Below are positions 1 to 64,000 of a stretch of DNA of 64,000 nt, piece by piece. The position numbers and the translations under genes are program-made. Position 1 is the first letter of the stretch; each line of letters begins with the position of its first letter. This DNA is from Clostridium sp. (lineage in GTDB: Bacteria; Bacillota; Clostridia; Peptostreptococcales; Peptostreptococcaceae): the NCBI GenBank assembly GCA_022782605.1, contig JALFMW010000316.1, positions 1 to 64,000 of the forward strand. Reading direction: 5' to 3'. The notes under the pieces were generated by a model. That model had not been told where the DNA came from and did no database searches. It saw only the letters and a list, made by a program, of their open reading frames with translations.

Positions 1-1434
1 TATTTTGAGTGCTTTTCCTGTTGGGGATGTGCTTTCATCTATAATCGCAATATCATCCCAAGTCACTAAATTTGTAGACCAATTAGTAGTGCCCCTTAAA
101 AAACCAGAGTTTAATACTAAGTTAGTTCCACCTATTTCTAAATCGTTAAGTTCGTTTTTAGTTGCGTAAGTATTTGACACAGTATTTAAAATATTATTTC
201 CACTTTGAGTAATAGCTGAAGTAACACCCATTTCATCTAATGTCCATGAAACATCAGAAGAACCATTAAAGTATTTTTCTGTATTTCCTATAGTGAACTT
301 TCTAGCTGTTTGTAATTTAGTTGCAGTAGTAGCGTTACCATCTAAAGTACCAGCTAGAACTGCATCATAAGCATATAGTCTTCCTTCATGACCAACTCTA
401 AATGGTGCACTTCCTGAATTCTCAGCACCGTTTGCTCCTGCCCAGAATGCATAGCCATGACCTGAAGAACTAGTCATACCTACATTGTTACCAACTAAAT
501 TATTAGGTGTTACAGTAAAACCACCTACAGAACCACTTACAAATGAATTATTTTCTGAACCCCAAGCAGCAGTGCCATCTTCAGACCATCTTAATATTTG
601 TCCACTAGAGCCACCACTAGGTATATGTCTATTTCCTGGATTTGTAGGATGTGTATATATTGTATCCTTAGCTTCTATTATTACAGTATCGTTAGTAGCA
701 TCAGGTGTTATTGTTACGTTAGCGCCTGCATTTAATGTTAATGTATCTGTAGGAGAATCAGCTTCTATTATAGTATCTCCTATTTTAACATTAGTAAATG
801 CATTTTGATTTATATATGAACCATGTGTATGTGAATCAGCTGCGACTCCTATATCTGATAATGACCAAGTAACATTAGCAGATCCATCAAAATATCTACT
901 TGCGTTTCCTATAGTTAATGTTTTAGCACTTTGTAATTTAGTTGCAGTAGAAGCATTACCAGTAAAGGATGAGGCAGTTACATCACCGTTAACTGTTAAC
1001 CTAGCTGATGTAGTATCTTTTGCTGTTAATGTCATTAAATTAAAATAAGGTGTTGTTCCAGCAGTGTCATATGTACTAAATCTCCATCTATACATATCTG
1101 AACCTGCGTCATCATTCATTTCAAAGTCTAAATATGTATTAGCCGATTCAGTTGTTACTTTCATAACCGCAGAGTCAGATGAACCTGCAGCAAATTGTAG
1201 ACTAGTTACACCTGTTAAAGAAGTATGATTATGCGATCTATCTGCCGCACCTATATTAACTGGCGTTATTGTTTGCCATGTATTATCATTTCTTAAGAAT
1301 CTAGCATTGTTTGCAGTTTCAGTCTTAGGTACATGATTACCATGACTTGTATTAGCTTTTTTATCAAGAGAATTTTTAACTCTAGTTAAAGCACTCTGCA
1401 ATTGATCAAATGTTATATTTTTACTATTTGGCAT
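1..1434 (-). CDS. Tail fiber protein, 3' part cut by left window edge
   Basis: An open frame of 478 codons runs from ATG at 1434 to base 1 with no stop, so the C terminus lies outside the window. AGGAGA stands 6 bases before the ATG. The N terminus has the helix ITFDQLQSALTRVKNSL, shared with the two fiber genes upstream (IN-DQLQVSLTRVKAYID). This is followed by tail-fiber pieces: SHNHTSLTGV, ASSFTGNASTATKLQSA (seen twice in variant form), HPTNPGNRHIPSGGSSG, and a block AFWAGANGAENSGSAPFRVG of the kind found in Firmicute tail proteins. The visible end (NLVLNSGF...NWS...W) resembles the start of a carbohydrate-binding module. It is the last fiber of the array in this window and probably sits in the distal receptor-binding apparatus. 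Function as a fiber is inferred; the exact ligand is unknown. Confidence 0.85.
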   Translation of the reverse strand, partial: MPNSKNITFDQLQSALTRVKNSLDKKANTSHGNHVPKTETANNARFLRNDNTWQTITPVNIGAADRSHNHTSLTGVTSLQFAAGSSDSAVMKVTTESANTYLDFEMNDDAGSDMYRWRFSTYDTAGTTPYFNLMTLTAKDTTSARLTVNGDVTASSFTGNASTATKLQSAKTLTIGNASRYFDGSANVTWSLSDIGVAADSHTHGSYINQNAFTNVKIGDTIIEADSPTDTLTLNAGANVTITPDATNDTVIIEAKDTIYTHPTNPGNRHIPSGGSSGQILRWSEDGTAAWGSENNSFVSGSVGGFTVTPNNLVGNNVGMTSSSGHGYAFWAGANGAENSGSAPFRVGHEGRLYAYDAVLAGTLDGNATTATKLQTARKFTIGNTEKYFNGSSDVSWTLDEMGVTSAITQSGNNILNTVSNTYATKNELNDLEIGGTNLVLNSGFLRGTTNWSTNLVTWDDIAIIDESTSPTGKALKI

Positions 1435-1478
1435 TTAGTCTCTCCTCTCTTTATCTATAATTTAATATATACAAACAT

Positions 1479-1508
1479 AAGGGATTAGTATTAGCAACTA
1501 ACCCCCTT
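1479..1508 (-). terminator. Hairpin between two fiber genes, possible terminator
   Basis: On the minus strand AAGGGGGTTAG pairs with CTAATCCCTT around a loop of about 9 bases, with one bulge and one G-U pair. What follows is AT-rich (ATGTTTGTATATATT) but is not a clean U run. It lies in the 118-base gap between the 491-aa fiber gene and the partial fiber gene, the longest gap in the window. It could be a weak terminator or an mRNA stabilising stem. Upstream in the same gap is TATTACTT (1530-1537, plus strand), a word repeated in other gaps. Confidence 0.4.
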
Positions 1509-1552
1509 AAATAATATTTTTCACTATATTATTACTTTAGATAAAACCTAAA

Positions 1553-3028
1553 TTAGCTAGCTGAACCAAATAGTGTATCTAACATTGTATTAACTTCAGC
1601 ATCAGTAGCTTTAGCTGCATCTGCAGTAGTAGCTGCACCTATAGCAGCACAAGTTACATTGAATGTTTGATCTGAACTACCATTAAAAGTTTTACTTGTA
1701 GTTCCATTAAATTGTAATGTTAATGTATGATTAACTTTAGAAGCTGTAGCAGCATTACCTGTACAAGTACCAGCTGAAGTTGCAGTACTAGCATTACCGC
1801 TTAATGCACCAACAAAAGTAGTAGCTGTTATTGCTCCAGTTTTTGCATTTAATTTAACACCTGAATTATATTTTAAACCAGCTGTAGTTGCTCCAGTAGC
1901 AGCAGTTAAATATAAAGTTTCAGAAGTTGTATCTGCAGAAACTGCAACTTTATTATCTGAATTTGGATTTCCTACCCATTTTGCAGTACCATCTGCTGAC
2001 CAACCTAAAAATTGTCCTGAAGATCCACCACTTGGAATATGTTTATTACCTGAACTAGTAGGATGCACATAATTATTAGCACCACTAGCTATACCGTCTA
2101 ATTTAGATTTGTCTTCTTTAGACATAAATCCAGCTGCTGAAGTAGTAGCATTACCATGACCATGGTTTTTATCTGCTTTATTACCAAGATTAGTTGTCAT
2201 AGTTGTAGCAAAGTTAGCATCGTTACCAAGTGCATCAGATAATTCTTTTAATGTATCAAGAGTTTCTGGTGCTGAATCAACAAGTGCTGCAACTTTACTG
2301 TCTGCATAAGCTTTAGCAGCGGCTAAGTTATCTGCATCAGTAGTTTGTAAAGCACTTATTTTAGTATTAATTTCTGATTCTGTATAATATCTATCATCAT
2401 GATTATGTGAAGCTGGTGCATAAGAACCAGAACTTTGCTTACCTTCTAGGGCTTTCTCTAATTTTCCTATAGCAGCATTTAAACTATCAGTAGTAGTTAT
2501 TGCAGAAGTTGCTGTAGGTTTTGCATATCCTGTCATTGCAGTTATTGTATTAGAAGCTTGATTATGTGCATTAGGATTAGCTGATATAGTTATATTTGCA
2601 GTACCATCAAAACTAACACCATTTATTGTTCTAGCTGTAGCTAATTTAGTAGCAGCTGCAGCAGTAGCAGTTTTTCCTAAATATGAACCATCATGGTTAT
2701 GTGAAGTACCAGATTTTCCATCTAATGCTTTTTCTAGTTTACCTATAGCTGTATTTAAATTATCAGTAGTAGCTATAGCTCCAGTACTATCTGGTTTAGC
2801 ATATCCAGTCATTGCAGTGATGCCATTAGATGCATGACTATGATTAGAATTAGCCTTACCATTAATAGCTGTATTTATAGTATTTACTTTATTATTGATT
2901 TCATTTTTAGTATAATAATCTGTATGATGATTATGATTATTTACTGAAAATCCACCATCAATATAAGCCTTAACTCTCGTTAATGAAACCTGTAACTGAT
3001 CGCAATTTATAAGTTTTGCATTTGCCAT
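1553..3028 (-). CDS. Tail fiber protein (paralogue of the 497-aa fiber upstream)
   Basis: This 491-aa protein is built from standard phage fiber modules. An N-terminal helix (residues 6-24) is shared with two other fibers. Then come His/Asn turns (NHNHH, HNHDGSY, HNHDDRYYTESE) and two copies of a 36-residue unit beginning ITAMTGYAKP (70-105 and 162-197). Next is the stf-like segment SAPETLDTLKELSDALGND (252-270), followed by FMSKEDKSKLDGIASGANNY and a HIPSGGSSGQF unit. A run of Ala/Thr-rich beta repeats precedes the C terminus ATDAEVNTMLDTLF (474-487). The C-terminal signature is shared with other small and large fibers here. GGAGTG precedes the ATG. It overlaps no neighbour and follows its paralogue by 15 bases, so the pair is probably a tandem duplication that has diverged. 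Confidence 0.85.
   Translation of the reverse strand: MANAKLINCDQLQVSLTRVKAYIDGGFSVNNHNHHTDYYTKNEINNKVNTINTAINGKANSNHSHASNGITAMTGYAKPDSTGAIATTDNLNTAIGKLEKALDGKSGTSHNHDGSYLGKTATAAAATKLATARTINGVSFDGTANITISANPNAHNQASNTITAMTGYAKPTATSAITTTDSLNAAIGKLEKALEGKQSSGSYAPASHNHDDRYYTESEINTKISALQTTDADNLAAAKAYADSKVAALVDSAPETLDTLKELSDALGNDANFATTMTTNLGNKADKNHGHGNATTSAAGFMSKEDKSKLDGIASGANNYVHPTSSGNKHIPSGGSSGQFLGWSADGTAKWVGNPNSDNKVAVSADTTSETLYLTAATGATTAGLKYNSGVKLNAKTGAITATTFVGALSGNASTATSAGTCTGNAATASKVNHTLTLQFNGTTSKTFNGSSDQTFNVTCAAIGAATTADAAKATDAEVNTMLDTLFGSAS
2438..2545 (-). repeat. Second copy of 36-residue fiber repeat
   Basis: Encodes residues 162-197 of the 491-aa fiber, starting ITAMTGYAKPTATSAI. It matches the first copy (2714-2821) at 29 of 36 residues. 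Diverged versions occur twice in the adjacent 497-aa fiber, so the unit duplicated before or during the gene duplication. Confidence 0.8.
2714..2821 (-). repeat. First copy of 36-residue fiber repeat
   Basis: Encodes residues 70-105 of the 491-aa fiber, starting ITAMTGYAKPDSTGAI and ending in the helix AIGKLEKALDGK. It is separated from the second copy by 56 residues that contain a His/Asn turn and a KLATARTINGVSFDG beta unit. Confidence 0.8.
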
Positions 3029-3043
3029 TTTAACACTCCTTTA

Positions 3044-4537
3044 TTAAAATACTGAATCTAACATTTTTGTAACTTCGTCATCTGTAGCTTGCTTTGTAGC
3101 ATCTTCAAATTGATTTATTGTAGGGGCACCAACAGAAGTAGCTGTTATTTGTATAGATACAGCTTCACTACCATTAAAAGATTTTTGAGGAACGCCGTTT
3201 AAAGATATACTTAGTGCCTCTTTTGTTTTATCTGCACTAGCTGCACTGCCAGCACATGCATCAGCAGTTAATGCTTTAGTAGCTGTACCAGTTAAATCAC
3301 CTACAAAAGTAGTAGCTTTTAATTCTCCAGCATTTTCTGTTAAATATACACCTGTGTCAAATACTTGTTCTCCTATTTGAGTAGCATTTGAAGTAGTACC
3401 TGTTATATAGGCTTTAGCAGTAGTGTTTAAATTATTTTTTACATATTGATCTGTAACAGAAACATTGCCCCATACTGCTGTTCCATCTTTTGAATATATT
3501 AAAGCTTGACCAGCTGCTCCACCTGCTGGTATATGTTTATGTCCTGCTGTATCAGGGTGAACATAATTATTAGCATTTTCTTGTATGCCGTCAAGTTTAG
3601 CCTTATCAGTAGAAGACATGAATCCAGATTTTGCTGTTGTAGCATCTGAATGAGTATGATCCTTATCAGCTTTTTCTGCTATCTTATTTAAAATAGTAGT
3701 TGAGAAGTTAGGATCATTACCTAAAGCATTTGCTAACTCTTTTAAAGTGTCTAAACTTTCTGGAGTAGCGCTGCCAATTATAGATGAAATAGCTTCATCT
3801 GTATATTGTTTAGAAGCTTCTAAGCTTGCAGATCCTCCGCTTTCTATTTCTGTTAGCATTTCATCTAGCACTGCTTTAGTATAATATAAATCATTATGAT
3901 TATGATTTTTAGGTGCATATTCTCCTGCATCTTGTTTACCTTCTAAGCCCTTTTCTAGTTTACCAAGAGCAACATTCAAAGAGTCAGTAACAAGTATACT
4001 TGAAGCTGCATCTGATTTTGCATAACCAGTTAAGGATGTTATCTTATCAGAAGACAAATTAGAAAGAGTTGTAGCTATTGTTATATCAGCTGAGCCATCA
4101 AATGAAGCTAAACCATTTACTGCTCCACCTAAATTAATCTGTCTAGGTGATTCTAATTTTTTAGCAGCTACAGCTGTAGCATTTAATTTTAAATATGTGT
4201 CATCGTAATTAGGTCTATTAGATGATACATTATCTAAACCTTTTTCTAATTTACCAATAGCTACATTTAAGCTATCAGTATTTGCTATAGCAGATGTATT
4301 TGCAGGTTTAACATAACCTGTCATTTTTAATATATCATTAGAAGTATGAGTATGATTAGCATTAGCTTTACTATCTAAATTTGTTACTAAGCCATCTCTA
4401 ATATTATTTACTTCTGTTTTAGTATAATATTTTTCGTCATGCGTATGATCTTTTGCACAGAAATTAGTTTCGCAAAACAATCGTATTCTTTGCATTGACA
4501 TCTTTAACTGTTCAAGATTTATAAGTGGACTGCTCAT
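3044..4537 (-). CDS. Tail fiber protein (paralogue of the 491-aa fiber downstream)
   Basis: This 497-aa protein has the same plan as the following gene. The N-terminal helix is INLEQLKMSMQRIRLF, then HTHDEKYYTKTEV, and two copies of the MTGY-K unit ending IGKLEKGL. The stf-like segment ATPESLDTLKELANALGND comes next, then GFMSSTDKAKLDGIQENANN, a HIPAGGAAGQ unit and beta repeats. The C terminus ATDDEVTKMLDSVF ends exactly at the signature with no tail. A strong AAGGAGTG lies before the ATG. The MSSTDKAKLDGI and TLKELANALGND words are typical of T4-like and lambdoid side-tail fibers and of Firmicute phage fibers. Likely a trimeric distal fiber; receptor unknown. Confidence 0.85.
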   Translation of the reverse strand: MSSPLINLEQLKMSMQRIRLFCETNFCAKDHTHDEKYYTKTEVNNIRDGLVTNLDSKANANHTHTSNDILKMTGYVKPANTSAIANTDSLNVAIGKLEKGLDNVSSNRPNYDDTYLKLNATAVAAKKLESPRQINLGGAVNGLASFDGSADITIATTLSNLSSDKITSLTGYAKSDAASSILVTDSLNVALGKLEKGLEGKQDAGEYAPKNHNHNDLYYTKAVLDEMLTEIESGGSASLEASKQYTDEAISSIIGSATPESLDTLKELANALGNDPNFSTTILNKIAEKADKDHTHSDATTAKSGFMSSTDKAKLDGIQENANNYVHPDTAGHKHIPAGGAAGQALIYSKDGTAVWGNVSVTDQYVKNNLNTTAKAYITGTTSNATQIGEQVFDTGVYLTENAGELKATTFVGDLTGTATKALTADACAGSAASADKTKEALSISLNGVPQKSFNGSEAVSIQITATSVGAPTINQFEDATKQATDDEVTKMLDSVF

Positions 4538-4549
4538 ATTTTCACTCCT

Positions 4550-4756
4550 TTATTTATCAAAAATATTTGATAGCATATCACTTACTTGCGAATTGCTAGC
4601 TTGGTTTATATCGGCAATAATAGTATCTGGTTTATTGTACAAATCATTATAATCTCCACTAAAGCCAGTTTCATCAACGTATTTCTTTGTTGCTTCAGTT
4701 ACTAAGTCTAACGCCTCCATTACCGTTATCGAAATCTTCTTACTATTATCAGACAC
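4550..4756 (-). CDS. Small fiber-like protein with docking ends only
   Basis: This 68-aa protein starts at GTG (4756), supported by AAGGAGG 8 bases upstream. It contains only three parts: an N-terminal helix (ISITVMEALDLVTEATKKYV), one FSGSYNDL-type turn (GFSGDYNDLYNKP) also present in the 272-aa and 443-aa fibers, and the C-terminal signature ASNSQVSDMLSNIF. It looks like a miniature of the larger fibers with the shaft removed. It lies 12 bases before the 497-aa fiber gene and just after a terminator, so it may be the first gene of a transcript carrying the last four fiber genes. It could be an adaptor or a remnant; the clean ribosome site argues for a real product. Confidence 0.7.
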   Translation of the reverse strand: MSDNSKKISITVMEALDLVTEATKKYVDETGFSGDYNDLYNKPDTIIADINQASNSQVSDMLSNIFDK

Positions 4757-4813
4757 TATAAAACCTCCTTCATGTTATCCTATATTTTAATTACGTAAAA
4801 TAAGTACTCATAT

Positions 4814-4837
4814 AAAAAGGTCGGATTAACCGACCTT
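4814..4837 (-). terminator. Intrinsic terminator after the 99-aa gene
   Basis: A perfect 8-bp stem (AAGGTCGG / CCGACCTT) with a 5-base loop is followed on the minus strand by TTT. Together with the end of the stem this gives a run of five T. It lies directly behind the stop codon of the 99-aa gene and ends the transcript carrying the giant adhesin gene. Confidence 0.85.
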
Positions 4838-4842
4838 AAATA

Positions 4843-5142
4843 TCATATTCTTTTTGTACTTAAAGTACCGTCGTCAGAAATTGTTAATTTAAATTGATTC
4901 CCATTAGGACTAACTAATATACATTCATCATTTAAAATAGTAAGTCCGCTAATAGGTTCTCCTAATGACTGTATAGAGTCAACTTTAGGCTCATAAGATT
5001 CATCTTTTATTTCTTCGTACAATTCTGCTCTATCGTTTTTACCTAAGTAAACTTTTTTAAAAGTTTGATTACCTTTTTTAAGTAAGCAACCTTCAGCTGG
5101 CTCTATGCATGTTATACCTAAACTATTTGTATATACTCTCAT
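4843..5142 (-). CDS. Small fiber-associated protein, function unknown
   Basis: A 99-aa protein preceded by ATAGGAGTGATTAT and ATG. The C-terminal half has the pattern ILVSPNGNQFKLTISDDGTL, a short beta motif (xLxSPNGxxFxLxVSDDGxL) seen in small proteins next to tail-fiber genes of Firmicute phages. It sits 10 bases after the stop of the 2141-aa adhesin gene and directly before a terminator, so it is co-transcribed with that adhesin and may be its accessory or cap. No signal peptide or membrane segment is visible. Assignment rests on context and the short motif. Confidence 0.65.
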   Translation of the reverse strand: MRVYTNSLGITCIEPAEGCLLKKGNQTFKKVYLGKNDRAELYEEIKDESYEPKVDSIQSLGEPISGLTILNDECILVSPNGNQFKLTISDDGTLSTKRI

Positions 5143-5152
5143 ATAATCACTC

Positions 5153-8100
5153 CTATACTATAGCAAATGTCCAGCCTTTGTTATTCATAACATCTAATGC
5201 TAATGTTCTTAATTCTTCATCTACATTTTCTGTCTTTTCGTCGTCTATAGCGTCCATTACATTATATGTTAAACCTAATGTTTCTTCTGTTACAGTGTCT
5301 AAGTGTCTTAATATAGTTTTTGTATGAGCTGTAGTATTAATATTTTTAAAGTCATAGCTATGAATTAATGCTCCAGTTACATCAAAGTTCTTTAAGTTTT
5401 CGAATACTGCTCCATATGTAATAGATGTATCATGCCAATCATATGGATTTTGTCCAGTAGATGTTAATGAACGTACAGGCTTTTTAAGATAAGTAAAATC
5501 TAATCCATGTATTTCTTCTATATATTTATCTTCATAGAACATACCACCAAAGTCTGCTTTACTATTTGTATCTGCTAATTTAGTCATATTAAGATTAACT
5601 ACTTTTAAGCTATTGCAATATTGGAACATATTATAATAAGTAACTCCTGTACCATAATAGTCATGCATCATTAATGCACTAGGGAATTTAAAGTTAACTG
5701 TCTCTAATCTATTACAATACTCTGCAAAATAAGTAGAGTCACGTAATAAACGTCCATTGAAATTAACAGTTAGTGTTTTTATATTTTCGCAGTATCTAAA
5801 TGCTTGCTTAGCGTAAACATTATCAGTATTAACGTTTACTACTGGATTAACTAATCCATTACAACGTTCATATATATAACTGATATTAGTAACTCTGAAC
5901 GGTATCTCTTTATATATGTTATCATCTGTTAAAGAAGAGCAACGGCTACAACATCCACTCATATCAACATCATAAATAAAATCATTTGGTATAGGTATTA
6001 GTCTAGTTAATAGTTCACATTGACCGTATAAATAACCCATACTTCTTAAACCTACAGGTAATGTCTCTCCTTCAATTTCTATATCTGTTAATTTTACACA
6101 TCCAGAGAATCCACTAGACATTTCTTGAAGAGGATGATCTCGTCCTATATCTGGTAAATATACTGAAGTTAAGTTATCGCATGAACGCAAGAATCCATCT
6201 GCGTAAATAACTTTAGCTAATGTTTCAAATCTAACTCGAGTTAAAGATTTACAATTGCATAATACATTTCTTATGTCTGTACATTCTCCCATGTATGGGA
6301 AGCTTAATCCGTCATCTTCTAATGCTAAACAATTATAGTATGCACAGTTCATATTGTCAGCAGAGAAGTTAAGTTTTCCTATTCTTCTAAGTTTGCGGCA
6401 TCCTTCAAATGCACTTTCCATAGGAATAGTTTTTTTACTTTCTTTAGTTGCAGATGATGTAATGCTTCCTATTTCTTCTAAGTTAACACAACCTTGACAT
6501 AAATAGTTTATTCCCCATGTACTAGATCTAGTACCGGTAAACTTACAATCGCCTAGTTTAATTAAGCTTTCGCATCCAGAAAGTGTAGCATATGCACCAT
6601 CACAATCTGTTAAGGTGAATTCTTTTATATACTTAAGATTAGTTCCATAAAAAGGTTTAATATTATAGTTGTATCCGCCTATGTTGTTTTTATTTTTCAT
6701 TACTACTCCATCAGTTTCGTAATCTCTTTGTTCTGCTAATACAGCATATTGATACATATAATTTAGATCTTCAAATGTATTTAATTTAGGGAAGAACTTC
6801 ATAGCGAATTCCCAAGTGAAATCAGGATTAGTACAACGATAAAACATTCTGCTTGTTCTTGTTATGTTTCTTAAGAAAGATTCCCAGTCTGAAGGAGTTT
6901 TAACTTCGCACTCACCTTTTGTAAAATCTATAAATGCAAACCAGTCTGCTATATATTTCCATTTAAAATCAGAAAGATCTATTACACCATTAGGAGTAAC
7001 GTATGGTCTATCTTCAATATAGCTTTCTTTTAAATCGTTAAAGACAGGATTTACATATTGATTAACTATATCTACACCTAATAACTCTTTAGCATATGGA
7101 GCAATTATACATGTATCTTTTAATTTATGATTTCCTAAATCTACTCCTACATAACTAGGTTCATGTTCTCCTTCGAAGTAAATGCTATCTATATTAAATT
7201 TTTCTATTTTTACTTCATTATCAAAACCTTCGTCATGACGCTTATTCCATGCACAAGTTATAACAGACTCTAAAGTTTGTGGTAAAATTATTTGATGAAT
7301 ATTTTGAGTGGCTAAATTACATTCAAATATTTTTAAATTAGGGAACTTATCAGATAACTTAATAGATTCTGTTCCTGGTTTAAAAGTAAAGTAACTTAAG
7401 TTACCACCCATACCTTCACTCCAATTGCAAGGATACATTTCATGTATTCTAAATTCTTCTATGTTAGGACATTTTATAATTTTCAATGAATCCCAATCGA
7501 ATTCTCCTACTACATCGTATCTATCAGCTTCATATGTAGGTTCATTATTGTATTTATATCCGCAACAGTTAGCTCCTAACATTAATGTTTTTAATCCTGG
7601 CATAGATCTTAAAGTTAAACTATTAAGATTGCTAATTCCTCTAAAACTCATGCTAGGAACATTATGACAACTATTTTCTATATGTATATCATAACAATTA
7701 GCTAATCCATTACCCCAAGACATTAAGCGTTTCCATTCGCCTTCTGGATAATTTAAGTAATTAATTTCTGATGGTCTACATTCATTAGCATAGTTGTCAA
7801 AGAAGTTTCCACTTACACCAAAGTCTTCACTATATGTTAATCTTTCAACTAAAGGACAGTTGATCAATGTAAAGCTTGACATATTACTAGCATTTTGTTT
7901 TAAGTCATATACTTTAGAGCCATCTAATGAAGATGACGCAGGTAAACCTACTACCTTTAAACTATATTGATTACGTAATTCTAACTTTTGTAATGTTTTA
8001 GGAACATATATTTCCACTAAGTTACCACCTGATTGGTTAGTATCTATAGATTTTAATACTGTATCTGACGCATTAAGATATCTTAAGTTATTACATCCAG

Positions 8101-11100
8101 CTACTTTAAGAACTTGAGATGTTTGTAATGTACCAAGCTTATTACATCCACTTAAATCTAATCTTTGAAGATATCTACAGTTTTCTATATCTATACTTAA
8201 TAGATCTGTATTTCCAGCGCATTCTATATTAGTTAATCTGGTAGCATTACTTAAATATAAGTGTCGAGGCATTAAGCCATCTAATTTTCCTAAAGATTTA
8301 ATTTGGTCAGCACCATATATCATTATCTCTTGGTCTTTAGATTGTGGCTGATTTTCTTTACTAGCTTGGAATCTAACAACTTGATTTCTTCCTACTTTAA
8401 GCGTTTGCTCTCCTGACCTGTCAGCCATATTACGCCATTTAATAGTCAAATACATCGGTGAATAAGTTTGTATGTCTATATATGCTTCACCTATAATACC
8501 TGATCTAATAGAAATAAATGATGACGTAGCAGGGCTATAATCAAATAATGTATCACAATATAATAATCTTTCTTTTATCCATCTCTTTAAGTTATAGTAT
8601 CTATTTCCGTTAGACATCATTATATAAGTACCAGAGTCTAAATATTTCTTTTGAGTACTGAAGTTATATTGTTTTTCTGGTATTTTCTCTATTTGATTAG
8701 TAAATAAACATTCATATATTTTGTCTAATGTTAAGTTTCCGTTTCTTAAGTTATTATATTCTGCTACTAAGTCAGCAGCAAATAATGTTCTAACTCTAGA
8801 CCATAATACAGAATTAGCTGTATTGAATTCATCAATATTAACTTCTATATCAACATCATATTTAGTAGCACCTGTATTATCTAGACCCATCGCAGTATCC
8901 ATATCATAAAAATCTATATACCATTTAACTCCGTCAAATGTTACTAGTTTCATATTTTTACCAAGTGAATCTACAAGACCCAGAACCATAACTATTAAGT
9001 AATATCTTATAACTGACTCTTTATCAAAGTATGTTTCAAATTGAGTTATAAATACTTCGTCAGTTGAATCATGAACAAATGATATTAAGTTTTTAAGTTC
9101 TCTATAATCATCATTCATTGAGTTTTGTATTTCTGCAGGATATATACCACTAAAATCATTCTTATACCATGACCATTCATCTATTCCAGTATCAGGAGTC
9201 CATGGTATAAATGCACCAGCTGTTTGATTTGTATTAGCTGATACTTCATATACTTTACAAGTATTTTTATGAGCTGGTAAGTCGTATCCAAATGCAGTAC
9301 TACTATATCTATCTAAGTTGAAATCATAAACACCTTGTAGCTCTCCATTAATGTATAATAAGATTGGAAATCCTTGAACAGTTCTAGATGTTCTAGAATC
9401 TATTTTTTGAGCTGGAGTTTGATTAGTATATAAATACTTTCTAACAAAGTCAGCTAAGCCTACGTTATGAGCATTTGTTGATTCCATTAAGTTTGCTTTT
9501 AAACAGAACAGGTCTTGAGGTATACAATTAGGATATGGACTATACATTATAGGCTGTCTATTAGAATCTCTAAGTTCTAGATTAAAGTTCTTAATGTTAT
9601 ATGCTATTGAAGATGTACCTTGCCAATACATTAAACAGTTAGTGGCATCTGTTAAAGTTTGTCCATATAAATCAGAGTTAGGAGAAGTATATGTCATAGC
9701 TACTTCTACTTTATTTGTTTCAGTCATAGTTTTAAAAGCTTCAGGATCTACTGTAATGTTCATTATCGGCATTATATTTTTTAGTGGATCATTAAAATCT
9801 GATTTAAATTTTTGAAGTGATATATCTTCAATAGAAGATAAGAAGTTTTGAACTAGCTCATCAAATGTTAAGTTTCTATCATATATTCTTAAGTGTTTTA
9901 TTTCACAACTACCAAAGTCTTCAACACCTTTTTTACTATTAAGGAAAATCTTTTCTGCGTGTGCAAATGATTCTAGTATTGCAGATGTACCAATACCACT
10001 GTCACTAAGTTTACATGATTTAGTGATTACTCCATTGATAACAACATGTGCATATTTATTAGTTCTATCTATATTAAATATAACGTGTATGTATTCATCT
10101 GCACCTATAGATGCATTTATAGTTTGGTTAGCACTAGCTATATATGCTTCTCTAGTATCTATATAAACTCCTTTGAATGGAGTAAGCGTATCTGTTATAT
10201 CTAAAACTCTAGCTATGTCATTACCTACGTCTCTAGTTTTAAACACTATTTCTATAGCTCCACCATTTTTAAAGTTATTCTTAAATGGTGTCATATCTAT
10301 TTCAACATAACATGTACCGTCCATAACAAGTTCTGCCATATCAGATCCTTCAGGTTTTATCCATCCATTAGAGCCATAGTTAAAATTATATAGTTTACCT
10401 TTGTGACCTCTGAACTTATCTGTCCAAATATCTCTATCAGCGTCATCGTTAGTTCTATCTGTAGCATCAAACCAGCATAATAATGAAGCATCCATTACAG
10501 GTTGTATTCTTGTGTACTCACCTTGTACCACTTTACATGCAAATTCAGTAAAGCCGCTTATTCCTAATTCTTCATTTATTGCTTCTATTTTTAATGTATA
10601 ATCTCCTACGTCTAAACTTGTTATACTCCAATATAATAAACCTGGTCTAGTAACTATTGTCTTTTTAAGAGTACCATTTATATACATATTAACAGTAAAA
10701 TCTTCATCTCTATCTATAGCTACTCTATATGGTATACTAATAGGAATACCGCTTTCATATTCTTTTTCACTATCAAAATCAGCATAGACAATAATGTGAT
10801 TTTCGTCTACAACCAATAATGCGAATTTTTTCTTTTCTGTTATATAGTCTCCAGATTTGGCCCAATAAGTTATCTTATGAACACCTATTTGTATATCTGT
10901 TAGTTCGTAACTGTTATATCCATTAATAGATTTTATTTCTTTTAAAACTCCATCAATTTCAAAACAAGTATATATATTCTCACCAGTCATACATTCGATA
11001 GTGTATGCTAACATTATTCTATTCTTAATATTATAAATAGCATTGGTATCTGTTATCATTGTCATCTTGATACCACCAGCTGTTACTACCCATTTTAATT

Positions 11101-11578
11101 GGTTAGATAACATACCTGCTCTATCTTTTACATATATAACTATAGATATATTCTTACCAGATCCTAAAGGTGGAACTATGATATCATTATTTCCCTGTTG
11201 AATTAATTGAGTACCTCTTTCTATATTATTTACTAATATATAAGCAGTACCTTCACCTAGATTAGGAGAAGTATAGTATATTGGAATAGTAATAGAACTA
11301 GAACCATCAGAACTCTTTATTTCAAAATCAGATGTAATAGTTGGTAGTGCGCCACCGCCTCCACCACCACCTGATGGATGATTAGTAGTATGATTTTTAA
11401 GTTGAGTTTTAATGCTTTTTATATCAGTACCTATTTCTGCTAACGCACCTTCTACATTTTCAGTTTTGTAATAATCTTGCAAATCTGTAATACCCACATT
11501 AACAGCTTTAGTAGAGTTGCTGGTAGATGGCCCAGCAATCTCGATCCATTTACCGTTTACGTATCTTTTAAGTGCCAT
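5153..11578 (-). CDS. Giant tail adhesin: LamG-like, CotH-kinase-like and leucine-rich repeat domains
   Basis: A 2141-aa protein. Residues 1-20 (LKRYVNGKWIEIAG) are a common fiber N terminus. A coiled stretch and a run of seven glycines (about 70-77) follow, then Ig-like beta domains to about 350. Residues about 360-545 look like a LamG/concanavalin-like jelly roll (SLLCWFDATDRTND near its start, EIKHLRIYDRNLTFDE at its end). Residues about 590-990 resemble the CotH spore-coat kinase family: FPILLYINGELQGVYDF, later GKNMKLVTFDGVKWYIDFYD, then D892-M893-D894 before TAMG, the position of the metal-binding Asp residues in CotH. Residues about 1090-2080 are irregular BspA-type leucine-rich repeats rich in Cys and Asn. 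The end, NNKGWTFAIV, is typical of BspA-like proteins. GGGAGGTGG precedes the ATG. Likely a receptor-binding protein; kinase activity is unproven. Confidence 0.8.
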   Translation of the reverse strand: MALKRYVNGKWIEIAGPSTSNSTKAVNVGITDLQDYYKTENVEGALAEIGTDIKSIKTQLKNHTTNHPSGGGGGGGALPTITSDFEIKSSDGSSSITIPIYYTSPNLGEGTAYILVNNIERGTQLIQQGNNDIIVPPLGSGKNISIVIYVKDRAGMLSNQLKWVVTAGGIKMTMITDTNAIYNIKNRIMLAYTIECMTGENIYTCFEIDGVLKEIKSINGYNSYELTDIQIGVHKITYWAKSGDYITEKKKFALLVVDENHIIVYADFDSEKEYESGIPISIPYRVAIDRDEDFTVNMYINGTLKKTIVTRPGLLYWSITSLDVGDYTLKIEAINEELGISGFTEFACKVVQGEYTRIQPVMDASLLCWFDATDRTNDDADRDIWTDKFRGHKGKLYNFNYGSNGWIKPEGSDMAELVMDGTCYVEIDMTPFKNNFKNGGAIEIVFKTRDVGNDIARVLDITDTLTPFKGVYIDTREAYIASANQTINASIGADEYIHVIFNIDRTNKYAHVVINGVITKSCKLSDSGIGTSAILESFAHAEKIFLNSKKGVEDFGSCEIKHLRIYDRNLTFDELVQNFLSSIEDISLQKFKSDFNDPLKNIMPIMNITVDPEAFKTMTETNKVEVAMTYTSPNSDLYGQTLTDATNCLMYWQGTSSIAYNIKNFNLELRDSNRQPIMYSPYPNCIPQDLFCLKANLMESTNAHNVGLADFVRKYLYTNQTPAQKIDSRTSRTVQGFPILLYINGELQGVYDFNLDRYSSTAFGYDLPAHKNTCKVYEVSANTNQTAGAFIPWTPDTGIDEWSWYKNDFSGIYPAEIQNSMNDDYRELKNLISFVHDSTDEVFITQFETYFDKESVIRYYLIVMVLGLVDSLGKNMKLVTFDGVKWYIDFYDMDTAMGLDNTGATKYDVDIEVNIDEFNTANSVLWSRVRTLFAADLVAEYNNLRNGNLTLDKIYECLFTNQIEKIPEKQYNFSTQKKYLDSGTYIMMSNGNRYYNLKRWIKERLLYCDTLFDYSPATSSFISIRSGIIGEAYIDIQTYSPMYLTIKWRNMADRSGEQTLKVGRNQVVRFQASKENQPQSKDQEIMIYGADQIKSLGKLDGLMPRHLYLSNATRLTNIECAGNTDLLSIDIENCRYLQRLDLSGCNKLGTLQTSQVLKVAGCNNLRYLNASDTVLKSIDTNQSGGNLVEIYVPKTLQKLELRNQYSLKVVGLPASSSLDGSKVYDLKQNASNMSSFTLINCPLVERLTYSEDFGVSGNFFDNYANECRPSEINYLNYPEGEWKRLMSWGNGLANCYDIHIENSCHNVPSMSFRGISNLNSLTLRSMPGLKTLMLGANCCGYKYNNEPTYEADRYDVVGEFDWDSLKIIKCPNIEEFRIHEMYPCNWSEGMGGNLSYFTFKPGTESIKLSDKFPNLKIFECNLATQNIHQIILPQTLESVITCAWNKRHDEGFDNEVKIEKFNIDSIYFEGEHEPSYVGVDLGNHKLKDTCIIAPYAKELLGVDIVNQYVNPVFNDLKESYIEDRPYVTPNGVIDLSDFKWKYIADWFAFIDFTKGECEVKTPSDWESFLRNITRTSRMFYRCTNPDFTWEFAMKFFPKLNTFEDLNYMYQYAVLAEQRDYETDGVVMKNKNNIGGYNYNIKPFYGTNLKYIKEFTLTDCDGAYATLSGCESLIKLGDCKFTGTRSSTWGINYLCQGCVNLEEIGSITSSATKESKKTIPMESAFEGCRKLRRIGKLNFSADNMNCAYYNCLALEDDGLSFPYMGECTDIRNVLCNCKSLTRVRFETLAKVIYADGFLRSCDNLTSVYLPDIGRDHPLQEMSSGFSGCVKLTDIEIEGETLPVGLRSMGYLYGQCELLTRLIPIPNDFIYDVDMSGCCSRCSSLTDDNIYKEIPFRVTNISYIYERCNGLVNPVVNVNTDNVYAKQAFRYCENIKTLTVNFNGRLLRDSTYFAEYCNRLETVNFKFPSALMMHDYYGTGVTYYNMFQYCNSLKVVNLNMTKLADTNSKADFGGMFYEDKYIEEIHGLDFTYLKKPVRSLTSTGQNPYDWHDTSITYGAVFENLKNFDVTGALIHSYDFKNINTTAHTKTILRHLDTVTEETLGLTYNVMDAIDDEKTENVDEELRTLALDVMNNKGWTFAIV

Positions 11579-11590
11579 CTAACCACCTCC

Positions 11591-14230
11591 CTAGCTTGTT
11601 TTGTTCTCGTTGTAATAAGGAGCAGTAACGCCAGTTCTATAAGCTGGTCTTCTATCTGCAAAGTTAATTGTTAATGTATCATGTTGTACTGGAACCATAG
11701 AATCCTTATATTCTGATACTGTAACTATTCCAGTTTCTTTGTCTGTACTTACTACGCCAGGAACATATTTACTAACAACGTTTATTCTATCTTTTGTAAT
11801 ATCTATAGTAGCAAAACTTGGTTGCAACATAAGAACTCCACCATAATCATACCACCATGGTCTTGTAGGAGCTGAAGCACTAAAGTGTTTAGTATAAGCT
11901 TCTCCAGAACTTGCATTTATAGGATTGCTAGATTTATCTACCATAGTTAAATTATTTAAAGGTATAGCTTTTTCTTTACCACTTATTTTAGAGCCACTAG
12001 CTTGGAATAATATATAATAAGTTCCATCTGCAGGATGTGCAGTTCTATCTATTTCAGAGCCATCTAATTTAGTTTCATTCTTAACAGTATAAGTTTTAGT
12101 TTTAGTTACATAAGTATTGTAATTAGCTTCATTTGTCATATCTTTATATTCTGCTTTTTCATAACCACATTTAATTGGAATACTTCTATTATAACTATGG
12201 TTGTGACCGCACATAAATAAGTCAACTCCATAATGTTCTAATACAGGAATCCAGTGTTGTAATCTCTTAGCTCTTGTAACAGAAAATGGAGATAAATGTG
12301 CATAAACAACTACCCATTTAGGTTTAACAGCTCTTTGAGATACTTTCCATAAATCTCTATCTAAGAAATAAGCCTGCTTTAATAGAAACTCAGCCTTATC
12401 AATTCCATAATCATTATACATTTGTTCATCATTAGAATTTAAGCATATAAAGTGAGTAAATCCTAAATCAAATGAATAAGTAGATACCATAGGCTGATTT
12501 ACTGTAGCTTTAACATCTTTATGGTAATCATTAAGCATAGGTTGATCTTCATAAGTAGCATAATGTTCATATGCAAATCCATATTTCTTATCAACTAAAT
12601 CATTGTTTCCACAAGTAGTCATATGTGGAACATTTTTCATAAATTCGTTAGCATGTTTAGTATAATATAACCATTCAAATAAGTTAGATGCGTTTTGAGA
12701 TATGTCTCCACAGTTAACATGGAAATCAAAATTAGGTAATCCATTAGCATCATAGAAATTCTTTTCTTTTCTCATAGCTTGAACACATGTATTCCATGCT
12801 TCATATTCTGGTTCAGTAAATCCTTGTTGATCAGTAGTTAACAATAATCTGATATTACTATTATCATTATATTCTTTTATTTCTAATAATTCATTATCTG
12901 ACCAATAGCCAGGTTCACCACATTTATATTCATATAAACCTGGATCTAGATTATCTACTTGTGCTCTATGTATAGTCATGAATACACCATGATTATTTAC
13001 TATTTCACGTTTTGATTCTACTTGTATCCATGGCTCTAAATTAAGAGTACCATCTATATTTTTTAATTTTCTTAATCTAACTTCTCCACTATCTGTAACT
13101 GTAGATTGCCAAGTAAATATTCTAGTGCTTGATCTTTTACCAAAAGTTATGTTCACTAAATTTGGTATATTATCTTTTGGTTTTATTTTATCAGCGCTTT
13201 GTTCCCATCTACCATCTCTTAAACTTCTAGGTCTTACATCTTCAACTTTACATTTTCTATAGTTGATAGGTTTAGTATCATATTTATTATTTTTATTATT
13301 TTTAAAGTCGATACGTCTTATAGCCGTATCTTTATTCATACAGTTATGAAAGAATTTATTATAAGCTGGTGGAGCAGCATTTGTACCTGCAGCACCAACA
13401 CCTAATAAATCTACATAGTCTTGATTTATTCTTGTTTCAGTAACAGCTCCTGTAGCATCAACTATTTTAGTAACTACAGTAGGGTTGTCTGTTGGTGCAA
13501 TAGAGTTAGTACTTAAATATAAAGACATACCACTATCGCTTAAGGCTATAGGTTTACCTGTTTGTTCATCTATCCATTCTTGATCATAGTCATATATTTT
13601 ACATATAATCATATCACCAGACATGTTACCGTGTTGTTTTCCTCTAATTAAAAAAGAATGACGAGGAGGAATAGCACCTCTAAGAGATAATGTTTTCCAT
13701 GCCGCATCATTAGATCCTCTATAATGTAAATATAAACCACAAAGGTTAACAGTGTTAGTATTAGAACAGTTATACAATTCTACAAAACTGTGAGATACGG
13801 CAACACCTTGAGATGTATCTGTAGGTACGCTGTCGCCTCCGCCATAAGCTTGATTTATAACTATACCATGACCATCTACAAGAGTAGCTGAAGCTTCATT
13901 ACCTGTAGCTGCATTAGTACCAGCCATAGCACCTACAACTATTTTTTCTGTTTTTAATGGTGTTCTTAAATTTTCTCCTGGAGCATACACATGTCCTTCA
14001 ACTGTATCTTTAGGAAATACTTGAAGCTTGCCATCAGTATTTATAATTAATCTATATTCTTCATCATTATCGTGTGATTTTAAATCTACAAAATTTTCAC
14101 CAACATTTGTAGAACCCATCATGTTGGCTACTTTTAACTTTCTGTTATCGCTTCCTCTTTGTATGACGATATAATCCTGATCGACATCAACTGTTAGGAC
14201 TTCTGTTAATTCACTTATTCTTTTGCCCAT
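11591..14230 (-). CDS. Fiber with lamin-tail domain and purple-acid-phosphatase-like metallophosphoesterase
   Basis: An 879-aa protein. Residues 1-40 (KRISELTEVLTVDVDQDYIV) are a known kind of fiber anchor. Residues about 118-245 fit a lamin-tail domain (IVINQAYGGG...FVELYN...LCGLYLHYRG...IPPRHSFLIRG). Residues about 350-455 fit the N-terminal beta domain of purple acid phosphatases (NLVNITFGK; NLDPGLYEYKCG). The calcineurin-type catalytic set follows: D467 (TTDQQG), D509 (NCGDIS), G541-N-N-D (usually GNHE), H645 (YAHLSPF), and H676/H678 in CGHNHSYNRS. The metal ligands I can check are therefore present. A phosphodiesterase acting on wall teichoic acid or another surface phosphate polymer would fit a fiber enzyme, but the substrate is inferred. 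AAAGGAGG precedes the ATG. It lies 12 bases before the giant adhesin gene. Confidence 0.85.
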   Translation of the reverse strand: MGKRISELTEVLTVDVDQDYIVIQRGSDNRKLKVANMMGSTNVGENFVDLKSHDNDEEYRLIINTDGKLQVFPKDTVEGHVYAPGENLRTPLKTEKIVVGAMAGTNAATGNEASATLVDGHGIVINQAYGGGDSVPTDTSQGVAVSHSFVELYNCSNTNTVNLCGLYLHYRGSNDAAWKTLSLRGAIPPRHSFLIRGKQHGNMSGDMIICKIYDYDQEWIDEQTGKPIALSDSGMSLYLSTNSIAPTDNPTVVTKIVDATGAVTETRINQDYVDLLGVGAAGTNAAPPAYNKFFHNCMNKDTAIRRIDFKNNKNNKYDTKPINYRKCKVEDVRPRSLRDGRWEQSADKIKPKDNIPNLVNITFGKRSSTRIFTWQSTVTDSGEVRLRKLKNIDGTLNLEPWIQVESKREIVNNHGVFMTIHRAQVDNLDPGLYEYKCGEPGYWSDNELLEIKEYNDNSNIRLLLTTDQQGFTEPEYEAWNTCVQAMRKEKNFYDANGLPNFDFHVNCGDISQNASNLFEWLYYTKHANEFMKNVPHMTTCGNNDLVDKKYGFAYEHYATYEDQPMLNDYHKDVKATVNQPMVSTYSFDLGFTHFICLNSNDEQMYNDYGIDKAEFLLKQAYFLDRDLWKVSQRAVKPKWVVVYAHLSPFSVTRAKRLQHWIPVLEHYGVDLFMCGHNHSYNRSIPIKCGYEKAEYKDMTNEANYNTYVTKTKTYTVKNETKLDGSEIDRTAHPADGTYYILFQASGSKISGKEKAIPLNNLTMVDKSSNPINASSGEAYTKHFSASAPTRPWWYDYGGVLMLQPSFATIDITKDRINVVSKYVPGVVSTDKETGIVTVSEYKDSMVPVQHDTLTINFADRRPAYRTGVTAPYYNENKTS

Positions 14231-14272
14231 TTTTGCCTCCTTTTTATTTGCATTATAGTTTGCATTTCTTGT

Positions 14273-14941
14273 TTATTGCTGAACTTCTAACAGCAATTCT
14301 GTACCGTCCTCTAATAGTATTGATGAACCGTCTTCTAACAAGATACTATAATTACTTGGATTATCAGGTGAAACTATAATTCCGCTTTCTAGCATTTCTT
14401 CTAATTCGTCTATTCTTTTATTTAAAACATCCATTGAAGTTTGCATTTCTTTAATTAATTGTTTTAAATTATTTAACAAATCAAGATCTTGTTCACTTTC
14501 TACAATACCATCTGTATTAGTATCTAGCCATAACATTCTATTATCTTCTGGTGGCTCTGGACCTACCCAAATATGAACATAAATATCAGGTGGTTCCTCT
14601 TCGCCTTCTCCGCCACTACCACCACTAGTGTTAGTAGAAAACATAGGTCTCCAGCCATTATTAATAGAATAACTATAATATTTATCTTCATCAGATACAT
14701 AACACAATGCACCGTTCTTAATGTTAGTTGTGTTTAAATCTTGCATTTCTTGGTTTGTATTTACAGTTAGTATACCGCCACTTTCTTGTAATACATTTAT
14801 CGTTTCAGTAATTCTATTAAGAGTATTACTTAATGATTCGCCTTCGTGACCAATAACTAAATTTATATGTGTAATAGGTAATAATCTATTCCCTTGAGGG
14901 TCTAGTATAAAACCTTTCTTAAGGTCTTCTACATTAATCAT
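14273..14941 (-). CDS. Small tail fiber/adaptor protein
   Basis: A 222-aa protein; AAGGTGGTG precedes the ATG. The N-terminal segment KGFILDPQGNRLLPITHINLV resembles the start of the 443-aa fiber (KGF...KTFLPVTHESLVL). In the middle, GALCYVSDEDKYYSYSINNG matches GMLCYVENEDKYYKY of the 101-aa protein, a small beta module common in Firmicute fibers. Then come a Gly/Glu linker, a module with VHIWVGPEPPEDNRMLWLDT, a coiled coil (about 155-190), and a C-terminal peptide in which ILLEDG recurs (SILLEDGSSILLEDGTELLL). It directly follows a terminator, so it may open the transcript for the phosphoesterase fiber and giant adhesin. Role as spacer or adaptor is inferred. Confidence 0.75.
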   Translation of the reverse strand: MINVEDLKKGFILDPQGNRLLPITHINLVIGHEGESLSNTLNRITETINVLQESGGILTVNTNQEMQDLNTTNIKNGALCYVSDEDKYYSYSINNGWRPMFSTNTSGGSGGEGEEEPPDIYVHIWVGPEPPEDNRMLWLDTNTDGIVESEQDLDLLNNLKQLIKEMQTSMDVLNKRIDELEEMLESGIIVSPDNPSNYSILLEDGSSILLEDGTELLLEVQQ

Positions 14942-14973
14942 CAGTTCACCACCTTCAAGATATTATTACATAA

Positions 14974-14998
14974 TAAAAAGACCAATAATTTATTGGTC
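14974..14998 (-). terminator. Intrinsic terminator after the 74-aa gene
   Basis: On the minus strand GACCAAT pairs with ATTGGTC around a short AT loop, followed by TTTTTATTATG. It starts right at the stop codon of the 74-aa gene. TATTACAT (14964-14971, plus strand) lies just beyond it, before the ribosome site of the next gene. Confidence 0.85.
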
Positions 14999-15000
14999 CT

Positions 15001-15225
15001 TTATTTTATATTATTTTCAGTATTGTCTGGAGTTTTGTAGAAATTTCTATTTAAAAGATCTATAACGTCTTCTCTATATAACTCATTACATTTGCAAAAA
15101 ACAATGTTCCCTGTTACGTCATCTATTTCTACTTCTTCGAACCCTAAGTCATGATTATCTATATAAGTTTTTCCGACAGTAAGTATTCTACTTAATGCGT
15201 CTCCAGTAACTCTTCTTTGACTCAT
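15001..15225 (-). CDS. Small fiber-associated protein
   Basis: I take the ATG at 15225 as start (74 aa, MSQRRVTGDALSRILTVGK) because CGGAG lies 8 bases before it. A GTG three codons upstream is open but sits on the ribosome site. The N terminus (VTGDALSRILTVGKTYID) resembles the N-terminal helix of the other fibers, and the end (YREDVIDLLNRNFYK) resembles their C-terminal signature, so it may be another miniature of that family like the 68-aa protein. It is followed directly by a terminator and lies 31 bases after the alanine-rich fiber gene. Function unknown. Confidence 0.6.
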   Translation of the reverse strand: MSQRRVTGDALSRILTVGKTYIDNHDLGFEEVEIDDVTGNIVFCKCNELYREDVIDLLNRNFYKTPDNTENNIK

Positions 15226-15256
15226 TGTTATCACTCCGTTTTAGTATGTTAGTAAA

Positions 15257-17440
15257 TTATTTATATAAGTTATCTAACATAGTTTGTAATTCAGCATCTT
15301 CTAATGGTACTAAGTTAGCTAATTGTTTTTGCATTGCAGTTATACTTGCTTCTGCAGAAGTTAATCTAGTGCCAGCATTTATAGCTTTTAAGTCAGCTAC
15401 ATCTTTAACTAATCCGCTATTACTGTCTCCAACAGTAGTTTCTAAAGTAGCAATTCTGCCACCTAAAGCATCAGTAGTAACTTTAACTCTACCTTCAGCA
15501 TCTGCTACAGCTTTAGCAACAGATCCTTCAACTTCAGCACCACCTTCTAATACATCTAATCTACCTTCAACAGCATCTATAGCGTCATCTTGAGCTTTAT
15601 CTTTAGTAGCTTGAGCAGCTTTGTGATCATCTAAAGCTTTTTGAACAACTTGAACTTTAGCAGCTACTGAGTCAGCTCCGTCTCCTGTTAATGCATCTAA
15701 TCTATCAGTTAATATTTTATCAGCATTTTGTCTAGCTGTAGCTTCAGCAGCTATTGCAGCAGCGTTAGCAGCAACATCAGCACATAATCCAGTAGCAGCT
15801 TCTCCACCTTCAACTGCTTTATGTCCTAATATAGCTTCTATCTTAGCATCTTCAGCATCTGCATATTCTTTAGCAGCAGCTAAATTATCAACATCAGCTT
15901 TTTCTAAAGCAGCAACTTTAGCATCATAAGTAGTTTGAGCAACTTTTGCGTCTATTTTAGGTTGTAATTTATTTTCTAATGCAGCATCTTTATCAGAAGC
16001 ATCTTTAGCAGCAGCACTTATAGCTTCAGATTTAGCAGTAGCTATTTCACCAGTTATAGTAGTATGTAAAGTTGTATCTAACTCACCAGCTTTATCTATT
16101 GCTGCTTGTTTAGCTGCAGCTATGTCTTTAGCAACTTGAGCAACATAAGCTTGATATGTGCTTTCATGTTTAGTTATAGAGTCAGCTAATTCTTTTAATG
16201 TGTCCATAGCTTCAGGAGCACCGTTAACTAAATCAGCAACAGCTTTCTTAATTGATCCTTCGCCTTCACCTTGAATAACAGCTAATTTACCTTCATTAGC
16301 AGCAACTCTATTTTTAAGACTATCAGCAGCAGTATTAACTTGATCTATAGCATCTTTTATTTTCTTATCTACAGAACCATCAACATTAACGTCTCCATTT
16401 AATGTTTCTATAGCAGCTTTATTAGCTTCAGCTTTTGCATCTACAGCTTTTTCAGCAGCATCTGCTCTAGCTGCTTCTTTAGCTATTGCGCCAAATACAG
16501 TATCTTTATCTTTAGCATCATCGGCTTTACCAACTAATACTTCTAAAGCGTCAACGTCAGCTTGTGCAGCATCAGCAGCATCTTTTGCTTCTTTTTCAGC
16601 AGCTCTAGCAGCAGCAGCTTCAGCAACTAAATCAGCTTTAACTTTAGCTATTCTACCAAATGCAGTATCAGCAGTAGCTTCATCAGCTTTTTGTCCTAAG
16701 TCAGCTCTTAATTCATTTTCAACACCTTGAGCTCTAGTAACTTCAGCTTGTACAGCAGTTTGAGCATCTAAACCAGCTTGTTTAGCATCTTTTATAGCTT
16801 CAGCAACTGCTCCACCTTCTGCATTTGCAGCTTTTAAATCAGCTACGTCTTTTACTAATCCTTTAGCATCGTCTCCAACTTTGCCTTCTAATGCAGTTAC
16901 TTTACCTTCTGCAGTTGTTAATCTATCAGCCAATCCATTAACATTAGCAGTAGCATCTGCTAATGCAGCATTTCCAATTTGAACATTTTTAATTAATACA
17001 TCTATAGCTTTTTTAACATCTGCTACGCCTGACATAGCAGGATTAGAGTATTTAAGTTTTGCTACATCTTCTACACCTATTTTAGCATCCCATACAGCAA
17101 CTTTTCCATCAGTTATTTTATCTAATTCAGCTTTGTTAGCATGTGTATGTGTAGATTCAGCACCAGCTATTAAATCTTTAACTTTAGCATCAAAGCCAGT
17201 TATATCAGTAGTTTCATGAATATGTTGTTTTGCAGCTACTGTAGCAGTTTTTTCAGCAGAACCATCGAATTCTACTTCTTGATCTCCTACTGTTAATTTT
17301 AACGCATTAGCAACTCTAGCAGCGCTTGCAGCTTGTGCACCTTTAGCTAAATATAATTCAGCGTTTTTACTTTTTAAAAATGTAAGAACTTTTTGTAAAT
17401 TCTCTTTGGTTACAAAGACTTTTTTAGTTTCATCAGCCAT
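15257..17440 (-). CDS. Long alanine-rich tail fiber
   Basis: A 727-aa protein dominated by Ala, Asp, Lys and Glu in heptad-like helices. Examples are the repeated VADLKAANA and VADLKAINA units and segments such as AARAAEKEAKDAADAAQ. The N terminus has a helix (VTKENLQKVLTFLKSKNAEL) followed by a beta piece (ALKLTVGDQEVEFDGSAEKT). A stf-like segment GAPEAMDTLKELADSI occurs near the middle. It ends LEDAELQTMLDNLYK, the shared C-terminal signature. AAAGGAA precedes the ATG. It is probably a long trimeric coiled-coil shaft. Its Ala-heavy composition, mostly encoded by GCA and GCT, stands out from the Asn/Ile/Lys-rich neighbours and may reflect transfer from another phage or simple repeat growth. 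Confidence 0.8.
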   Translation of the reverse strand: MADETKKVFVTKENLQKVLTFLKSKNAELYLAKGAQAASAARVANALKLTVGDQEVEFDGSAEKTATVAAKQHIHETTDITGFDAKVKDLIAGAESTHTHANKAELDKITDGKVAVWDAKIGVEDVAKLKYSNPAMSGVADVKKAIDVLIKNVQIGNAALADATANVNGLADRLTTAEGKVTALEGKVGDDAKGLVKDVADLKAANAEGGAVAEAIKDAKQAGLDAQTAVQAEVTRAQGVENELRADLGQKADEATADTAFGRIAKVKADLVAEAAAARAAEKEAKDAADAAQADVDALEVLVGKADDAKDKDTVFGAIAKEAARADAAEKAVDAKAEANKAAIETLNGDVNVDGSVDKKIKDAIDQVNTAADSLKNRVAANEGKLAVIQGEGEGSIKKAVADLVNGAPEAMDTLKELADSITKHESTYQAYVAQVAKDIAAAKQAAIDKAGELDTTLHTTITGEIATAKSEAISAAAKDASDKDAALENKLQPKIDAKVAQTTYDAKVAALEKADVDNLAAAKEYADAEDAKIEAILGHKAVEGGEAATGLCADVAANAAAIAAEATARQNADKILTDRLDALTGDGADSVAAKVQVVQKALDDHKAAQATKDKAQDDAIDAVEGRLDVLEGGAEVEGSVAKAVADAEGRVKVTTDALGGRIATLETTVGDSNSGLVKDVADLKAINAGTRLTSAEASITAMQKQLANLVPLEDAELQTMLDNLYK

Positions 17441-17463
17441 CTTATTATTAATTCCTTTCGTTT

Positions 17464-18282
17464 TTATTGGTATAAGTTATTAAAAATTTCATCAACATCA
17501 GTATCACTCATTGTAATGTGTTCATGATTTTTTATTAGTTCATCAACATACAGTATAGTTGCATAATTATCTTCTAAGTCTTTATTTAAGACATAGTTAT
17601 TAAGAGTCATAGTTAACTTATCTTCATCAATGAATGCACTTATGTCATTTAAAGTAGCATAATCACTTAGATCGATTTCTGCTATTTTATCTATTACAAA
17701 AGTTTCAGTAGCCAAATTAATATCGTTAGCTAAATCTGAAATCTTTGTTGGCAGTTCAGGTAGATCTGTTAAGTCATTATATGAACCACTAAAATTACTT
17801 TTAGCATTCCAATTTTCAATATCGTTTAGTGTTATACTATCTAATACATCTTTGTTATCATGTCCATGAATTTGACTAAGATCATTTATTATTTCAATCC
17901 AAGTATCATTTATATATCTATATTCTTTTTGATTATCTAATACATATATACTCATACCTGGGCTGGCATAACCTTTTTCTGAATATATATTACGTTCTTC
18001 AATGGTATTAACTACATCAAATTTTGATATTATTTCACGATATGTACCTACAGCAGCATTCTTAATAACGCTAAAGCCTTGTTTTTTATCTTTTAATGTT
18101 AAAACTTCAAAACGTTTGCCAGTATCTTTTACATATACAACCATGCCTATATAAGGTGATGGTATAGATAAAATATCCTTTTCTGTTTCAACTCTAGTTC
18201 TAATGTCTAAAGGCGTATCTATAGATTTAGGTCTTATAGACCCTTCTGTTTGTATAGTGTTCGTATTGAAATCAGTACTCAT
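17464..18282 (-). CDS. Tail fiber protein
   Basis: A 272-aa protein. Residues about 10-60 form a beta module (PKSIDTPLDIRTRVETEKD, then SPYIGMVVYVKDTGKRFEVL) repeated later as ASPGMSIYVLDNQKEYRYI. Then come HGHDNKDVLDSITLNDIENW, the FSGSYNDLTDLP turn, coiled segments, and the C-terminal signature SDTDVDEIFNNLYQ. The VLDxI...W(N/D) plus FSGSYNDL arrangement is found in the same order in the 443-aa fiber just upstream, so the two share a module. AGGAGAG lies before the ATG. Likely a short fiber or connector in the receptor-binding complex. Confidence 0.8.
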   Translation of the reverse strand: MSTDFNTNTIQTEGSIRPKSIDTPLDIRTRVETEKDILSIPSPYIGMVVYVKDTGKRFEVLTLKDKKQGFSVIKNAAVGTYREIISKFDVVNTIEERNIYSEKGYASPGMSIYVLDNQKEYRYINDTWIEIINDLSQIHGHDNKDVLDSITLNDIENWNAKSNFSGSYNDLTDLPELPTKISDLANDINLATETFVIDKIAEIDLSDYATLNDISAFIDEDKLTMTLNNYVLNKDLEDNYATILYVDELIKNHEHITMSDTDVDEIFNNLYQ

Positions 18283-18297
18283 ATTGACAACGCTCTC

Positions 18298-19608
18298 CTA
18301 AAGTTGACGCACAGCCAATATGTTTTTAGTTCCATCAGTTGCTATATAACCACCTGACTGACAGTAAGTAACACCATCTATTTTGTTTATTAGTTCTATA
18401 CCTTGTTGACAAAATTGATAGCCAGTACTACCATCTTCGCTATTTAAATCACTAAAGTGTTTATATTGTCTAGTTAATTGATTAGACATAACATAAACAT
18501 CATAATTACATTCTTTAGGATAAATGCAGCATAAATAAGCTCCACCTTCAAAAATATTTTCTACATTTCCACAATCGTAATCTTCTAGTAATTGTGGCTC
18601 CATTTCAATTAATCCGCCTCTAGCTACGGCTTCGTCTATTTCTGCTTTTGACATATTTTCATTTATATCATCTAATACGCTAAATCCATTTCCGCCTATT
18701 TCGTCATAATACATATAACCTATCCACATTTTAGGTTTTGTTATTGATGGATCTTCTTCTTTAGTATCGCATATACATTTAGGTATATTAAATGTTATAG
18801 TTAAATTAGGGTAAGTGCCTTCTGTAGTGACACTAGCATCTTGATCTGATTCTATCATATTAATTGCAAAAGTAAAATTTGGATTCTCTGCGTTTACTCC
18901 GTCTACTCCATCTTTTCCAGCAGGGCCAGGAGTAAGTTCTATTAAATCTATTTGTTCTTGCACATATGCTTTAGTGGCAAATTTATTCATGTCTATTATT
19001 TCTCCGCCAGATTCACCTTTTTGTGCTAAAGCATCTTCTATTCTTGTTTCAACAAATTCTTCGGTAGCTAATCCTTCAATAGAAGGTATTACTGGCTTAT
19101 CTAATAAGTCATTATAAGAACCACTAAAATCAGATTTGTCATCCCAAGTATTCATTCTAACTAAAGTTATTTCATCTAATACAGCTTTATTTATATGTTT
19201 GTGTTCAGAATCCTTTGATGCATACTTTGTATCATGATTATGATTGATAAATGCTTTATTGGCTAACAACGCTCTTAATTCTGTATCATCGTAATTTTCT
19301 AATGTAGCTAATTTTTCTATTTCTTCATCCGGAACAAGAGATTTACCTTCTTCTTTATCAACTTTTTTTTCAAGATCTTCTAGCTTAGCGATTGTATCTG
19401 GATCAATACCTCCACCTAATTGAGCTTGCTCTACATATTGTCTGACATAGTCTTCAGTAGCAAGTTCTTCGGCTTCAAGTTTAGTTAAGTATTTTTCGTC
19501 GATACTTAAGCCATCATTATCTAAGACCAAAGATTCATGAGTTACAGGTAAAAAAGTTTTACCGTTTTTTCTCATAAAGCCTTTATTCATACGCTTCATT
19601 TCATCCAT
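18298..19608 (-). CDS. Tail fiber protein with short collagen-like segment
   Basis: I choose ATG at 19608 (436 aa, MDEMKRMNKGFMRKNGK), because AAGGTGGTGAT lies just upstream. A GTG seven codons earlier (19629) is open but overlaps that ribosome site. Modules in order: KGF...KTFLPVTHESLVL (shared with the 222-aa protein), coiled stretches, HNHDTKYASKDSEHKHI, VLDEI...NTWDDKSDFSGSYND (shared with the 272-aa protein), a single collagen-like TPGPAGKDGVDG, a beta domain, and a Cys-rich C-terminal domain of about 150 residues (ending GGYIATDGTKNILAVRQL) that may be the receptor-binding head. It follows a terminator, so it may be the first gene of its transcript. Confidence 0.8.
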   Translation of the reverse strand: MDEMKRMNKGFMRKNGKTFLPVTHESLVLDNDGLSIDEKYLTKLEAEELATEDYVRQYVEQAQLGGGIDPDTIAKLEDLEKKVDKEEGKSLVPDEEIEKLATLENYDDTELRALLANKAFINHNHDTKYASKDSEHKHINKAVLDEITLVRMNTWDDKSDFSGSYNDLLDKPVIPSIEGLATEEFVETRIEDALAQKGESGGEIIDMNKFATKAYVQEQIDLIELTPGPAGKDGVDGVNAENPNFTFAINMIESDQDASVTTEGTYPNLTITFNIPKCICDTKEEDPSITKPKMWIGYMYYDEIGGNGFSVLDDINENMSKAEIDEAVARGGLIEMEPQLLEDYDCGNVENIFEGGAYLCCIYPKECNYDVYVMSNQLTRQYKHFSDLNSEDGSTGYQFCQQGIELINKIDGVTYCQSGGYIATDGTKNILAVRQL

Positions 19609-19644
19609 CTTTTTAATCACCACCTTCACTATAAATCTATTACA

Positions 19645-19676
19645 TAAAAAATGACACGATATTTAATTCGCGTCAT
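19645..19676 (-). terminator. Intrinsic terminator overlapping the 101-aa gene end
   Basis: On the minus strand ATGACGCG pairs with CGTGTCAT (one G-U pair) around a 10-base loop, followed by TTTTTT with the stem end. The stop codon of the 101-aa gene lies inside the loop. TATTACAT (19638-19645, plus strand) overlaps the T run. Confidence 0.8.
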
Positions 19677-19968
19677 CTTTAAATATACTCATTATTTGTT
19701 GTATTTCTTCTTCATCTATAACTTCATCTAAAGCCCAATCTTTATTAATCCATGGTATCCATTCTTCATTACCCATGTATTTATAATATTTATCTTCGTT
19801 TTCCACATAGCATAGCATTCCGTATTTTAATCTCTTTTCTGGTAAGCTTCTCATTTGATTAGGAGAATTTACGTGATATAATCCACCATATATTGCATTA
19901 CTATCTACTAACCAAAAATCGCCACCATCTTTTTGGGTTATATGACTAATTAAAGGTATACCTTTCAT
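19663..19968 (-). CDS. Small fiber-associated protein
   Basis: A 101-aa protein; GGAGTGATTAG precedes the ATG. The middle, YGMLCYVENEDKYYKYMGNE, is the same module as in the 222-aa protein (ALCYVSDEDKYY). The C-terminal part, IDEEEIQQIMSIF, is a variant of the shared DxEVxxMLDxLF signature. It lies 7 bases after the 600-aa fiber gene and ends in a terminator. Probably an adaptor or cap of the preceding fiber; the enzymatic or binding role is unknown. Confidence 0.65.
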   Translation of the reverse strand: MKGIPLISHITQKDGGDFWLVDSNAIYGGLYHVNSPNQMRSLPEKRLKYGMLCYVENEDKYYKYMGNEEWIPWINKDWALDEVIDEEEIQQIMSIFKDDAN

Positions 19969-19975
19969 TTACTAA

Positions 19976-21778
19976 TCACTCCTCGCTTCTAATGTTTATA
20001 ACAGTTGTTCCTAAGCTATGGTTATCAGATCTCCATATACCATATAATTGTTCTACGTTAAAGTCATTTTCTACTAACACTTCATCTACTCTTTCGAAGC
20101 CTCCATCAATTCCGCCATGATTAAATATAGGATCACCCCAAGAAACAGGAGCACAGAAATAAATATACTTATCTCTAGTAGCTTCAAAAGTTAACTTAAT
20201 ATCGTTAGAAGTAGCTAAAGTTCTTTTTGGTAGTCCTTTTACAAAGCCAGGGTCATATCCATCTGGACTTACACTAACTCCATAATATAAATTATAACCA
20301 AAAGTATATTTACCTTCAGCTTGAGCCTTGCCGCCTTTTTCATCTGTAATGGTTAGCTTAAATACTTTATCTTCATATATAGGCTCTACAAGATATTTTG
20401 TATTACTTGCATCAACAGATACTGATTCTACATCTGTTACTTTAATAGATTGTATAGGAGATGTATTGTCATGAGTCCAAGATAATGTTAATGGAACATC
20501 GACATAGTTTCCAGCTTCTCTTAATCCAAAAGGATCGCTAGCTGTAAAGCTATGTATTTTTGGTTCTTTATATAGTAATTGATCTAATGCTTCTTGTACT
20601 GTATTTACATTACTATCCCCATATGTATATGATACTTGAGACGCATTAAGTGTTACTTCTTTATCTTTAATTGCAAGGTCAGACCAATAAGGCGTATTGT
20701 TTGGCCCCATTGTTAGTACTTGCCCTTCTTTACCGCCTGAAGGATTATCTAATTTATTATTTAATTTTATTTTTAACTCTTCACTTATAGCATCGTCACA
20801 ATCAGTACATGTTGGTATCTTTACAGAAGCGATAGTAACTCCATCACGACTTAATATTAATGTTCCATCTACTATTTCTGCTCCATTAAAGTTTCCTTGT
20901 AACTCTTGAGATAGTTTTTGTGAACTCCATGTATGACTAGCGTCAGTAACGTTGTCGTCAATTATTTTTACGTTTGTAATACTGGAGTCTCCACCACTTA
21001 TGCCGGGACCAATAAATGATTCATCTATTACTTTGGCAACTCTACCAGTATTTAAATCTATATGATATAAAACAGAATTTATAATGAATTCCATTTCACT
21101 ATCATTTTTAGATGATACAAACATATTGTATTTATTTATAGTAGAGTCTGATTGTAAGAAGCGCATGTCTCCATGATCAGTTCTTACACAAAATACCACT
21201 TTGTTGTATTTATTATCTAACTTAGCTTTATATATTGTATACGGATCTAAATCATTTACATATATCTTTATTGTATCTTCATCTTCATATACGCTTGGAT
21301 ATGGTTTAATTAATACGTTTTGATCAACATATAATTTAGTTGCTACTTCTTGTGCATCTTCTGGTTTTTCTCCACCAATAAGTACAGCACTTCTAAACCA
21401 ACCTCTACCTTGCCAATCTAAAGTATATATATTCTTTGGAACTTCTTTATCTCCGCCACCTACAATATGAGCATATATGTCATTAGAATCTGATTCATTA
21501 AACTTACCATGTACTAATTGATATTCAGAGTATGCTCTAGTACCTTCGCCAAGAGCTACTGCACTATTAGCTTTATAGTCAACTTCATTATTAGAACCTA
21601 TAGCTGCTGAATGAGGAGCCTCTGCTGTATTGTTAATACCAGATGTAAAACTGTTTTCTCCTATATTATGTCCTTGGGCACGAGATCCAATTGTTAAACT
21701 TTTTTTAACGTTTATATTTTCTGTATTATTTAAATACTTATATATATAATTTTGTATTGAAGTATCAAAACTACTCAT
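19976..21778 (-). CDS. Tail fiber with trimeric-adhesin (YadA-like) head repeats
   Basis: A 600-aa protein. Residues about 20-90 contain head repeats of the trimeric autotransporter type (GSRAQGHNIGENSFTSG, AAIGSNNEV, NSAVALGEGT). They are followed by a linker typical of phage fibers (IVGGGDKEVPKNIYTLDWQG, GGEKPEDAQEVATKLYVDQN). Middle domains include a segment VKIIDDNVTDASHTWSSQKL and an Ig-like domain near 405-470. A C-terminal domain (about 485-600) has YYGVSVSPDGYDPG and a Trp-rich end. AAGAGGTG precedes the ATG. It is likely a homotrimeric fiber; the C-terminal domain is a candidate receptor-binding tip. It follows the 135-aa baseplate-type protein by 12 bases and marks the start of the fiber array. 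Confidence 0.8.
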   Translation of the reverse strand: MSSFDTSIQNYIYKYLNNTENINVKKSLTIGSRAQGHNIGENSFTSGINNTAEAPHSAAIGSNNEVDYKANSAVALGEGTRAYSEYQLVHGKFNESDSNDIYAHIVGGGDKEVPKNIYTLDWQGRGWFRSAVLIGGEKPEDAQEVATKLYVDQNVLIKPYPSVYEDEDTIKIYVNDLDPYTIYKAKLDNKYNKVVFCVRTDHGDMRFLQSDSTINKYNMFVSSKNDSEMEFIINSVLYHIDLNTGRVAKVIDESFIGPGISGGDSSITNVKIIDDNVTDASHTWSSQKLSQELQGNFNGAEIVDGTLILSRDGVTIASVKIPTCTDCDDAISEELKIKLNNKLDNPSGGKEGQVLTMGPNNTPYWSDLAIKDKEVTLNASQVSYTYGDSNVNTVQEALDQLLYKEPKIHSFTASDPFGLREAGNYVDVPLTLSWTHDNTSPIQSIKVTDVESVSVDASNTKYLVEPIYEDKVFKLTITDEKGGKAQAEGKYTFGYNLYYGVSVSPDGYDPGFVKGLPKRTLATSNDIKLTFEATRDKYIYFCAPVSWGDPIFNHGGIDGGFERVDEVLVENDFNVEQLYGIWRSDNHSLGTTVINIRSEE

Positions 21779-21790
21779 TTATAACACCTC

Positions 21791-22198
21791 TTAATAGTCC
21801 AAATAAAATACAAGAGATTTTAATTCTGATTTCATATTCTCAGGTATTGGTCCTATTTTTATTTCTATTTCTTTATATGTGCCACCAGCATCTCCGTATA
21901 GAGTTCCTAAGTCAAATATAGCTCTATCTATATTTATAGTTGGTTTCTTATAATCATTTGTTCCTGGTATACGCATTTCTATTAAGTTAAGCAAAAAGTT
22001 ATCTTCATACTTTTTAAAAGATAAAACTAATTTAGCATCTATTACATCATCTACATCATTAAGTCCTCGATAATTATTCCATACTTGTATTCTACGAATA
22101 ATTACGTCTCCAGCAGTATAAGCTCCATCTGCCATATATGTATTGTATTGAATAAAGTTTTCATCTTCGTAAACCATCCAAGATATTTTAGCACTCAT
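21791..22198 (-). CDS. Small virion structural protein, beta-sandwich type
   Basis: A 135-aa protein starting at ATG 22198, two bases after the stop of the 858-aa gene. The pattern of alternating hydrophobic strands (DAKLVLSFKKYEDNFLLNL, then IDRAIFDLGTLYGDAGG, and EIKIGPIPENM) suggests a compact beta-sandwich such as those linking fibers to baseplates. No enzyme motif is visible. Position between the large baseplate proteins and the fibers suggests a connector. Not recognised as a named family. Confidence 0.6.
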   Translation of the reverse strand: MSAKISWMVYEDENFIQYNTYMADGAYTAGDVIIRRIQVWNNYRGLNDVDDVIDAKLVLSFKKYEDNFLLNLIEMRIPGTNDYKKPTINIDRAIFDLGTLYGDAGGTYKEIEIKIGPIPENMKSELKSLVFYLDY

Positions 22199-22200
22199 AT

Positions 22201-24777
22201 TTATCTACCATCCCTTCCGAACTTGATTCCTCTAATTATAATCTTATCGTCAGTTTTTATATTAGATAATGCTTTATCAGTTAATTTCAAATATACATTA
22301 ACAGTACCTATAGTACTAGTTTCTTGTATTAATACATAATCTTCATCAGGTAGTAGCATTCTATCTATATTACCATTAGCTACATCTCTCCACCATATTA
22401 ATACGAAATCTTCAGTTCGTAAGTAATTACTAACATCATATCCTAAAACAGAATAAGAACCAAAAGTTATTACATGATATATATGATCTAAAGATTGAGG
22501 AACTCTTTTAACAAAGCTAGGAGCTAAATTATCTTCTGATATAATAGAACTAGTAGTAAGATAAGAATCTAATTTACCTATGCCGCTACCTGTTACTATA
22601 GATACTTCTTTTTTAATATCTTCAATAGCAGCTTCTGTATTCTGACAAAACTCTAGTGTTGAATTGTATAATGTTTCTACTTTTGCATCACATGTTTCTT
22701 GTCTTGTCTCTAGCTCATTTACTAGACTGTTAATATGATCATATGAGAAGAAATTGCTAGTTATACGATAGCTTATTACGTCTCCAATATGCAATGGCTT
22801 ATTAATAGTAAATTGACGAGTTACAGATCCTCTTAATCTAAGTAGTCCAGATACTTCTTTATTGTAATATGCATCACCATCAAAAATTCCATTCTCTGGA
22901 TCCAATGTAGGTAAGTCTAGATCTGTACCTTCTGTATAGTCGATATCTTTAACAGCTTTTATTCCGTTTATATATACTTCTAATTGATTTTCATTATATC
23001 TATAAAATGCATCATTACTTATTTCTATAACGTTAGTTACATTATTATTTAATACAATAGAATCTTCATATATATATACAGCACTACGTTGTAATTTACG
23101 AGAACTATTAGCAGATGATACTGCACGGTCAATATTAATTTCTACATATAGTTCATCTTCGTATTTTATGTTGCCGCTATTATCAACTATCTCTTCGTTA
23201 AATATGCTATCCAATGGTTCATTAAGCATTATGCCTATACCTAAGTTATCATATAAACCATCCATTGTAGATAAGCGTCCTTCAGTCCATCCGAACTTAT
23301 CACTTATAGCTTGTTGAACGCTTAAAGGTAACGTAGGAATCATTTCTATACTTATTTCAGTAAACTGATCTCTATGTAATGGCATTTGATTTATAATAAC
23401 GCTAACTTCATTTCTATTTGGAGAAAAGAATAAAGCCTTATCAGTTTCTGCATCAAATATAAAATATGAATATTTATAAGGATATCCATCTTCATCTTTT
23501 CCTAAAGCTAATGCTTGAGGTGAAGACCAATAATTATTATTTTTCCATAACGAATCTTTACCGAATACTTTACATTCTTTAGTATTAGCATAAGTCTCTT
23601 TGTTAATAGGAATCCATCTATATCCTGATTCATTAAATGTAATTGTATATGTTAATACGTCTCCTGCAGATACTGGAGTATATACTCTAAACTTATCTGA
23701 ATAAGTATTACGTGGTATAACTTGTATAGAAGCAGGCATATCTCCGAACAATTCATCAAATTCACTATCCTGCATTTCTATTGAATTTAAATATACTTTT
23801 AATTGTTTTCCATTTACTTTATAGTCTATTGCTGTTTCGAAATCATTAAAGCCATCAAAGTTTCTATCTTGAGTTATTTCTATAGTACGTTTATAAGTAT
23901 AACTATCTACTGCTTGCCATACATAAAGAGTATCTCTATCTAACCATAGTTGATTAGGTTTAGGATCTAATGGCTCTTCTGTTGCTATTAAATGTAAGTC
24001 ATTAAAAGGAGTACCACATATATATAATGTTCCATCTGTAGCTGTATATATATTACGAGAGCTTCTTAGGTCTTTTTTAATAGTTATATAAGCATGTGGT
24101 GTATCATTAGGGCTTTCCATATATTCATTTTCTATTTGTATAAAAGCTATAAGATAATTGTACTTGTCAGGAATTATAGCAGAAGGAGTAGTAGATGTTA
24201 TACTAGAAGATTTAACACTTATTTTATTATTAGTATCTATATATACAGTATCTATACGTTTAGCAGTACTATAATATTCTACTTTAACATTTCTTTTCGT
24301 TAATCCAGTAAGAGATAATGTTTTACCACTTACAGCTTTTACTCTTATGTAATCATCTGTAGAAGTAGAGTTTTGATATAAAATATTTATTCCACAATAT
24401 AATGGAGCTAATGAATCACCATATTGTACTGGACACATTCTATTAACCATATATGGCACTTCTTTAAGTTGCACCTGGTTATTAATATCTGCACTTAGAT
24501 ATTCTAATTGCTTAGATAGTTTAGGTCTTTCAATATCTATTATTTGATCTTCTATAAATATTTCGTTTCCGTTTTTATCAACTATAGATGCAGCAGACAC
24601 TCTAATAGCAAATTGAGATTCATTTACTATTGGGGTTATTTCTAACCCTGATGCTATACCAGGACCACCAATACTTAAACGTTCTCTGCTTATTTCGTCA
24701 TTTAAGAACTCAAAGTTTTCTTGTATTTCTTCACTTCTTATTCCATCAGAAAAATCTATAATATGAAGTTTAGACAT
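22201..24777 (-). CDS. Baseplate/fiber-attachment protein (858 aa)
   Basis: The ATG shares its A with the TAA stop of the preceding gene, so translation is probably coupled; AAGGAGGATGACG precedes it. The N terminus (SDGIRSEEIQENFEFLNDEI, then LSIGGPGIASGLEITP) resembles a family of baseplate or fiber-base proteins in large Firmicute phages in which a helix precedes a conserved GG-GIASG turn. The rest is a series of beta domains, a coiled segment near residues 680-715 (ELETRQETCDAKVETLYNS), and a beta C terminus. Probably the platform from which fibers project. No catalytic motif seen. Assignment to baseplate is from context and the N-terminal motif. Confidence 0.65.
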   Translation of the reverse strand: MSKLHIIDFSDGIRSEEIQENFEFLNDEISRERLSIGGPGIASGLEITPIVNESQFAIRVSAASIVDKNGNEIFIEDQIIDIERPKLSKQLEYLSADINNQVQLKEVPYMVNRMCPVQYGDSLAPLYCGINILYQNSTSTDDYIRVKAVSGKTLSLTGLTKRNVKVEYYSTAKRIDTVYIDTNNKISVKSSSITSTTPSAIIPDKYNYLIAFIQIENEYMESPNDTPHAYITIKKDLRSSRNIYTATDGTLYICGTPFNDLHLIATEEPLDPKPNQLWLDRDTLYVWQAVDSYTYKRTIEITQDRNFDGFNDFETAIDYKVNGKQLKVYLNSIEMQDSEFDELFGDMPASIQVIPRNTYSDKFRVYTPVSAGDVLTYTITFNESGYRWIPINKETYANTKECKVFGKDSLWKNNNYWSSPQALALGKDEDGYPYKYSYFIFDAETDKALFFSPNRNEVSVIINQMPLHRDQFTEISIEMIPTLPLSVQQAISDKFGWTEGRLSTMDGLYDNLGIGIMLNEPLDSIFNEEIVDNSGNIKYEDELYVEINIDRAVSSANSSRKLQRSAVYIYEDSIVLNNNVTNVIEISNDAFYRYNENQLEVYINGIKAVKDIDYTEGTDLDLPTLDPENGIFDGDAYYNKEVSGLLRLRGSVTRQFTINKPLHIGDVISYRITSNFFSYDHINSLVNELETRQETCDAKVETLYNSTLEFCQNTEAAIEDIKKEVSIVTGSGIGKLDSYLTTSSIISEDNLAPSFVKRVPQSLDHIYHVITFGSYSVLGYDVSNYLRTEDFVLIWWRDVANGNIDRMLLPDEDYVLIQETSTIGTVNVYLKLTDKALSNIKTDDKIIIRGIKFGRDGR

Positions 24778-26615
24778 TAATTATCGTCATCCTCCTTATC
24801 TTCAAAAAATACAGCAATATAGTCTTCTGCTGTTTTATATTTATCTAATGCTTTTTGTATGTATTCCTCATAAGGTTTATACTTAGTTGGCATAGTTAAT
24901 ACTAATGTTCCTGCTATTCTATAAGGTCGTCCATTAATGTGTCCTATATCAACTAATTCAAAATCATCCTCTTCTTCTTCAGATAATCCTCCACCTAATT
25001 GTCTCATATCATACACTTCAATAGCATCATCTGTTTGCTGAACTAATATATTAAACAATTTATATAGATTAGGTTTATCTTCATAATCTTCAGCATAACA
25101 ATATGTTATCATAGAATTATCTTTATTATAAAATACGGTATATTCCGCTTCTCTAATTCTTTGTATTAATTCTCCATCTGTCTTTATAAAGGATATCTTT
25201 AATGTAGTATCAGTTTGTTTATTGATTTTGTATTTACTTGATTTAAAATTATATAATTTGATTATTAAATCTGTATCTGATTCTACCATCATTATTTTAT
25301 TAGTAATATCTTGTTCTATTAAGTAGTAAAGCTTATCTATATAATAGATGCTGCCATTACAATAAATACTCTTCCAACCCTCTGGTTTGTTAGGTTCTGT
25401 ATATCCATTTAGTTTTCCGTCTATAACGAATACAGGCTTACCATTATTCTGACCTATGCATTTAATAGATCCTGCAGTTTCCAAACCCGCATCTAATGCC
25501 GTATCATCAACTATATCTATATTTATTAAATTATAGGATCCTTGAGAATCAAATTGAGAAGAAATACTTTTCTTAGATATAAAGCTACTCTTTGTAGTAT
25601 ATACGTTATTAGTAACTTCATAATTTGGAAGCGAGTATGTGATCCATTCTTCATTATAATCTGTAGACATGTATGTATTACAGTAAACATACATCATAAT
25701 CTCGTACATAAATTTCTCATATGTATTCATATCATCAAATATAGTATAAGAAGTTATAACTATAAAACCTTGATTGGTATATTCTAATATTAAAGCTGGT
25801 ACTAAATTAGTATCAAATATATTATGTACCGTAACTCCTGTAGGTGTACTTATTGTATTTAAATCAAAATAATACTTTGTATCAATTACAGCATTCTCAC
25901 TTATAATTGGATTCTTTATACGAAATGTATGCGGAGTAGTTGCTGTTAGTACTTTATATGTTTCGTTAAGTGCTACTGCGTCTTCACACCCAAACCATAT
26001 ATTAGTATGTTTACTAAGATAATCATCTATCCTTATTTCTCTAACATTGTTTACATCAAAGTGTTTACAGTTATGAGACTTTATAAATATAATATCAGTT
26101 TCATCTGATAATTCAAATGTATTATGAGTTTTATCGTTACTATTTATTTTGATATTGCTATATACATACATGTCTCTTTCTGAAGGGTTCATAAAAGTAT
26201 TGATTAAATTTCTATTAAGTGTGTTATCATATTCATAGCCTATTTTTATGTTGTATGTATTAGAAATATTATAGTCATAATTCTTTTTAACTGTGGCTTT
26301 CCATAAAAATTTTTTAGGAGAAAACTTTATAGTATTAGAAGGATAAAACATATATCCATTATTAGTAGATACAAATAGATTGTTTTTACTTACTTCTTCT
26401 TCGAATTCATTAAATAGTAAAAAGTCTTTATTTTCAAACTTCTGTTCAGGATATAATATAGATTTACTAGTAGTTGAAAAGCTTGGTTCTACTATTTTAC
26501 TTATATCGTATTTTGTATAATCAACACTTACATATGCCAATGGTATATTTAAATCTGTATCTATTTTAGAAGTAGGTATTGATTTTATTTTATGTTTACT
26601 AGGATATATTCTCAT
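24777..26615 (-). CDS. Virion structural protein, baseplate region (612 aa)
   Basis: A very strong TTAGGAGGTG lies before ATG 26615. The sequence is rich in Asn, Asp, Tyr and Ile, with alternating beta patterns throughout and no recognisable enzyme motif. Near the C terminus an acidic linker (GGGLSEEEEDDFELVDIG) leads into HINGRPYRIAGTLVLTMP and a helical, acidic end. The gene lies between the 619-aa protein and the 858-aa protein and overlaps the latter by one base, so the three are likely made together and may form one baseplate arm. Family not recognised. Confidence 0.6.
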   Translation of the reverse strand: MRIYPSKHKIKSIPTSKIDTDLNIPLAYVSVDYTKYDISKIVEPSFSTTSKSILYPEQKFENKDFLLFNEFEEEVSKNNLFVSTNNGYMFYPSNTIKFSPKKFLWKATVKKNYDYNISNTYNIKIGYEYDNTLNRNLINTFMNPSERDMYVYSNIKINSNDKTHNTFELSDETDIIFIKSHNCKHFDVNNVREIRIDDYLSKHTNIWFGCEDAVALNETYKVLTATTPHTFRIKNPIISENAVIDTKYYFDLNTISTPTGVTVHNIFDTNLVPALILEYTNQGFIVITSYTIFDDMNTYEKFMYEIMMYVYCNTYMSTDYNEEWITYSLPNYEVTNNVYTTKSSFISKKSISSQFDSQGSYNLINIDIVDDTALDAGLETAGSIKCIGQNNGKPVFVIDGKLNGYTEPNKPEGWKSIYCNGSIYYIDKLYYLIEQDITNKIMMVESDTDLIIKLYNFKSSKYKINKQTDTTLKISFIKTDGELIQRIREAEYTVFYNKDNSMITYCYAEDYEDKPNLYKLFNILVQQTDDAIEVYDMRQLGGGLSEEEEDDFELVDIGHINGRPYRIAGTLVLTMPTKYKPYEEYIQKALDKYKTAEDYIAVFFEDKEDDDN

Positions 26616-26625
26616 TTAGCACCTC

Positions 26626-28485
26626 CTAACTACCTATAACTATATAACAATTTTCAGAAGGAATTATTTTACTATCTACATATTTTTGTTCATTTATATA
26701 TTCATATCTTCCTATTGTGTTTTCTATATTGTCATATAATATACTAATCTTTTCGTTTGTTGTAGATATATCTACCGAATATGACTGTCTACTATAATCA
26801 TAATTTATAGCATATGAATCATTTTTAAAATAATCAACTATTATATATTTATATTCGCTCAAATCACTATTAAATATTATCTCTCCAATATCTCTATAAA
26901 CTACTACTCCAAATTCATCATATTCATCTTCCGTTACTATCATATATTGACCACGTACGCATAGATCTATAGTATCCATTATTGTGTCTGGGCCTTTATC
27001 TGGAATATGATATATTTTATCTAAATCAAAATCTGCGTCTTTATCTATTAAGTAGATCTTAATACTACCCTTTTCTTGTAGCGGCACCTTTTCTAAAACA
27101 ATACGACGTTTAGCTTTAAAGTATTCTCGTTCTACATTTGTAAAGTAGTAATATGGTCCATGTTCTTTTTCTATTATTCTATAACTAGAAGATAAATCTA
27201 AAGGTCTAGATTTCTCGTCTTCTCTTTCTCTGTCTAATACAACTATAGGAGACTTAATTAATCCTGGAACATATTTAGTTATCTCATTATGTACTCCAAA
27301 ATAAAACTCGTTATTATTTAAGTCTATTAATTTTAATGAAGTAATGTAACCATTAACATTATTAAACACAGTTAGAAACGAAGATAGCTTAGCAGAAGCA
27401 CTCCAACGTTTAATATTGTTCTTATCATATACACTTATTTCTCCAGATTTATATACATATTTATATTCTACATTTTCAGATATAGACATATCATATAAAC
27501 CATACGATTGATTATTAATATTAACTATACTATAATCTTCTGGTGAATAATGATCTATACCAGGAGTGTTTTCTATATAACCTATAAATTCAAAATAAGA
27601 TAAATCATTTAATAAGAACTTTACATAGCTTCCGTATATACTTTTATTTTCACCATCAATTATTGAAGTACGTAAATACTTACTATCTGACTCTGTAGTT
27701 ATATATATGTTTGATATAGTGCCAATAGTTCCAACAAACTTTAAGGACACATTTGATGCTTCTGGTAAAGTAAATGTATTGTTTGTGTTTAATAGATTCT
27801 TTTCATTATCAGACATTCTTTCATCTTCTGAAATAAATATATATGGTTTTATGTCTGAGTCTTTACTTTTATCAAATTTTAAATAATAACTTCCTCTACT
27901 AAGTCTAATATTTAATTGTTCGATTTCTGCGTTATTGTTGCAGCCTTCAAGAGTAAAGCTATCTCTATTAAATGATACATAACCACCTTCTGTATTTACC
28001 ATATTGACATTCCATCCATATGGAATAGAAGATGCTATATTAATAGATTTAATTACATTATCTTTATTAGAATAATATCCTAATATATAATTATTCATCT
28101 CTGTTTTTAGTACTATATTTTTTAATTCTAATTCTCCTATGTTAAAAGTATAAGCATTGTTTCTTTTAGATATTTTAAATATAATATCTTGTTTATACGG
28201 TCTAGCAGGAGATGCAGAAGTAGAAAATAAAATAGAAATATTATTATTAATATCTTTTTCTATTATTTCGAATGTTCCTGATCCAAGTTTAAAAATTAAT
28301 GTTTTACTATTTATAATAGAATTGCCCTCATTATCAATGAGAGCAACTCCAAAGCCTGGATTTGCGTAATCTATTTTCAAAGTAATATCGATATCGCCAG
28401 AATATAAATAATCATCATATAGAATATCTTGTTCATAAAATTCGATTCCATTATTAACATTTATTCTACTATTGTATTGAATCAT
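26626..28485 (-). CDS. Virion structural protein, baseplate region (619 aa)
   Basis: ATG 28485 directly abuts the stop of the 1725-aa wedge gene; TTGAGGTGATAAG lies upstream inside that gene's end. Repeated beta segments suggest several jelly-roll-like domains, for example NIELSRGSYYLKF-type strands, KFLLNDLSYFEFIGYI, and a late block with RRIVLEKVPLQEKGSIKIYL. This last block resembles the 'tail spike base' beta domains of large baseplate proteins, but I cannot name a family. No signal peptide, membrane segment or catalytic residues are evident. Probably a peripheral baseplate or long side component co-translated with the wedge protein. Confidence 0.6.
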   Translation of the reverse strand: MIQYNSRINVNNGIEFYEQDILYDDYLYSGDIDITLKIDYANPGFGVALIDNEGNSIINSKTLIFKLGSGTFEIIEKDINNNISILFSTSASPARPYKQDIIFKISKRNNAYTFNIGELELKNIVLKTEMNNYILGYYSNKDNVIKSINIASSIPYGWNVNMVNTEGGYVSFNRDSFTLEGCNNNAEIEQLNIRLSRGSYYLKFDKSKDSDIKPYIFISEDERMSDNEKNLLNTNNTFTLPEASNVSLKFVGTIGTISNIYITTESDSKYLRTSIIDGENKSIYGSYVKFLLNDLSYFEFIGYIENTPGIDHYSPEDYSIVNINNQSYGLYDMSISENVEYKYVYKSGEISVYDKNNIKRWSASAKLSSFLTVFNNVNGYITSLKLIDLNNNEFYFGVHNEITKYVPGLIKSPIVVLDREREDEKSRPLDLSSSYRIIEKEHGPYYYFTNVEREYFKAKRRIVLEKVPLQEKGSIKIYLIDKDADFDLDKIYHIPDKGPDTIMDTIDLCVRGQYMIVTEDEYDEFGVVVYRDIGEIIFNSDLSEYKYIIVDYFKNDSYAINYDYSRQSYSVDISTTNEKISILYDNIENTIGRYEYINEQKYVDSKIIPSENCYIVIGS

Positions 28486-31400
28486 CTAGCTTATCACCTC
28501 AACATCAAGACTATCAAAATTTACATAAGCAGTTTTAGATTTTAATTCTATTTTAAACTGGAAGAATCTAACCGGAATATATTTAAAATTCAAAGGATCA
28601 GCATTTTCATAATCATATACCGTCTTATTATTTTTTGTTACTAATTTTAATTTATTCCAATCCATCCATCTACCAGATGTATTGTTATCAGTCATAGCTC
28701 TTATGTAAACTTCTACATCATTTATATTACTTATGTCGTTGATGTTTATATTCTTTACTGTATAAATAGAGGATTGTTGGCTATCAAATACTGGACTTAT
28801 TAAACTACCAGAATTAGGAGTAACTAAAACTGGTGCATTTTCTTTTGTACTTTTATATTCAACTAATATCTCTATTTTATCGATTACACAATCTTCAGGT
28901 ATTTCTATTTCTGCTTTAACATATTTATATAAATCTATACCATATGCAAAAGCGTAATTAGTATTACTTGATGTTAATATTTCAACATTAGGTCTTTTTT
29001 TATTGTCAGTGCCTAATATTTTTATTTTAAACTTATCCATTTTATCTATTAATATATCATTGACTTTAATAAATAATCTATTAATAACAGAAGGATCTAT
29101 CTCTACATAATCAGTTATAAATCTACCAGGAGAGTTAGATGGAGCTTTAATATAATTATTAACTATTAACTCAGTATCTTTATAACAATTTCTATCGTTA
29201 AAGTCTTCTGCGGTTTCATAAGTCTTTATCTTTGTGGCATTCCATGAAACATTTCCCACTACCCTTATATTGCCATCACTACATAAACTAGCTTTATTAT
29301 TTATACTATTATGCAATGAATTAAGTTTCATTTTATATTCAGAGCCTTCACTTTTTGTTTCATTAAAGATTATTCCTAATCTCTCTATGTTCTTAACATG
29401 ATAGTTACATATAGGATCAAGTTTATTAGATATAACTATATCGTCTATTATACCTTCTCCTACAACTACAAGATAATATTTAGTCTTTTCTTTAGTTAAG
29501 AATTTATTTGTTCTTATATGAGACTCATTTGATTTCTCTTCTAGTTCGGCTATTAAAGATACAGATAAAGCAGACTTAAGTTTTAAAGTGCCTAATCTTT
29601 GTTCTTCACCTATATATACTTTTAATCCAGAAGTAGCAGCTAACGTAATATATGTTTCTGGCTTAACATATTCTGTTATATCTAAATAAGCATAGTTTGT
29701 CATTTCAGAATTATTTTTTGTTAATTGAAGTGCTATATCATTAAATCCTTCGTATGTAGAATCCCCAGTATCTAATCTTAGTTTATATAATTTATCTGTT
29801 AAACTTAATGTAGTATTGAAAGTTACCCAATCATTATATGAGTCACAAGCAGTATATTTATTGAATTTAGGTGACTCTAAAGGATTACTACAATCATAGC
29901 TGTATAAGTCATTCATATTACGTAATAGCATTTCACTGTTTCTTACAAAGTTATTAGCAGACTTATATGTGTATATATAATCATCGCTAATATCTACATT
30001 ATCATATAATAAGTGTTTATTGTTATATAAAGTCTTGCTTCCATTTTCACTAAATAAATAATATTCTCTTCCATTGAAATAATAATATCCTGTCTTTACT
30101 AATATCGTTTTTTCTTCAACATGCTTATTAAACTTAACTGTATGATCATTAATCATTTGACCTTCAAAACTAGGCTCTTCACATTCTATATAAGCTAAGT
30201 CTGAATCAGAGAAATCACTAAAGTTATTTAAATCATATGTTTCTCCATTATCCATATTAAGTAAATAATATGTGTTTAATTCTCTATATGTTTCAACTGT
30301 GTATCCAGTTAATTTATATAATAAATCTAAGTCAAATACTAATGCCACTGGCTTGTTAATAGTATATTGTACATAGATATTTAAGCCTTCAGGTAAAACT
30401 TCATTCCATACTATAATACCTTCATCTTTTAATAGAGTATATTTTATATCAGAAGAAGGATCTCCTTTATCTGGTGAGCTGTTTCCTATATAAGTTATTT
30501 TATCTATATTGGAGTAGTTTAGTTTTTTGAACATTGTTTTATCTATAGTTATTATTTCTGTTTTTAGTAAAGTTTCTGTTTCAGCTGTACCGTCATATTT
30601 TTTATATTGAACACTCATACCCTCAGGAGGAACTACTATATATTGTTCAGTATAAATAGTATTGTTATTTGATACTGTATAAGAATCTTGTAGATTTATA
30701 TATTCTGCTAATATCTCTTTATTAGAATATTCTAAATAACTTATATCATATATAGTTTCGTTATTATAATTATTAGTATTTTTTATATAAAGGTTTTTAA
30801 TACCGATAGACCAATCTAATAATTCATCAAATTCTTTTCCTTCATCTAAATAATTATAGAATCTAACTCCTGTATTTGGAGTATTGCATTCTACAGTGTA
30901 AAAGTTTAAAGCATCTTTATCATAATAATCTGGCTCAGTAAAGTTCTCTGCAACAGGAACATCTTTAATTTCATTAATAAATAAATTGTATGTGTTATTA
31001 GCTGTATGTATTCTATCGTTTTTATCATAAAAAGATATATAATCAAAAGATCCTATAATACTATTATTGTAATAGCTATCGCCAGAGCCCCAAATTACTC
31101 CTATATTAGGTGGCAAATTATTAAAAGTAAATCTAGTAGAATTGACACCATATAAAAGAGAACTATTTAATTTTAATAATTTAGCATTTCCATCATCATT
31201 ATTTTTAAGAATTACAATTCCTCTTACAAGTCTAGAACAATATACTCTATCGGTAGTTATATCAAAAGTATAATCTTTAAGCTCTTTATTTATCATATCT
31301 AATAAACTTACTTTATATGTTGATTCACTTTTTGTACCGTCAATGACTACGGATTTTATTTCTTGTCCCGCAGACAAAGCTATATTATAAAACATCTTTC

Positions 31401-33663
31401 CGCTTTCTTCTATACGTTGTATTTGACCAACTGTAGTAGTTATATTATTTATAGTGTTGTACTCATCAAGATTTAATCTTATATATGAGTCATTGTCTGT
31501 AGCTTTATAAGATATTGCAGGATTATAGTTTTCTATAAATTTATCATCGCGTGTATTACTAATATTTCTCTTTACTAACGTTACTTTACAGTTAGATTCT
31601 ATATCTATTTGTCTATAACAACTATTAACCATATCAAATATATCTGTTTCGTAAACTGTACTTGATATATCAGTTCCAATATATATACCACCTATTACTG
31701 GACATCCTCCACTTTTACTAGTGACAACAACCTTTAATGTTATAACATTACTTATAGGTAAAGTTGTGCCGCTCATTTTTACAAAATCGTTTTTTGTTTT
31801 ATAATAAAACTCTACGTTATAATTGCAGTATTTAAAGTTTCCTACTTTAACTTCTTCTTTTGCTTTTGTGGTTATAATTATTTCCATATAACGTGGTTCA
31901 GAAAATTCTTCAGTGCTCCATGTAGATCCCATGCTTGCTTTACTTACTTGATACGAACCTGTTTTATTATATCTAACCATAACGTCTACAGTGTTATTGG
32001 TTAGTACATCAAACGTAAACTTATTAGCATTAAGTCTAATATTAATTCTTTTATTAACGTCATCTGTATAAAATAATATATTATTATTATCCCATCTACA
32101 ATCAGTACTATCAAAAGTTATGAAACCAGAAGATGAAGTAACGGCAGATAAATCACATGAAGCCTTATATGTTATGTTTTGTCCACCTAAGTTATATAAA
32201 GTTTTACTTCCTGTACTTACTGCACCAACTGCTTTTATTCCTAAATAATTTTCAACATTCTTGAAATTATTATATTGATTAGCATCAAAATCTTCTACTC
32301 TAGTAATAGAACGCTTTATACTGTTAGATACTAAATTACCAAAAGAGTTTACTATAAAGCCTGGTTTTTCTTTTATTAGATCTTTTTCAAATGATATCTC
32401 ATTTGTAATTTTATCTATATAATAAACTTTACATTTTGTAATCTTTATATCTTTATTATTGTCTTTAGGTTCAAATTTTAACTTATATGGATATACATCA
32501 TTTATAATAGAATTAGATTTATTAGATTCTATATTATGCCCATGTTTAAATATTCTTTCAACAGGAACAGTAGATACTGTACTAGTCTCTTGATATGCAT
32601 CCAATGTTATTTGCTCTGGATATAATCTAGTTAAACGAGCAGCCTTTATTGTATAATTAATAAGATTCTGATTTAATACATCATTGTATTTTTTAAATTT
32701 AATAGTTATATCTCTTTCTATTTTTTTATCTGCAAGATACTTATTCATTGTCTCTTTTGATTTGTCGTAAAGAGTAATAGTAGCATTTGTACTTTGAGAG
32801 TTATTTGCTAATATAGGTTTACAATCATCGCCATATCCTATACCGTTTTTAAAGTTAGTTATTGATTCATCCCATACTGCAGGTATATAACTTATACTTT
32901 TAAAATCATGTTGCCATACATTAAGATCCCAGCGCTTCCATCTGTATACATCAGCATTTAATGAGTTTAAGAAGTCTAATAAGGTGCTAAAATCTTTATA
33001 TGCTTTTCTTAAATTAACATCGTTAACTTGTTCTATTTGGATCTCATCTCTTGTGATATCTGGGAACTCTGTTAATAGTTCAGTCATTATAGCATTTTGC
33101 AAACCTTCTATAGATGCATTAGGTTTATATCTAGTTCTATGTAATATTCTACTTACAAGCTCACTATTCTTTTCTCCAGGATGACGCTCTACATCTACGA
33201 AACAAGCAAATTCATCAAATATATTCCATACACTTACAAGTTCGCCTTTTACATTTATGCTATCATCGTTAACATATATTTCAACTTTTTCCGGATCTAT
33301 CTTATCGTGTAAATATATATTGCCTAACTCATAATAAGCTATCATATTGTATTGCAATAGCTCATTAATATTTTCAGTAATCTCTATATCTTTTTTATTG
33401 TATTTAATAGTGATAGTATTTATATCTATAATTCCTATTGCGTATTTATATGAAAAGGCCATAATATCATCTTCATGGCCCTCGTAATTATCAAGAAAGT
33501 AATATTTTTTATATTCTTCTATAGCTCCTTCTAATTCACATATCTCTTCTATCGTTGAACTTAATAGTTTACCACCTGCTGATGTTTTATATCTTTTTCT
33601 AATATCAGACCAAGTGGGAAAGAATTCAATAGCTCGTTGAATCATACTATTATAATCAAACAT
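28486..33663 (-). CDS. Large baseplate wedge protein (1725 aa)
   Basis: GGAGGGATAATAT precedes ATG 33663. The N terminus (MIQRAIEFFPTWSDIRKRY, then GGKLLSSTIEEICELEGAI) is typical of the large baseplate protein that follows the J-like protein in SPO1-related phages. Residues about 155-215 contain ERHPGEKNSELVSRIL and KPNASIEGLQNAIM, a small helical module also of that kind. The remaining 1500 residues are a chain of beta domains. The last about 115 residues (FDSQQSSIYTVKNININD, then SGRWMDWNKLKL) resemble a discoidin-like or wedge-tip domain. Position after gp25-like and J-like genes fits a T4 gp7/gp10-like wedge role. Function is inferred from position and the N-terminal pattern. Confidence 0.7.
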   Translation of the reverse strand: MFDYNSMIQRAIEFFPTWSDIRKRYKTSAGGKLLSSTIEEICELEGAIEEYKKYYFLDNYEGHEDDIMAFSYKYAIGIIDINTITIKYNKKDIEITENINELLQYNMIAYYELGNIYLHDKIDPEKVEIYVNDDSINVKGELVSVWNIFDEFACFVDVERHPGEKNSELVSRILHRTRYKPNASIEGLQNAIMTELLTEFPDITRDEIQIEQVNDVNLRKAYKDFSTLLDFLNSLNADVYRWKRWDLNVWQHDFKSISYIPAVWDESITNFKNGIGYGDDCKPILANNSQSTNATITLYDKSKETMNKYLADKKIERDITIKFKKYNDVLNQNLINYTIKAARLTRLYPEQITLDAYQETSTVSTVPVERIFKHGHNIESNKSNSIINDVYPYKLKFEPKDNNKDIKITKCKVYYIDKITNEISFEKDLIKEKPGFIVNSFGNLVSNSIKRSITRVEDFDANQYNNFKNVENYLGIKAVGAVSTGSKTLYNLGGQNITYKASCDLSAVTSSSGFITFDSTDCRWDNNNILFYTDDVNKRINIRLNANKFTFDVLTNNTVDVMVRYNKTGSYQVSKASMGSTWSTEEFSEPRYMEIIITTKAKEEVKVGNFKYCNYNVEFYYKTKNDFVKMSGTTLPISNVITLKVVVTSKSGGCPVIGGIYIGTDISSTVYETDIFDMVNSCYRQIDIESNCKVTLVKRNISNTRDDKFIENYNPAISYKATDNDSYIRLNLDEYNTINNITTTVGQIQRIEESGKMFYNIALSAGQEIKSVVIDGTKSESTYKVSLLDMINKELKDYTFDITTDRVYCSRLVRGIVILKNNDDGNAKLLKLNSSLLYGVNSTRFTFNNLPPNIGVIWGSGDSYYNNSIIGSFDYISFYDKNDRIHTANNTYNLFINEIKDVPVAENFTEPDYYDKDALNFYTVECNTPNTGVRFYNYLDEGKEFDELLDWSIGIKNLYIKNTNNYNNETIYDISYLEYSNKEILAEYINLQDSYTVSNNNTIYTEQYIVVPPEGMSVQYKKYDGTAETETLLKTEIITIDKTMFKKLNYSNIDKITYIGNSSPDKGDPSSDIKYTLLKDEGIIVWNEVLPEGLNIYVQYTINKPVALVFDLDLLYKLTGYTVETYRELNTYYLLNMDNGETYDLNNFSDFSDSDLAYIECEEPSFEGQMINDHTVKFNKHVEEKTILVKTGYYYFNGREYYLFSENGSKTLYNNKHLLYDNVDISDDYIYTYKSANNFVRNSEMLLRNMNDLYSYDCSNPLESPKFNKYTACDSYNDWVTFNTTLSLTDKLYKLRLDTGDSTYEGFNDIALQLTKNNSEMTNYAYLDITEYVKPETYITLAATSGLKVYIGEEQRLGTLKLKSALSVSLIAELEEKSNESHIRTNKFLTKEKTKYYLVVVGEGIIDDIVISNKLDPICNYHVKNIERLGIIFNETKSEGSEYKMKLNSLHNSINNKASLCSDGNIRVVGNVSWNATKIKTYETAEDFNDRNCYKDTELIVNNYIKAPSNSPGRFITDYVEIDPSVINRLFIKVNDILIDKMDKFKIKILGTDNKKRPNVEILTSSNTNYAFAYGIDLYKYVKAEIEIPEDCVIDKIEILVEYKSTKENAPVLVTPNSGSLISPVFDSQQSSIYTVKNININDISNINDVEVYIRAMTDNNTSGRWMDWNKLKLVTKNNKTVYDYENADPLNFKYIPVRFFQFKIELKSKTAYVNFDSLDVEVIS

Positions 33664-33666
33664 ATA

Positions 33667-34503
33667 TTATCCCTCCACATTCCACCATATAATTTCGTCA
33701 AATATAAATTTGGCTTCTATTGTTTGTAGTATTTCAAAATCAGTTGCTTCATCATCATTTATATATATTTGAACTATATTAAAATATTCAACTTCTTTTG
33801 GCTCTAATCCTATTCTGTTTATTTGACCTAAATATAACTTCTCTCCTGGAGCTATTCCATTTATATATTCTTTAACTTTCTGTACAATAGTAGCTTTAAT
33901 TGCTGCAGCATCTGTTCCGTCTGATACATCAAGGTAAGCTACTAGTTTTACGTATCTTGGATCAGGCACTTTAAACTCTACCCTTGAAGAAGGATTAATA
34001 ACAATACTAACTTTTTCTTGAGCTTCTAATAAACATTTTTCTTTATCTTCTTCACTATAGCTTAATGGAATTAAATATATAGTAGCTGTACCTACTCCAC
34101 TTGTATAAGCTACATAATTAGCAGCTTTAGAATACTTTAATTCCTTGCATGCATTATCAATAGATGTTGCATTACATGAAGCATTATTAGCGTTCCAATT
34201 TATCATACGATAAAAATAATTAGTATCACTTTCATTTGAATATCTTGGACAAGATACAAAGTATCCAGTACTATCTAATTCACTTCCTGATTGTTCAGTA
34301 AATAAATAAGGCTTTTTATTATCTTCTATAACTTTATGAGCGTCTTCTATTTCTTCAGCTATGCTTGAAGTAAACATATCGATAACGCTACCTTTTTCTA
34401 TATCTAGTTTAGTTTTATTATAAAACTTACTTTTTATACTTTCATATATTTCTCCAAATGATTTTATAATAATCACCACCTTATAAATAATAGTAAAAAT
34501 CAA
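33667..34503 (-). CDS. Baseplate J-like / wedge protein (gp6 class)
   Basis: Up to 278 aa. The core (DIEKGSVIDMFTSSIAEEIE, SGSELDSTGYFVSCPRY, NATSIDNACKELKYS, VVINPS-type GTATIYLIPL, and a C-terminal alpha/beta part DVSDGTDAAAIKATIVQKV) fits the Baseplate_J family (P2 gpJ, T4 gp6, XkdT). The start is uncertain. The listed TTG at 34503 has only a close GAGG, 3 bases away. The best Shine-Dalgarno in the area, AAGGTGGTG (about 34482-34474), lies inside the frame, and the codons at the right distance are ATT (34470) and ATA (34467), not ATG. The true N terminus may therefore be KSFGEIYESIK with a non-standard start. It follows the gp25-like gene with overlap, as usual for these partners. Confidence 0.75.
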   Translation of the reverse strand: MIFTIIYKVVIIIKSFGEIYESIKSKFYNKTKLDIEKGSVIDMFTSSIAEEIEDAHKVIEDNKKPYLFTEQSGSELDSTGYFVSCPRYSNESDTNYFYRMINWNANNASCNATSIDNACKELKYSKAANYVAYTSGVGTATIYLIPLSYSEEDKEKCLLEAQEKVSIVINPSSRVEFKVPDPRYVKLVAYLDVSDGTDAAAIKATIVQKVKEYINGIAPGEKLYLGQINRIGLEPKEVEYFNIVQIYINDDEATDFEILQTIEAKFIFDEIIWWNVEG

Positions 34504-35011
34504 AGTCCTCTTGAACTATAGATATTATTATACTATTAGTAAAATCGGTATATATACTTGGAGTATTATATATAGTTATTTTAGCATCAGGTAAAATATC
34601 TTTAATAGCTTCTCTAACACATATTTCAATATCTTTATAATCTTTTTTCTTATCTGGATTTAATAACATGTGTCTGTAATTATCAAGAGTACTTCCTAAT
34701 GATTCATTACCTTTTATTGTACCCAATGCACTGCTTAATCTTATTTTTATTTGTTGATACAAATAATCATTTTTATCTTCAATGCATACTATCTCTTTAT
34801 TTTCTTCAGGATTGTCTATACAAAATTCAAATACAAAGCCCGGCTTTAAATCTCGCAAGTACTCTTTTTGTCTATAAGCATCTATATAAAAATCGAATAC
34901 TAAACCATTTGTTTTAGCTATAAAAAAATCAAATTGTAAAAAGCTATCACTACGATCAGATTGTTTGAATAAGATATCTCCATTCTCATTTAATTGAAAA
35001 TCATAATACAT
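34481..35011 (-). CDS. Baseplate wedge protein, gp25/XkdS-like
   Basis: A 176-aa protein whose ATG shares an A with the TAA of the 180-aa gene. After an N-terminal beta part (MYYDFQLNENGDILFKQS), residues about 85-175 resemble the gp25/W/XkdS lysozyme-like fold: LYQQIKIRLSSALGTIKGNE, then GSTLDNYRHMLLN, then EICVREAIKDILPDAKITIY. In contractile tails this protein joins the wedge to the sheath and is encoded next to the J-like protein, as here. No lysozyme catalytic residues are expected. The order gp25-like then J-like then wedge supports the call more strongly than sequence alone. Confidence 0.7.
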   Translation of the reverse strand: MYYDFQLNENGDILFKQSDRSDSFLQFDFFIAKTNGLVFDFYIDAYRQKEYLRDLKPGFVFEFCIDNPEENKEIVCIEDKNDYLYQQIKIRLSSALGTIKGNESLGSTLDNYRHMLLNPDKKKDYKDIEICVREAIKDILPDAKITIYNTPSIYTDFTNSIIISIVQEDFDFYYYL

Positions 35012-35553
35012 TATTCATCACCATCATCTTTATTTATCTTATATCTATAAATAGATTCACTACTATCAGGAACATCAAGTCTTTCGTCTATTACATATGG
35101 ATCTAGTAAATTACTAAACATAGGTACTCTAACTTGTCTACGTATCAAAACCCATTTACCAAGACTCTCATCATATGTTTTAACTAACACTGTACCTGAT
35201 ACTGTAAAGTTTCCTATAGCTGTTCCTTTTAGCTTTTTCATGTTAGTTATTTCATATAAATAAGAATTCATTTTATGATTGTTGACTATAAAATCACTAC
35301 AAGCTATATTAGCACGTACAGTTTTTATATGATGTTGTAATGATTCATCTATTATATTTCCAGCGTCTCCGTTAACTATTCTTTGAGTATATAGTCCAGC
35401 TGCAGTAACTTTAACATTATCACTTTTAATTATATCTGTAGCTCCGTCGCTACCAATAATACCTTTATCTACACCAGCATTAGCTTGAATTGTGTTAGAA
35501 TTAACTAATTCCCATAAGTCAGACGCTGATATATATGTATCTTTACTTGCCAT
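35011..35553 (-). CDS. Baseplate protein of unknown family (180 aa)
   Basis: ATAGGTGGTGATTAG precedes ATG 35553. The sequence has an N-terminal helix (YISASDLWELVNSNTIQ), a region with DESLQHHIKTVRANIACSDF, and a beta C-terminal half (GTAIGNFTVSGTVLVKTYDE, RRQVRVPMFSNLLDPYVIDE) ending in an acidic tail. It lies between the spike-like OB protein and the gp25-like gene, a place where P2- and SPO1-like phages carry small baseplate proteins. I do not recognise the family; a structural role in the central baseplate is inferred. Confidence 0.6.
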   Translation of the reverse strand: MASKDTYISASDLWELVNSNTIQANAGVDKGIIGSDGATDIIKSDNVKVTAAGLYTQRIVNGDAGNIIDESLQHHIKTVRANIACSDFIVNNHKMNSYLYEITNMKKLKGTAIGNFTVSGTVLVKTYDESLGKWVLIRRQVRVPMFSNLLDPYVIDERLDVPDSSESIYRYKINKDDGDE

Positions 35554-35564
35554 CTAATCACCAC

Positions 35565-35921
35565 CTATTGTATATTTCCACCAGCATCATCTGTGCCAGA
35601 TGAATAGAAATCATATGTAGTAGTTATATTTGGTCTATCTACATATGGCCCAGTTATTGTGTATCCTTTATTTTTCTCAGTAACAAATACTTGTTCACCT
35701 GGAGCTGGATACCACGAAACCGATGTTTTATCAGAGGTAGTATATAGAACAGGTATATTGTAATATACCTGCACTATACCATCTCTATTAATAGTAGATA
35801 TAACACATCTATTATCATCTTTATTAGCTTCTATAACTGTAGCCACTTTCTCTTGTGGATTTGTATATTTATTATTTCCTGATATTACTTTACCTCTAAT
35901 GGCATCTGTAAAACTACTCAT
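35565..35921 (-). CDS. Baseplate spike/OB-fold protein (gp5 N-domain/gpV-like)
   Basis: I choose ATG 35921 (118 aa, MSSFTDAIRGKVISG), because CAGGAG lies 9 bases upstream; further ATGs upstream in frame would overlap that site. The gene overlaps the end of the hub gene by 8 bases (ATGAGTAG). The pattern YTNPQEKVATVIEANKDDNR, then PVLYTTSDKTSVSWYPAPGE and QVFVTEKNKGYTITGPY, fits the OB-fold domain that sits under the hub in contractile tails, where a P-x-PGEQV loop is usual. No long beta-helix needle is present, so a separate tip may be encoded elsewhere, or the 180-aa protein may supply it. Confidence 0.7.
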   Translation of the reverse strand: MSSFTDAIRGKVISGNNKYTNPQEKVATVIEANKDDNRCVISTINRDGIVQVYYNIPVLYTTSDKTSVSWYPAPGEQVFVTEKNKGYTITGPYVDRPNITTTYDFYSSGTDDAGGNIQ

Positions 35922-38900
35922 CTTCATCATCTCCTGTAGCAGATTCATATATAGTTTTTCCTGTATTATCTATAGGTGCATATACTGTATACTGTATTGT
36001 TTTACCAGTAGCTCTATATGCAAAAGTAGATTTAGCTTTTGTCCAACTAGAGTCTTTTTTAAGTTGAGCGCTAGCCGCTTCTAAAGCTGTCATATCATCA
36101 CTAGATAACGAGAACCAGAAACCAGTACTCTTCCATGAAGATGTACTATTAACTCTAGTACCACTCATAAATGTAACAGTTTTACCTTTTAGGTTTTCTG
36201 AATTTATTATAAGCTTAATTAACATCATAGCATCTTCCTGAACCATTGGTAAATCAAATATTGTAGTTTCGCCATTTCCATCTGCTATATAACGTATCTC
36301 TGTATTTTCATTTTCCATTTTTAAATTAAACGTTAATGGTGATTTCATATGTGCTAAGTCGAATTTTTTAATAATTGGATGTTGATCACTAACAAGAGCT
36401 AATTTAATATCTGGGTCATCTTCTACAGGATGTAAAGCTTTTACTTTTTCGTTAGTAGATAGTTGTTTTTGACTTACCGCTTCTCTATCTGGATCATTAT
36501 TTGGATTTGGTAAATCATGTACTCCACCTATCTGATATTTTAAGTACACTTCACTACTTCTTGGTTGGGCTTTACCACCAACGTTAGTAGAAGTATTAAA
36601 TGTTTTTATTCTAGGTTTAGTTTTCATTGCTGCTAAGTAAGTAGCACGAGCAGTATATTCTTGAGATATAGCTCCAGTCATATATTGATAGAAGGCTTCT
36701 TTATTAATACTAGAACTAGCACCATCACCATTTACTATATCATCACTAGTATCTAATCCTAAATTATGAACCCATTTATTTCTTATCTTTTCATAATTTT
36801 CATCACACATAAGAGTTTTAAATACACATCCCATAGCATTAACAAATTGATCTCCTACACCTTCATAACCGCCATCTACAGCATCCATTATTATACCTTG
36901 TATAGAGTTTTTAATTGCATTTTCACCATACTTATATCCATATACTGATCCTCTATGTCCAGCCATTCCTGCTATTAATAGTCTACCATTCTTAGTTACA
37001 GGGAATACTTTTAAGGCTTGTATATTACGTAAGAAACGGAACATAGCTTCCTTAAAGTTTTCACATACTATATATACTGCTGCACCTGCCACTACAGTAC
37101 TAGCAATAGCTACTGGATTTGTAAGAAATGCACCTAAGCTTGTAGCTCCAGAAGCAGTATCAGCAAATCCTTTTAAAAATGCACTCACTGCAGTTTGAGC
37201 CGTTTCACTAGTTACTTTTCCAGCGATTGTTCTAACTATTTCTTTACTTCCGATTTTAAGTAATCCAGTAGATCCTTTTTTAGCTGCACCTATAACTGCA
37301 TATCTAAGAGCAAGTGAACTACCAAGAGATAGCAATACTGTTTGCATAGTAGACTGATAACCAAATTCTTGACTAGAATGTTCTGCTCTTACTATAACGT
37401 CTGGTACAAATGTAGTAGTAAATCCTGTTTCTATGTTCATAGAATGTATAACTGTTTCTACTTCTACATCACCACTTACATCTTCATACATATCTACCAT
37501 AGATACTCTATCATATGGTTTTAATGATGAATCACCTATTACACATATTTCTCCTTCATACATATCTTTAACAGATTGTCTTAATACGTTTGTAGTTACT
37601 TTTTCAGCTAATGATTTATTAACTCTTCCTTGGCATTCATCGTAATTAAATTTTTCAGCTAATGCATTTAATACTGGTATATCTATACCACCGTCTCCAC
37701 CAGCTATTAATCCTGTCTCTACTGTCATAGATTTTTGATATTCAGGATAAATATTCATATCAAGATATATAGGACCAACTGATTGTTGAGCTGTACCCCA
37801 TAACCAGTCTGTACCTTCCCATGTACCAACTGCATTAGTTTTCATATTAGTTTCACTAGCCTTTAAGCTATTATATATTATGTCATTATAAGAATCATAA
37901 TAATGGAATTGTTGGAAAGGCTTTCTTTTTTCGCCTATACGTTCTTCACTTATTTCATCTTGTTGATACTCATAAGCATAATAGTGATTTGCTTTACATA
38001 AACACATTGTGCTTCTTAAACCAAAATCACGAACTGCAAAGTAGAAATCATCACCACTATTAGCACATAAGTGTCCTATCTCCCACATAGTTTTATCTTG
38101 TATATTACAGTTTATGATTGGAGCAACGTTAGCTGTACTCATATCATCAAGTAGGTCATTGACTCCGTTAAGCATTGTCTTATTAGATACTTCATACATG
38201 TTTTGTACTATTTCACTGTCTTCAAATATATCTTTAAATCTCTTATCTCCAAAGTGATACAAGCCAAATGGACTATCATAGAAGAATCTACCTTCTGTAT
38301 ATTCTCTAACTATAGTTTTAATAGCTCCACCATATTGAGCTGTAGCTAACTTAGCTAATAAGTTTCTAGGTGTTTGACCACCACGAGCAAGAGAACCACG
38401 TATATCTTTAAATAAAGTAAACCATCCTTGACTCTCATCTAAATTAATTGCAGTTAATTCACCAAGAGTATTAAGAGGATTGTTTAATTCGTGTCCATCT
38501 CCTTGAGCTACTATGTCGACAACTTCTCCACAGTTAACTTCAGCTATCTTACCATTAAATACTATAGGTAATCTAGATCCATCTGAGCCATAACCCATTC
38601 TTACATGAATACGTACACCAGGAGCAATAGCTGTAGTATCTTGTAACTGTTTACGTTGTCTTATCATATCTTCTTTAGATACATAAGCACGAGGTGAAAA
38701 GATAGATGCGAATACATCACCAAAACCGTATACGTCTACATATTGTTGATATATAGTGTTATCATATGTATCTGCATATGACATAAACATATTAGACATT
38801 GTAAATGTACATGTATCTGCAGGCATCTTTCTAGACTTAACTACTTGTAAATTAGATATACTTGACATATTATAGAAGTTATCAAATAGTTTCCACGTTC

Positions 38901-41900
38901 CTATTTGTCTACCTTCATCTACAAATAGTATGTAATAACAAGGGAACGCTCTTAACAGTCTACCTCTCTTATCACTTACACACATATCATACATTGAATG
39001 TAAAGCATAGCATCTAGGATCATCGGCCATTGCTGTATACGCTTCAGCCATAAGAGTATTAAATGCTTTTTGAGTATTGCTTGTAGTTTCACCTGAATCC
39101 ATTACGTTACAAGATCCTATCATACCTGTACCATACATAGCACTTAAAAAATTATTAAACTTACTTTCATTAGATCCACCAACATTAGAAGATAATGTAT
39201 AAGAACTTAAAGTACCGTAATCTCTATCTTTAAATAATTGTTTTATATTGCTTTGACCATTACATGAAGCTAAAGCAAAAGGATAGATTAATCTAGCACA
39301 GAATATTTTAGTATACGAATTAGGTATTTCTTCTTTTAAAGAATTAGCTATTCTTGCTAACTCATCATTCTCTTCTTTTTCGTCAGTATCGTCTCCATCG
39401 CCGTCGTCATCTTTAGCAGATCCATCTACCATTGAGTTATGGAAATTACCTTCAGATGCGAAATAGTTAACATTAGGATTACTGTTGTCTTGTAATGATC
39501 CTGCAAGATTCATTATTTCTTCTAATACACTATCCCAATCTTGAGCTATAACATCTACTTCACTAAATATGTATCCATCTATTATTAAATATTTAAGATA
39601 CATAAGCACTTCACGCATTAAAGCTTCAAAGTTAGCTGTTAATGAATTACTTATTCTGTCCATATAGTCTTCACAATCTTTAGATTTATAACCTGCGTAA
39701 TTGTAATATAAATCTATAAAACCTGTTTCACAGAATCTTTCACGACCAGCTTGTTTAGTTTTATGATACATATGTTGTTGTGAAGGATATTTAGTATCAT
39801 TACCTCTGTATGTAAAATAGTTTATTTTACTTTCTGGCTGTAGTATACTTTTTATTTGAGATTTATTATATATAGATAATTGACCAGCACCGAAGCTAAC
39901 TCCATCTTCTTTCCATGACTTATATGTTTCAGCTAATATAGCATCACCTGCAAGTCCACGTCCTTGTCTTATCTTGTTATATGGAATTCTCTTTCCAGAA
40001 TAACCTGCAGCAATTGCATCTTTATCGTCTGATCTATAATATGCATTTTGCCATTGTTGAGGTTGCCAGCTATCTTGTTTTTTAGTTTCTCCGTATGGCT
40101 CTGCTCCAGAACGTACACAAGCTAAAGCATATAGATATCCTTCTAACCAACGTATAGGATCTGAAGCTTCAAAGAATGTAGGAGTTAAGTCCAACACAGG
40201 TTTATTTTGTTGAGACGCCTCGTGTTTATTTTCGGTAGGTTTATATTGGTACTGCATAGGACATAATAATTTTAATAATTTTTCTCCATCTGTACCTATA
40301 CCAAATAAACTATCTACCGCATCATAAAGGCATTCAAATTGATCTGTAGTTCTATCTCTACTATTTATTAACGGTCTATCTAATATTCTATTAATAAGAA
40401 TAAGAGCTCTATGTCTCATATCGTAAATCTCATTAATAAACATATCGTCATTACTATCTTCGTCTTTTTTCTTTTCTTTCTTAATTCCTGAATGACTAGA
40501 GTTCTCTATTTTTTCGTTTATGTATTCACTACATAAAGGAGCAAACCAACCTGGTGCTATCTGCCATCCGTCTTCTATTCCTGTAGCTGTTAAGAATTCT
40601 ATAGCTTTAATAGTTTTCTTTCTTTGATCTTTATCAGCAAGTTTTTGTTTAGCTTTATTTTTCTTTTCTAGTTCCGTTTCTGCTTTTTGTTGCACTTCGG
40701 TCATTATATCATCATATAATTTTCCAAATCCTTTTTGATTATCCATATCTATTTCTAATCCGTCATAATCTATTCCTGGTGCTACTTCTAGGCCTATACC
40801 TACAGAATCTATAACTTGCATTTTATTTATATCATGAGCTTTTTTCTTAGATGAAGGAGCTTTATTACCTTTATCTAAAGCTTCTCTTTCTTCTACGCCA
40901 GCATTATAAGATATTCTATACAAGACAGCGTTTATAATTTCTTTAATTATTTTACTAGCATATTGGAATGAATAACACATATAGAAATCTGGATCTACAT
41001 ATACTCTATCTTCATTGGCCCACTTAGCAAATTTCCATCCTAGTTTATCTAACTCTTCTATAGTAGGCAAATCTAAGTCTGGGTATAGTTCTGCTTTAGC
41101 CATAGTATTTTGTAGGTTAAAATAATTACCTATAGTATTAGTAGCATCTGAACTAGTCATTCCATCTGTTTGAGATTTTTGTAAAGCTTCTCTTTGTCTC
41201 ATGGTTCTATCCATACTAGTTAGTTTAATAACTACGCTGTATACTCCAGGATGTCCTGGCTTAGTAGATACAGATATATTATCAAATGCTACTTCGTGTA
41301 CGCCTATCATTTGCAAGTATTCATTCTTTATTTTAAGAGGAAAACATGGCATTACACGTCTGTAATTTCTAACCATTTCTAATATAACGTGAGGTAAGTT
41401 TTTTAGAGCACTAACATAATATTCATCTGTTAAGGTCATATTAAGTTCTATGCTTACATCACTACCACCCATATATTGAGGAGCAAAACCATCAACTGCT
41501 TTTAAGTATGTTTCCGTAAAGTAATTAGACATACTAAAAGTTATACCGTCTAATTCAATAGGAATACTTTTACCAGATGCACTTTGAAGATATGGTACGA
41601 ACTTCATATTTCTTGGATCTTTATAATCATAATATTGATCATATACTTCTTTCTTTTCTTTAGTAGTAGATTCTTTACTATCACCTGAAGAATACTCTAT
41701 TTCAATTCCAGGTTGCATATTTCTTATGTAAACATTGAAGCATATACTTTTACCTTTATCTTCTATAGAATATGCCTCCATTGTAACTGCTGAAGCTACT
41801 AAATTACTTCCATTGAATACAGGAGTAACTTTGTAAGCTACGTGCTTGTCTGGATTATCTTTTAAGTATTTAGCTACAAGATTTTCATAGTAAAGCATAC

Positions 41901-44412
41901 CGCCTGTTTCAGGTTTAGGATTATCAAAATCAGCACCAACATTTAGATATCTAGTACCAGTAATTAAGTTCTTTTCATTAGCGCCTTGTCCTGTTAATTG
42001 ATAACCAATTAAGTGACATCGGTTATATAAGTATCCATCTTTATTGCCATCGCTTTTTAATGAATCATATTTTTTATTCTTACTCCAACCAGAAGGTTTA
42101 ACAGAAGATAAGTCTATATTTCTTTCTCCCTCAGGCATCATACTTTTATTAAGTATAGCGAATGCAGGGCCACATCTACCGTATCTATCTAAATTAGTAT
42201 AATCTTCTTTATTAGTAGGCTTTAAACTTCCTGTATCAAAGTATGGCTTATTATCATTAAGTACAACTATAAAGCTTTCTTGATTTTCGTCATCATTGTT
42301 GTCTCCATTATCTAAATCACCAAAGTCTACTTGTCCATATTTATCTCTAGCTTTCTTTATTTGTAATGCATATTTCAACCACGCTGTATCTGGTATATAT
42401 AATTCAAAATTAGAATCTGTTAAGTCAGAAGACTTATATATATTCTTATGAGAGAATACAAAGTCTTTATAATTATATGAATTATATTTATATTCTTCAA
42501 GCATATCTCCAAATATTAACCCACGTTGATAATAATATCTAAATAATTCCCAATTGAAATGTTGAGCAAATATAGGTTGCGTTTGAGATATCTCAGTTGA
42601 ATTTACATCATATTCAGGAAGAGGCAAGTCAGGCATAAATACTCTATAGTTAAAATCACGAAGAGTAAGTATTACCTTTAATAGTCTAGGAAAACCGTCA
42701 ACAGTAGATGCACTAATATTAACTAAGCTAACTGCTTCTATATTTAAGATATCATTTATATAATGATTTTCTATAGGTAAGAATGGAGACACTCTAAATT
42801 GAGCTATTAAAGCTCTTAGTCCATTCATAAAATACGTTATTGATTCTCCATTGGGAGTAGTTGTTGTATAAGGAATTCCGTTTATTCCATAGTCTTTATT
42901 AAAATATAATTCTAGCTCTATAAGCTCTTCTATATTGGCTCTATTTTTCATCATAGAACCCTTACCTCTTATAATAGGTAATTTCTCATAATCAAGAGTA
43001 GAAGAGGTATGTATTGCTTCAGGAGGAATTAAAAATAACGTATCTCCTAGTAGGACTGTATGATCACGGGCTTCTCCAAAATCTATACCTGTTAACTTCT
43101 TATGTAAAGCTATTCTATCTTCATATGATTTTTTACCGTCTTCTGTAAGTGAATCAGCGTATTTATAATTATTGCTTACATATGTCCATTGTTTAAATGC
43201 ATCAGAAGTACCACCGTATAATTCATTTAAAGCTGCATCATAAAAGTCATTATTGTATCCACAGAAATCTGTTCCTTTTAATACGTATTTAGATAAGTTT
43301 CTCCATACACTTCCGTCACTTGTCTTTACCTTAATGTAAACATTTCCTAGCATTTGTCCAAATGCATCGCAACCGAAAGGTAAAAAACTAGCGCTTGATA
43401 AATCAAACTTCATTATGTCACGTCTAAATATATCATCTACTAATTGTCCTATAAGAGCAGGGCTAAAGAAAAATGAATTATAATATAGGGCTTTTTTATC
43501 TACTTTTTTACCTATAACTGCATTTCTATCTAATATAACAATTATATCTTCTATTTCATTTTTTTCTATTAATTCACGTACTCTAGCTTGTGCTTCATAT
43601 CCATCTTTTATTGTTTCGCTACCCCATTCATTAGAGGCGGCTATTACATATGTAGCTGTTTCTTTATCTATCTCTACATCTTCTAAATAGTCTTTAGCAT
43701 TCATATCTTCTATTATTTGACAATATGTATTTCCTGATTTTAAAAATCTTAACTTATCATTGTCTTTGTAATTAGTAATAGTCCACTTTCTAGGATCACT
43801 AGATTTATTTCTATTTATCTTATGTGGCATTACTACATAACCTCTTATTTGTGCAGTTTTATAATCTACAGTTTTTATATCTTGATCCTTATATTTAATA
43901 GCACACGCAGTATAATGACATATTTTACTAGCAGATATAGATGCAGATCTTACTTGAAGATTTCTACAAGTAATCTTATTATTTGTTTGTGCATACTCTT
44001 TAAAAGTTTTGTATGTTGTATCGTTAACAGTAAAAGAGCCACCTGCATTTAAATCATCTAAGTCAAAAGTCCAAGTATCTCCAGTTATATTTCCTAACTC
44101 CCAGGCGCCTTTACCTATTTTAAATTTATTTGCTCTGAGTACAAAACATTCTTCTTTTTCATGATAACCTAATTTGGTTATTGGAGGCTTTTCTGTATAA
44201 TAAGCAACATCTTCAAGTTTGTCTTTTTTACCTTTTTTCTTAGATATATCTTTTTGATAAGAATCTAATACGTTCCATACACAATCTTCTTTTAGCATAT
44301 CTTCTATACTAGGTAAAAATTTATTTATATCAATGTCATAACTCTCTTTTCTACTTTTAGTCATCTGTTGATATTTCTTAACAATTTCATCATAATCTTT
44401 ATTACTTGCCAA
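35914..44412 (-). CDS. Giant baseplate hub protein with EndA-type nuclease domain
   Basis: A 2832-aa protein starting at TTG 44412, supported by GGACGGTGAG; the nearby ATG is out of frame. A hub-type domain (about 527-589, PFLPIENHYIND...NISASTVDGFPR) recurs at about 1005-1071. Between the copies, residues about 708-908 match the DNA/RNA non-specific endonuclease (EndA/DNA-entry) family: GYLYNRCHLIGYQLTG with catalytic His at 800 (usual DRGH, here NRCH), then GANEKNLITGTRYLNV, and VYIRNMQPGIEIEY. Residues about 1900-1990 (GVRIHVRMGYGSDGSRLPIV, then AEVNCGEVVDIVAQGDGHEL) fit the gp27/XkdQ-like hub. A hydrophobic segment lies near 2430-2452 (PVAIASTVVAGAAVYIV). The hub identity is well supported by position before the OB protein; nuclease activity is predicted only. 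Confidence 0.8.
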   Translation of the reverse strand: MASNKDYDEIVKKYQQMTKSRKESYDIDINKFLPSIEDMLKEDCVWNVLDSYQKDISKKKGKKDKLEDVAYYTEKPPITKLGYHEKEECFVLRANKFKIGKGAWELGNITGDTWTFDLDDLNAGGSFTVNDTTYKTFKEYAQTNNKITCRNLQVRSASISASKICHYTACAIKYKDQDIKTVDYKTAQIRGYVVMPHKINRNKSSDPRKWTITNYKDNDKLRFLKSGNTYCQIIEDMNAKDYLEDVEIDKETATYVIAASNEWGSETIKDGYEAQARVRELIEKNEIEDIIVILDRNAVIGKKVDKKALYYNSFFFSPALIGQLVDDIFRRDIMKFDLSSASFLPFGCDAFGQMLGNVYIKVKTSDGSVWRNLSKYVLKGTDFCGYNNDFYDAALNELYGGTSDAFKQWTYVSNNYKYADSLTEDGKKSYEDRIALHKKLTGIDFGEARDHTVLLGDTLFLIPPEAIHTSSTLDYEKLPIIRGKGSMMKNRANIEELIELELYFNKDYGINGIPYTTTTPNGESITYFMNGLRALIAQFRVSPFLPIENHYINDILNIEAVSLVNISASTVDGFPRLLKVILTLRDFNYRVFMPDLPLPEYDVNSTEISQTQPIFAQHFNWELFRYYYQRGLIFGDMLEEYKYNSYNYKDFVFSHKNIYKSSDLTDSNFELYIPDTAWLKYALQIKKARDKYGQVDFGDLDNGDNNDDENQESFIVVLNDNKPYFDTGSLKPTNKEDYTNLDRYGRCGPAFAILNKSMMPEGERNIDLSSVKPSGWSKNKKYDSLKSDGNKDGYLYNRCHLIGYQLTGQGANEKNLITGTRYLNVGADFDNPKPETGGMLYYENLVAKYLKDNPDKHVAYKVTPVFNGSNLVASAVTMEAYSIEDKGKSICFNVYIRNMQPGIEIEYSSGDSKESTTKEKKEVYDQYYDYKDPRNMKFVPYLQSASGKSIPIELDGITFSMSNYFTETYLKAVDGFAPQYMGGSDVSIELNMTLTDEYYVSALKNLPHVILEMVRNYRRVMPCFPLKIKNEYLQMIGVHEVAFDNISVSTKPGHPGVYSVVIKLTSMDRTMRQREALQKSQTDGMTSSDATNTIGNYFNLQNTMAKAELYPDLDLPTIEELDKLGWKFAKWANEDRVYVDPDFYMCYSFQYASKIIKEIINAVLYRISYNAGVEEREALDKGNKAPSSKKKAHDINKMQVIDSVGIGLEVAPGIDYDGLEIDMDNQKGFGKLYDDIMTEVQQKAETELEKKNKAKQKLADKDQRKKTIKAIEFLTATGIEDGWQIAPGWFAPLCSEYINEKIENSSHSGIKKEKKKDEDSNDDMFINEIYDMRHRALILINRILDRPLINSRDRTTDQFECLYDAVDSLFGIGTDGEKLLKLLCPMQYQYKPTENKHEASQQNKPVLDLTPTFFEASDPIRWLEGYLYALACVRSGAEPYGETKKQDSWQPQQWQNAYYRSDDKDAIAAGYSGKRIPYNKIRQGRGLAGDAILAETYKSWKEDGVSFGAGQLSIYNKSQIKSILQPESKINYFTYRGNDTKYPSQQHMYHKTKQAGRERFCETGFIDLYYNYAGYKSKDCEDYMDRISNSLTANFEALMREVLMYLKYLIIDGYIFSEVDVIAQDWDSVLEEIMNLAGSLQDNSNPNVNYFASEGNFHNSMVDGSAKDDDGDGDDTDEKEENDELARIANSLKEEIPNSYTKIFCARLIYPFALASCNGQSNIKQLFKDRDYGTLSSYTLSSNVGGSNESKFNNFLSAMYGTGMIGSCNVMDSGETTSNTQKAFNTLMAEAYTAMADDPRCYALHSMYDMCVSDKRGRLLRAFPCYYILFVDEGRQIGTWKLFDNFYNMSSISNLQVVKSRKMPADTCTFTMSNMFMSYADTYDNTIYQQYVDVYGFGDVFASIFSPRAYVSKEDMIRQRKQLQDTTAIAPGVRIHVRMGYGSDGSRLPIVFNGKIAEVNCGEVVDIVAQGDGHELNNPLNTLGELTAINLDESQGWFTLFKDIRGSLARGGQTPRNLLAKLATAQYGGAIKTIVREYTEGRFFYDSPFGLYHFGDKRFKDIFEDSEIVQNMYEVSNKTMLNGVNDLLDDMSTANVAPIINCNIQDKTMWEIGHLCANSGDDFYFAVRDFGLRSTMCLCKANHYYAYEYQQDEISEERIGEKRKPFQQFHYYDSYNDIIYNSLKASETNMKTNAVGTWEGTDWLWGTAQQSVGPIYLDMNIYPEYQKSMTVETGLIAGGDGGIDIPVLNALAEKFNYDECQGRVNKSLAEKVTTNVLRQSVKDMYEGEICVIGDSSLKPYDRVSMVDMYEDVSGDVEVETVIHSMNIETGFTTTFVPDVIVRAEHSSQEFGYQSTMQTVLLSLGSSLALRYAVIGAAKKGSTGLLKIGSKEIVRTIAGKVTSETAQTAVSAFLKGFADTASGATSLGAFLTNPVAIASTVVAGAAVYIVCENFKEAMFRFLRNIQALKVFPVTKNGRLLIAGMAGHRGSVYGYKYGENAIKNSIQGIIMDAVDGGYEGVGDQFVNAMGCVFKTLMCDENYEKIRNKWVHNLGLDTSDDIVNGDGASSSINKEAFYQYMTGAISQEYTARATYLAAMKTKPRIKTFNTSTNVGGKAQPRSSEVYLKYQIGGVHDLPNPNNDPDREAVSQKQLSTNEKVKALHPVEDDPDIKLALVSDQHPIIKKFDLAHMKSPLTFNLKMENENTEIRYIADGNGETTIFDLPMVQEDAMMLIKLIINSENLKGKTVTFMSGTRVNSTSSWKSTGFWFSLSSDDMTALEAASAQLKKDSSWTKAKSTFAYRATGKTIQYTVYAPIDNTGKTIYESATGDDEDE
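41200..41400 (-). repeat. Hub domain copy 2
   Basis: Encodes about residues 1005-1071 of the hub (LPHVILEMVRNYRRVMPCFP, VHEVAFDNISVSTKPGHPG, then VVIKLTSMDRTMRQ). It aligns by eye with copy 1 in length and pattern (FR/YR, PFLP/PCFP, NIS-STV-GFPR / NISVSTKPGHPG, LTLRDFNYR / LTSMDRTMR). Ends are approximate. Confidence 0.6.
42645..42833 (-). repeat. Hub domain copy 1
   Basis: Encodes about residues 527-589 of the hub (FMNGLRALIAQFRVSPFLPI, then AVSLVNISASTVDGFPRLLK and LTLRDFNYR). The nuclease domain lies between this copy and copy 2. Ends are approximate. Confidence 0.6.
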
Positions 44413-44435
44413 GCATATCTCACCGTCCTTACAAA

Positions 44436-44463
44436 AAAGGACTGATACTTATGTATCAGCCTT
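44436..44463 (-). terminator. Intrinsic terminator after the 3062-aa gene
   Basis: On the minus strand AAGG-CTGATAC pairs with GTATCAG-CCTT (one bulged T) around a 4-base loop, followed by a TTTTTT run. It overlaps the stop codon of the 3062-aa gene and precedes the TTG start of the hub gene by about 24 bases, so read-through or a start just downstream is needed for the hub. Confidence 0.8.
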
Positions 44464-47400
44464 ATATAAAATTATTAATTATATTTTCTATATCTTTATT
44501 ACTGTATCCGCCACCACTTGTGTTTTTGTAATTCATATTTATAGTTACGTCACCATTACTACTAGATGCTTTAGCAACGTCTTTTAATGTACGTTTTAGA
44601 TGACGAGCACCCTTATTTGTATCGGCCTTTATATTGATAATATATCCTTGTTGTCGCATAGCATTATCTGGATTATTATCATCTAACATAGGAGTTACTT
44701 CTACTGGTTGACTATCATCTTTAGGTTTAGTAGGTTTTTGATGTCCGCCACCTGCATACCCAGCTATCATAAGTCCTGCGGCAACTCCTAATGCAGCTAT
44801 ACCTATTCCAGTACCTAAACTTAATTCAGCGCTTTGTGATAATAATCTTTTGCCTAATCCTTTTTCGCCTTCTTCAACAACATTATCTAATAAAGACTCA
44901 GTATTTATTTCTTTATCTAAATTTGATTTCACATCAAATTGTAGGTTTAATAAATCATTATCGCCTACCTTATCTCCTGTAACAAATTTATCAATGTTTG
45001 GTATTTCAGTACGATTTTTTATTTCATTATTTACTCTATTAGTCATAAAGTCTTCTGAAGTTTTATTTATAACTCTATCTATAGTTTTATCTTGAGAAGT
45101 CTTTTTACCAGATCCTGATATATCAATCATTGATTGACTCCAATAAGGATCATTAGCCATTTGATTAACAGCGCTTAAATAGTTCTTAGCGATATAATTA
45201 TTCTTAGCCATTATCTCTAATTCTTCATCAGTTAAAGTTGAATTTTTAAGATTACGCTCCCTCTTTTTAAAACCTTCAATATAACTAAGTTTACCTTTTG
45301 AAGGGTTTTCTAATTCGTATCTAGTAGATGCTCTCATTTCATTCCATATAGTATTTGTATCACCAGTTGATAAATATGTACCTAACCAATCAGTTAGTTT
45401 TTCAACTTCAGTGTCACCAGCTTTTCCTTTTTTAGCTACACTCATTATTTGTTCTAATTCAACGACACGGCTATCTCCTATTTCGGCTTCAACCTTTTTA
45501 AAAGATATAACCTGTTGTATCATTCTAGTAGAAGCTTCGTTTACTATATTAGATTTATTAAGATCATACATATTAGAACTTTCATCTCCTAATGCTTTAG
45601 TACTAACAGTTCTTACAGCATTAAGAAGATTATCTATAGAACCTATTGCATTCTTAGCACCTTTAGATTGTTCTTCTTCAAACATGTGTTGTATGTCTAC
45701 TCTTTTAACCATAGCATCTTGCATCTTTTTAAATTCAGGAGTGTTTGCAAATTCATTGTTGCTTTCTAAAGCTTTCATAGCATAATCTATTACTGCATAT
45801 TTGTCTTTACCTTTTACATCATTTAAATCAATAGAACCTGCAGAAATTTTTTCAGCAATATCTAAAGTGTTTTCTTCGAATGCTGTTCTATCTATTTCTA
45901 ACGCTTTAGTAATAGCTTCTTTTACATCGTTCATATTAGCTGCTATTACTTCTCCAGTAGGATGTGCACTAGTAGCTTCATATCTACGAGTTCTAAAAGT
46001 CTCACTCTTTGCATTCTTAATAGTACCTTGGATATCTTCTACATTACCAGCTTTTCTATTCTTAGCAATATCTTCTAGTATTATGTTTTTAGATTTAGAT
46101 ACCCATTTAGGATTTTCTAATACAGCTGTTTCGTCCATACCAAGACTCAAAGTAGAGAATGCATCATATGCATCTTCACTAATTACGCCCTTAGATATAA
46201 CTTGTTGTCTAACAGTTTCTTGAAACTCTTTACTATCCATAGCTTTATTTGTTGATTTAACTTCTGCAATAGCTTGTTTTCTTTGATGTTCAAATAGTGC
46301 GAAATTTGCTCCATCATATGTAATTTGGAATGCTGACTCAGAGTCACCATCAGAGTCCCCGTTATACTTAAGCATTGATGCAGAGCTTACACTCTTTATA
46401 TTCTTATAATCAAATTCTCTATCTAGATAAGTTCTAGTTGCGTATAAACTGTTATTCCATATAGTAGGATAACGTATAGCTATGTTAGCATCTCCGTAAG
46501 TTTCTAAGTGCTCAATTAATTGTTGAGTATTCTGTAATCCAAATTGTTTTAATACTTTTTCATTAGCTTCACCATTTGAATCAAAATAGCCTGAGTTAAT
46601 AAAGTGATCTATACCTACTCTTTGGAAATCATAATGTATACCTCTTTGTGCTAAATCGTGTAATGATTCTTCAGTACCGTCTTCCATTAATACTTTAGCT
46701 TTCTTCATAAACTTACCACTAGTTTCACTAACAGGTAAATCAATACCCATTTGTTTAGCTACATCAGCTATAGCAGCATCACTTGTGACAGATATTATTT
46801 TAGCACGATTAGATGCTTCCATTATTTCTACTTTAGAAGCGGCAGTATATAATGTATCTTTACGGTTGTATCTTTCAGATAGTTCAACTAGCTTATCTCT
46901 AGCATCTTGTATATTATTAATATGTTTTTCATATTTTTCTCTAATGGCAGGAGGAATATTAGATTGATCCAGAATTTCTTTTTTCATAGTAGGAGTTAAG
47001 CTTTCGTATGTATCTTTATCTACACCTAATAAAGAACCTATTTCCATTTTTTCTATAGAATCTGAATTGCTTTTTATAGTATTTACCATAGCTTGCATTT
47101 TAGTCAATGCTTCCATGTCACCTATTCGTTGACCACCTGCAGGTATAGCTATATATCTATTATTATCAGCAAACTGTTCTCCTAGATCCAACATAATACG
47201 TTTATCTCTAATACTATCTATTGTACTTGGTCCAGCTATACCATCTTTAGGAACATAGTCTTTAATGCTCATTAATTCAAAATTATGATTATCTATTAGG
47301 TCTTGCATCATATCCATATCAGAAGTTCTATTAAATTCAGCAGCTCTAGCCATACCTTGTAAGTCATATATTGCTTGTGCATTATGTACGCCAATCTTGT

Positions 47401-50400
47401 CTGATTTGCCCTTACCTACTACATCATTATAAATATCTTTTAAGTGTGCATACTCTGGACTTTTTAACATCTCTTCTGTAAGCTCATCTGCATATACATC
47501 GTTGTAGTATTGTTGAGATTTAATCTTTTCAATAAAAGAGCCATATGCCTTTTTACCTTTTATTCTTTCGTCAATCTCAAATGTACCATCGTCTTTATTG
47601 TATTTAATAAAGCCTCCAGATTTCTTACTTAAGAATTCAGCCTTTTCTTCTGTAAGTGCATAATCTAAATCTCTATCCACTTTTAAACTATATTCAAGAT
47701 CTTTTGCTAAATCATCATTAAACTTAATGTTTTCTAATTTAGATAACATCTGGTCATCAACAGTTACGTGTTTAGTATGATCTTTTTGTGATGATACTAT
47801 TTCACGTAGCTTTTTCATTTCAGCTTTATCTTCTGTAGTAAGTTTGTCAGGATCTATTTTTTTATACTCATTAAGAGCTTTCATAGCATCCAAGTATTCT
47901 TTAGTAACTCTACTTGTTGTTTCACTATCTGCTATAATAGCATGATTTGAATAAGGAGTAGAACCAACTATAACATTTTTATCTCCTTCTTTTTCAAATA
48001 AGAAATTACCGACTATTTCTTCGTGAGGTATTAGTTCACCTTTCTCACCACGAGAGTATACATTCTTATGTACAAGTCTAGTATTGATATCTGCATCTTT
48101 ATCAGCTTTTTGTATTAACTTATCTACGTGTCTAAACGCTTCATCGAATCTCTTTAAATCTATATATGTCTTTTGGTTCTCATTCATTTCTTCTAATATG
48201 AATGTACCAACGTCATCTATTTTAAATAGTCTTCCTTTGTCTTCAAGTATTTGTCCATTAGCATCATACATAGTTTTACGTATAAAATTAAGGTTGTCAT
48301 CTTTTAATATGTCTTCACCAATTTCTTTTGCGGCTTCTTCATATGACTTACCAGATGCTTTACTGTATCTCTTTATAGCATCTGCGAAGTTACTACTAAC
48401 GTTAAGACCAACGTTACCATGCCCTGATATATTATCATTAGTAACAGTCATGAAACCAGCAAAAGCACCATAGTCACCAAATACTATTTCTGATAAAGCT
48501 TCGCGTTCATCTTTAACCATGTCTAATAATTCATCTATATTTTTGAATCTAGAACCAGTAGTTTTTCTAACTAATTCATCTACTGTAATTCCCTTCTTAT
48601 TAGCTATGTCTTCGTGTAATGCTCTAATGGCTCTTTCGTGTGGTATCATACCATTAGAGAATGCAGAAATTACTCTATCATCTGAGTTGTCTTGTTGTAA
48701 GCCTTCAAAGTATGATTTAACTGATTTATTTAATGATCCTAATTGAGCATTATTAAGATAAGTCATACCTTTTTCAACGCTACCATCTTGAACTTTAAGT
48801 AAAGATGCATGATTAGCGTTTTCTATTTTGTATGTAGCTTTTAAGTCTTTAGCTCTTAATATATTAAATAAAGTCTTGAACTTCTCTTCATCTGTTTCAG
48901 CAACATCGAATTGATTAGCGTATTGATTAATAATCTTAGATATGTATTCATCACTAAGTTCTTGATCATTATGAGATATAGAAAAGAATAAAACTCCTTT
49001 ATCGTGTTTAGAACCAAAGGATTGCTTAATTCCACCATATCCTGAATATTCAGCAATGACTTCTCCTCTTTTAACAATAGTACCAGCTCTACGTTTATAT
49101 TCATATTCACCTTGTTCGTTTTTAGTAATTGTTCCAGCCATATCTATTAATCTTTGTATCTTGTTTTGATCAGTTTTGTTATCTACGGCATCCATTAGAT
49201 CTTTATTAACACTTAGATATTGAACGTCTACTGGCATATTGATTATATTATTAAATACTCTAGCATCACCAATACGTGCTTGTTCAAATGTACCACTAGA
49301 TAATGTTTCTATTGTATGAGTATATACTTCGTCTAGATACTCATCTGTCATTTGCTGAATAGTAGCATTATTAATTTTAGCTTTATTTTTTAGTATAGTA
49401 GCTCTTTGATTTTCTAATCTTCTCTTTATATAAGGAGCAGACATAAGAACTTGTCTTCCTCTAAAGTCACTAGTTAATAGTTCTCCCTCTTTTTCTCTAT
49501 AAATACCTCTCATAGTTTTATTGGTTTCTATAATAGATCCAGGTAGAATATCAAAATCTTTTAGTTCTTTAATATCATCAGTTCTTAAATATTTTATATT
49601 ACCTGCACCATACATAGGTGGACGTGATACAGCATCAAAAACGTTTGTAGCATTACCTATAACACGATCACCAATTTGCAGTTCGCCTTTAGAGTAAGCT
49701 GTTTCTTTTAATCCTGGTCCTAAATATTTAGCGATCTTTTGAAAGTCTTTATAGAAAGGATCGTTAGGATCCATAGTTGCTAAAGCTAAAGTTATGTCAT
49801 CATTTCTAGTAAGCATATTTATATCTGGAGGTAAACTATCTTTATCTATTTTACTATTCTTTTCTAAACTACTTAGGTGCTCTCTTAACTGAGGTATAAG
49901 ATCTTTATTATTAAAATCTAAACCATCAAGTAAACCAGATAATTCACCGTTTACTCTAACCATTTCTGGTAAGAGTTCTTGATATGCAGAAATATTAAAT
50001 CTATCATTAACAGTTGTTAAATCTGTTTTACGTCCAGAATATTTAGTATATTTAGCTGTTTCTGTATTATGATATTTTATAAATCTATTAAGATCAGATA
50101 ACTCTGTTTCTTTACCAGATAAGACTTTGTTTTTAAATAGATCAGAGAAGAAATCTTTACGTCCAAAATTGCTATCTAAGTTAGTAGTTAAGCGAGTACG
50201 TTTACCATCTTTTGTATTGACAACTTCAAGTCTTAATCCTAAGGCTAAATTTTGTTCACCAGACTGTAATGTCAAATTTCCGTAATCATCTATTTTTAAT
50301 TTAGGCATACCAGTTAACGGTACTATATCGTCGCCTCTTTGAGCAATCATTAATCTATTAATGGTATCAACATGGAAGTCTATATTGTTTTCCCTCATAG

Positions 50401-53400
50401 TTTTTACCATATCGTCTAGTTGAGTTCTTATTTGTTTATCAGCTATTTTCTTTATAAGTTTAACTTTATCAGCATCAACTTCATCAAGATTTTCTATTCC
50501 TCTTTTGAAAGTAGCTTTATCTAAACTAAATACATCCATTAGTTCATCTACTACTTTACTTCTATCTTTATCAGTATAGGTTTTTAGAGACTTAATTTCT
50601 TTACCCAGATTAATCATATCTTCGTAATTAAAATCATTAAAGAACATAGCTGCATTAGGTTTAACGCTCAATACATCTATATCTCCTACAAGATTATTGC
50701 TAAGTCCTGCAGTTATATCTTTATCTTTAACTTCTTTTATTGCTTCTCCTATTAAAGTAGCGACAGTGTTTGCATTAAAATCTTCTGGAGGCTTATTTTT
50801 TAATTCAATATTCTCCATAATAGATTCAGTATATTCTCTTAATTTCTTATTTTTAAATAGTTCCTTATTATCTCTGTCATTATATTGATCATATAAAAAG
50901 TTAAGCATAGCTTCATTCTTATATATCTCTGTTTCTTCAGGCGTTAATCTATCGATGTCTTTACTACCCATATGTAGCTTAAATACTTTATTAATAAATG
51001 TAGAGTTAGAATTTGTATTTGATAAATCATAACTAACGGTCATTCTGTCATTATTAGATCCAAATGTTTTTTCAATTTTTTTAGCTTTATCTCCTCTTGT
51101 TTTGAATTTATCTCCTAATACAAAATCATATCTATTTTTAAAATAAGAATATTCGTGAGTACTTACATTAGATTCTCCACGTACAGCTCGTACAATCTTT
51201 TCATCATCTTTTAAAAAACCTAAAACTTCAACAGATGATTTTTTATCTAATTCTTTAAAAAAGTAATTAACGTTAATATCATCATAATTTATATTAGGGC
51301 CAAAGTGTTCTTCAGTCGCTTTAATTAATTTATTATAATAATCTTTTTTACTCATTACAGATTCATATGCTGCAGAAGTATTAGTTAATGTTCTAAAGTC
51401 TATCTTATAGTCTGATTCACCTTTAGGTTTATATCCCATGTGTTTTGTATATATTTTTCGTAATTGCTCTGTTTCTTCAGGACTGAAGTATCTTACTTGT
51501 TTTAAAGCTCCGTTAGGACCTGATACATCAATTGCACCATCACCTTTTTTTAATATAGTAGATAATGATACTCCATCTTCAAGCATTTTATCTAAGCCTT
51601 TATCAAGACCATTCTTTCTTGCCTCTTTATCAAAAGATAATAAACCACTTATTTTTTTAATCTTTTTTTCGTTATTAAATACTGCACGATTAGCAGCTTC
51701 ATTAACAGTTTGCTTTTCAGAGAACTTCATAGCATTTAGCATAATTTCAGTATGATTAGTAGCATTATCACTTATAACATCTTTAGTCTTTAAGTTATAG
51801 GACATATTTAATACATAGTCTTTATTTTTCTCTACTAACTCATATCCGTTATCTTTTTTATTAGCTACATGTACAAGATTAGAACCAATTATACCTTCTA
51901 GTTCTTCTTGAGTAGTAGCATATATATGAACTGTATGAGGATTAGAGTCAACAGTTTTAGTATGACTAGCAAATGCAACGTGATATAAATTATCTGAACT
52001 TAAATCAGTATAAGTTTCTCTTAACTGTTTAGCTACGTCTTCACCTAAGTCGCTTACTTTGATTACGTTTTGCTCTTTAACAGTATAGAATCCATTTTTA
52101 TTAAATCCAGTATTACCTGAAAAATTAGTATGAGTTACTTTTCCTTTGTCGTCAATAACAAATCCGCCATTAGTATATATATTTCCATTGTTATACTCTC
52201 TGTAATTAATAAATGATCTATTGCTAAAATTTGAAGAATATACATTATTTGTAGCTTTAAATATTTGCTTATCGTTAAGAGTAATAGCGGGGTTGTCTTC
52301 ATTAAATTTTGTAATGTCTTTTTCTATTAAATGCTGAATTAATGATTCGTTGTCTAACTCTTTAGAAGGTTCTAATATCATTTTCATATTCATTTCAACG
52401 TCGAATGAACCTAAGTGAGCAGTACCTTTATTGAATTCTTCTTTGTAATACTTACCAGCTAATGTACCAAGTTGTAAGTTAGGTGATTCAAATCCAAACT
52501 CATTAGTAGCTAATGTAACTACAGGATAAGTATCTAATACGTTACCTTTTTTAAAGTTAAATCCTACATCTCCTAAAGTGTTTTTCATAAACTCCATAGC
52601 TTTAGTAGCTCGTTCTACATCTTCTTTTTTAGCTTTAGGATCATTAGCTATAGCAGCTTGTTTATTATAAATGTCACGAATAGATTTATCTAATACTGGA
52701 CGGTCAAATGTTATAATGTTATGTCCACCAATAACTCCAGTATCATCCTCCATTGCTTTATTCATTTCTCCTACAGCTTTTATCATTTCAGTAACATCGT
52801 ATGATAAACCTGATTCTGGATTAATCTTACCCTTTACTTGTTTATTCATACTTTTAAATTGATTAACACCTCTAGTAACAGCATCTATGTTACCAGCAAC
52901 TGCATCATCAGTACTTATTAATTTTTTAGCTTCCCAAACATTATCTTTTAATTCAAATTCAGCTCCACGTTTAGGATCATATAAAGACATACGCATAGCT
53001 GTTACATATATATCATGATTCTCTTTCTTTATTCTATCTATTGATTTTTCTTTTATTAGTTTATTATATTCAGTTAAAAAGTTATCTAATTTTTCTACTA
53101 CATCATCAGTAGTTAATAGAATATTTTTTACTGTTTCTGTATCAGTTTCAAAATCGTGTTTACGCATAGCAAACTCAGTTATTCCCTGAGGTTTCCATCG
53201 TAAGTCTTTTGTACTACTACCAAATGTTTCTAAGTCGAATACATATAAAGCTCCACTTTTATTATCTTTCATATCTGCTACTTTTGACCATGCTTTTCCC
53301 ATAGCCTCAGCAGTAGAAGGACGTTGTCCTTTTTGACGCTGAAAACTAAAGCCGTGTATTGCAACATCTGATAAAGGAGTCTTCTTATGATATCCAAAAA

Positions 53401-53650
53401 AGCCTGCCTTATTTAATACTTCTATCATATTTTTATTAACAGACTTATTATCTACTTTTGTATCTGTATTATTTGTACGTTTCTTTATTTTAGGCCCAAC
53501 GCCTACATATGTATTTATAGCTTTACTTTTGATATCTACAGTATGTTCACCAAACATAGCACTAAGCCTATCAGAAGGTCTTAATATTTCTACTTTTGGA
53601 TTTATACTTGTACCATTATCTACAATGCGTTTTTTACTACCAAAAGCCAT
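44462..53650 (-). CDS. Candidate virion RNA polymerase fused to a DEDDh exonuclease (3062 aa)
   Basis: AATAGGAAGTGATG precedes the ATG. Residues about 130-420 carry a full DEDDh (DnaQ/RNase T-type) exonuclease set: D139 and E141 in YVFDLET, D316 in GGHNIITFDRPVL, and H412/D417 in GTAHLGSFDVEM. Far downstream are two signatures of the two-barrel RNA polymerase superfamily (bacterial beta/beta-prime, YonO, crAss-like gp66). GGIKQSFGSKHDKGVLF (K1542, K1551) resembles beta KMAGRHGNKGVIS. D2432-S-D-G-D2436 in YNGDSDGDSESAF resembles beta-prime NADFDGD, and is preceded by AIRYPTIWNNS. The order (beta-like then beta-prime-like) is right. SKGAKNAIGSIDNLLNAV near 2662 is a possible bridge helix. A hydrophobic stretch lies near 2941-2966. 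The gene lies between tape measure and hub with terminators on both sides. Polymerase call is by motif only; a structural protein with chance motifs is the alternative. Confidence 0.7.
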   Translation of the reverse strand: MAFGSKKRIVDNGTSINPKVEILRPSDRLSAMFGEHTVDIKSKAINTYVGVGPKIKKRTNNTDTKVDNKSVNKNMIEVLNKAGFFGYHKKTPLSDVAIHGFSFQRQKGQRPSTAEAMGKAWSKVADMKDNKSGALYVFDLETFGSSTKDLRWKPQGITEFAMRKHDFETDTETVKNILLTTDDVVEKLDNFLTEYNKLIKEKSIDRIKKENHDIYVTAMRMSLYDPKRGAEFELKDNVWEAKKLISTDDAVAGNIDAVTRGVNQFKSMNKQVKGKINPESGLSYDVTEMIKAVGEMNKAMEDDTGVIGGHNIITFDRPVLDKSIRDIYNKQAAIANDPKAKKEDVERATKAMEFMKNTLGDVGFNFKKGNVLDTYPVVTLATNEFGFESPNLQLGTLAGKYYKEEFNKGTAHLGSFDVEMNMKMILEPSKELDNESLIQHLIEKDITKFNEDNPAITLNDKQIFKATNNVYSSNFSNRSFINYREYNNGNIYTNGGFVIDDKGKVTHTNFSGNTGFNKNGFYTVKEQNVIKVSDLGEDVAKQLRETYTDLSSDNLYHVAFASHTKTVDSNPHTVHIYATTQEELEGIIGSNLVHVANKKDNGYELVEKNKDYVLNMSYNLKTKDVISDNATNHTEIMLNAMKFSEKQTVNEAANRAVFNNEKKIKKISGLLSFDKEARKNGLDKGLDKMLEDGVSLSTILKKGDGAIDVSGPNGALKQVRYFSPEETEQLRKIYTKHMGYKPKGESDYKIDFRTLTNTSAAYESVMSKKDYYNKLIKATEEHFGPNINYDDINVNYFFKELDKKSSVEVLGFLKDDEKIVRAVRGESNVSTHEYSYFKNRYDFVLGDKFKTRGDKAKKIEKTFGSNNDRMTVSYDLSNTNSNSTFINKVFKLHMGSKDIDRLTPEETEIYKNEAMLNFLYDQYNDRDNKELFKNKKLREYTESIMENIELKNKPPEDFNANTVATLIGEAIKEVKDKDITAGLSNNLVGDIDVLSVKPNAAMFFNDFNYEDMINLGKEIKSLKTYTDKDRSKVVDELMDVFSLDKATFKRGIENLDEVDADKVKLIKKIADKQIRTQLDDMVKTMRENNIDFHVDTINRLMIAQRGDDIVPLTGMPKLKIDDYGNLTLQSGEQNLALGLRLEVVNTKDGKRTRLTTNLDSNFGRKDFFSDLFKNKVLSGKETELSDLNRFIKYHNTETAKYTKYSGRKTDLTTVNDRFNISAYQELLPEMVRVNGELSGLLDGLDFNNKDLIPQLREHLSSLEKNSKIDKDSLPPDINMLTRNDDITLALATMDPNDPFYKDFQKIAKYLGPGLKETAYSKGELQIGDRVIGNATNVFDAVSRPPMYGAGNIKYLRTDDIKELKDFDILPGSIIETNKTMRGIYREKEGELLTSDFRGRQVLMSAPYIKRRLENQRATILKNKAKINNATIQQMTDEYLDEVYTHTIETLSSGTFEQARIGDARVFNNIINMPVDVQYLSVNKDLMDAVDNKTDQNKIQRLIDMAGTITKNEQGEYEYKRRAGTIVKRGEVIAEYSGYGGIKQSFGSKHDKGVLFFSISHNDQELSDEYISKIINQYANQFDVAETDEEKFKTLFNILRAKDLKATYKIENANHASLLKVQDGSVEKGMTYLNNAQLGSLNKSVKSYFEGLQQDNSDDRVISAFSNGMIPHERAIRALHEDIANKKGITVDELVRKTTGSRFKNIDELLDMVKDEREALSEIVFGDYGAFAGFMTVTNDNISGHGNVGLNVSSNFADAIKRYSKASGKSYEEAAKEIGEDILKDDNLNFIRKTMYDANGQILEDKGRLFKIDDVGTFILEEMNENQKTYIDLKRFDEAFRHVDKLIQKADKDADINTRLVHKNVYSRGEKGELIPHEEIVGNFLFEKEGDKNVIVGSTPYSNHAIIADSETTSRVTKEYLDAMKALNEYKKIDPDKLTTEDKAEMKKLREIVSSQKDHTKHVTVDDQMLSKLENIKFNDDLAKDLEYSLKVDRDLDYALTEEKAEFLSKKSGGFIKYNKDDGTFEIDERIKGKKAYGSFIEKIKSQQYYNDVYADELTEEMLKSPEYAHLKDIYNDVVGKGKSDKIGVHNAQAIYDLQGMARAAEFNRTSDMDMMQDLIDNHNFELMSIKDYVPKDGIAGPSTIDSIRDKRIMLDLGEQFADNNRYIAIPAGGQRIGDMEALTKMQAMVNTIKSNSDSIEKMEIGSLLGVDKDTYESLTPTMKKEILDQSNIPPAIREKYEKHINNIQDARDKLVELSERYNRKDTLYTAASKVEIMEASNRAKIISVTSDAAIADVAKQMGIDLPVSETSGKFMKKAKVLMEDGTEESLHDLAQRGIHYDFQRVGIDHFINSGYFDSNGEANEKVLKQFGLQNTQQLIEHLETYGDANIAIRYPTIWNNSLYATRTYLDREFDYKNIKSVSSASMLKYNGDSDGDSESAFQITYDGANFALFEHQRKQAIAEVKSTNKAMDSKEFQETVRQQVISKGVISEDAYDAFSTLSLGMDETAVLENPKWVSKSKNIILEDIAKNRKAGNVEDIQGTIKNAKSETFRTRRYEATSAHPTGEVIAANMNDVKEAITKALEIDRTAFEENTLDIAEKISAGSIDLNDVKGKDKYAVIDYAMKALESNNEFANTPEFKKMQDAMVKRVDIQHMFEEEQSKGAKNAIGSIDNLLNAVRTVSTKALGDESSNMYDLNKSNIVNEASTRMIQQVISFKKVEAEIGDSRVVELEQIMSVAKKGKAGDTEVEKLTDWLGTYLSTGDTNTIWNEMRASTRYELENPSKGKLSYIEGFKKRERNLKNSTLTDEELEIMAKNNYIAKNYLSAVNQMANDPYWSQSMIDISGSGKKTSQDKTIDRVINKTSEDFMTNRVNNEIKNRTEIPNIDKFVTGDKVGDNDLLNLQFDVKSNLDKEINTESLLDNVVEEGEKGLGKRLLSQSAELSLGTGIGIAALGVAAGLMIAGYAGGGHQKPTKPKDDSQPVEVTPMLDDNNPDNAMRQQGYIINIKADTNKGARHLKRTLKDVAKASSSNGDVTINMNYKNTSGGGYSNKDIENIINNFI

Positions 53651-53692
53651 AGCATCACTTCCTATTAATAATATTCTAATAAAGTATTACTT

Positions 53693-53722
53693 AAAAAAGA
53701 GCCATGATTTTTCATGACTCTT
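53693..53722 (-). terminator. Intrinsic terminator after the 2092-aa gene
   Basis: On the minus strand AAGAGTCATGA pairs with TCATGGCTCTT (one G-U) around a 4-base A loop, followed by TTTT. It overlaps the stop codon of the 2092-aa gene. TATTACTT (53685-53692, plus strand) lies immediately beyond, within the 70-base gap before the 3062-aa gene. Confidence 0.85.
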
Positions 53723-56700
53723 AAAATAGACTACCTAGTCTATAAACAGCTTTTGCTATTTTATAACTACCAGCTTTACCATAATCTTCAGCTTTTTCTT
53801 TTACGTCTCCTATTATTTTAATACCAGGTGCTCTTGTTTTCTCTATGCTTACATTATGAAGAACTAGTCCTCTACCCTTCATAACTGATCTTATATTATG
53901 ATTATGAAGCATATTTCCATTATCGTAATTTTCTATTTCTGGAGCATCCTCGAAAGTAGCTTTAGACTTTTCAGAATTATAATATCCAAAATCTGATAAC
54001 AGCATACCTTCATTCTCTATAGTTTTCATCTTAACATATTTAAGATTAACATTAGGCTTCCAACCTCTCCAACCTGCACCAGGCATAGCGTGAACGTTAA
54101 AGTATCTTCTGTTAGATTCTACACGTTCTAACTTCATACCCCAAGCAGCTTGTAATGGTCTACGCATCATAGGTGATACAGATTTTAATATTTTCTTTCT
54201 TTCCTTCTTATCTGTGACTTCCATAAATGCTTGGAAGTGATCTTTATATTGATCAGGTACTGAAGCCAATAGTTCATCTTTAGTAGCATTAGCGTCTAAG
54301 CCATACATAGTAGATTCCATTGCCTTTTTATAAGCTACTGCAGATTTAGTCCATTCTCCACCTTTTAAGAACATCTTATTTTGCTCTTGTAATAGTTGTT
54401 TCTTATTTTCAACTCTTTCTAACTTCTTAGAATATTTATCTCCAACATGTTTTACTTTATTAGTTAATTTTGCTGCTTCTACATTAAGCTTGTTTATCTT
54501 TTCTTTGTTCTTATCTATTTGATCGAATATACCTTCTATATCTACTTTTTCTTTACGTCTAGCCATTTTAGCTGCACGTTTATATAATCCACTATATTTC
54601 ATATACTCTAATCTATCAAAGTATTCATCTAAATCCCACTTTTTACGTGTTTCTTTAGGAGCCCATTTACCAAACATCTGCTCTTTATTGAATCTAGAAT
54701 TCTTTAATGCAGACATTGTAAGACCTACTCCTACTCCTATAAGTGCTCCTCTAGTAGGTGTCATTTTACCTACTAAATCTTCTATAGCTTCCCAAGCTAA
54801 GTCTTTACTAGCGATAGCTGCACCAGCCAGACCCATAGTAGCCATAGACTTAATTGGATTATCGGCATTATCCCAAGCATATTTAATAGTACCTAATGCA
54901 ACGCCAAGTTTAGCTCCTTTTTGCCAATTTGTTAATTCCTGACCTCTACCATTAGCACCATTAGACATATTTAATATATATGACATATTACCAACTAAGA
55001 AAGCAGTAGGATTTGTAGTTACAAGTAAGGCATTACTTAACCATCTTTCTTGTTTATTAGTACTATATACACTATTCTTAAAATGATTATAAGCTATACC
55101 TAAACTTAAAGCTTCAGATATTAATGATTTACTAGACTGTTCATTAAACATAGGTCTAACAAATCCCTTGATAGGATGATCCCATGTTTTAAAGTTAGAG
55201 CCATAATAATTCTCTTTCATATATGACTCATAAGCGCTATCTACTCTTAAGAATTTATTATGTATGATAGGTATTGGAGCATGAGCTATTAATTCTTGTA
55301 CAGCTCCACTAGCCTCTTGTGCTGCACTTATAGTTCCTAACTTAGCTATGGTACTAGTATCTTCTACGTCTTTTTTAGCTATGCCAGATTCTATAAGAGT
55401 TCTATTTAATGATTCGCTAGAACCAGGTACATATACAACTGCTGGAGTCAATAAGTTATTGTCTCTATTTTCTTTGTCATAGCCTCTGTTTTTATCATGT
55501 CTATATGTTATCTCTTGCCCTGGAGCTATATAGGATTGTAATGCACTTTCTAAGTTATCGTCTTTAGCAACTCCTGCTAAGTTTAAAACAGTTTTATCTG
55601 CTAAGTATATATTAGAGCCTTGTACGTATTGTACTATACCTTTTCCATATTCTGTATTATTCTTAGCGTATGTATATTCAAAAAATTGATGATTACCAGA
55701 CATTTTAGCTGTACGCTCTGCTATCTGTTCCATCTCTTCTTTTAATGCTTCGTCAGTTACTGTGTTTTTAGCTATATTACGCCATATCTTATATTCACGA
55801 GAATTAGGCGCTACATCTGCTAATATCTTATATCTATCAAATGCACCATAATCTCCAAATTGATCAGGATGTAATTCATTTAAAGTTTCATAACCTTTAC
55901 CTGGTAATCTTGCTTCACCTTTAGGTATGTTAGTATATGGATCTCCTGTCTTATATGAATCAGGTATCCAATCAGGCATATTGTTAACTAATGGATTTAC
56001 ATTGATACGATTTCTCTGTTCAGAAGGGAAGAAACGTCTAGCTATTTCCATAGGGCCTCCACCAAGACCACCTATACTAGCATCCCAGAATGAACGAGAA
56101 AAGCTATTCATTTGTTCAGCGCTTTCATATCTAAATGTATATGAACTATCTGAATTAGTAAACATAGAACCTAAGTATCCATACATACCACTGATTTGAC
56201 TAGCTGAATACATAGCGTCTCTTGCAAAATCATAAGTCAATGACTTATTAATTAAATCAGGATCTACGCGATCTCCATACCAATTATCTATATAATTGTT
56301 GTATTCATTAACAAGATTACGATAGATATAAGTACTGTTTTCTGGATTATTAATGACTCCTGCAGAACGAGTACCTTTAGTTCTTCTGTTCTTAATAGCA
56401 TTATTTATTTCTGCTATAAGGCCTCTACCTATTCTTTCAGTAGTACCAGGATCACCATAATCACTCATGCCATCAAGGATATTAGATTTAAATATTTCAT
56501 TCTCATTTGAAGATATTAATACACGTCCTCCACCTCTTGTAGTTTGTATATAGTCTTCACCGGTAGGTGCTACATATGTATCTACGTTAGGAACTTCGGC
56601 AGTCATAAAATCATATCCTGGAGATTCTATTTGACCATTTTGTACTGTAAAATTCATTTCTCCAGATACTGGATTTCCATATGGCACATACTCTGCATTT

Positions 56701-59700
56701 CTAATATCTGTACCAGATACTATTAATAAATCTTCGTTACTGTATCCGCCATCTTCGTGACGTTCTTTATTCTTGATACGTTCGTTAATTCTATTAATAA
56801 CGGCCTTAGCATCTCTTCCAGTATGTCCTAATCTTAATCGTGCTTCAGGCAACATACGTACTGGTTTTAATATTTCACCTACTGTAGGATTCAATACAGC
56901 ACCCCAAGGTGTACCTTCAGTAAACATTTTAGAAGTTAAAGGATAAGGTCTATCCCCTTCTTTTAAATGTTTCTTTTCTAGCCAGTATGGATTTACTAAT
57001 GCTCTTACTGTACTGAATGGATGAGTAGGAGTTGGCAACCAACTATGAGCCCATTTCTCTTCACTAGAACCATATACACTTACATCGTGATAATTACTTT
57101 CAGCTCTTCTTAAGTAGTTAGGCTCCCAGTATGATATAGCTCCACCATGATATTCACTAGTAGAGCCAAATGACCAATATCTACCTTTACGTACTGGGCT
57201 ATATCCATTTTCGTACCAATCTCTACGTTCTTCTGCTGTATCGAAATGATTATCTCCAAAGTAGTATTCATGTATTACAGATGTTTCTGCCCAATCGTTT
57301 ATTCTATCTCCTAGGCCTACATTATATGCAAATTTACGTGCACCTATATCTACGTATGATAATCCACGAGCTGCAGCTTCTGTCATAGAAGAGCCTAAAA
57401 ATCTTCTAGATTCATCATTAAGATAACTTAATGTTCTGACTCCAAGTGCGATAGGAGCTACACGTTTTAATCCAAAGTTTAAGTATGTAGCTAATGGAGA
57501 ACTCATAGAATCAGATGATAGGTTTAATCCTAATGCAGATAAGTCATAGTTTAATCTAGACATTGAATATTGAGTTAATAGTGTAGCTTCTGTTATATTA
57601 GAAGTATCATAACGACCTGCTGTAAATAATTCCTTAGGAAGATTTTTAACGCCATCTATAACGTTAGATACAGCAGCATTAACATCTTTCATATCTCCGC
57701 TCTTAATAGCTTTATTTATATCGCTAATTATATCTTTAGGACTAAAGGCAGATTTTCTTATTAGAGTTAAATCATTATATTCATTATAAAAATTTAATTC
57801 ATTAATGCTATCTAGATATGAGTCATCTAATATATTAAAGTCTTTTATACCTCTATCCATTATCTCATTGAATGTATTTAGCATACCTTCATTACTATTT
57901 ATGATATATCTAAATATATTTTCTCTACCTGTTTCATCGAATCTAGCTTTAATATCATCTGCTATTACACTATCTACATTCATGTAATTTTCAAATAATC
58001 CAAGTACACCTATATCATTTAATGTTTTACGTTGTATGTCATTAGTAGTTACGTCATTAACGAAATTAGTAAACATACTTAAATCTTGTGTTCTAGAATT
58101 TTCTAATAAGACTTCTTTGATATACTCAACTCTGAATTGACCAACGCTATCTCTAGTCCATTGTTCTTCTAGTCCCATACCAAATAAAGGATTAAGCTTA
58201 CTCTTCTTAATAGATATATGACTTATATCTTCTGAGTGTTCTAAATCAGATCTTATAGTGTCTATCATACCAGCTAATCTTCTATTAGTTAAAGCTCTTG
58301 TATCATTAAAATTATTAACGAAAGACATCATAGCTTCATCTGAGCCATCTAATAAATACTCAAACATTTTATTTTCTTCTTGAGATAATCTTCCGTTTTT
58401 AATAATAGAGTCTATTAATTCATCACTAACGCCTGTTATATTTCTATTAAGTATCTGGCTAGTAGTCAATGCATTATCATACATTAATGATTTTTCTTCA
58501 ACGGTTTCTAGTATTACATCGCTATTTATATAGTTTCTCATAGCGATTAATCTATTCTTTTCATATGTTGGATCTAAGCTTTTACCAACTTTTCTATTTA
58601 ATTGATTTTTAAGATTAAATGAGCCATCTTGATTAATATCTAATAATTGAGACATTATACCATTATAAGATTCTAATGCTTGTTGTTGAGTACCTAATAG
58701 TTCTTGAGTAACCTTTTTTCTCCATCCGCTTACTTCTCTTACATCTACTGCAGTACCCTTATCTAATGTCGCTATACCATTATCGTCTCTAGTAACACCA
58801 TATAATGTACCATTTAGATATACCATCATATCATTCATAATATTATCTGTTGCACCAGTTAAATAAGCATTAACATCACGCTTATCTGCAACAAGAATAT
58901 CAAAATTATGCTTATCATCTAAATCAAATGGTTTTAATAATATTTTACCAGGAGTGGTATCTTTAACTTTTTTAAAAAAGTTTTTTATATCTTCAACAGA
59001 CTCTCTACTATCAAGTATAGTCTTTTGTCCGTTTTCATCAGTAACGACACGTAAGCCACGATCTATGATCATATTTTTAAAGTCTTCATTCCAAACAGAT
59101 GCGCTACCTTTAATACGAGTATTCATGTCTACCTGCTTTGTACTGTTATCGAACTCTCTAAAAGTAAATCTGCCAAAGTCTAATTGGTCTCCTAGTTCTT
59201 CTAAATCTTTAACTTTTAATGCAGTAGTACCAGTTGCTCTGTCTATAATCTTATCAAAAAAAGTAGGTTGATTTTGTTTATATAGATTATCATATCTAGA
59301 AACACTTATATCTTCTGCTAATTTGCCAAACTCATTGATTATACTCTTATCATCTACAGCGTGTTCTTCTCTCCATTTTAACATACCATTTAATAGAGAG
59401 TTTAACTGTTCTTCGTTTAAGCCTGTTTTATAGGCCTTTTTATAATGAGATAATAATGTACCATCTTTTATGTTTTCTTCAGTTACCTTATAATATAAAG
59501 CATCAACTAAATCGTTTAGCATATCTTTTTCTTTGCCTTCTATTTGGCCAGATATCTGATCTTTAAATGCTTTCTTGAAAGTATTCTTCTTACTTACTTT
59601 AGCACGTCTTAAAGTCTTATCTTTTGTTTGTAATATTTCAATCATATCTTTAGTCAATTTAGTAGTTGATGCTTTTATTTTATCTGCATTCTTATTTCTA

Positions 59701-59999
59701 TTTTTAAGAGCCTCTTTTATTTTCTCTCCGTTCTTCCCTATATTTCTATCATAAGCACGTCTTAAAGTACGAAAGTCTTTTGGTCTATTTAATAGATCTC
59801 TTTTAAATCCTTTTCTAGCCTTAAGTGCTTCATCAAGAAGTCCACTTTTAATTACTCTCTGTCCGAGTTCAGAGGTCATAATTTTATAGCCGCCAGCAGC
59901 AATGCCAGCGGCTAACACACCGATTTTAGCGGCACGTCTAAACCCAGTGGAATCCCTTTTAACGTCTCTGCGTTTTTTATTTCCTCTACGTCTAGCCAT
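53721..59999 (-). CDS. Putative tape measure / giant tail protein with degenerate SNase-like region
   Basis: A 2092-aa protein after TTGGTGGTG and ATG 59999, 14 bases behind the chaperone fusion gene, the usual place of the tape measure. The N terminus is very basic (MARRRGNKKRRDVKRD), followed by a hydrophobic helix (about 24-42) and long helical regions to about 900. Residues about 935-1020 are dense in Trp, Tyr, Gly and Pro (GRYWSFGSTSEYHGG, WAHSWLPTPTHPFS, TPWGAVLNPTVG), unlike a simple rod. Residues about 1448-1540 resemble a staphylococcal nuclease fold (GSNIYLADKTVLNLAGVA, then SLNRTLIESGIAKKD), but the usual Asp/Arg/Glu catalytic residues are not in place. Hydrophobic segments lie near 1725-1765 and a coiled coil near 1820-1867. 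It may be the length-setting protein, or a second cargo protein working with the 3062-aa one. Confidence 0.65.
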   Translation of the reverse strand: MARRRGNKKRRDVKRDSTGFRRAAKIGVLAAGIAAGGYKIMTSELGQRVIKSGLLDEALKARKGFKRDLLNRPKDFRTLRRAYDRNIGKNGEKIKEALKNRNKNADKIKASTTKLTKDMIEILQTKDKTLRRAKVSKKNTFKKAFKDQISGQIEGKEKDMLNDLVDALYYKVTEENIKDGTLLSHYKKAYKTGLNEEQLNSLLNGMLKWREEHAVDDKSIINEFGKLAEDISVSRYDNLYKQNQPTFFDKIIDRATGTTALKVKDLEELGDQLDFGRFTFREFDNSTKQVDMNTRIKGSASVWNEDFKNMIIDRGLRVVTDENGQKTILDSRESVEDIKNFFKKVKDTTPGKILLKPFDLDDKHNFDILVADKRDVNAYLTGATDNIMNDMMVYLNGTLYGVTRDDNGIATLDKGTAVDVREVSGWRKKVTQELLGTQQQALESYNGIMSQLLDINQDGSFNLKNQLNRKVGKSLDPTYEKNRLIAMRNYINSDVILETVEEKSLMYDNALTTSQILNRNITGVSDELIDSIIKNGRLSQEENKMFEYLLDGSDEAMMSFVNNFNDTRALTNRRLAGMIDTIRSDLEHSEDISHISIKKSKLNPLFGMGLEEQWTRDSVGQFRVEYIKEVLLENSRTQDLSMFTNFVNDVTTNDIQRKTLNDIGVLGLFENYMNVDSVIADDIKARFDETGRENIFRYIINSNEGMLNTFNEIMDRGIKDFNILDDSYLDSINELNFYNEYNDLTLIRKSAFSPKDIISDINKAIKSGDMKDVNAAVSNVIDGVKNLPKELFTAGRYDTSNITEATLLTQYSMSRLNYDLSALGLNLSSDSMSSPLATYLNFGLKRVAPIALGVRTLSYLNDESRRFLGSSMTEAAARGLSYVDIGARKFAYNVGLGDRINDWAETSVIHEYYFGDNHFDTAEERRDWYENGYSPVRKGRYWSFGSTSEYHGGAISYWEPNYLRRAESNYHDVSVYGSSEEKWAHSWLPTPTHPFSTVRALVNPYWLEKKHLKEGDRPYPLTSKMFTEGTPWGAVLNPTVGEILKPVRMLPEARLRLGHTGRDAKAVINRINERIKNKERHEDGGYSNEDLLIVSGTDIRNAEYVPYGNPVSGEMNFTVQNGQIESPGYDFMTAEVPNVDTYVAPTGEDYIQTTRGGGRVLISSNENEIFKSNILDGMSDYGDPGTTERIGRGLIAEINNAIKNRRTKGTRSAGVINNPENSTYIYRNLVNEYNNYIDNWYGDRVDPDLINKSLTYDFARDAMYSASQISGMYGYLGSMFTNSDSSYTFRYESAEQMNSFSRSFWDASIGGLGGGPMEIARRFFPSEQRNRINVNPLVNNMPDWIPDSYKTGDPYTNIPKGEARLPGKGYETLNELHPDQFGDYGAFDRYKILADVAPNSREYKIWRNIAKNTVTDEALKEEMEQIAERTAKMSGNHQFFEYTYAKNNTEYGKGIVQYVQGSNIYLADKTVLNLAGVAKDDNLESALQSYIAPGQEITYRHDKNRGYDKENRDNNLLTPAVVYVPGSSESLNRTLIESGIAKKDVEDTSTIAKLGTISAAQEASGAVQELIAHAPIPIIHNKFLRVDSAYESYMKENYYGSNFKTWDHPIKGFVRPMFNEQSSKSLISEALSLGIAYNHFKNSVYSTNKQERWLSNALLVTTNPTAFLVGNMSYILNMSNGANGRGQELTNWQKGAKLGVALGTIKYAWDNADNPIKSMATMGLAGAAIASKDLAWEAIEDLVGKMTPTRGALIGVGVGLTMSALKNSRFNKEQMFGKWAPKETRKKWDLDEYFDRLEYMKYSGLYKRAAKMARRKEKVDIEGIFDQIDKNKEKINKLNVEAAKLTNKVKHVGDKYSKKLERVENKKQLLQEQNKMFLKGGEWTKSAVAYKKAMESTMYGLDANATKDELLASVPDQYKDHFQAFMEVTDKKERKKILKSVSPMMRRPLQAAWGMKLERVESNRRYFNVHAMPGAGWRGWKPNVNLKYVKMKTIENEGMLLSDFGYYNSEKSKATFEDAPEIENYDNGNMLHNHNIRSVMKGRGLVLHNVSIEKTRAPGIKIIGDVKEKAEDYGKAGSYKIAKAVYRLGSLF

Positions 60000-60013
60000 T
60001 TATTCACCACCAA

Positions 60014-60637
60014 TTAGAATTTCTTTCTAGGAGCATTTCTTACTACTCCGGCTGTTTCTGATAATAAGCCAGTATACATAGCATCTTGGCTCATATTTAT
60101 ATCAGGGAATTGTTGCTTAAACTTTTCTAATTCTCTCTTTTGTTCTTCAGTCATTGGCGCACGTTTGCTACCTGAATTATTGATTTCAGACATTACTTCA
60201 TTTAAATTACGTCCTATAAATCTACCTTGTTCTTGAGTAGCAGGTTCTTGATCTTTAGGTATTGGATTACCATCTTCATCAAGTTCTTCATCGTGGCCAT
60301 TATTATAATAATCAGAATGACTATTTTCCTGATTACCGTATAATGCAGTCTTAATAGAATCTATAGCTGAAAACTCTAACGGTTCTTGTAATACGTTTAT
60401 TAAAAACCATTCCGCCCTACTGTATAATTTGTATAATTCAGGATATGTCATACTTTCCAGTTCATTTAACTTATATGCAGGAAAAGCTCTCATTATTAAA
60501 CAAATTATAACGTTATCTAATTGAGTCATTTCAGAAGTGAATAATTCTAACATTAATAATCTATCTTCTGGCATTACGCATGATTGCTCTATTACTATCC
60601 TAGATAACTCGTATACTACTCCTGGGTAACATATCAT
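60014..60637 (-). CDS. Tail assembly chaperone, frameshifted C-terminal part (gpGT-like)
   Basis: A 207-codon open frame that overlaps the 81-aa gene by 38 bases in the +1 frame. Its ATG has no convincing ribosome site. Its first part (PGVVYELSRIVIEQSCVM) completes the chaperone fold when joined to the 81-aa frame: the join VLYPENLDVDDMLP-GVVYEL aligns with CVVLYPEEVVEDIALVAEII in the intact 124-aa chaperone next door. I therefore read it as the extension made by +1 frameshifting, giving a product of about 276 aa (74 + 202). The rest is helical and charged with a Glu/Asp/Gln-rich linker (DEELDEDGNPIPKDQEPATQ) and a basic end (VVRNAPRKKF). Such long forms bind the tape measure during tail assembly. 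An independent short protein remains possible. Confidence 0.7.
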   Translation of the reverse strand: MICYPGVVYELSRIVIEQSCVMPEDRLLMLELFTSEMTQLDNVIICLIMRAFPAYKLNELESMTYPELYKLYSRAEWFLINVLQEPLEFSAIDSIKTALYGNQENSHSDYYNNGHDEELDEDGNPIPKDQEPATQEQGRFIGRNLNEVMSEINNSGSKRAPMTEEQKRELEKFKQQFPDINMSQDAMYTGLLSETAGVVRNAPRKKF

Positions 60638-60845
60638 CTACATCAAGATTTTCAGGATATAGTACACAGTTTTCTACAATTGCATCTTGCAAATCTAATT
60701 CATCATCTATTTGAGATGTAAGAGTTTCATATTCTAATTTGTTTAATAACTTATACATATATATTTCATCATCTATAGTGCATGTTTGGACAACGTTATA
60801 TTGCTCTACTAGCTTCTCATATATACGATCTAAATTATTATACAT
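60600..60845 (-). CDS. Tail assembly chaperone, short form (gpG-like)
   Basis: An 81-aa protein; AGAGGTATAGTTA precedes ATG 60845, the ribosome site overlapping the end of the 124-aa gene. The sequence (MYNNLDRIYEKLVEQYNVVQ, then YKLLNKLEYETLT, then IVENCVLYPENLDVDDM) is a shortened relative of the neighbouring 124-aa protein (YRKVYETNIAGERI, LKRSEYKDML, IAKCVVLYPEEVVED). In frame zero it stops soon after MLP (RSSIRVI), before the final helix of the fold. Tail phages typically make a short chaperone and a frameshifted long form from this place just before the tape measure gene. Confidence 0.8.
   Translation of the reverse strand: MYNNLDRIYEKLVEQYNVVQTCTIDDEIYMYKLLNKLEYETLTSQIDDELDLQDAIVENCVLYPENLDVDDMLPRSSIRVI
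60620..60629 (-). promoter_or_regulatory. Putative programmed +1 frameshift site (TTA CCC AGG A)
   Basis: In frame zero the mRNA reads TTA CCC AGG. A proline tRNA on CCC (60626-60624) can slip one base forward onto CCA, so that GGA (60622-60620) is read next, entering the 207-codon frame. AGG is likely a slowly decoded codon in such AT-rich genomes, which favours slippage. A +1 shift at a CCC-type proline codon is known from Listeria phage PSA. Confidence 0.65.
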
Positions 60846-60848
60846 TAA

Positions 60849-61223
60849 CTATACCTCTTTACAATCGTAGTTATTTCTTTCACTAAAACCTGATTTTTCC
60901 ATACATAAACTAGTAATTATTTCAGCAACTAATGCGATATCTTCTACTACTTCTTCTGGATATAGAACAACACATTTTGCTATAAAAGTTTCACGATCAT
61001 AAGTTTTATCCTCTTCAGATGTGCCTTCTGGAAATTCCATATTTAACATATCTTTATACTCTGAACGTTTTAAAGGTCTCCATAATATTCTTTCTCCAGC
61101 TATATTTGTTTCATATACTTTTCTATATTGTTTTTTTAATTGTGATAATTTTTTAGCATAAGTTAAATCTTCAGGTTCTGTTTTTACAGTTTCTTTAGTT
61201 TTACTTTCTTTTTCTATTTTCAT
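60849..61223 (-). CDS. Tail assembly chaperone-like protein (124 aa)
   Basis: TTAGGAGGATGG precedes ATG 61223. A charged N-terminal tail (KIEKESKTKETVKTEPEDLT) is followed by a compact domain: LKKQYRKVYETNIAGERILW, RPLKRSEYKDMLN, TYDRETFIAKCVVLYPEEVV, and a last helix ALVAEIITSLCMEKSGF. The pattern (GE-hydrophobic-WR-L-R-EY, then a CVLYPE loop and helix) resembles XkdN-type tail assembly chaperones. The next gene is a paralogue whose full fold needs a frameshift, while this one is complete in one frame. It lies 18 bases after the 354-aa structural gene. Expected to act in the cytoplasm during tail assembly, holding the giant tape measure. Confidence 0.7.
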   Translation of the reverse strand: MKIEKESKTKETVKTEPEDLTYAKKLSQLKKQYRKVYETNIAGERILWRPLKRSEYKDMLNMEFPEGTSEEDKTYDRETFIAKCVVLYPEEVVEDIALVAEIITSLCMEKSGFSERNNYDCKEV

Positions 61224-61241
61224 ATAATACCATCCTCCTAA

Positions 61242-62306
61242 TTATATATATAAAATAGCGTTTGTATGTATAACTTCAAATTCTTTTATTAAGTTATTCT
61301 TATTAGCTATTTTAACTTTATATCTAATGACACAGTTAATTTTTCCACCATATTTAGTTTTCTTTTTATCTATTAAGGCTTCATATTTTTTATCTAATTC
61401 TATTTGAGCAGATGTCTTAGAAATGCTAGTAAATTTAAGCAATGGTATAACAACTTCTTCGCTTAAATGATCTGTTATTTCTACTGATCCCGATACTAAA
61501 GTTAATTCATGTTTATTTCCTGACTTAACCATTAATGAAATCATTCCAGTGTTATAACATAAATTGTTTATGAAATGTTCACAACTAATATGCTCTTTAA
61601 CGTATGCACTATTCTTAGATATTTGATCTGCATTATAAGCATCACTACAAATATAACTTAAAGCAAACTCAGGAAGACTAGCGTCATTATTACTATCATC
61701 ATTATTGTTGCCATTGCCTCCTGTTGTTGATTCTGTTATTTTTTCTTCAATAAAGTCTTTAGCTATAAATGTATATACTTCCATTAAAGGTTGACCAGTA
61801 GTGTCCATTATTTTATGCATACCGCTTATTTTAGCTCCTAGTATTGTTTGACTTGTAGCATTGTAAGTTTGTTTATCTTTCATATCATAATAGCCATAAC
61901 CTATCATTATATCAAACTCTTTATCATATATAGCATGATGTAAATCTCCACCAGGTACATATTCTGCTCCATTATTTTCTTTATATATACTATCATCTAT
62001 GCTACTTAAGGTACTTTTTATTAATTGATTATCTGTAAAGTTAACTACAAATTGTCCTTGTACTATTCTTTGCCCACTTACTAATTCTGTTGCATAATAG
62101 CAATTATATCCATATATAGGCAAAACCTTTTCATCTATACTAAATTCAAATTGATATAAGTCGTCCATCTCTCTATCGCCAAAGTATATTTCGCTTTCTA
62201 CGTTAGAAAAATACCTTTTAGCATTACCTGCTGTATCGACTATAACACTAGTAAAGTATGTTCTATCGTTCATGTTAGCATTATATTTATAGTAATTAGC
62301 AGCCAT
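61242..62306 (-). CDS. Virion structural protein with PIYGY motif, tail-tube region
   Basis: A 354-aa protein whose ATG overlaps the end of the upstream gene by 11 bases. Residues about 35-95 carry SEIYFGDREMDDLYQFEFSI, VLPIYGYNCYYATELVSGQR and IVQGQFVVNF. The PIYGY...G-R-V-G-F-NF arrangement is, from memory, a feature of virion proteins in large Firmicute myophages. Residues about 120-190 (DIMIGYGYYDM, ILGAKISGMHKIMD, YTFIAKDF) are beta-rich. A Gly/Asn/Asp linker (GGNGNNNDDSNNDA, near 196-209) separates a C-terminal domain (about 210-354). Lying just before the chaperones it may be a tail tube, tube-associated or tail-completion protein; which one cannot be decided here. Confidence 0.6.
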   Translation of the reverse strand: MAANYYKYNANMNDRTYFTSVIVDTAGNAKRYFSNVESEIYFGDREMDDLYQFEFSIDEKVLPIYGYNCYYATELVSGQRIVQGQFVVNFTDNQLIKSTLSSIDDSIYKENNGAEYVPGGDLHHAIYDKEFDIMIGYGYYDMKDKQTYNATSQTILGAKISGMHKIMDTTGQPLMEVYTFIAKDFIEEKITESTTGGNGNNNDDSNNDASLPEFALSYICSDAYNADQISKNSAYVKEHISCEHFINNLCYNTGMISLMVKSGNKHELTLVSGSVEITDHLSEEVVIPLLKFTSISKTSAQIELDKKYEALIDKKKTKYGGKINCVIRYKVKIANKNNLIKEFEVIHTNAILYI

Positions 62307-64000
62307 ATTTTATCGTCTCCAATTCTATATTACTAGCATATATCTCTTTTGTTGAGTTATTTACTAATATATAACCTGATCTGTAACTATTAGTTTCATC
62401 TGTTAAACATAATATTGAATAACCATTATCATAGTTATCAATGCTATATGATTTTTTATATGTATTTTTTTCTATATAATCGTTAGCTATATTAATGCAT
62501 GATATAAAAGTACTAGAAGTATCAGATGAAAAAGTTATTATTCCATTATCATATTTAGCTTTCGATTTCAATATTGGATTTTTACTTATAGCATCGACAA
62601 CACTTATAATAATATCATCCATAACATAAGATGTTTTTTGATCATCGTATAATATTAATAGTAATTGAATAAGGTAATATTCTAAATCTTTATATTTTAA
62701 TTCTTCATCAGCTAACATGTTTAATATTGCATCGTCTATATATTTCATGTAAACGGAATCTTTAATATTAGATTTAATAGATTTGATAAGTTTATTGCAT
62801 TTATTATAATTATAATTAGTAATATCTATATCATCTTTATATGTAGATAGAATAAAAGCTGGAGATATATTATTAAAATTTTTATCTTGTATCCATAATA
62901 AATAATAATTATCTTTTACGATTCCAGTTCTATATTTTTCTATTTGCATTAATAAGTTATTGTTGTTAATTTTTATTTTTCTTATAGGAGTATAGTTTAA
63001 TGCATCAAAAGGAGTTGCTATGCATAAATAATACTCTTCTATTTTATAATCAGAATAATCTATATCAATACATAATATTTCATTTCTTACTTCTGCGTAT
63101 GGTGCAGGCAAAAGAGATTTATACATAACTAAATTATTAACTGCTTTTATTGCATCTTTTAAATTATTATTGTATTTTTCATAACTGTATTCATAATCCA
63201 AAAAACTAAATTGAGATAAGCTATTCATATTTTTATATTTTTCTAAATATTTTCTTTGATCATCACTAAAGCAAACGAAATCATTTTTAACTCCTTTTTT
63301 ATCGTTATTCAAAATAGGTTGAACTAAATAATGAGTGTTAGGTGCGCCATTATATTCATAATCAGTATAAGCTGGCACCTTAATAGTATAATAGTTTTTA
63401 TTATTCTTTCTTTTATATATAACAATAGAAGATACTTCATTACCTATTTCAAATTTATTTAATAGTGGATGAATTTTATTTAATGATATAGCATTAAGAT
63501 TACCTGACTCATTATAACAAACATTAAGTTCATTTTGTAATTTAACAGCGTAAAACAATAATTCAGTTTTTATATTGCTATCAGGTAAGCTCATTAACGA
63601 ATCTATAATATTGTCATACTCATATTCAATACCATCAAAGTTATAATTAGTTAATTCTTTATTAATTAAAATATCTTCATTATTTATTACATATTCTTTT
63701 AATAATTCGTTTCCATATTTAGATTTATTAAATGTCTTAAATGACACATCATTACTTTTAAGTTCAGAATTAATTTTATAAGTATATAAACTATATTTCG
63801 TATCAGGTTGCAAGTTTTCTATAACTACTTCTTTACTATTAAATTGACCTATAGAAGTGTTGTAAGCTATTTCATATGTCATGGCTTCATCAGTGATTTC
63901 ATCGACATATTCGCCTTCTTTTAATTTAGTAACCATAATATGATCATGATCAATATTGTTAGGCAATACCTTAACTCTAGTGTCTCCAACTTCAACTATA
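62296..64000 (-). CDS. Virion structural protein with Fn3-like N-terminal part, cut by right edge
   Basis: The frame stays open to the end of the window (encoding VEVGDTRVKVLPNNIDHDH before the TTG at 63966), so I treat the gene as 5'-partial with about 568 codons visible. VVIENLQPDTKYSLYTYKIN with a following SNDVSFKTF is the F-G strand region of a fibronectin type III-like domain. After it come helical and beta segments rich in Asn and Tyr (LLPAPYAEVRNEILCIDIDY; YLCIATPFDALNYTPIRKI) and a beta C terminus ending ETIKYGC. The stop overlaps the ATG of the PIYGY protein, so the two are translationally coupled. It is probably a tail or neck structural protein; the family is not recognised. Confidence 0.65.
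   Translation of the reverse strand, partial: IVEVGDTRVKVLPNNIDHDHIMVTKLKEGEYVDEITDEAMTYEIAYNTSIGQFNSKEVVIENLQPDTKYSLYTYKINSELKSNDVSFKTFNKSKYGNELLKEYVINNEDILINKELTNYNFDGIEYEYDNIIDSLMSLPDSNIKTELLFYAVKLQNELNVCYNESGNLNAISLNKIHPLLNKFEIGNEVSSIVIYKRKNNKNYYTIKVPAYTDYEYNGAPNTHYLVQPILNNDKKGVKNDFVCFSDDQRKYLEKYKNMNSLSQFSFLDYEYSYEKYNNNLKDAIKAVNNLVMYKSLLPAPYAEVRNEILCIDIDYSDYKIEEYYLCIATPFDALNYTPIRKIKINNNNLLMQIEKYRTGIVKDNYYLLWIQDKNFNNISPAFILSTYKDDIDITNYNYNKCNKLIKSIKSNIKDSVYMKYIDDAILNMLADEELKYKDLEYYLIQLLLILYDDQKTSYVMDDIIISVVDAISKNPILKSKAKYDNGIITFSSDTSSTFISCINIANDYIEKNTYKKSYSIDNYDNGYSILCLTDETNSYRSGYILVNNSTKEIYASNIELETIKYGC

Follow-up and report, generated by a model that had tools for sequence, protein, structure and literature searches.

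A phage baseplate-hub-like protein with an embedded EndA/streptodornase-type nuclease domain and a degenerate staphylococcal-nuclease-like domain

Enzymes and nuclease domains on phage baseplate hubs

To our knowledge, the enzymes carried on phage hubs are almost entirely cell-wall hydrolases. The tail lysozyme gp5 of T4 resembles the protein described here in being an enzyme embedded in the hub of every virion, but its substrate is peptidoglycan and not nucleic acid. A hub nuclease was mentioned in the 2007 analysis of phage 0305phi8-36, which described an N-terminal staphylococcal nuclease (SNase) on the hub of BtI1, a phage-like element of Bacillus thuringiensis israelensis (RBTH_07687), called its use obscure, and presented hub domains as exchangeable (Hardies et al., 2007; PMC2147016).

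We analyzed a 64,000-nucleotide stretch of a Clostridium sp. contig (JALFMW010000316.1, positions 1 to 64,000; hereafter the window), which encodes a 2832 amino acid hub-like protein. Likened by description, the BtI1 hub, which is of the T4 gp27 type, resembles this protein in being a large-phage hub with a nuclease; BtI1 has an N-terminal SNase, whereas the window hub has an EndA-type domain between two tube-like domains. Its homologues include the hubs of Bacillus phage KLEB27-3 (annotated as 'putative baseplate protein') and Moorella phage MTATph1 (annotated as 'endolysin'). Both share two tube-like domains (d1 and d2) and a core with the window hub and carry an SNase domain where the window hub has a degenerate one, but they keep the SNase catalytic residues and lack the nuclease domain PF13930; the MTATph1 hub also has a weak C-terminal match to VanY/M15 peptidases. 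Searches of the open-licence literature for virion- or tail-associated nucleases, for the thermonuclease domain and for KLEB27-3 or MTATph1 returned nothing relevant beyond PMC2147016. An SNase on a hub is already known, from that one remark and from annotation; an EndA-type hub domain, the lineage-wide presence of SNase domains with retained sites, and the apparent exchange of one nuclease for another were not found in this literature, and the first and the last of these appear to be new.

The hub protein and its embedded nuclease domain

The hub protein is encoded by a single open ORF, with the following features nearby and within it:

35914..44412, minus strand: baseplate-hub-like protein of 2832 aa, one open ORF with a TTG start, assigned by homology to phage hubs
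33667-34503: baseplate-wedge-like gene near the hub gene
42535..43020, minus strand: first tube-like domain, d1 (hub aa 465-626), from an HMM over hubs
40960..41544, minus strand: second tube-like domain, d2 (aa 957-1151), directly after the linker with the nuclease, from an HMM over hubs
37312..39000, minus strand: conserved hub core (aa 1805-2367), kept in all compared hubs

The gene lies between a gene of tape-measure size and the baseplate wedge genes, as seen by comparison with the gene order of KLEB27-3, and both this position and the homology across d1, d2 and the core place its product with the KLEB27-3/MTATph1-type hubs of large Firmicutes phages. The predicted structure of d1 resembles, with moderate scores (Z about 6-8), tube or baseplate proteins of pyocin R2 (6u5b), diffocin (8v3w) and AFP (6rao), while d2 has a weak Pfam match to DUF6046 (E=0.002). 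The core matches PHROG 20474 (E=1e-156), which is annotated as 'endolysin', and the core of the KLEB27-3 hub also has a match (E=7e-14) in Acinetobacter phage ME3, to a protein annotated as 'baseplate hub protein'. A PDB sequence search with the core gave no match to the gp27 fold, and the hints of a gp27-type fold are all weak (VgrG_rel, E=0.074; YQBQ-like, E=0.008, in the hub of L011). The 104,150 bp contig with the hub gene also encodes a major head protein and a portal, so that it represents a phage and not a headless device. Where the gene cluster ends in tail-fibre genes, ORF 5153-11578 (minus strand) encodes a 2141-aa protein with a CotH kinase domain (PF08757, E=1.6e-15) at 8567-9619, corresponding to aa 654-1004.

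Between d1 and d2 we identified a nuclease domain, for which the following positions are relevant:

41674..42267, minus strand: EndA/streptodornase-type DNA/RNA nuclease domain (hub aa 716-913), from PF13930, the family profile and the predicted fold
42172..42174, minus strand: Cys747 of the GRCG motif
42016-42018, minus strand: Cys799 of the NRCH motif
42013..42015, minus strand: His800, the His of NRCH and predicted general base, aligned with EndA His160 and Spd1 His121
41968..41970, minus strand: Asn815, at the position of EndA Asn182
41941..41943, minus strand: Asn824, predicted metal ligand, aligned with EndA Asn191 and Spd1 Asn145
41884..41886, minus strand: Glu843, at the position of Spd1 Glu164

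A sequence-only reading of this DNA had proposed a nuclease embedded in the hub at 41690-42300, and this was borne out with slightly different edges. PF13930 (DNA/RNA non-specific endonuclease, Endonuclea_NS_2) matches aa 734-880 with E=1.5e-20 and 74.1 bits against a cut-off of 27, covering profile positions 8-128 of 132, and the family profile matches, within an uninterrupted frame of 2844 codons, with E=1.8e-79. The motifs quoted in that reading, including His800 within NRCH, are present in the ORF. The beta-beta-alpha metal site for which it had proposed a structure prediction also agrees with the family: a structural model that drew on 17 relatives (mean pLDDT 73.7) superposes on EndA (3owv) with Z=19.3 over 180 residues (rmsd 2.3), on NucA of S. 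agalactiae (4qh0) with Z=19.3, on Sda1 with 18.6 and on Spd1 with 16.3, the scores for EndoG and the Serratia nuclease being lower (about 9-10). The proposed likeness to the DNA-entry nucleases holds for family and fold, but by sequence the domain is nearer to streptodornase D and Spd1 than to EndA, as the nearest solved structures are Sda1 (5fgw, E=1.2e-21) and Spd1 (2xgr, E=2.2e-18), with a weaker match to EndA (3owv, E=8.9e-6).

Residues H160, N182 and N191 of EndA and H121, N145 and E164 of Spd1 have been reported to be important (PMC9294136). The correspondence of the window residues to those of EndA is our own reading of the alignments, and that to Spd1 was likewise taken from alignments; His800, Asn815, Asn824 and Glu843 are all invariant across the 18 aligned nuclease domains. 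Family, fold, catalytic residues and hub homology together support the presence of a complete EndA/streptodornase-type domain within a baseplate-hub protein, and we infer that, on the assembled virion, it would be a non-specific nuclease that depends on Mg. Sda1, Spd1, EndA and NucA share with it the fold (Z 16-19) and the positions of the catalytic His, Asn and Glu, but they stand alone, are secreted or anchored, and have DRGH, DRSH or NRGH motifs, whereas the window domain has NRCH, a second cysteine and a place within a virion protein. Being internal to a 2832-aa hub, the domain thus differs from the stand-alone secreted enzymes in delivery and not in domain family.

The NRCH motif, which had been pointed out as a departure from the DRGH of pneumococcal EndA, is indeed present, but it is no oddity, as it is usual in the closest relatives. 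It was found in five of the five closest relatives first compared, in 10/10 bacterial loci read and in 22 of 23 viral nuclease loci (the remaining one has NRSH), and the cysteines of GRCG and NRCH occur together, by motif, in 27/33 relatives. An inactive or aberrant site was considered as an explanation for NRCH and was ruled out by this subfamily-wide occurrence. Cys747 and Cys799 may form a disulfide, and as the two are conserved together, the domain may need oxidising surroundings to fold or to be active. The sequences closest to the window domain are NRCH nucleases of Clostridia and their phages, such as that of Blautia phage NatCom_2932, which have the same NRCH and GRCG cysteines. The window domain is 46-58% identical to these stand-alone enzymes, which are about 200-500 aa long and mostly bear a lipobox, a signal-like or a membrane segment. 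Unlike the window domain, they carry such a signal, lipobox or membrane anchor, and none of those seen here lies in a hub; their N-termini suggest that they act outside the cytoplasm. Three Ca. Heliusvirales gut phages (L006, L007 and L008) encode NRCH nucleases as separate proteins that have a lipobox or membrane segment and are annotated as hypothetical; the three genes read lie outside the tail genes, and each may encode a surface nuclease.

Among 391 genomes of the host's class, 76 had a match to the nuclease, at about 88 places, and the window frame (2844 codons) is the sole giant among them, all others having at most 500 aa. The window domain is thus an enzyme common in Clostridia of which the hub has captured a copy. 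No second hub-type fusion was found in the 391 genomes, no EndA-type domain occurs in the other hubs among 35 distinct hub sequences, and neither d1 nor d2 occurs at any of the 23 viral nuclease loci.

The SNase-like domain and its apparent replacement

The N-terminal region of the window hub, upstream of d1 in the protein, contains a second nuclease-related domain:

43243..44115, minus strand: N-terminal SNase-like domain (hub aa about 100-390), from hhalign, alignment columns and a leave-one-out test

An N-terminal SNase domain with its catalytic residues kept is present in 13/33 hub homologues, including the seven nearest to the window hub; besides MTATph1 (PF00565, E=6e-9, above the cut-off), hubs with the domain include those of KLEB27-3, L009, L011, L014 and L040, and IMG/VR phages are among the carriers. 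A profile of these SNase domains together with the window's sister hubs has the S. aureus thermonuclease as its best PDB match (E=2e-6). The same SNase-d1 arrangement is found on two plasmids of 220-240 kb (Bacillus velezensis and Cytobacillus), where the genes are annotated as 'nuclease'.

In the window hub, T110, S160, K163 and Q353 stand in place of SNase D19, D40, E43 and R87. In an alignment of 12 hub N-termini, 11 of the 11 other hubs keep D19, E43 and R87 where the window has T, K and Q; the D40 position is D, N or Q in the relatives and S in the window. Equivalents of D21 (D112), T22 and R35 (R155) are kept. The window domain thus lacks the residues expected of an active SNase at D40, E43 and R87. 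No other aligned hub is changed at D19, E43 or R87, and L030 has one D>N change elsewhere in the SNase region. When each hub was left out in turn, the window hub was found to have lost 3/10 invariant sites of the SNase region and to have kept 33/33 in d1 (Fisher p about 0.01, from a single comparison of sites that are not independent). It should be noted that PF00565 gives no direct Pfam match to the window N-terminus and that a structure search with its model, in which the domain was modelled together with d1, matched only the d1 part. At the level of sequence, the identification of this region as an SNase relic rests on hhalign against the SNase domains of the sister clade (P=96.7, E=4.4e-10) and on the motifs. 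No SNase above the cut-off was found elsewhere in the window assembly.

A hub tree based on d1, d2 and the core (838 columns, 33 hubs) places the window hub as sister to that of L021 (support 100/100), within a clade of eight (100/99) whose remaining seven members keep the SNase residues. This placement puts both the loss of the SNase site and the gain of the EndA-type domain on the window branch. The d1-d2 linkers of L021 and of the window are about equal in length and homologous at both ends, but unrelated where the nuclease sits; the nuclease has therefore replaced the middle of the linker. A Pfam scan of the sister-hub linkers found no other enzyme. Taken as one example from one fragmented assembly (403 contigs), this suggests that one nuclease took over from an unrelated one on the hub of this phage. 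As SNase domains occur in related hubs and an EndA-type domain in the window hub, a hub nuclease appears to recur in the lineage; an intact SNase and an EndA-type domain are both absent from 19/33 hubs, indicating that neither the fold nor the lineage requires a hub nuclease. Near the hubs without an N-terminal SNase, no convincing separate SNase or EndA-type gene was found.

In the L038 hub (8347-9030) the SNase match is weak and the motifs are degraded (DGGT, and changed Arg and Glu positions), apparently a separate loss, and this hub contains no EndA-type domain or other recognised substitute. The L011 hub has a LysM-like match between SNase and d1 (aa 398-453, E=2.6e-4). The 19 hubs with neither nuclease include short ones of about 1215 aa, which occur on a contig from Clostridioides difficile and in genomes from the family of the window's host, one of these genomes being complete (L059, L018:7122-10766).

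Possible role of the hub nuclease

We consider it probable that the hub is a modular protein that often displays a nuclease, that its ancestral SNase lost its catalytic residues in the window phage, and that an unrelated EndA-type nuclease sits in the linker and is active outside the cell. An N-terminal SNase domain would have been the ancestral module of the window clade. A beta-beta-alpha-metal nuclease from the stand-alone secreted or lipoprotein subfamily of Clostridia would have entered the middle of the d1-d2 linker, so that each virion would expose a few copies of a non-specific nuclease on its hub. Putative targets are DNA at the cell surface, in the matrix or in lysis debris, which could trap particles or block access to the wall. 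The Cys747-Cys799 pair may stabilise the domain, or may limit its activity to the oxidising surroundings outside the cell. Action outside the cytoplasm is favoured because the relatives act there, because a nuclease inside the cell together with the phage genome would damage that genome, and because EndA is very toxic in the cytoplasm, as production of the wild-type enzyme in E. coli has shown (PMC9294136). Cleavage of DNA outside the cell is therefore the most likely function, with activity, role, exposure and target all as we infer them.

A doubtful but not implausible alternative is that the nuclease acts mainly at lysis, freeing new virions from host DNA that tethers them to debris. Every new virion has a hub, and phage-encoded DNases, those of streptococcal phages among them, have been suggested to aid phage spread by liquefying DNA-rich material (PMC9294136); yet a free secreted enzyme would be better suited to this task than the few hub copies of each virion. 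It is unlikely that the domain is catalytically silent and binds only nucleic acid or the cell surface. Hub domains do drift, as seen in the SNase-like domain of the same protein, but all four catalytic positions of the EndA-type domain are intact, and its identity to the stand-alone enzymes is high enough (46-58%) to argue for activity.

Effector domains occur on hub-class proteins of some contractile systems, and delivery of the nuclease into the host, where, as a toxin-like effector, it would attack the chromosome or other DNA borne by the host, might be proposed by analogy. Hub proteins such as T4 gp27/gp5 normally stay at the envelope, however, a non-specific nuclease that entered with the phage genome would cut that genome too, and the closest relatives are enzymes acting outside the cytoplasm. 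Although the high toxicity of EndA in E. coli would fit such an attack (PMC9294136), we regard this explanation as quite improbable, and entry followed by attack on host DNA as the least likely of the roles proposed for the domain in the sequence-only reading. That a host nuclease gene and the phage hub gene were joined as a chimera during assembly is hardly credible: the fusion was seen once and the assembly is fragmented, but the frame is open through both junctions, GC is uniform across the domain, the assembly has no other PF13930 copy, the nuclease begins and ends between domains of the hub, and the sequence on either side of it matches that of the sister hub L021.

Returning to a nuclease that acts outside the cell, a broader interpretation, which we put forward tentatively and hold at somewhat less than even, is that the hub nuclease is a recurring virion function in this lineage and that in the window phage a dead nuclease was succeeded, within a retained hub frame, by an unrelated and possibly disulfide-gated one. 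A hub nuclease that recurs, and that is seemingly replaced by a non-homologous one when lost, would point to selection for nucleic-acid cutting on the virion. The 'obscure' hub SNase of 2007 would then become a testable question, namely which DNA a phage tail must cut and when, and a further question is how an enzyme toxic in the cytoplasm stays quiet during virion assembly.

Finally, Bacillus, Cytobacillus and Paenibacillus plasmids with sizes of about 200-240 kb (NZ_AP024502.1, NZ_CP065512.1 and others) also carry hub homologues, which suggests a plasmid lifestyle for some of these phages.
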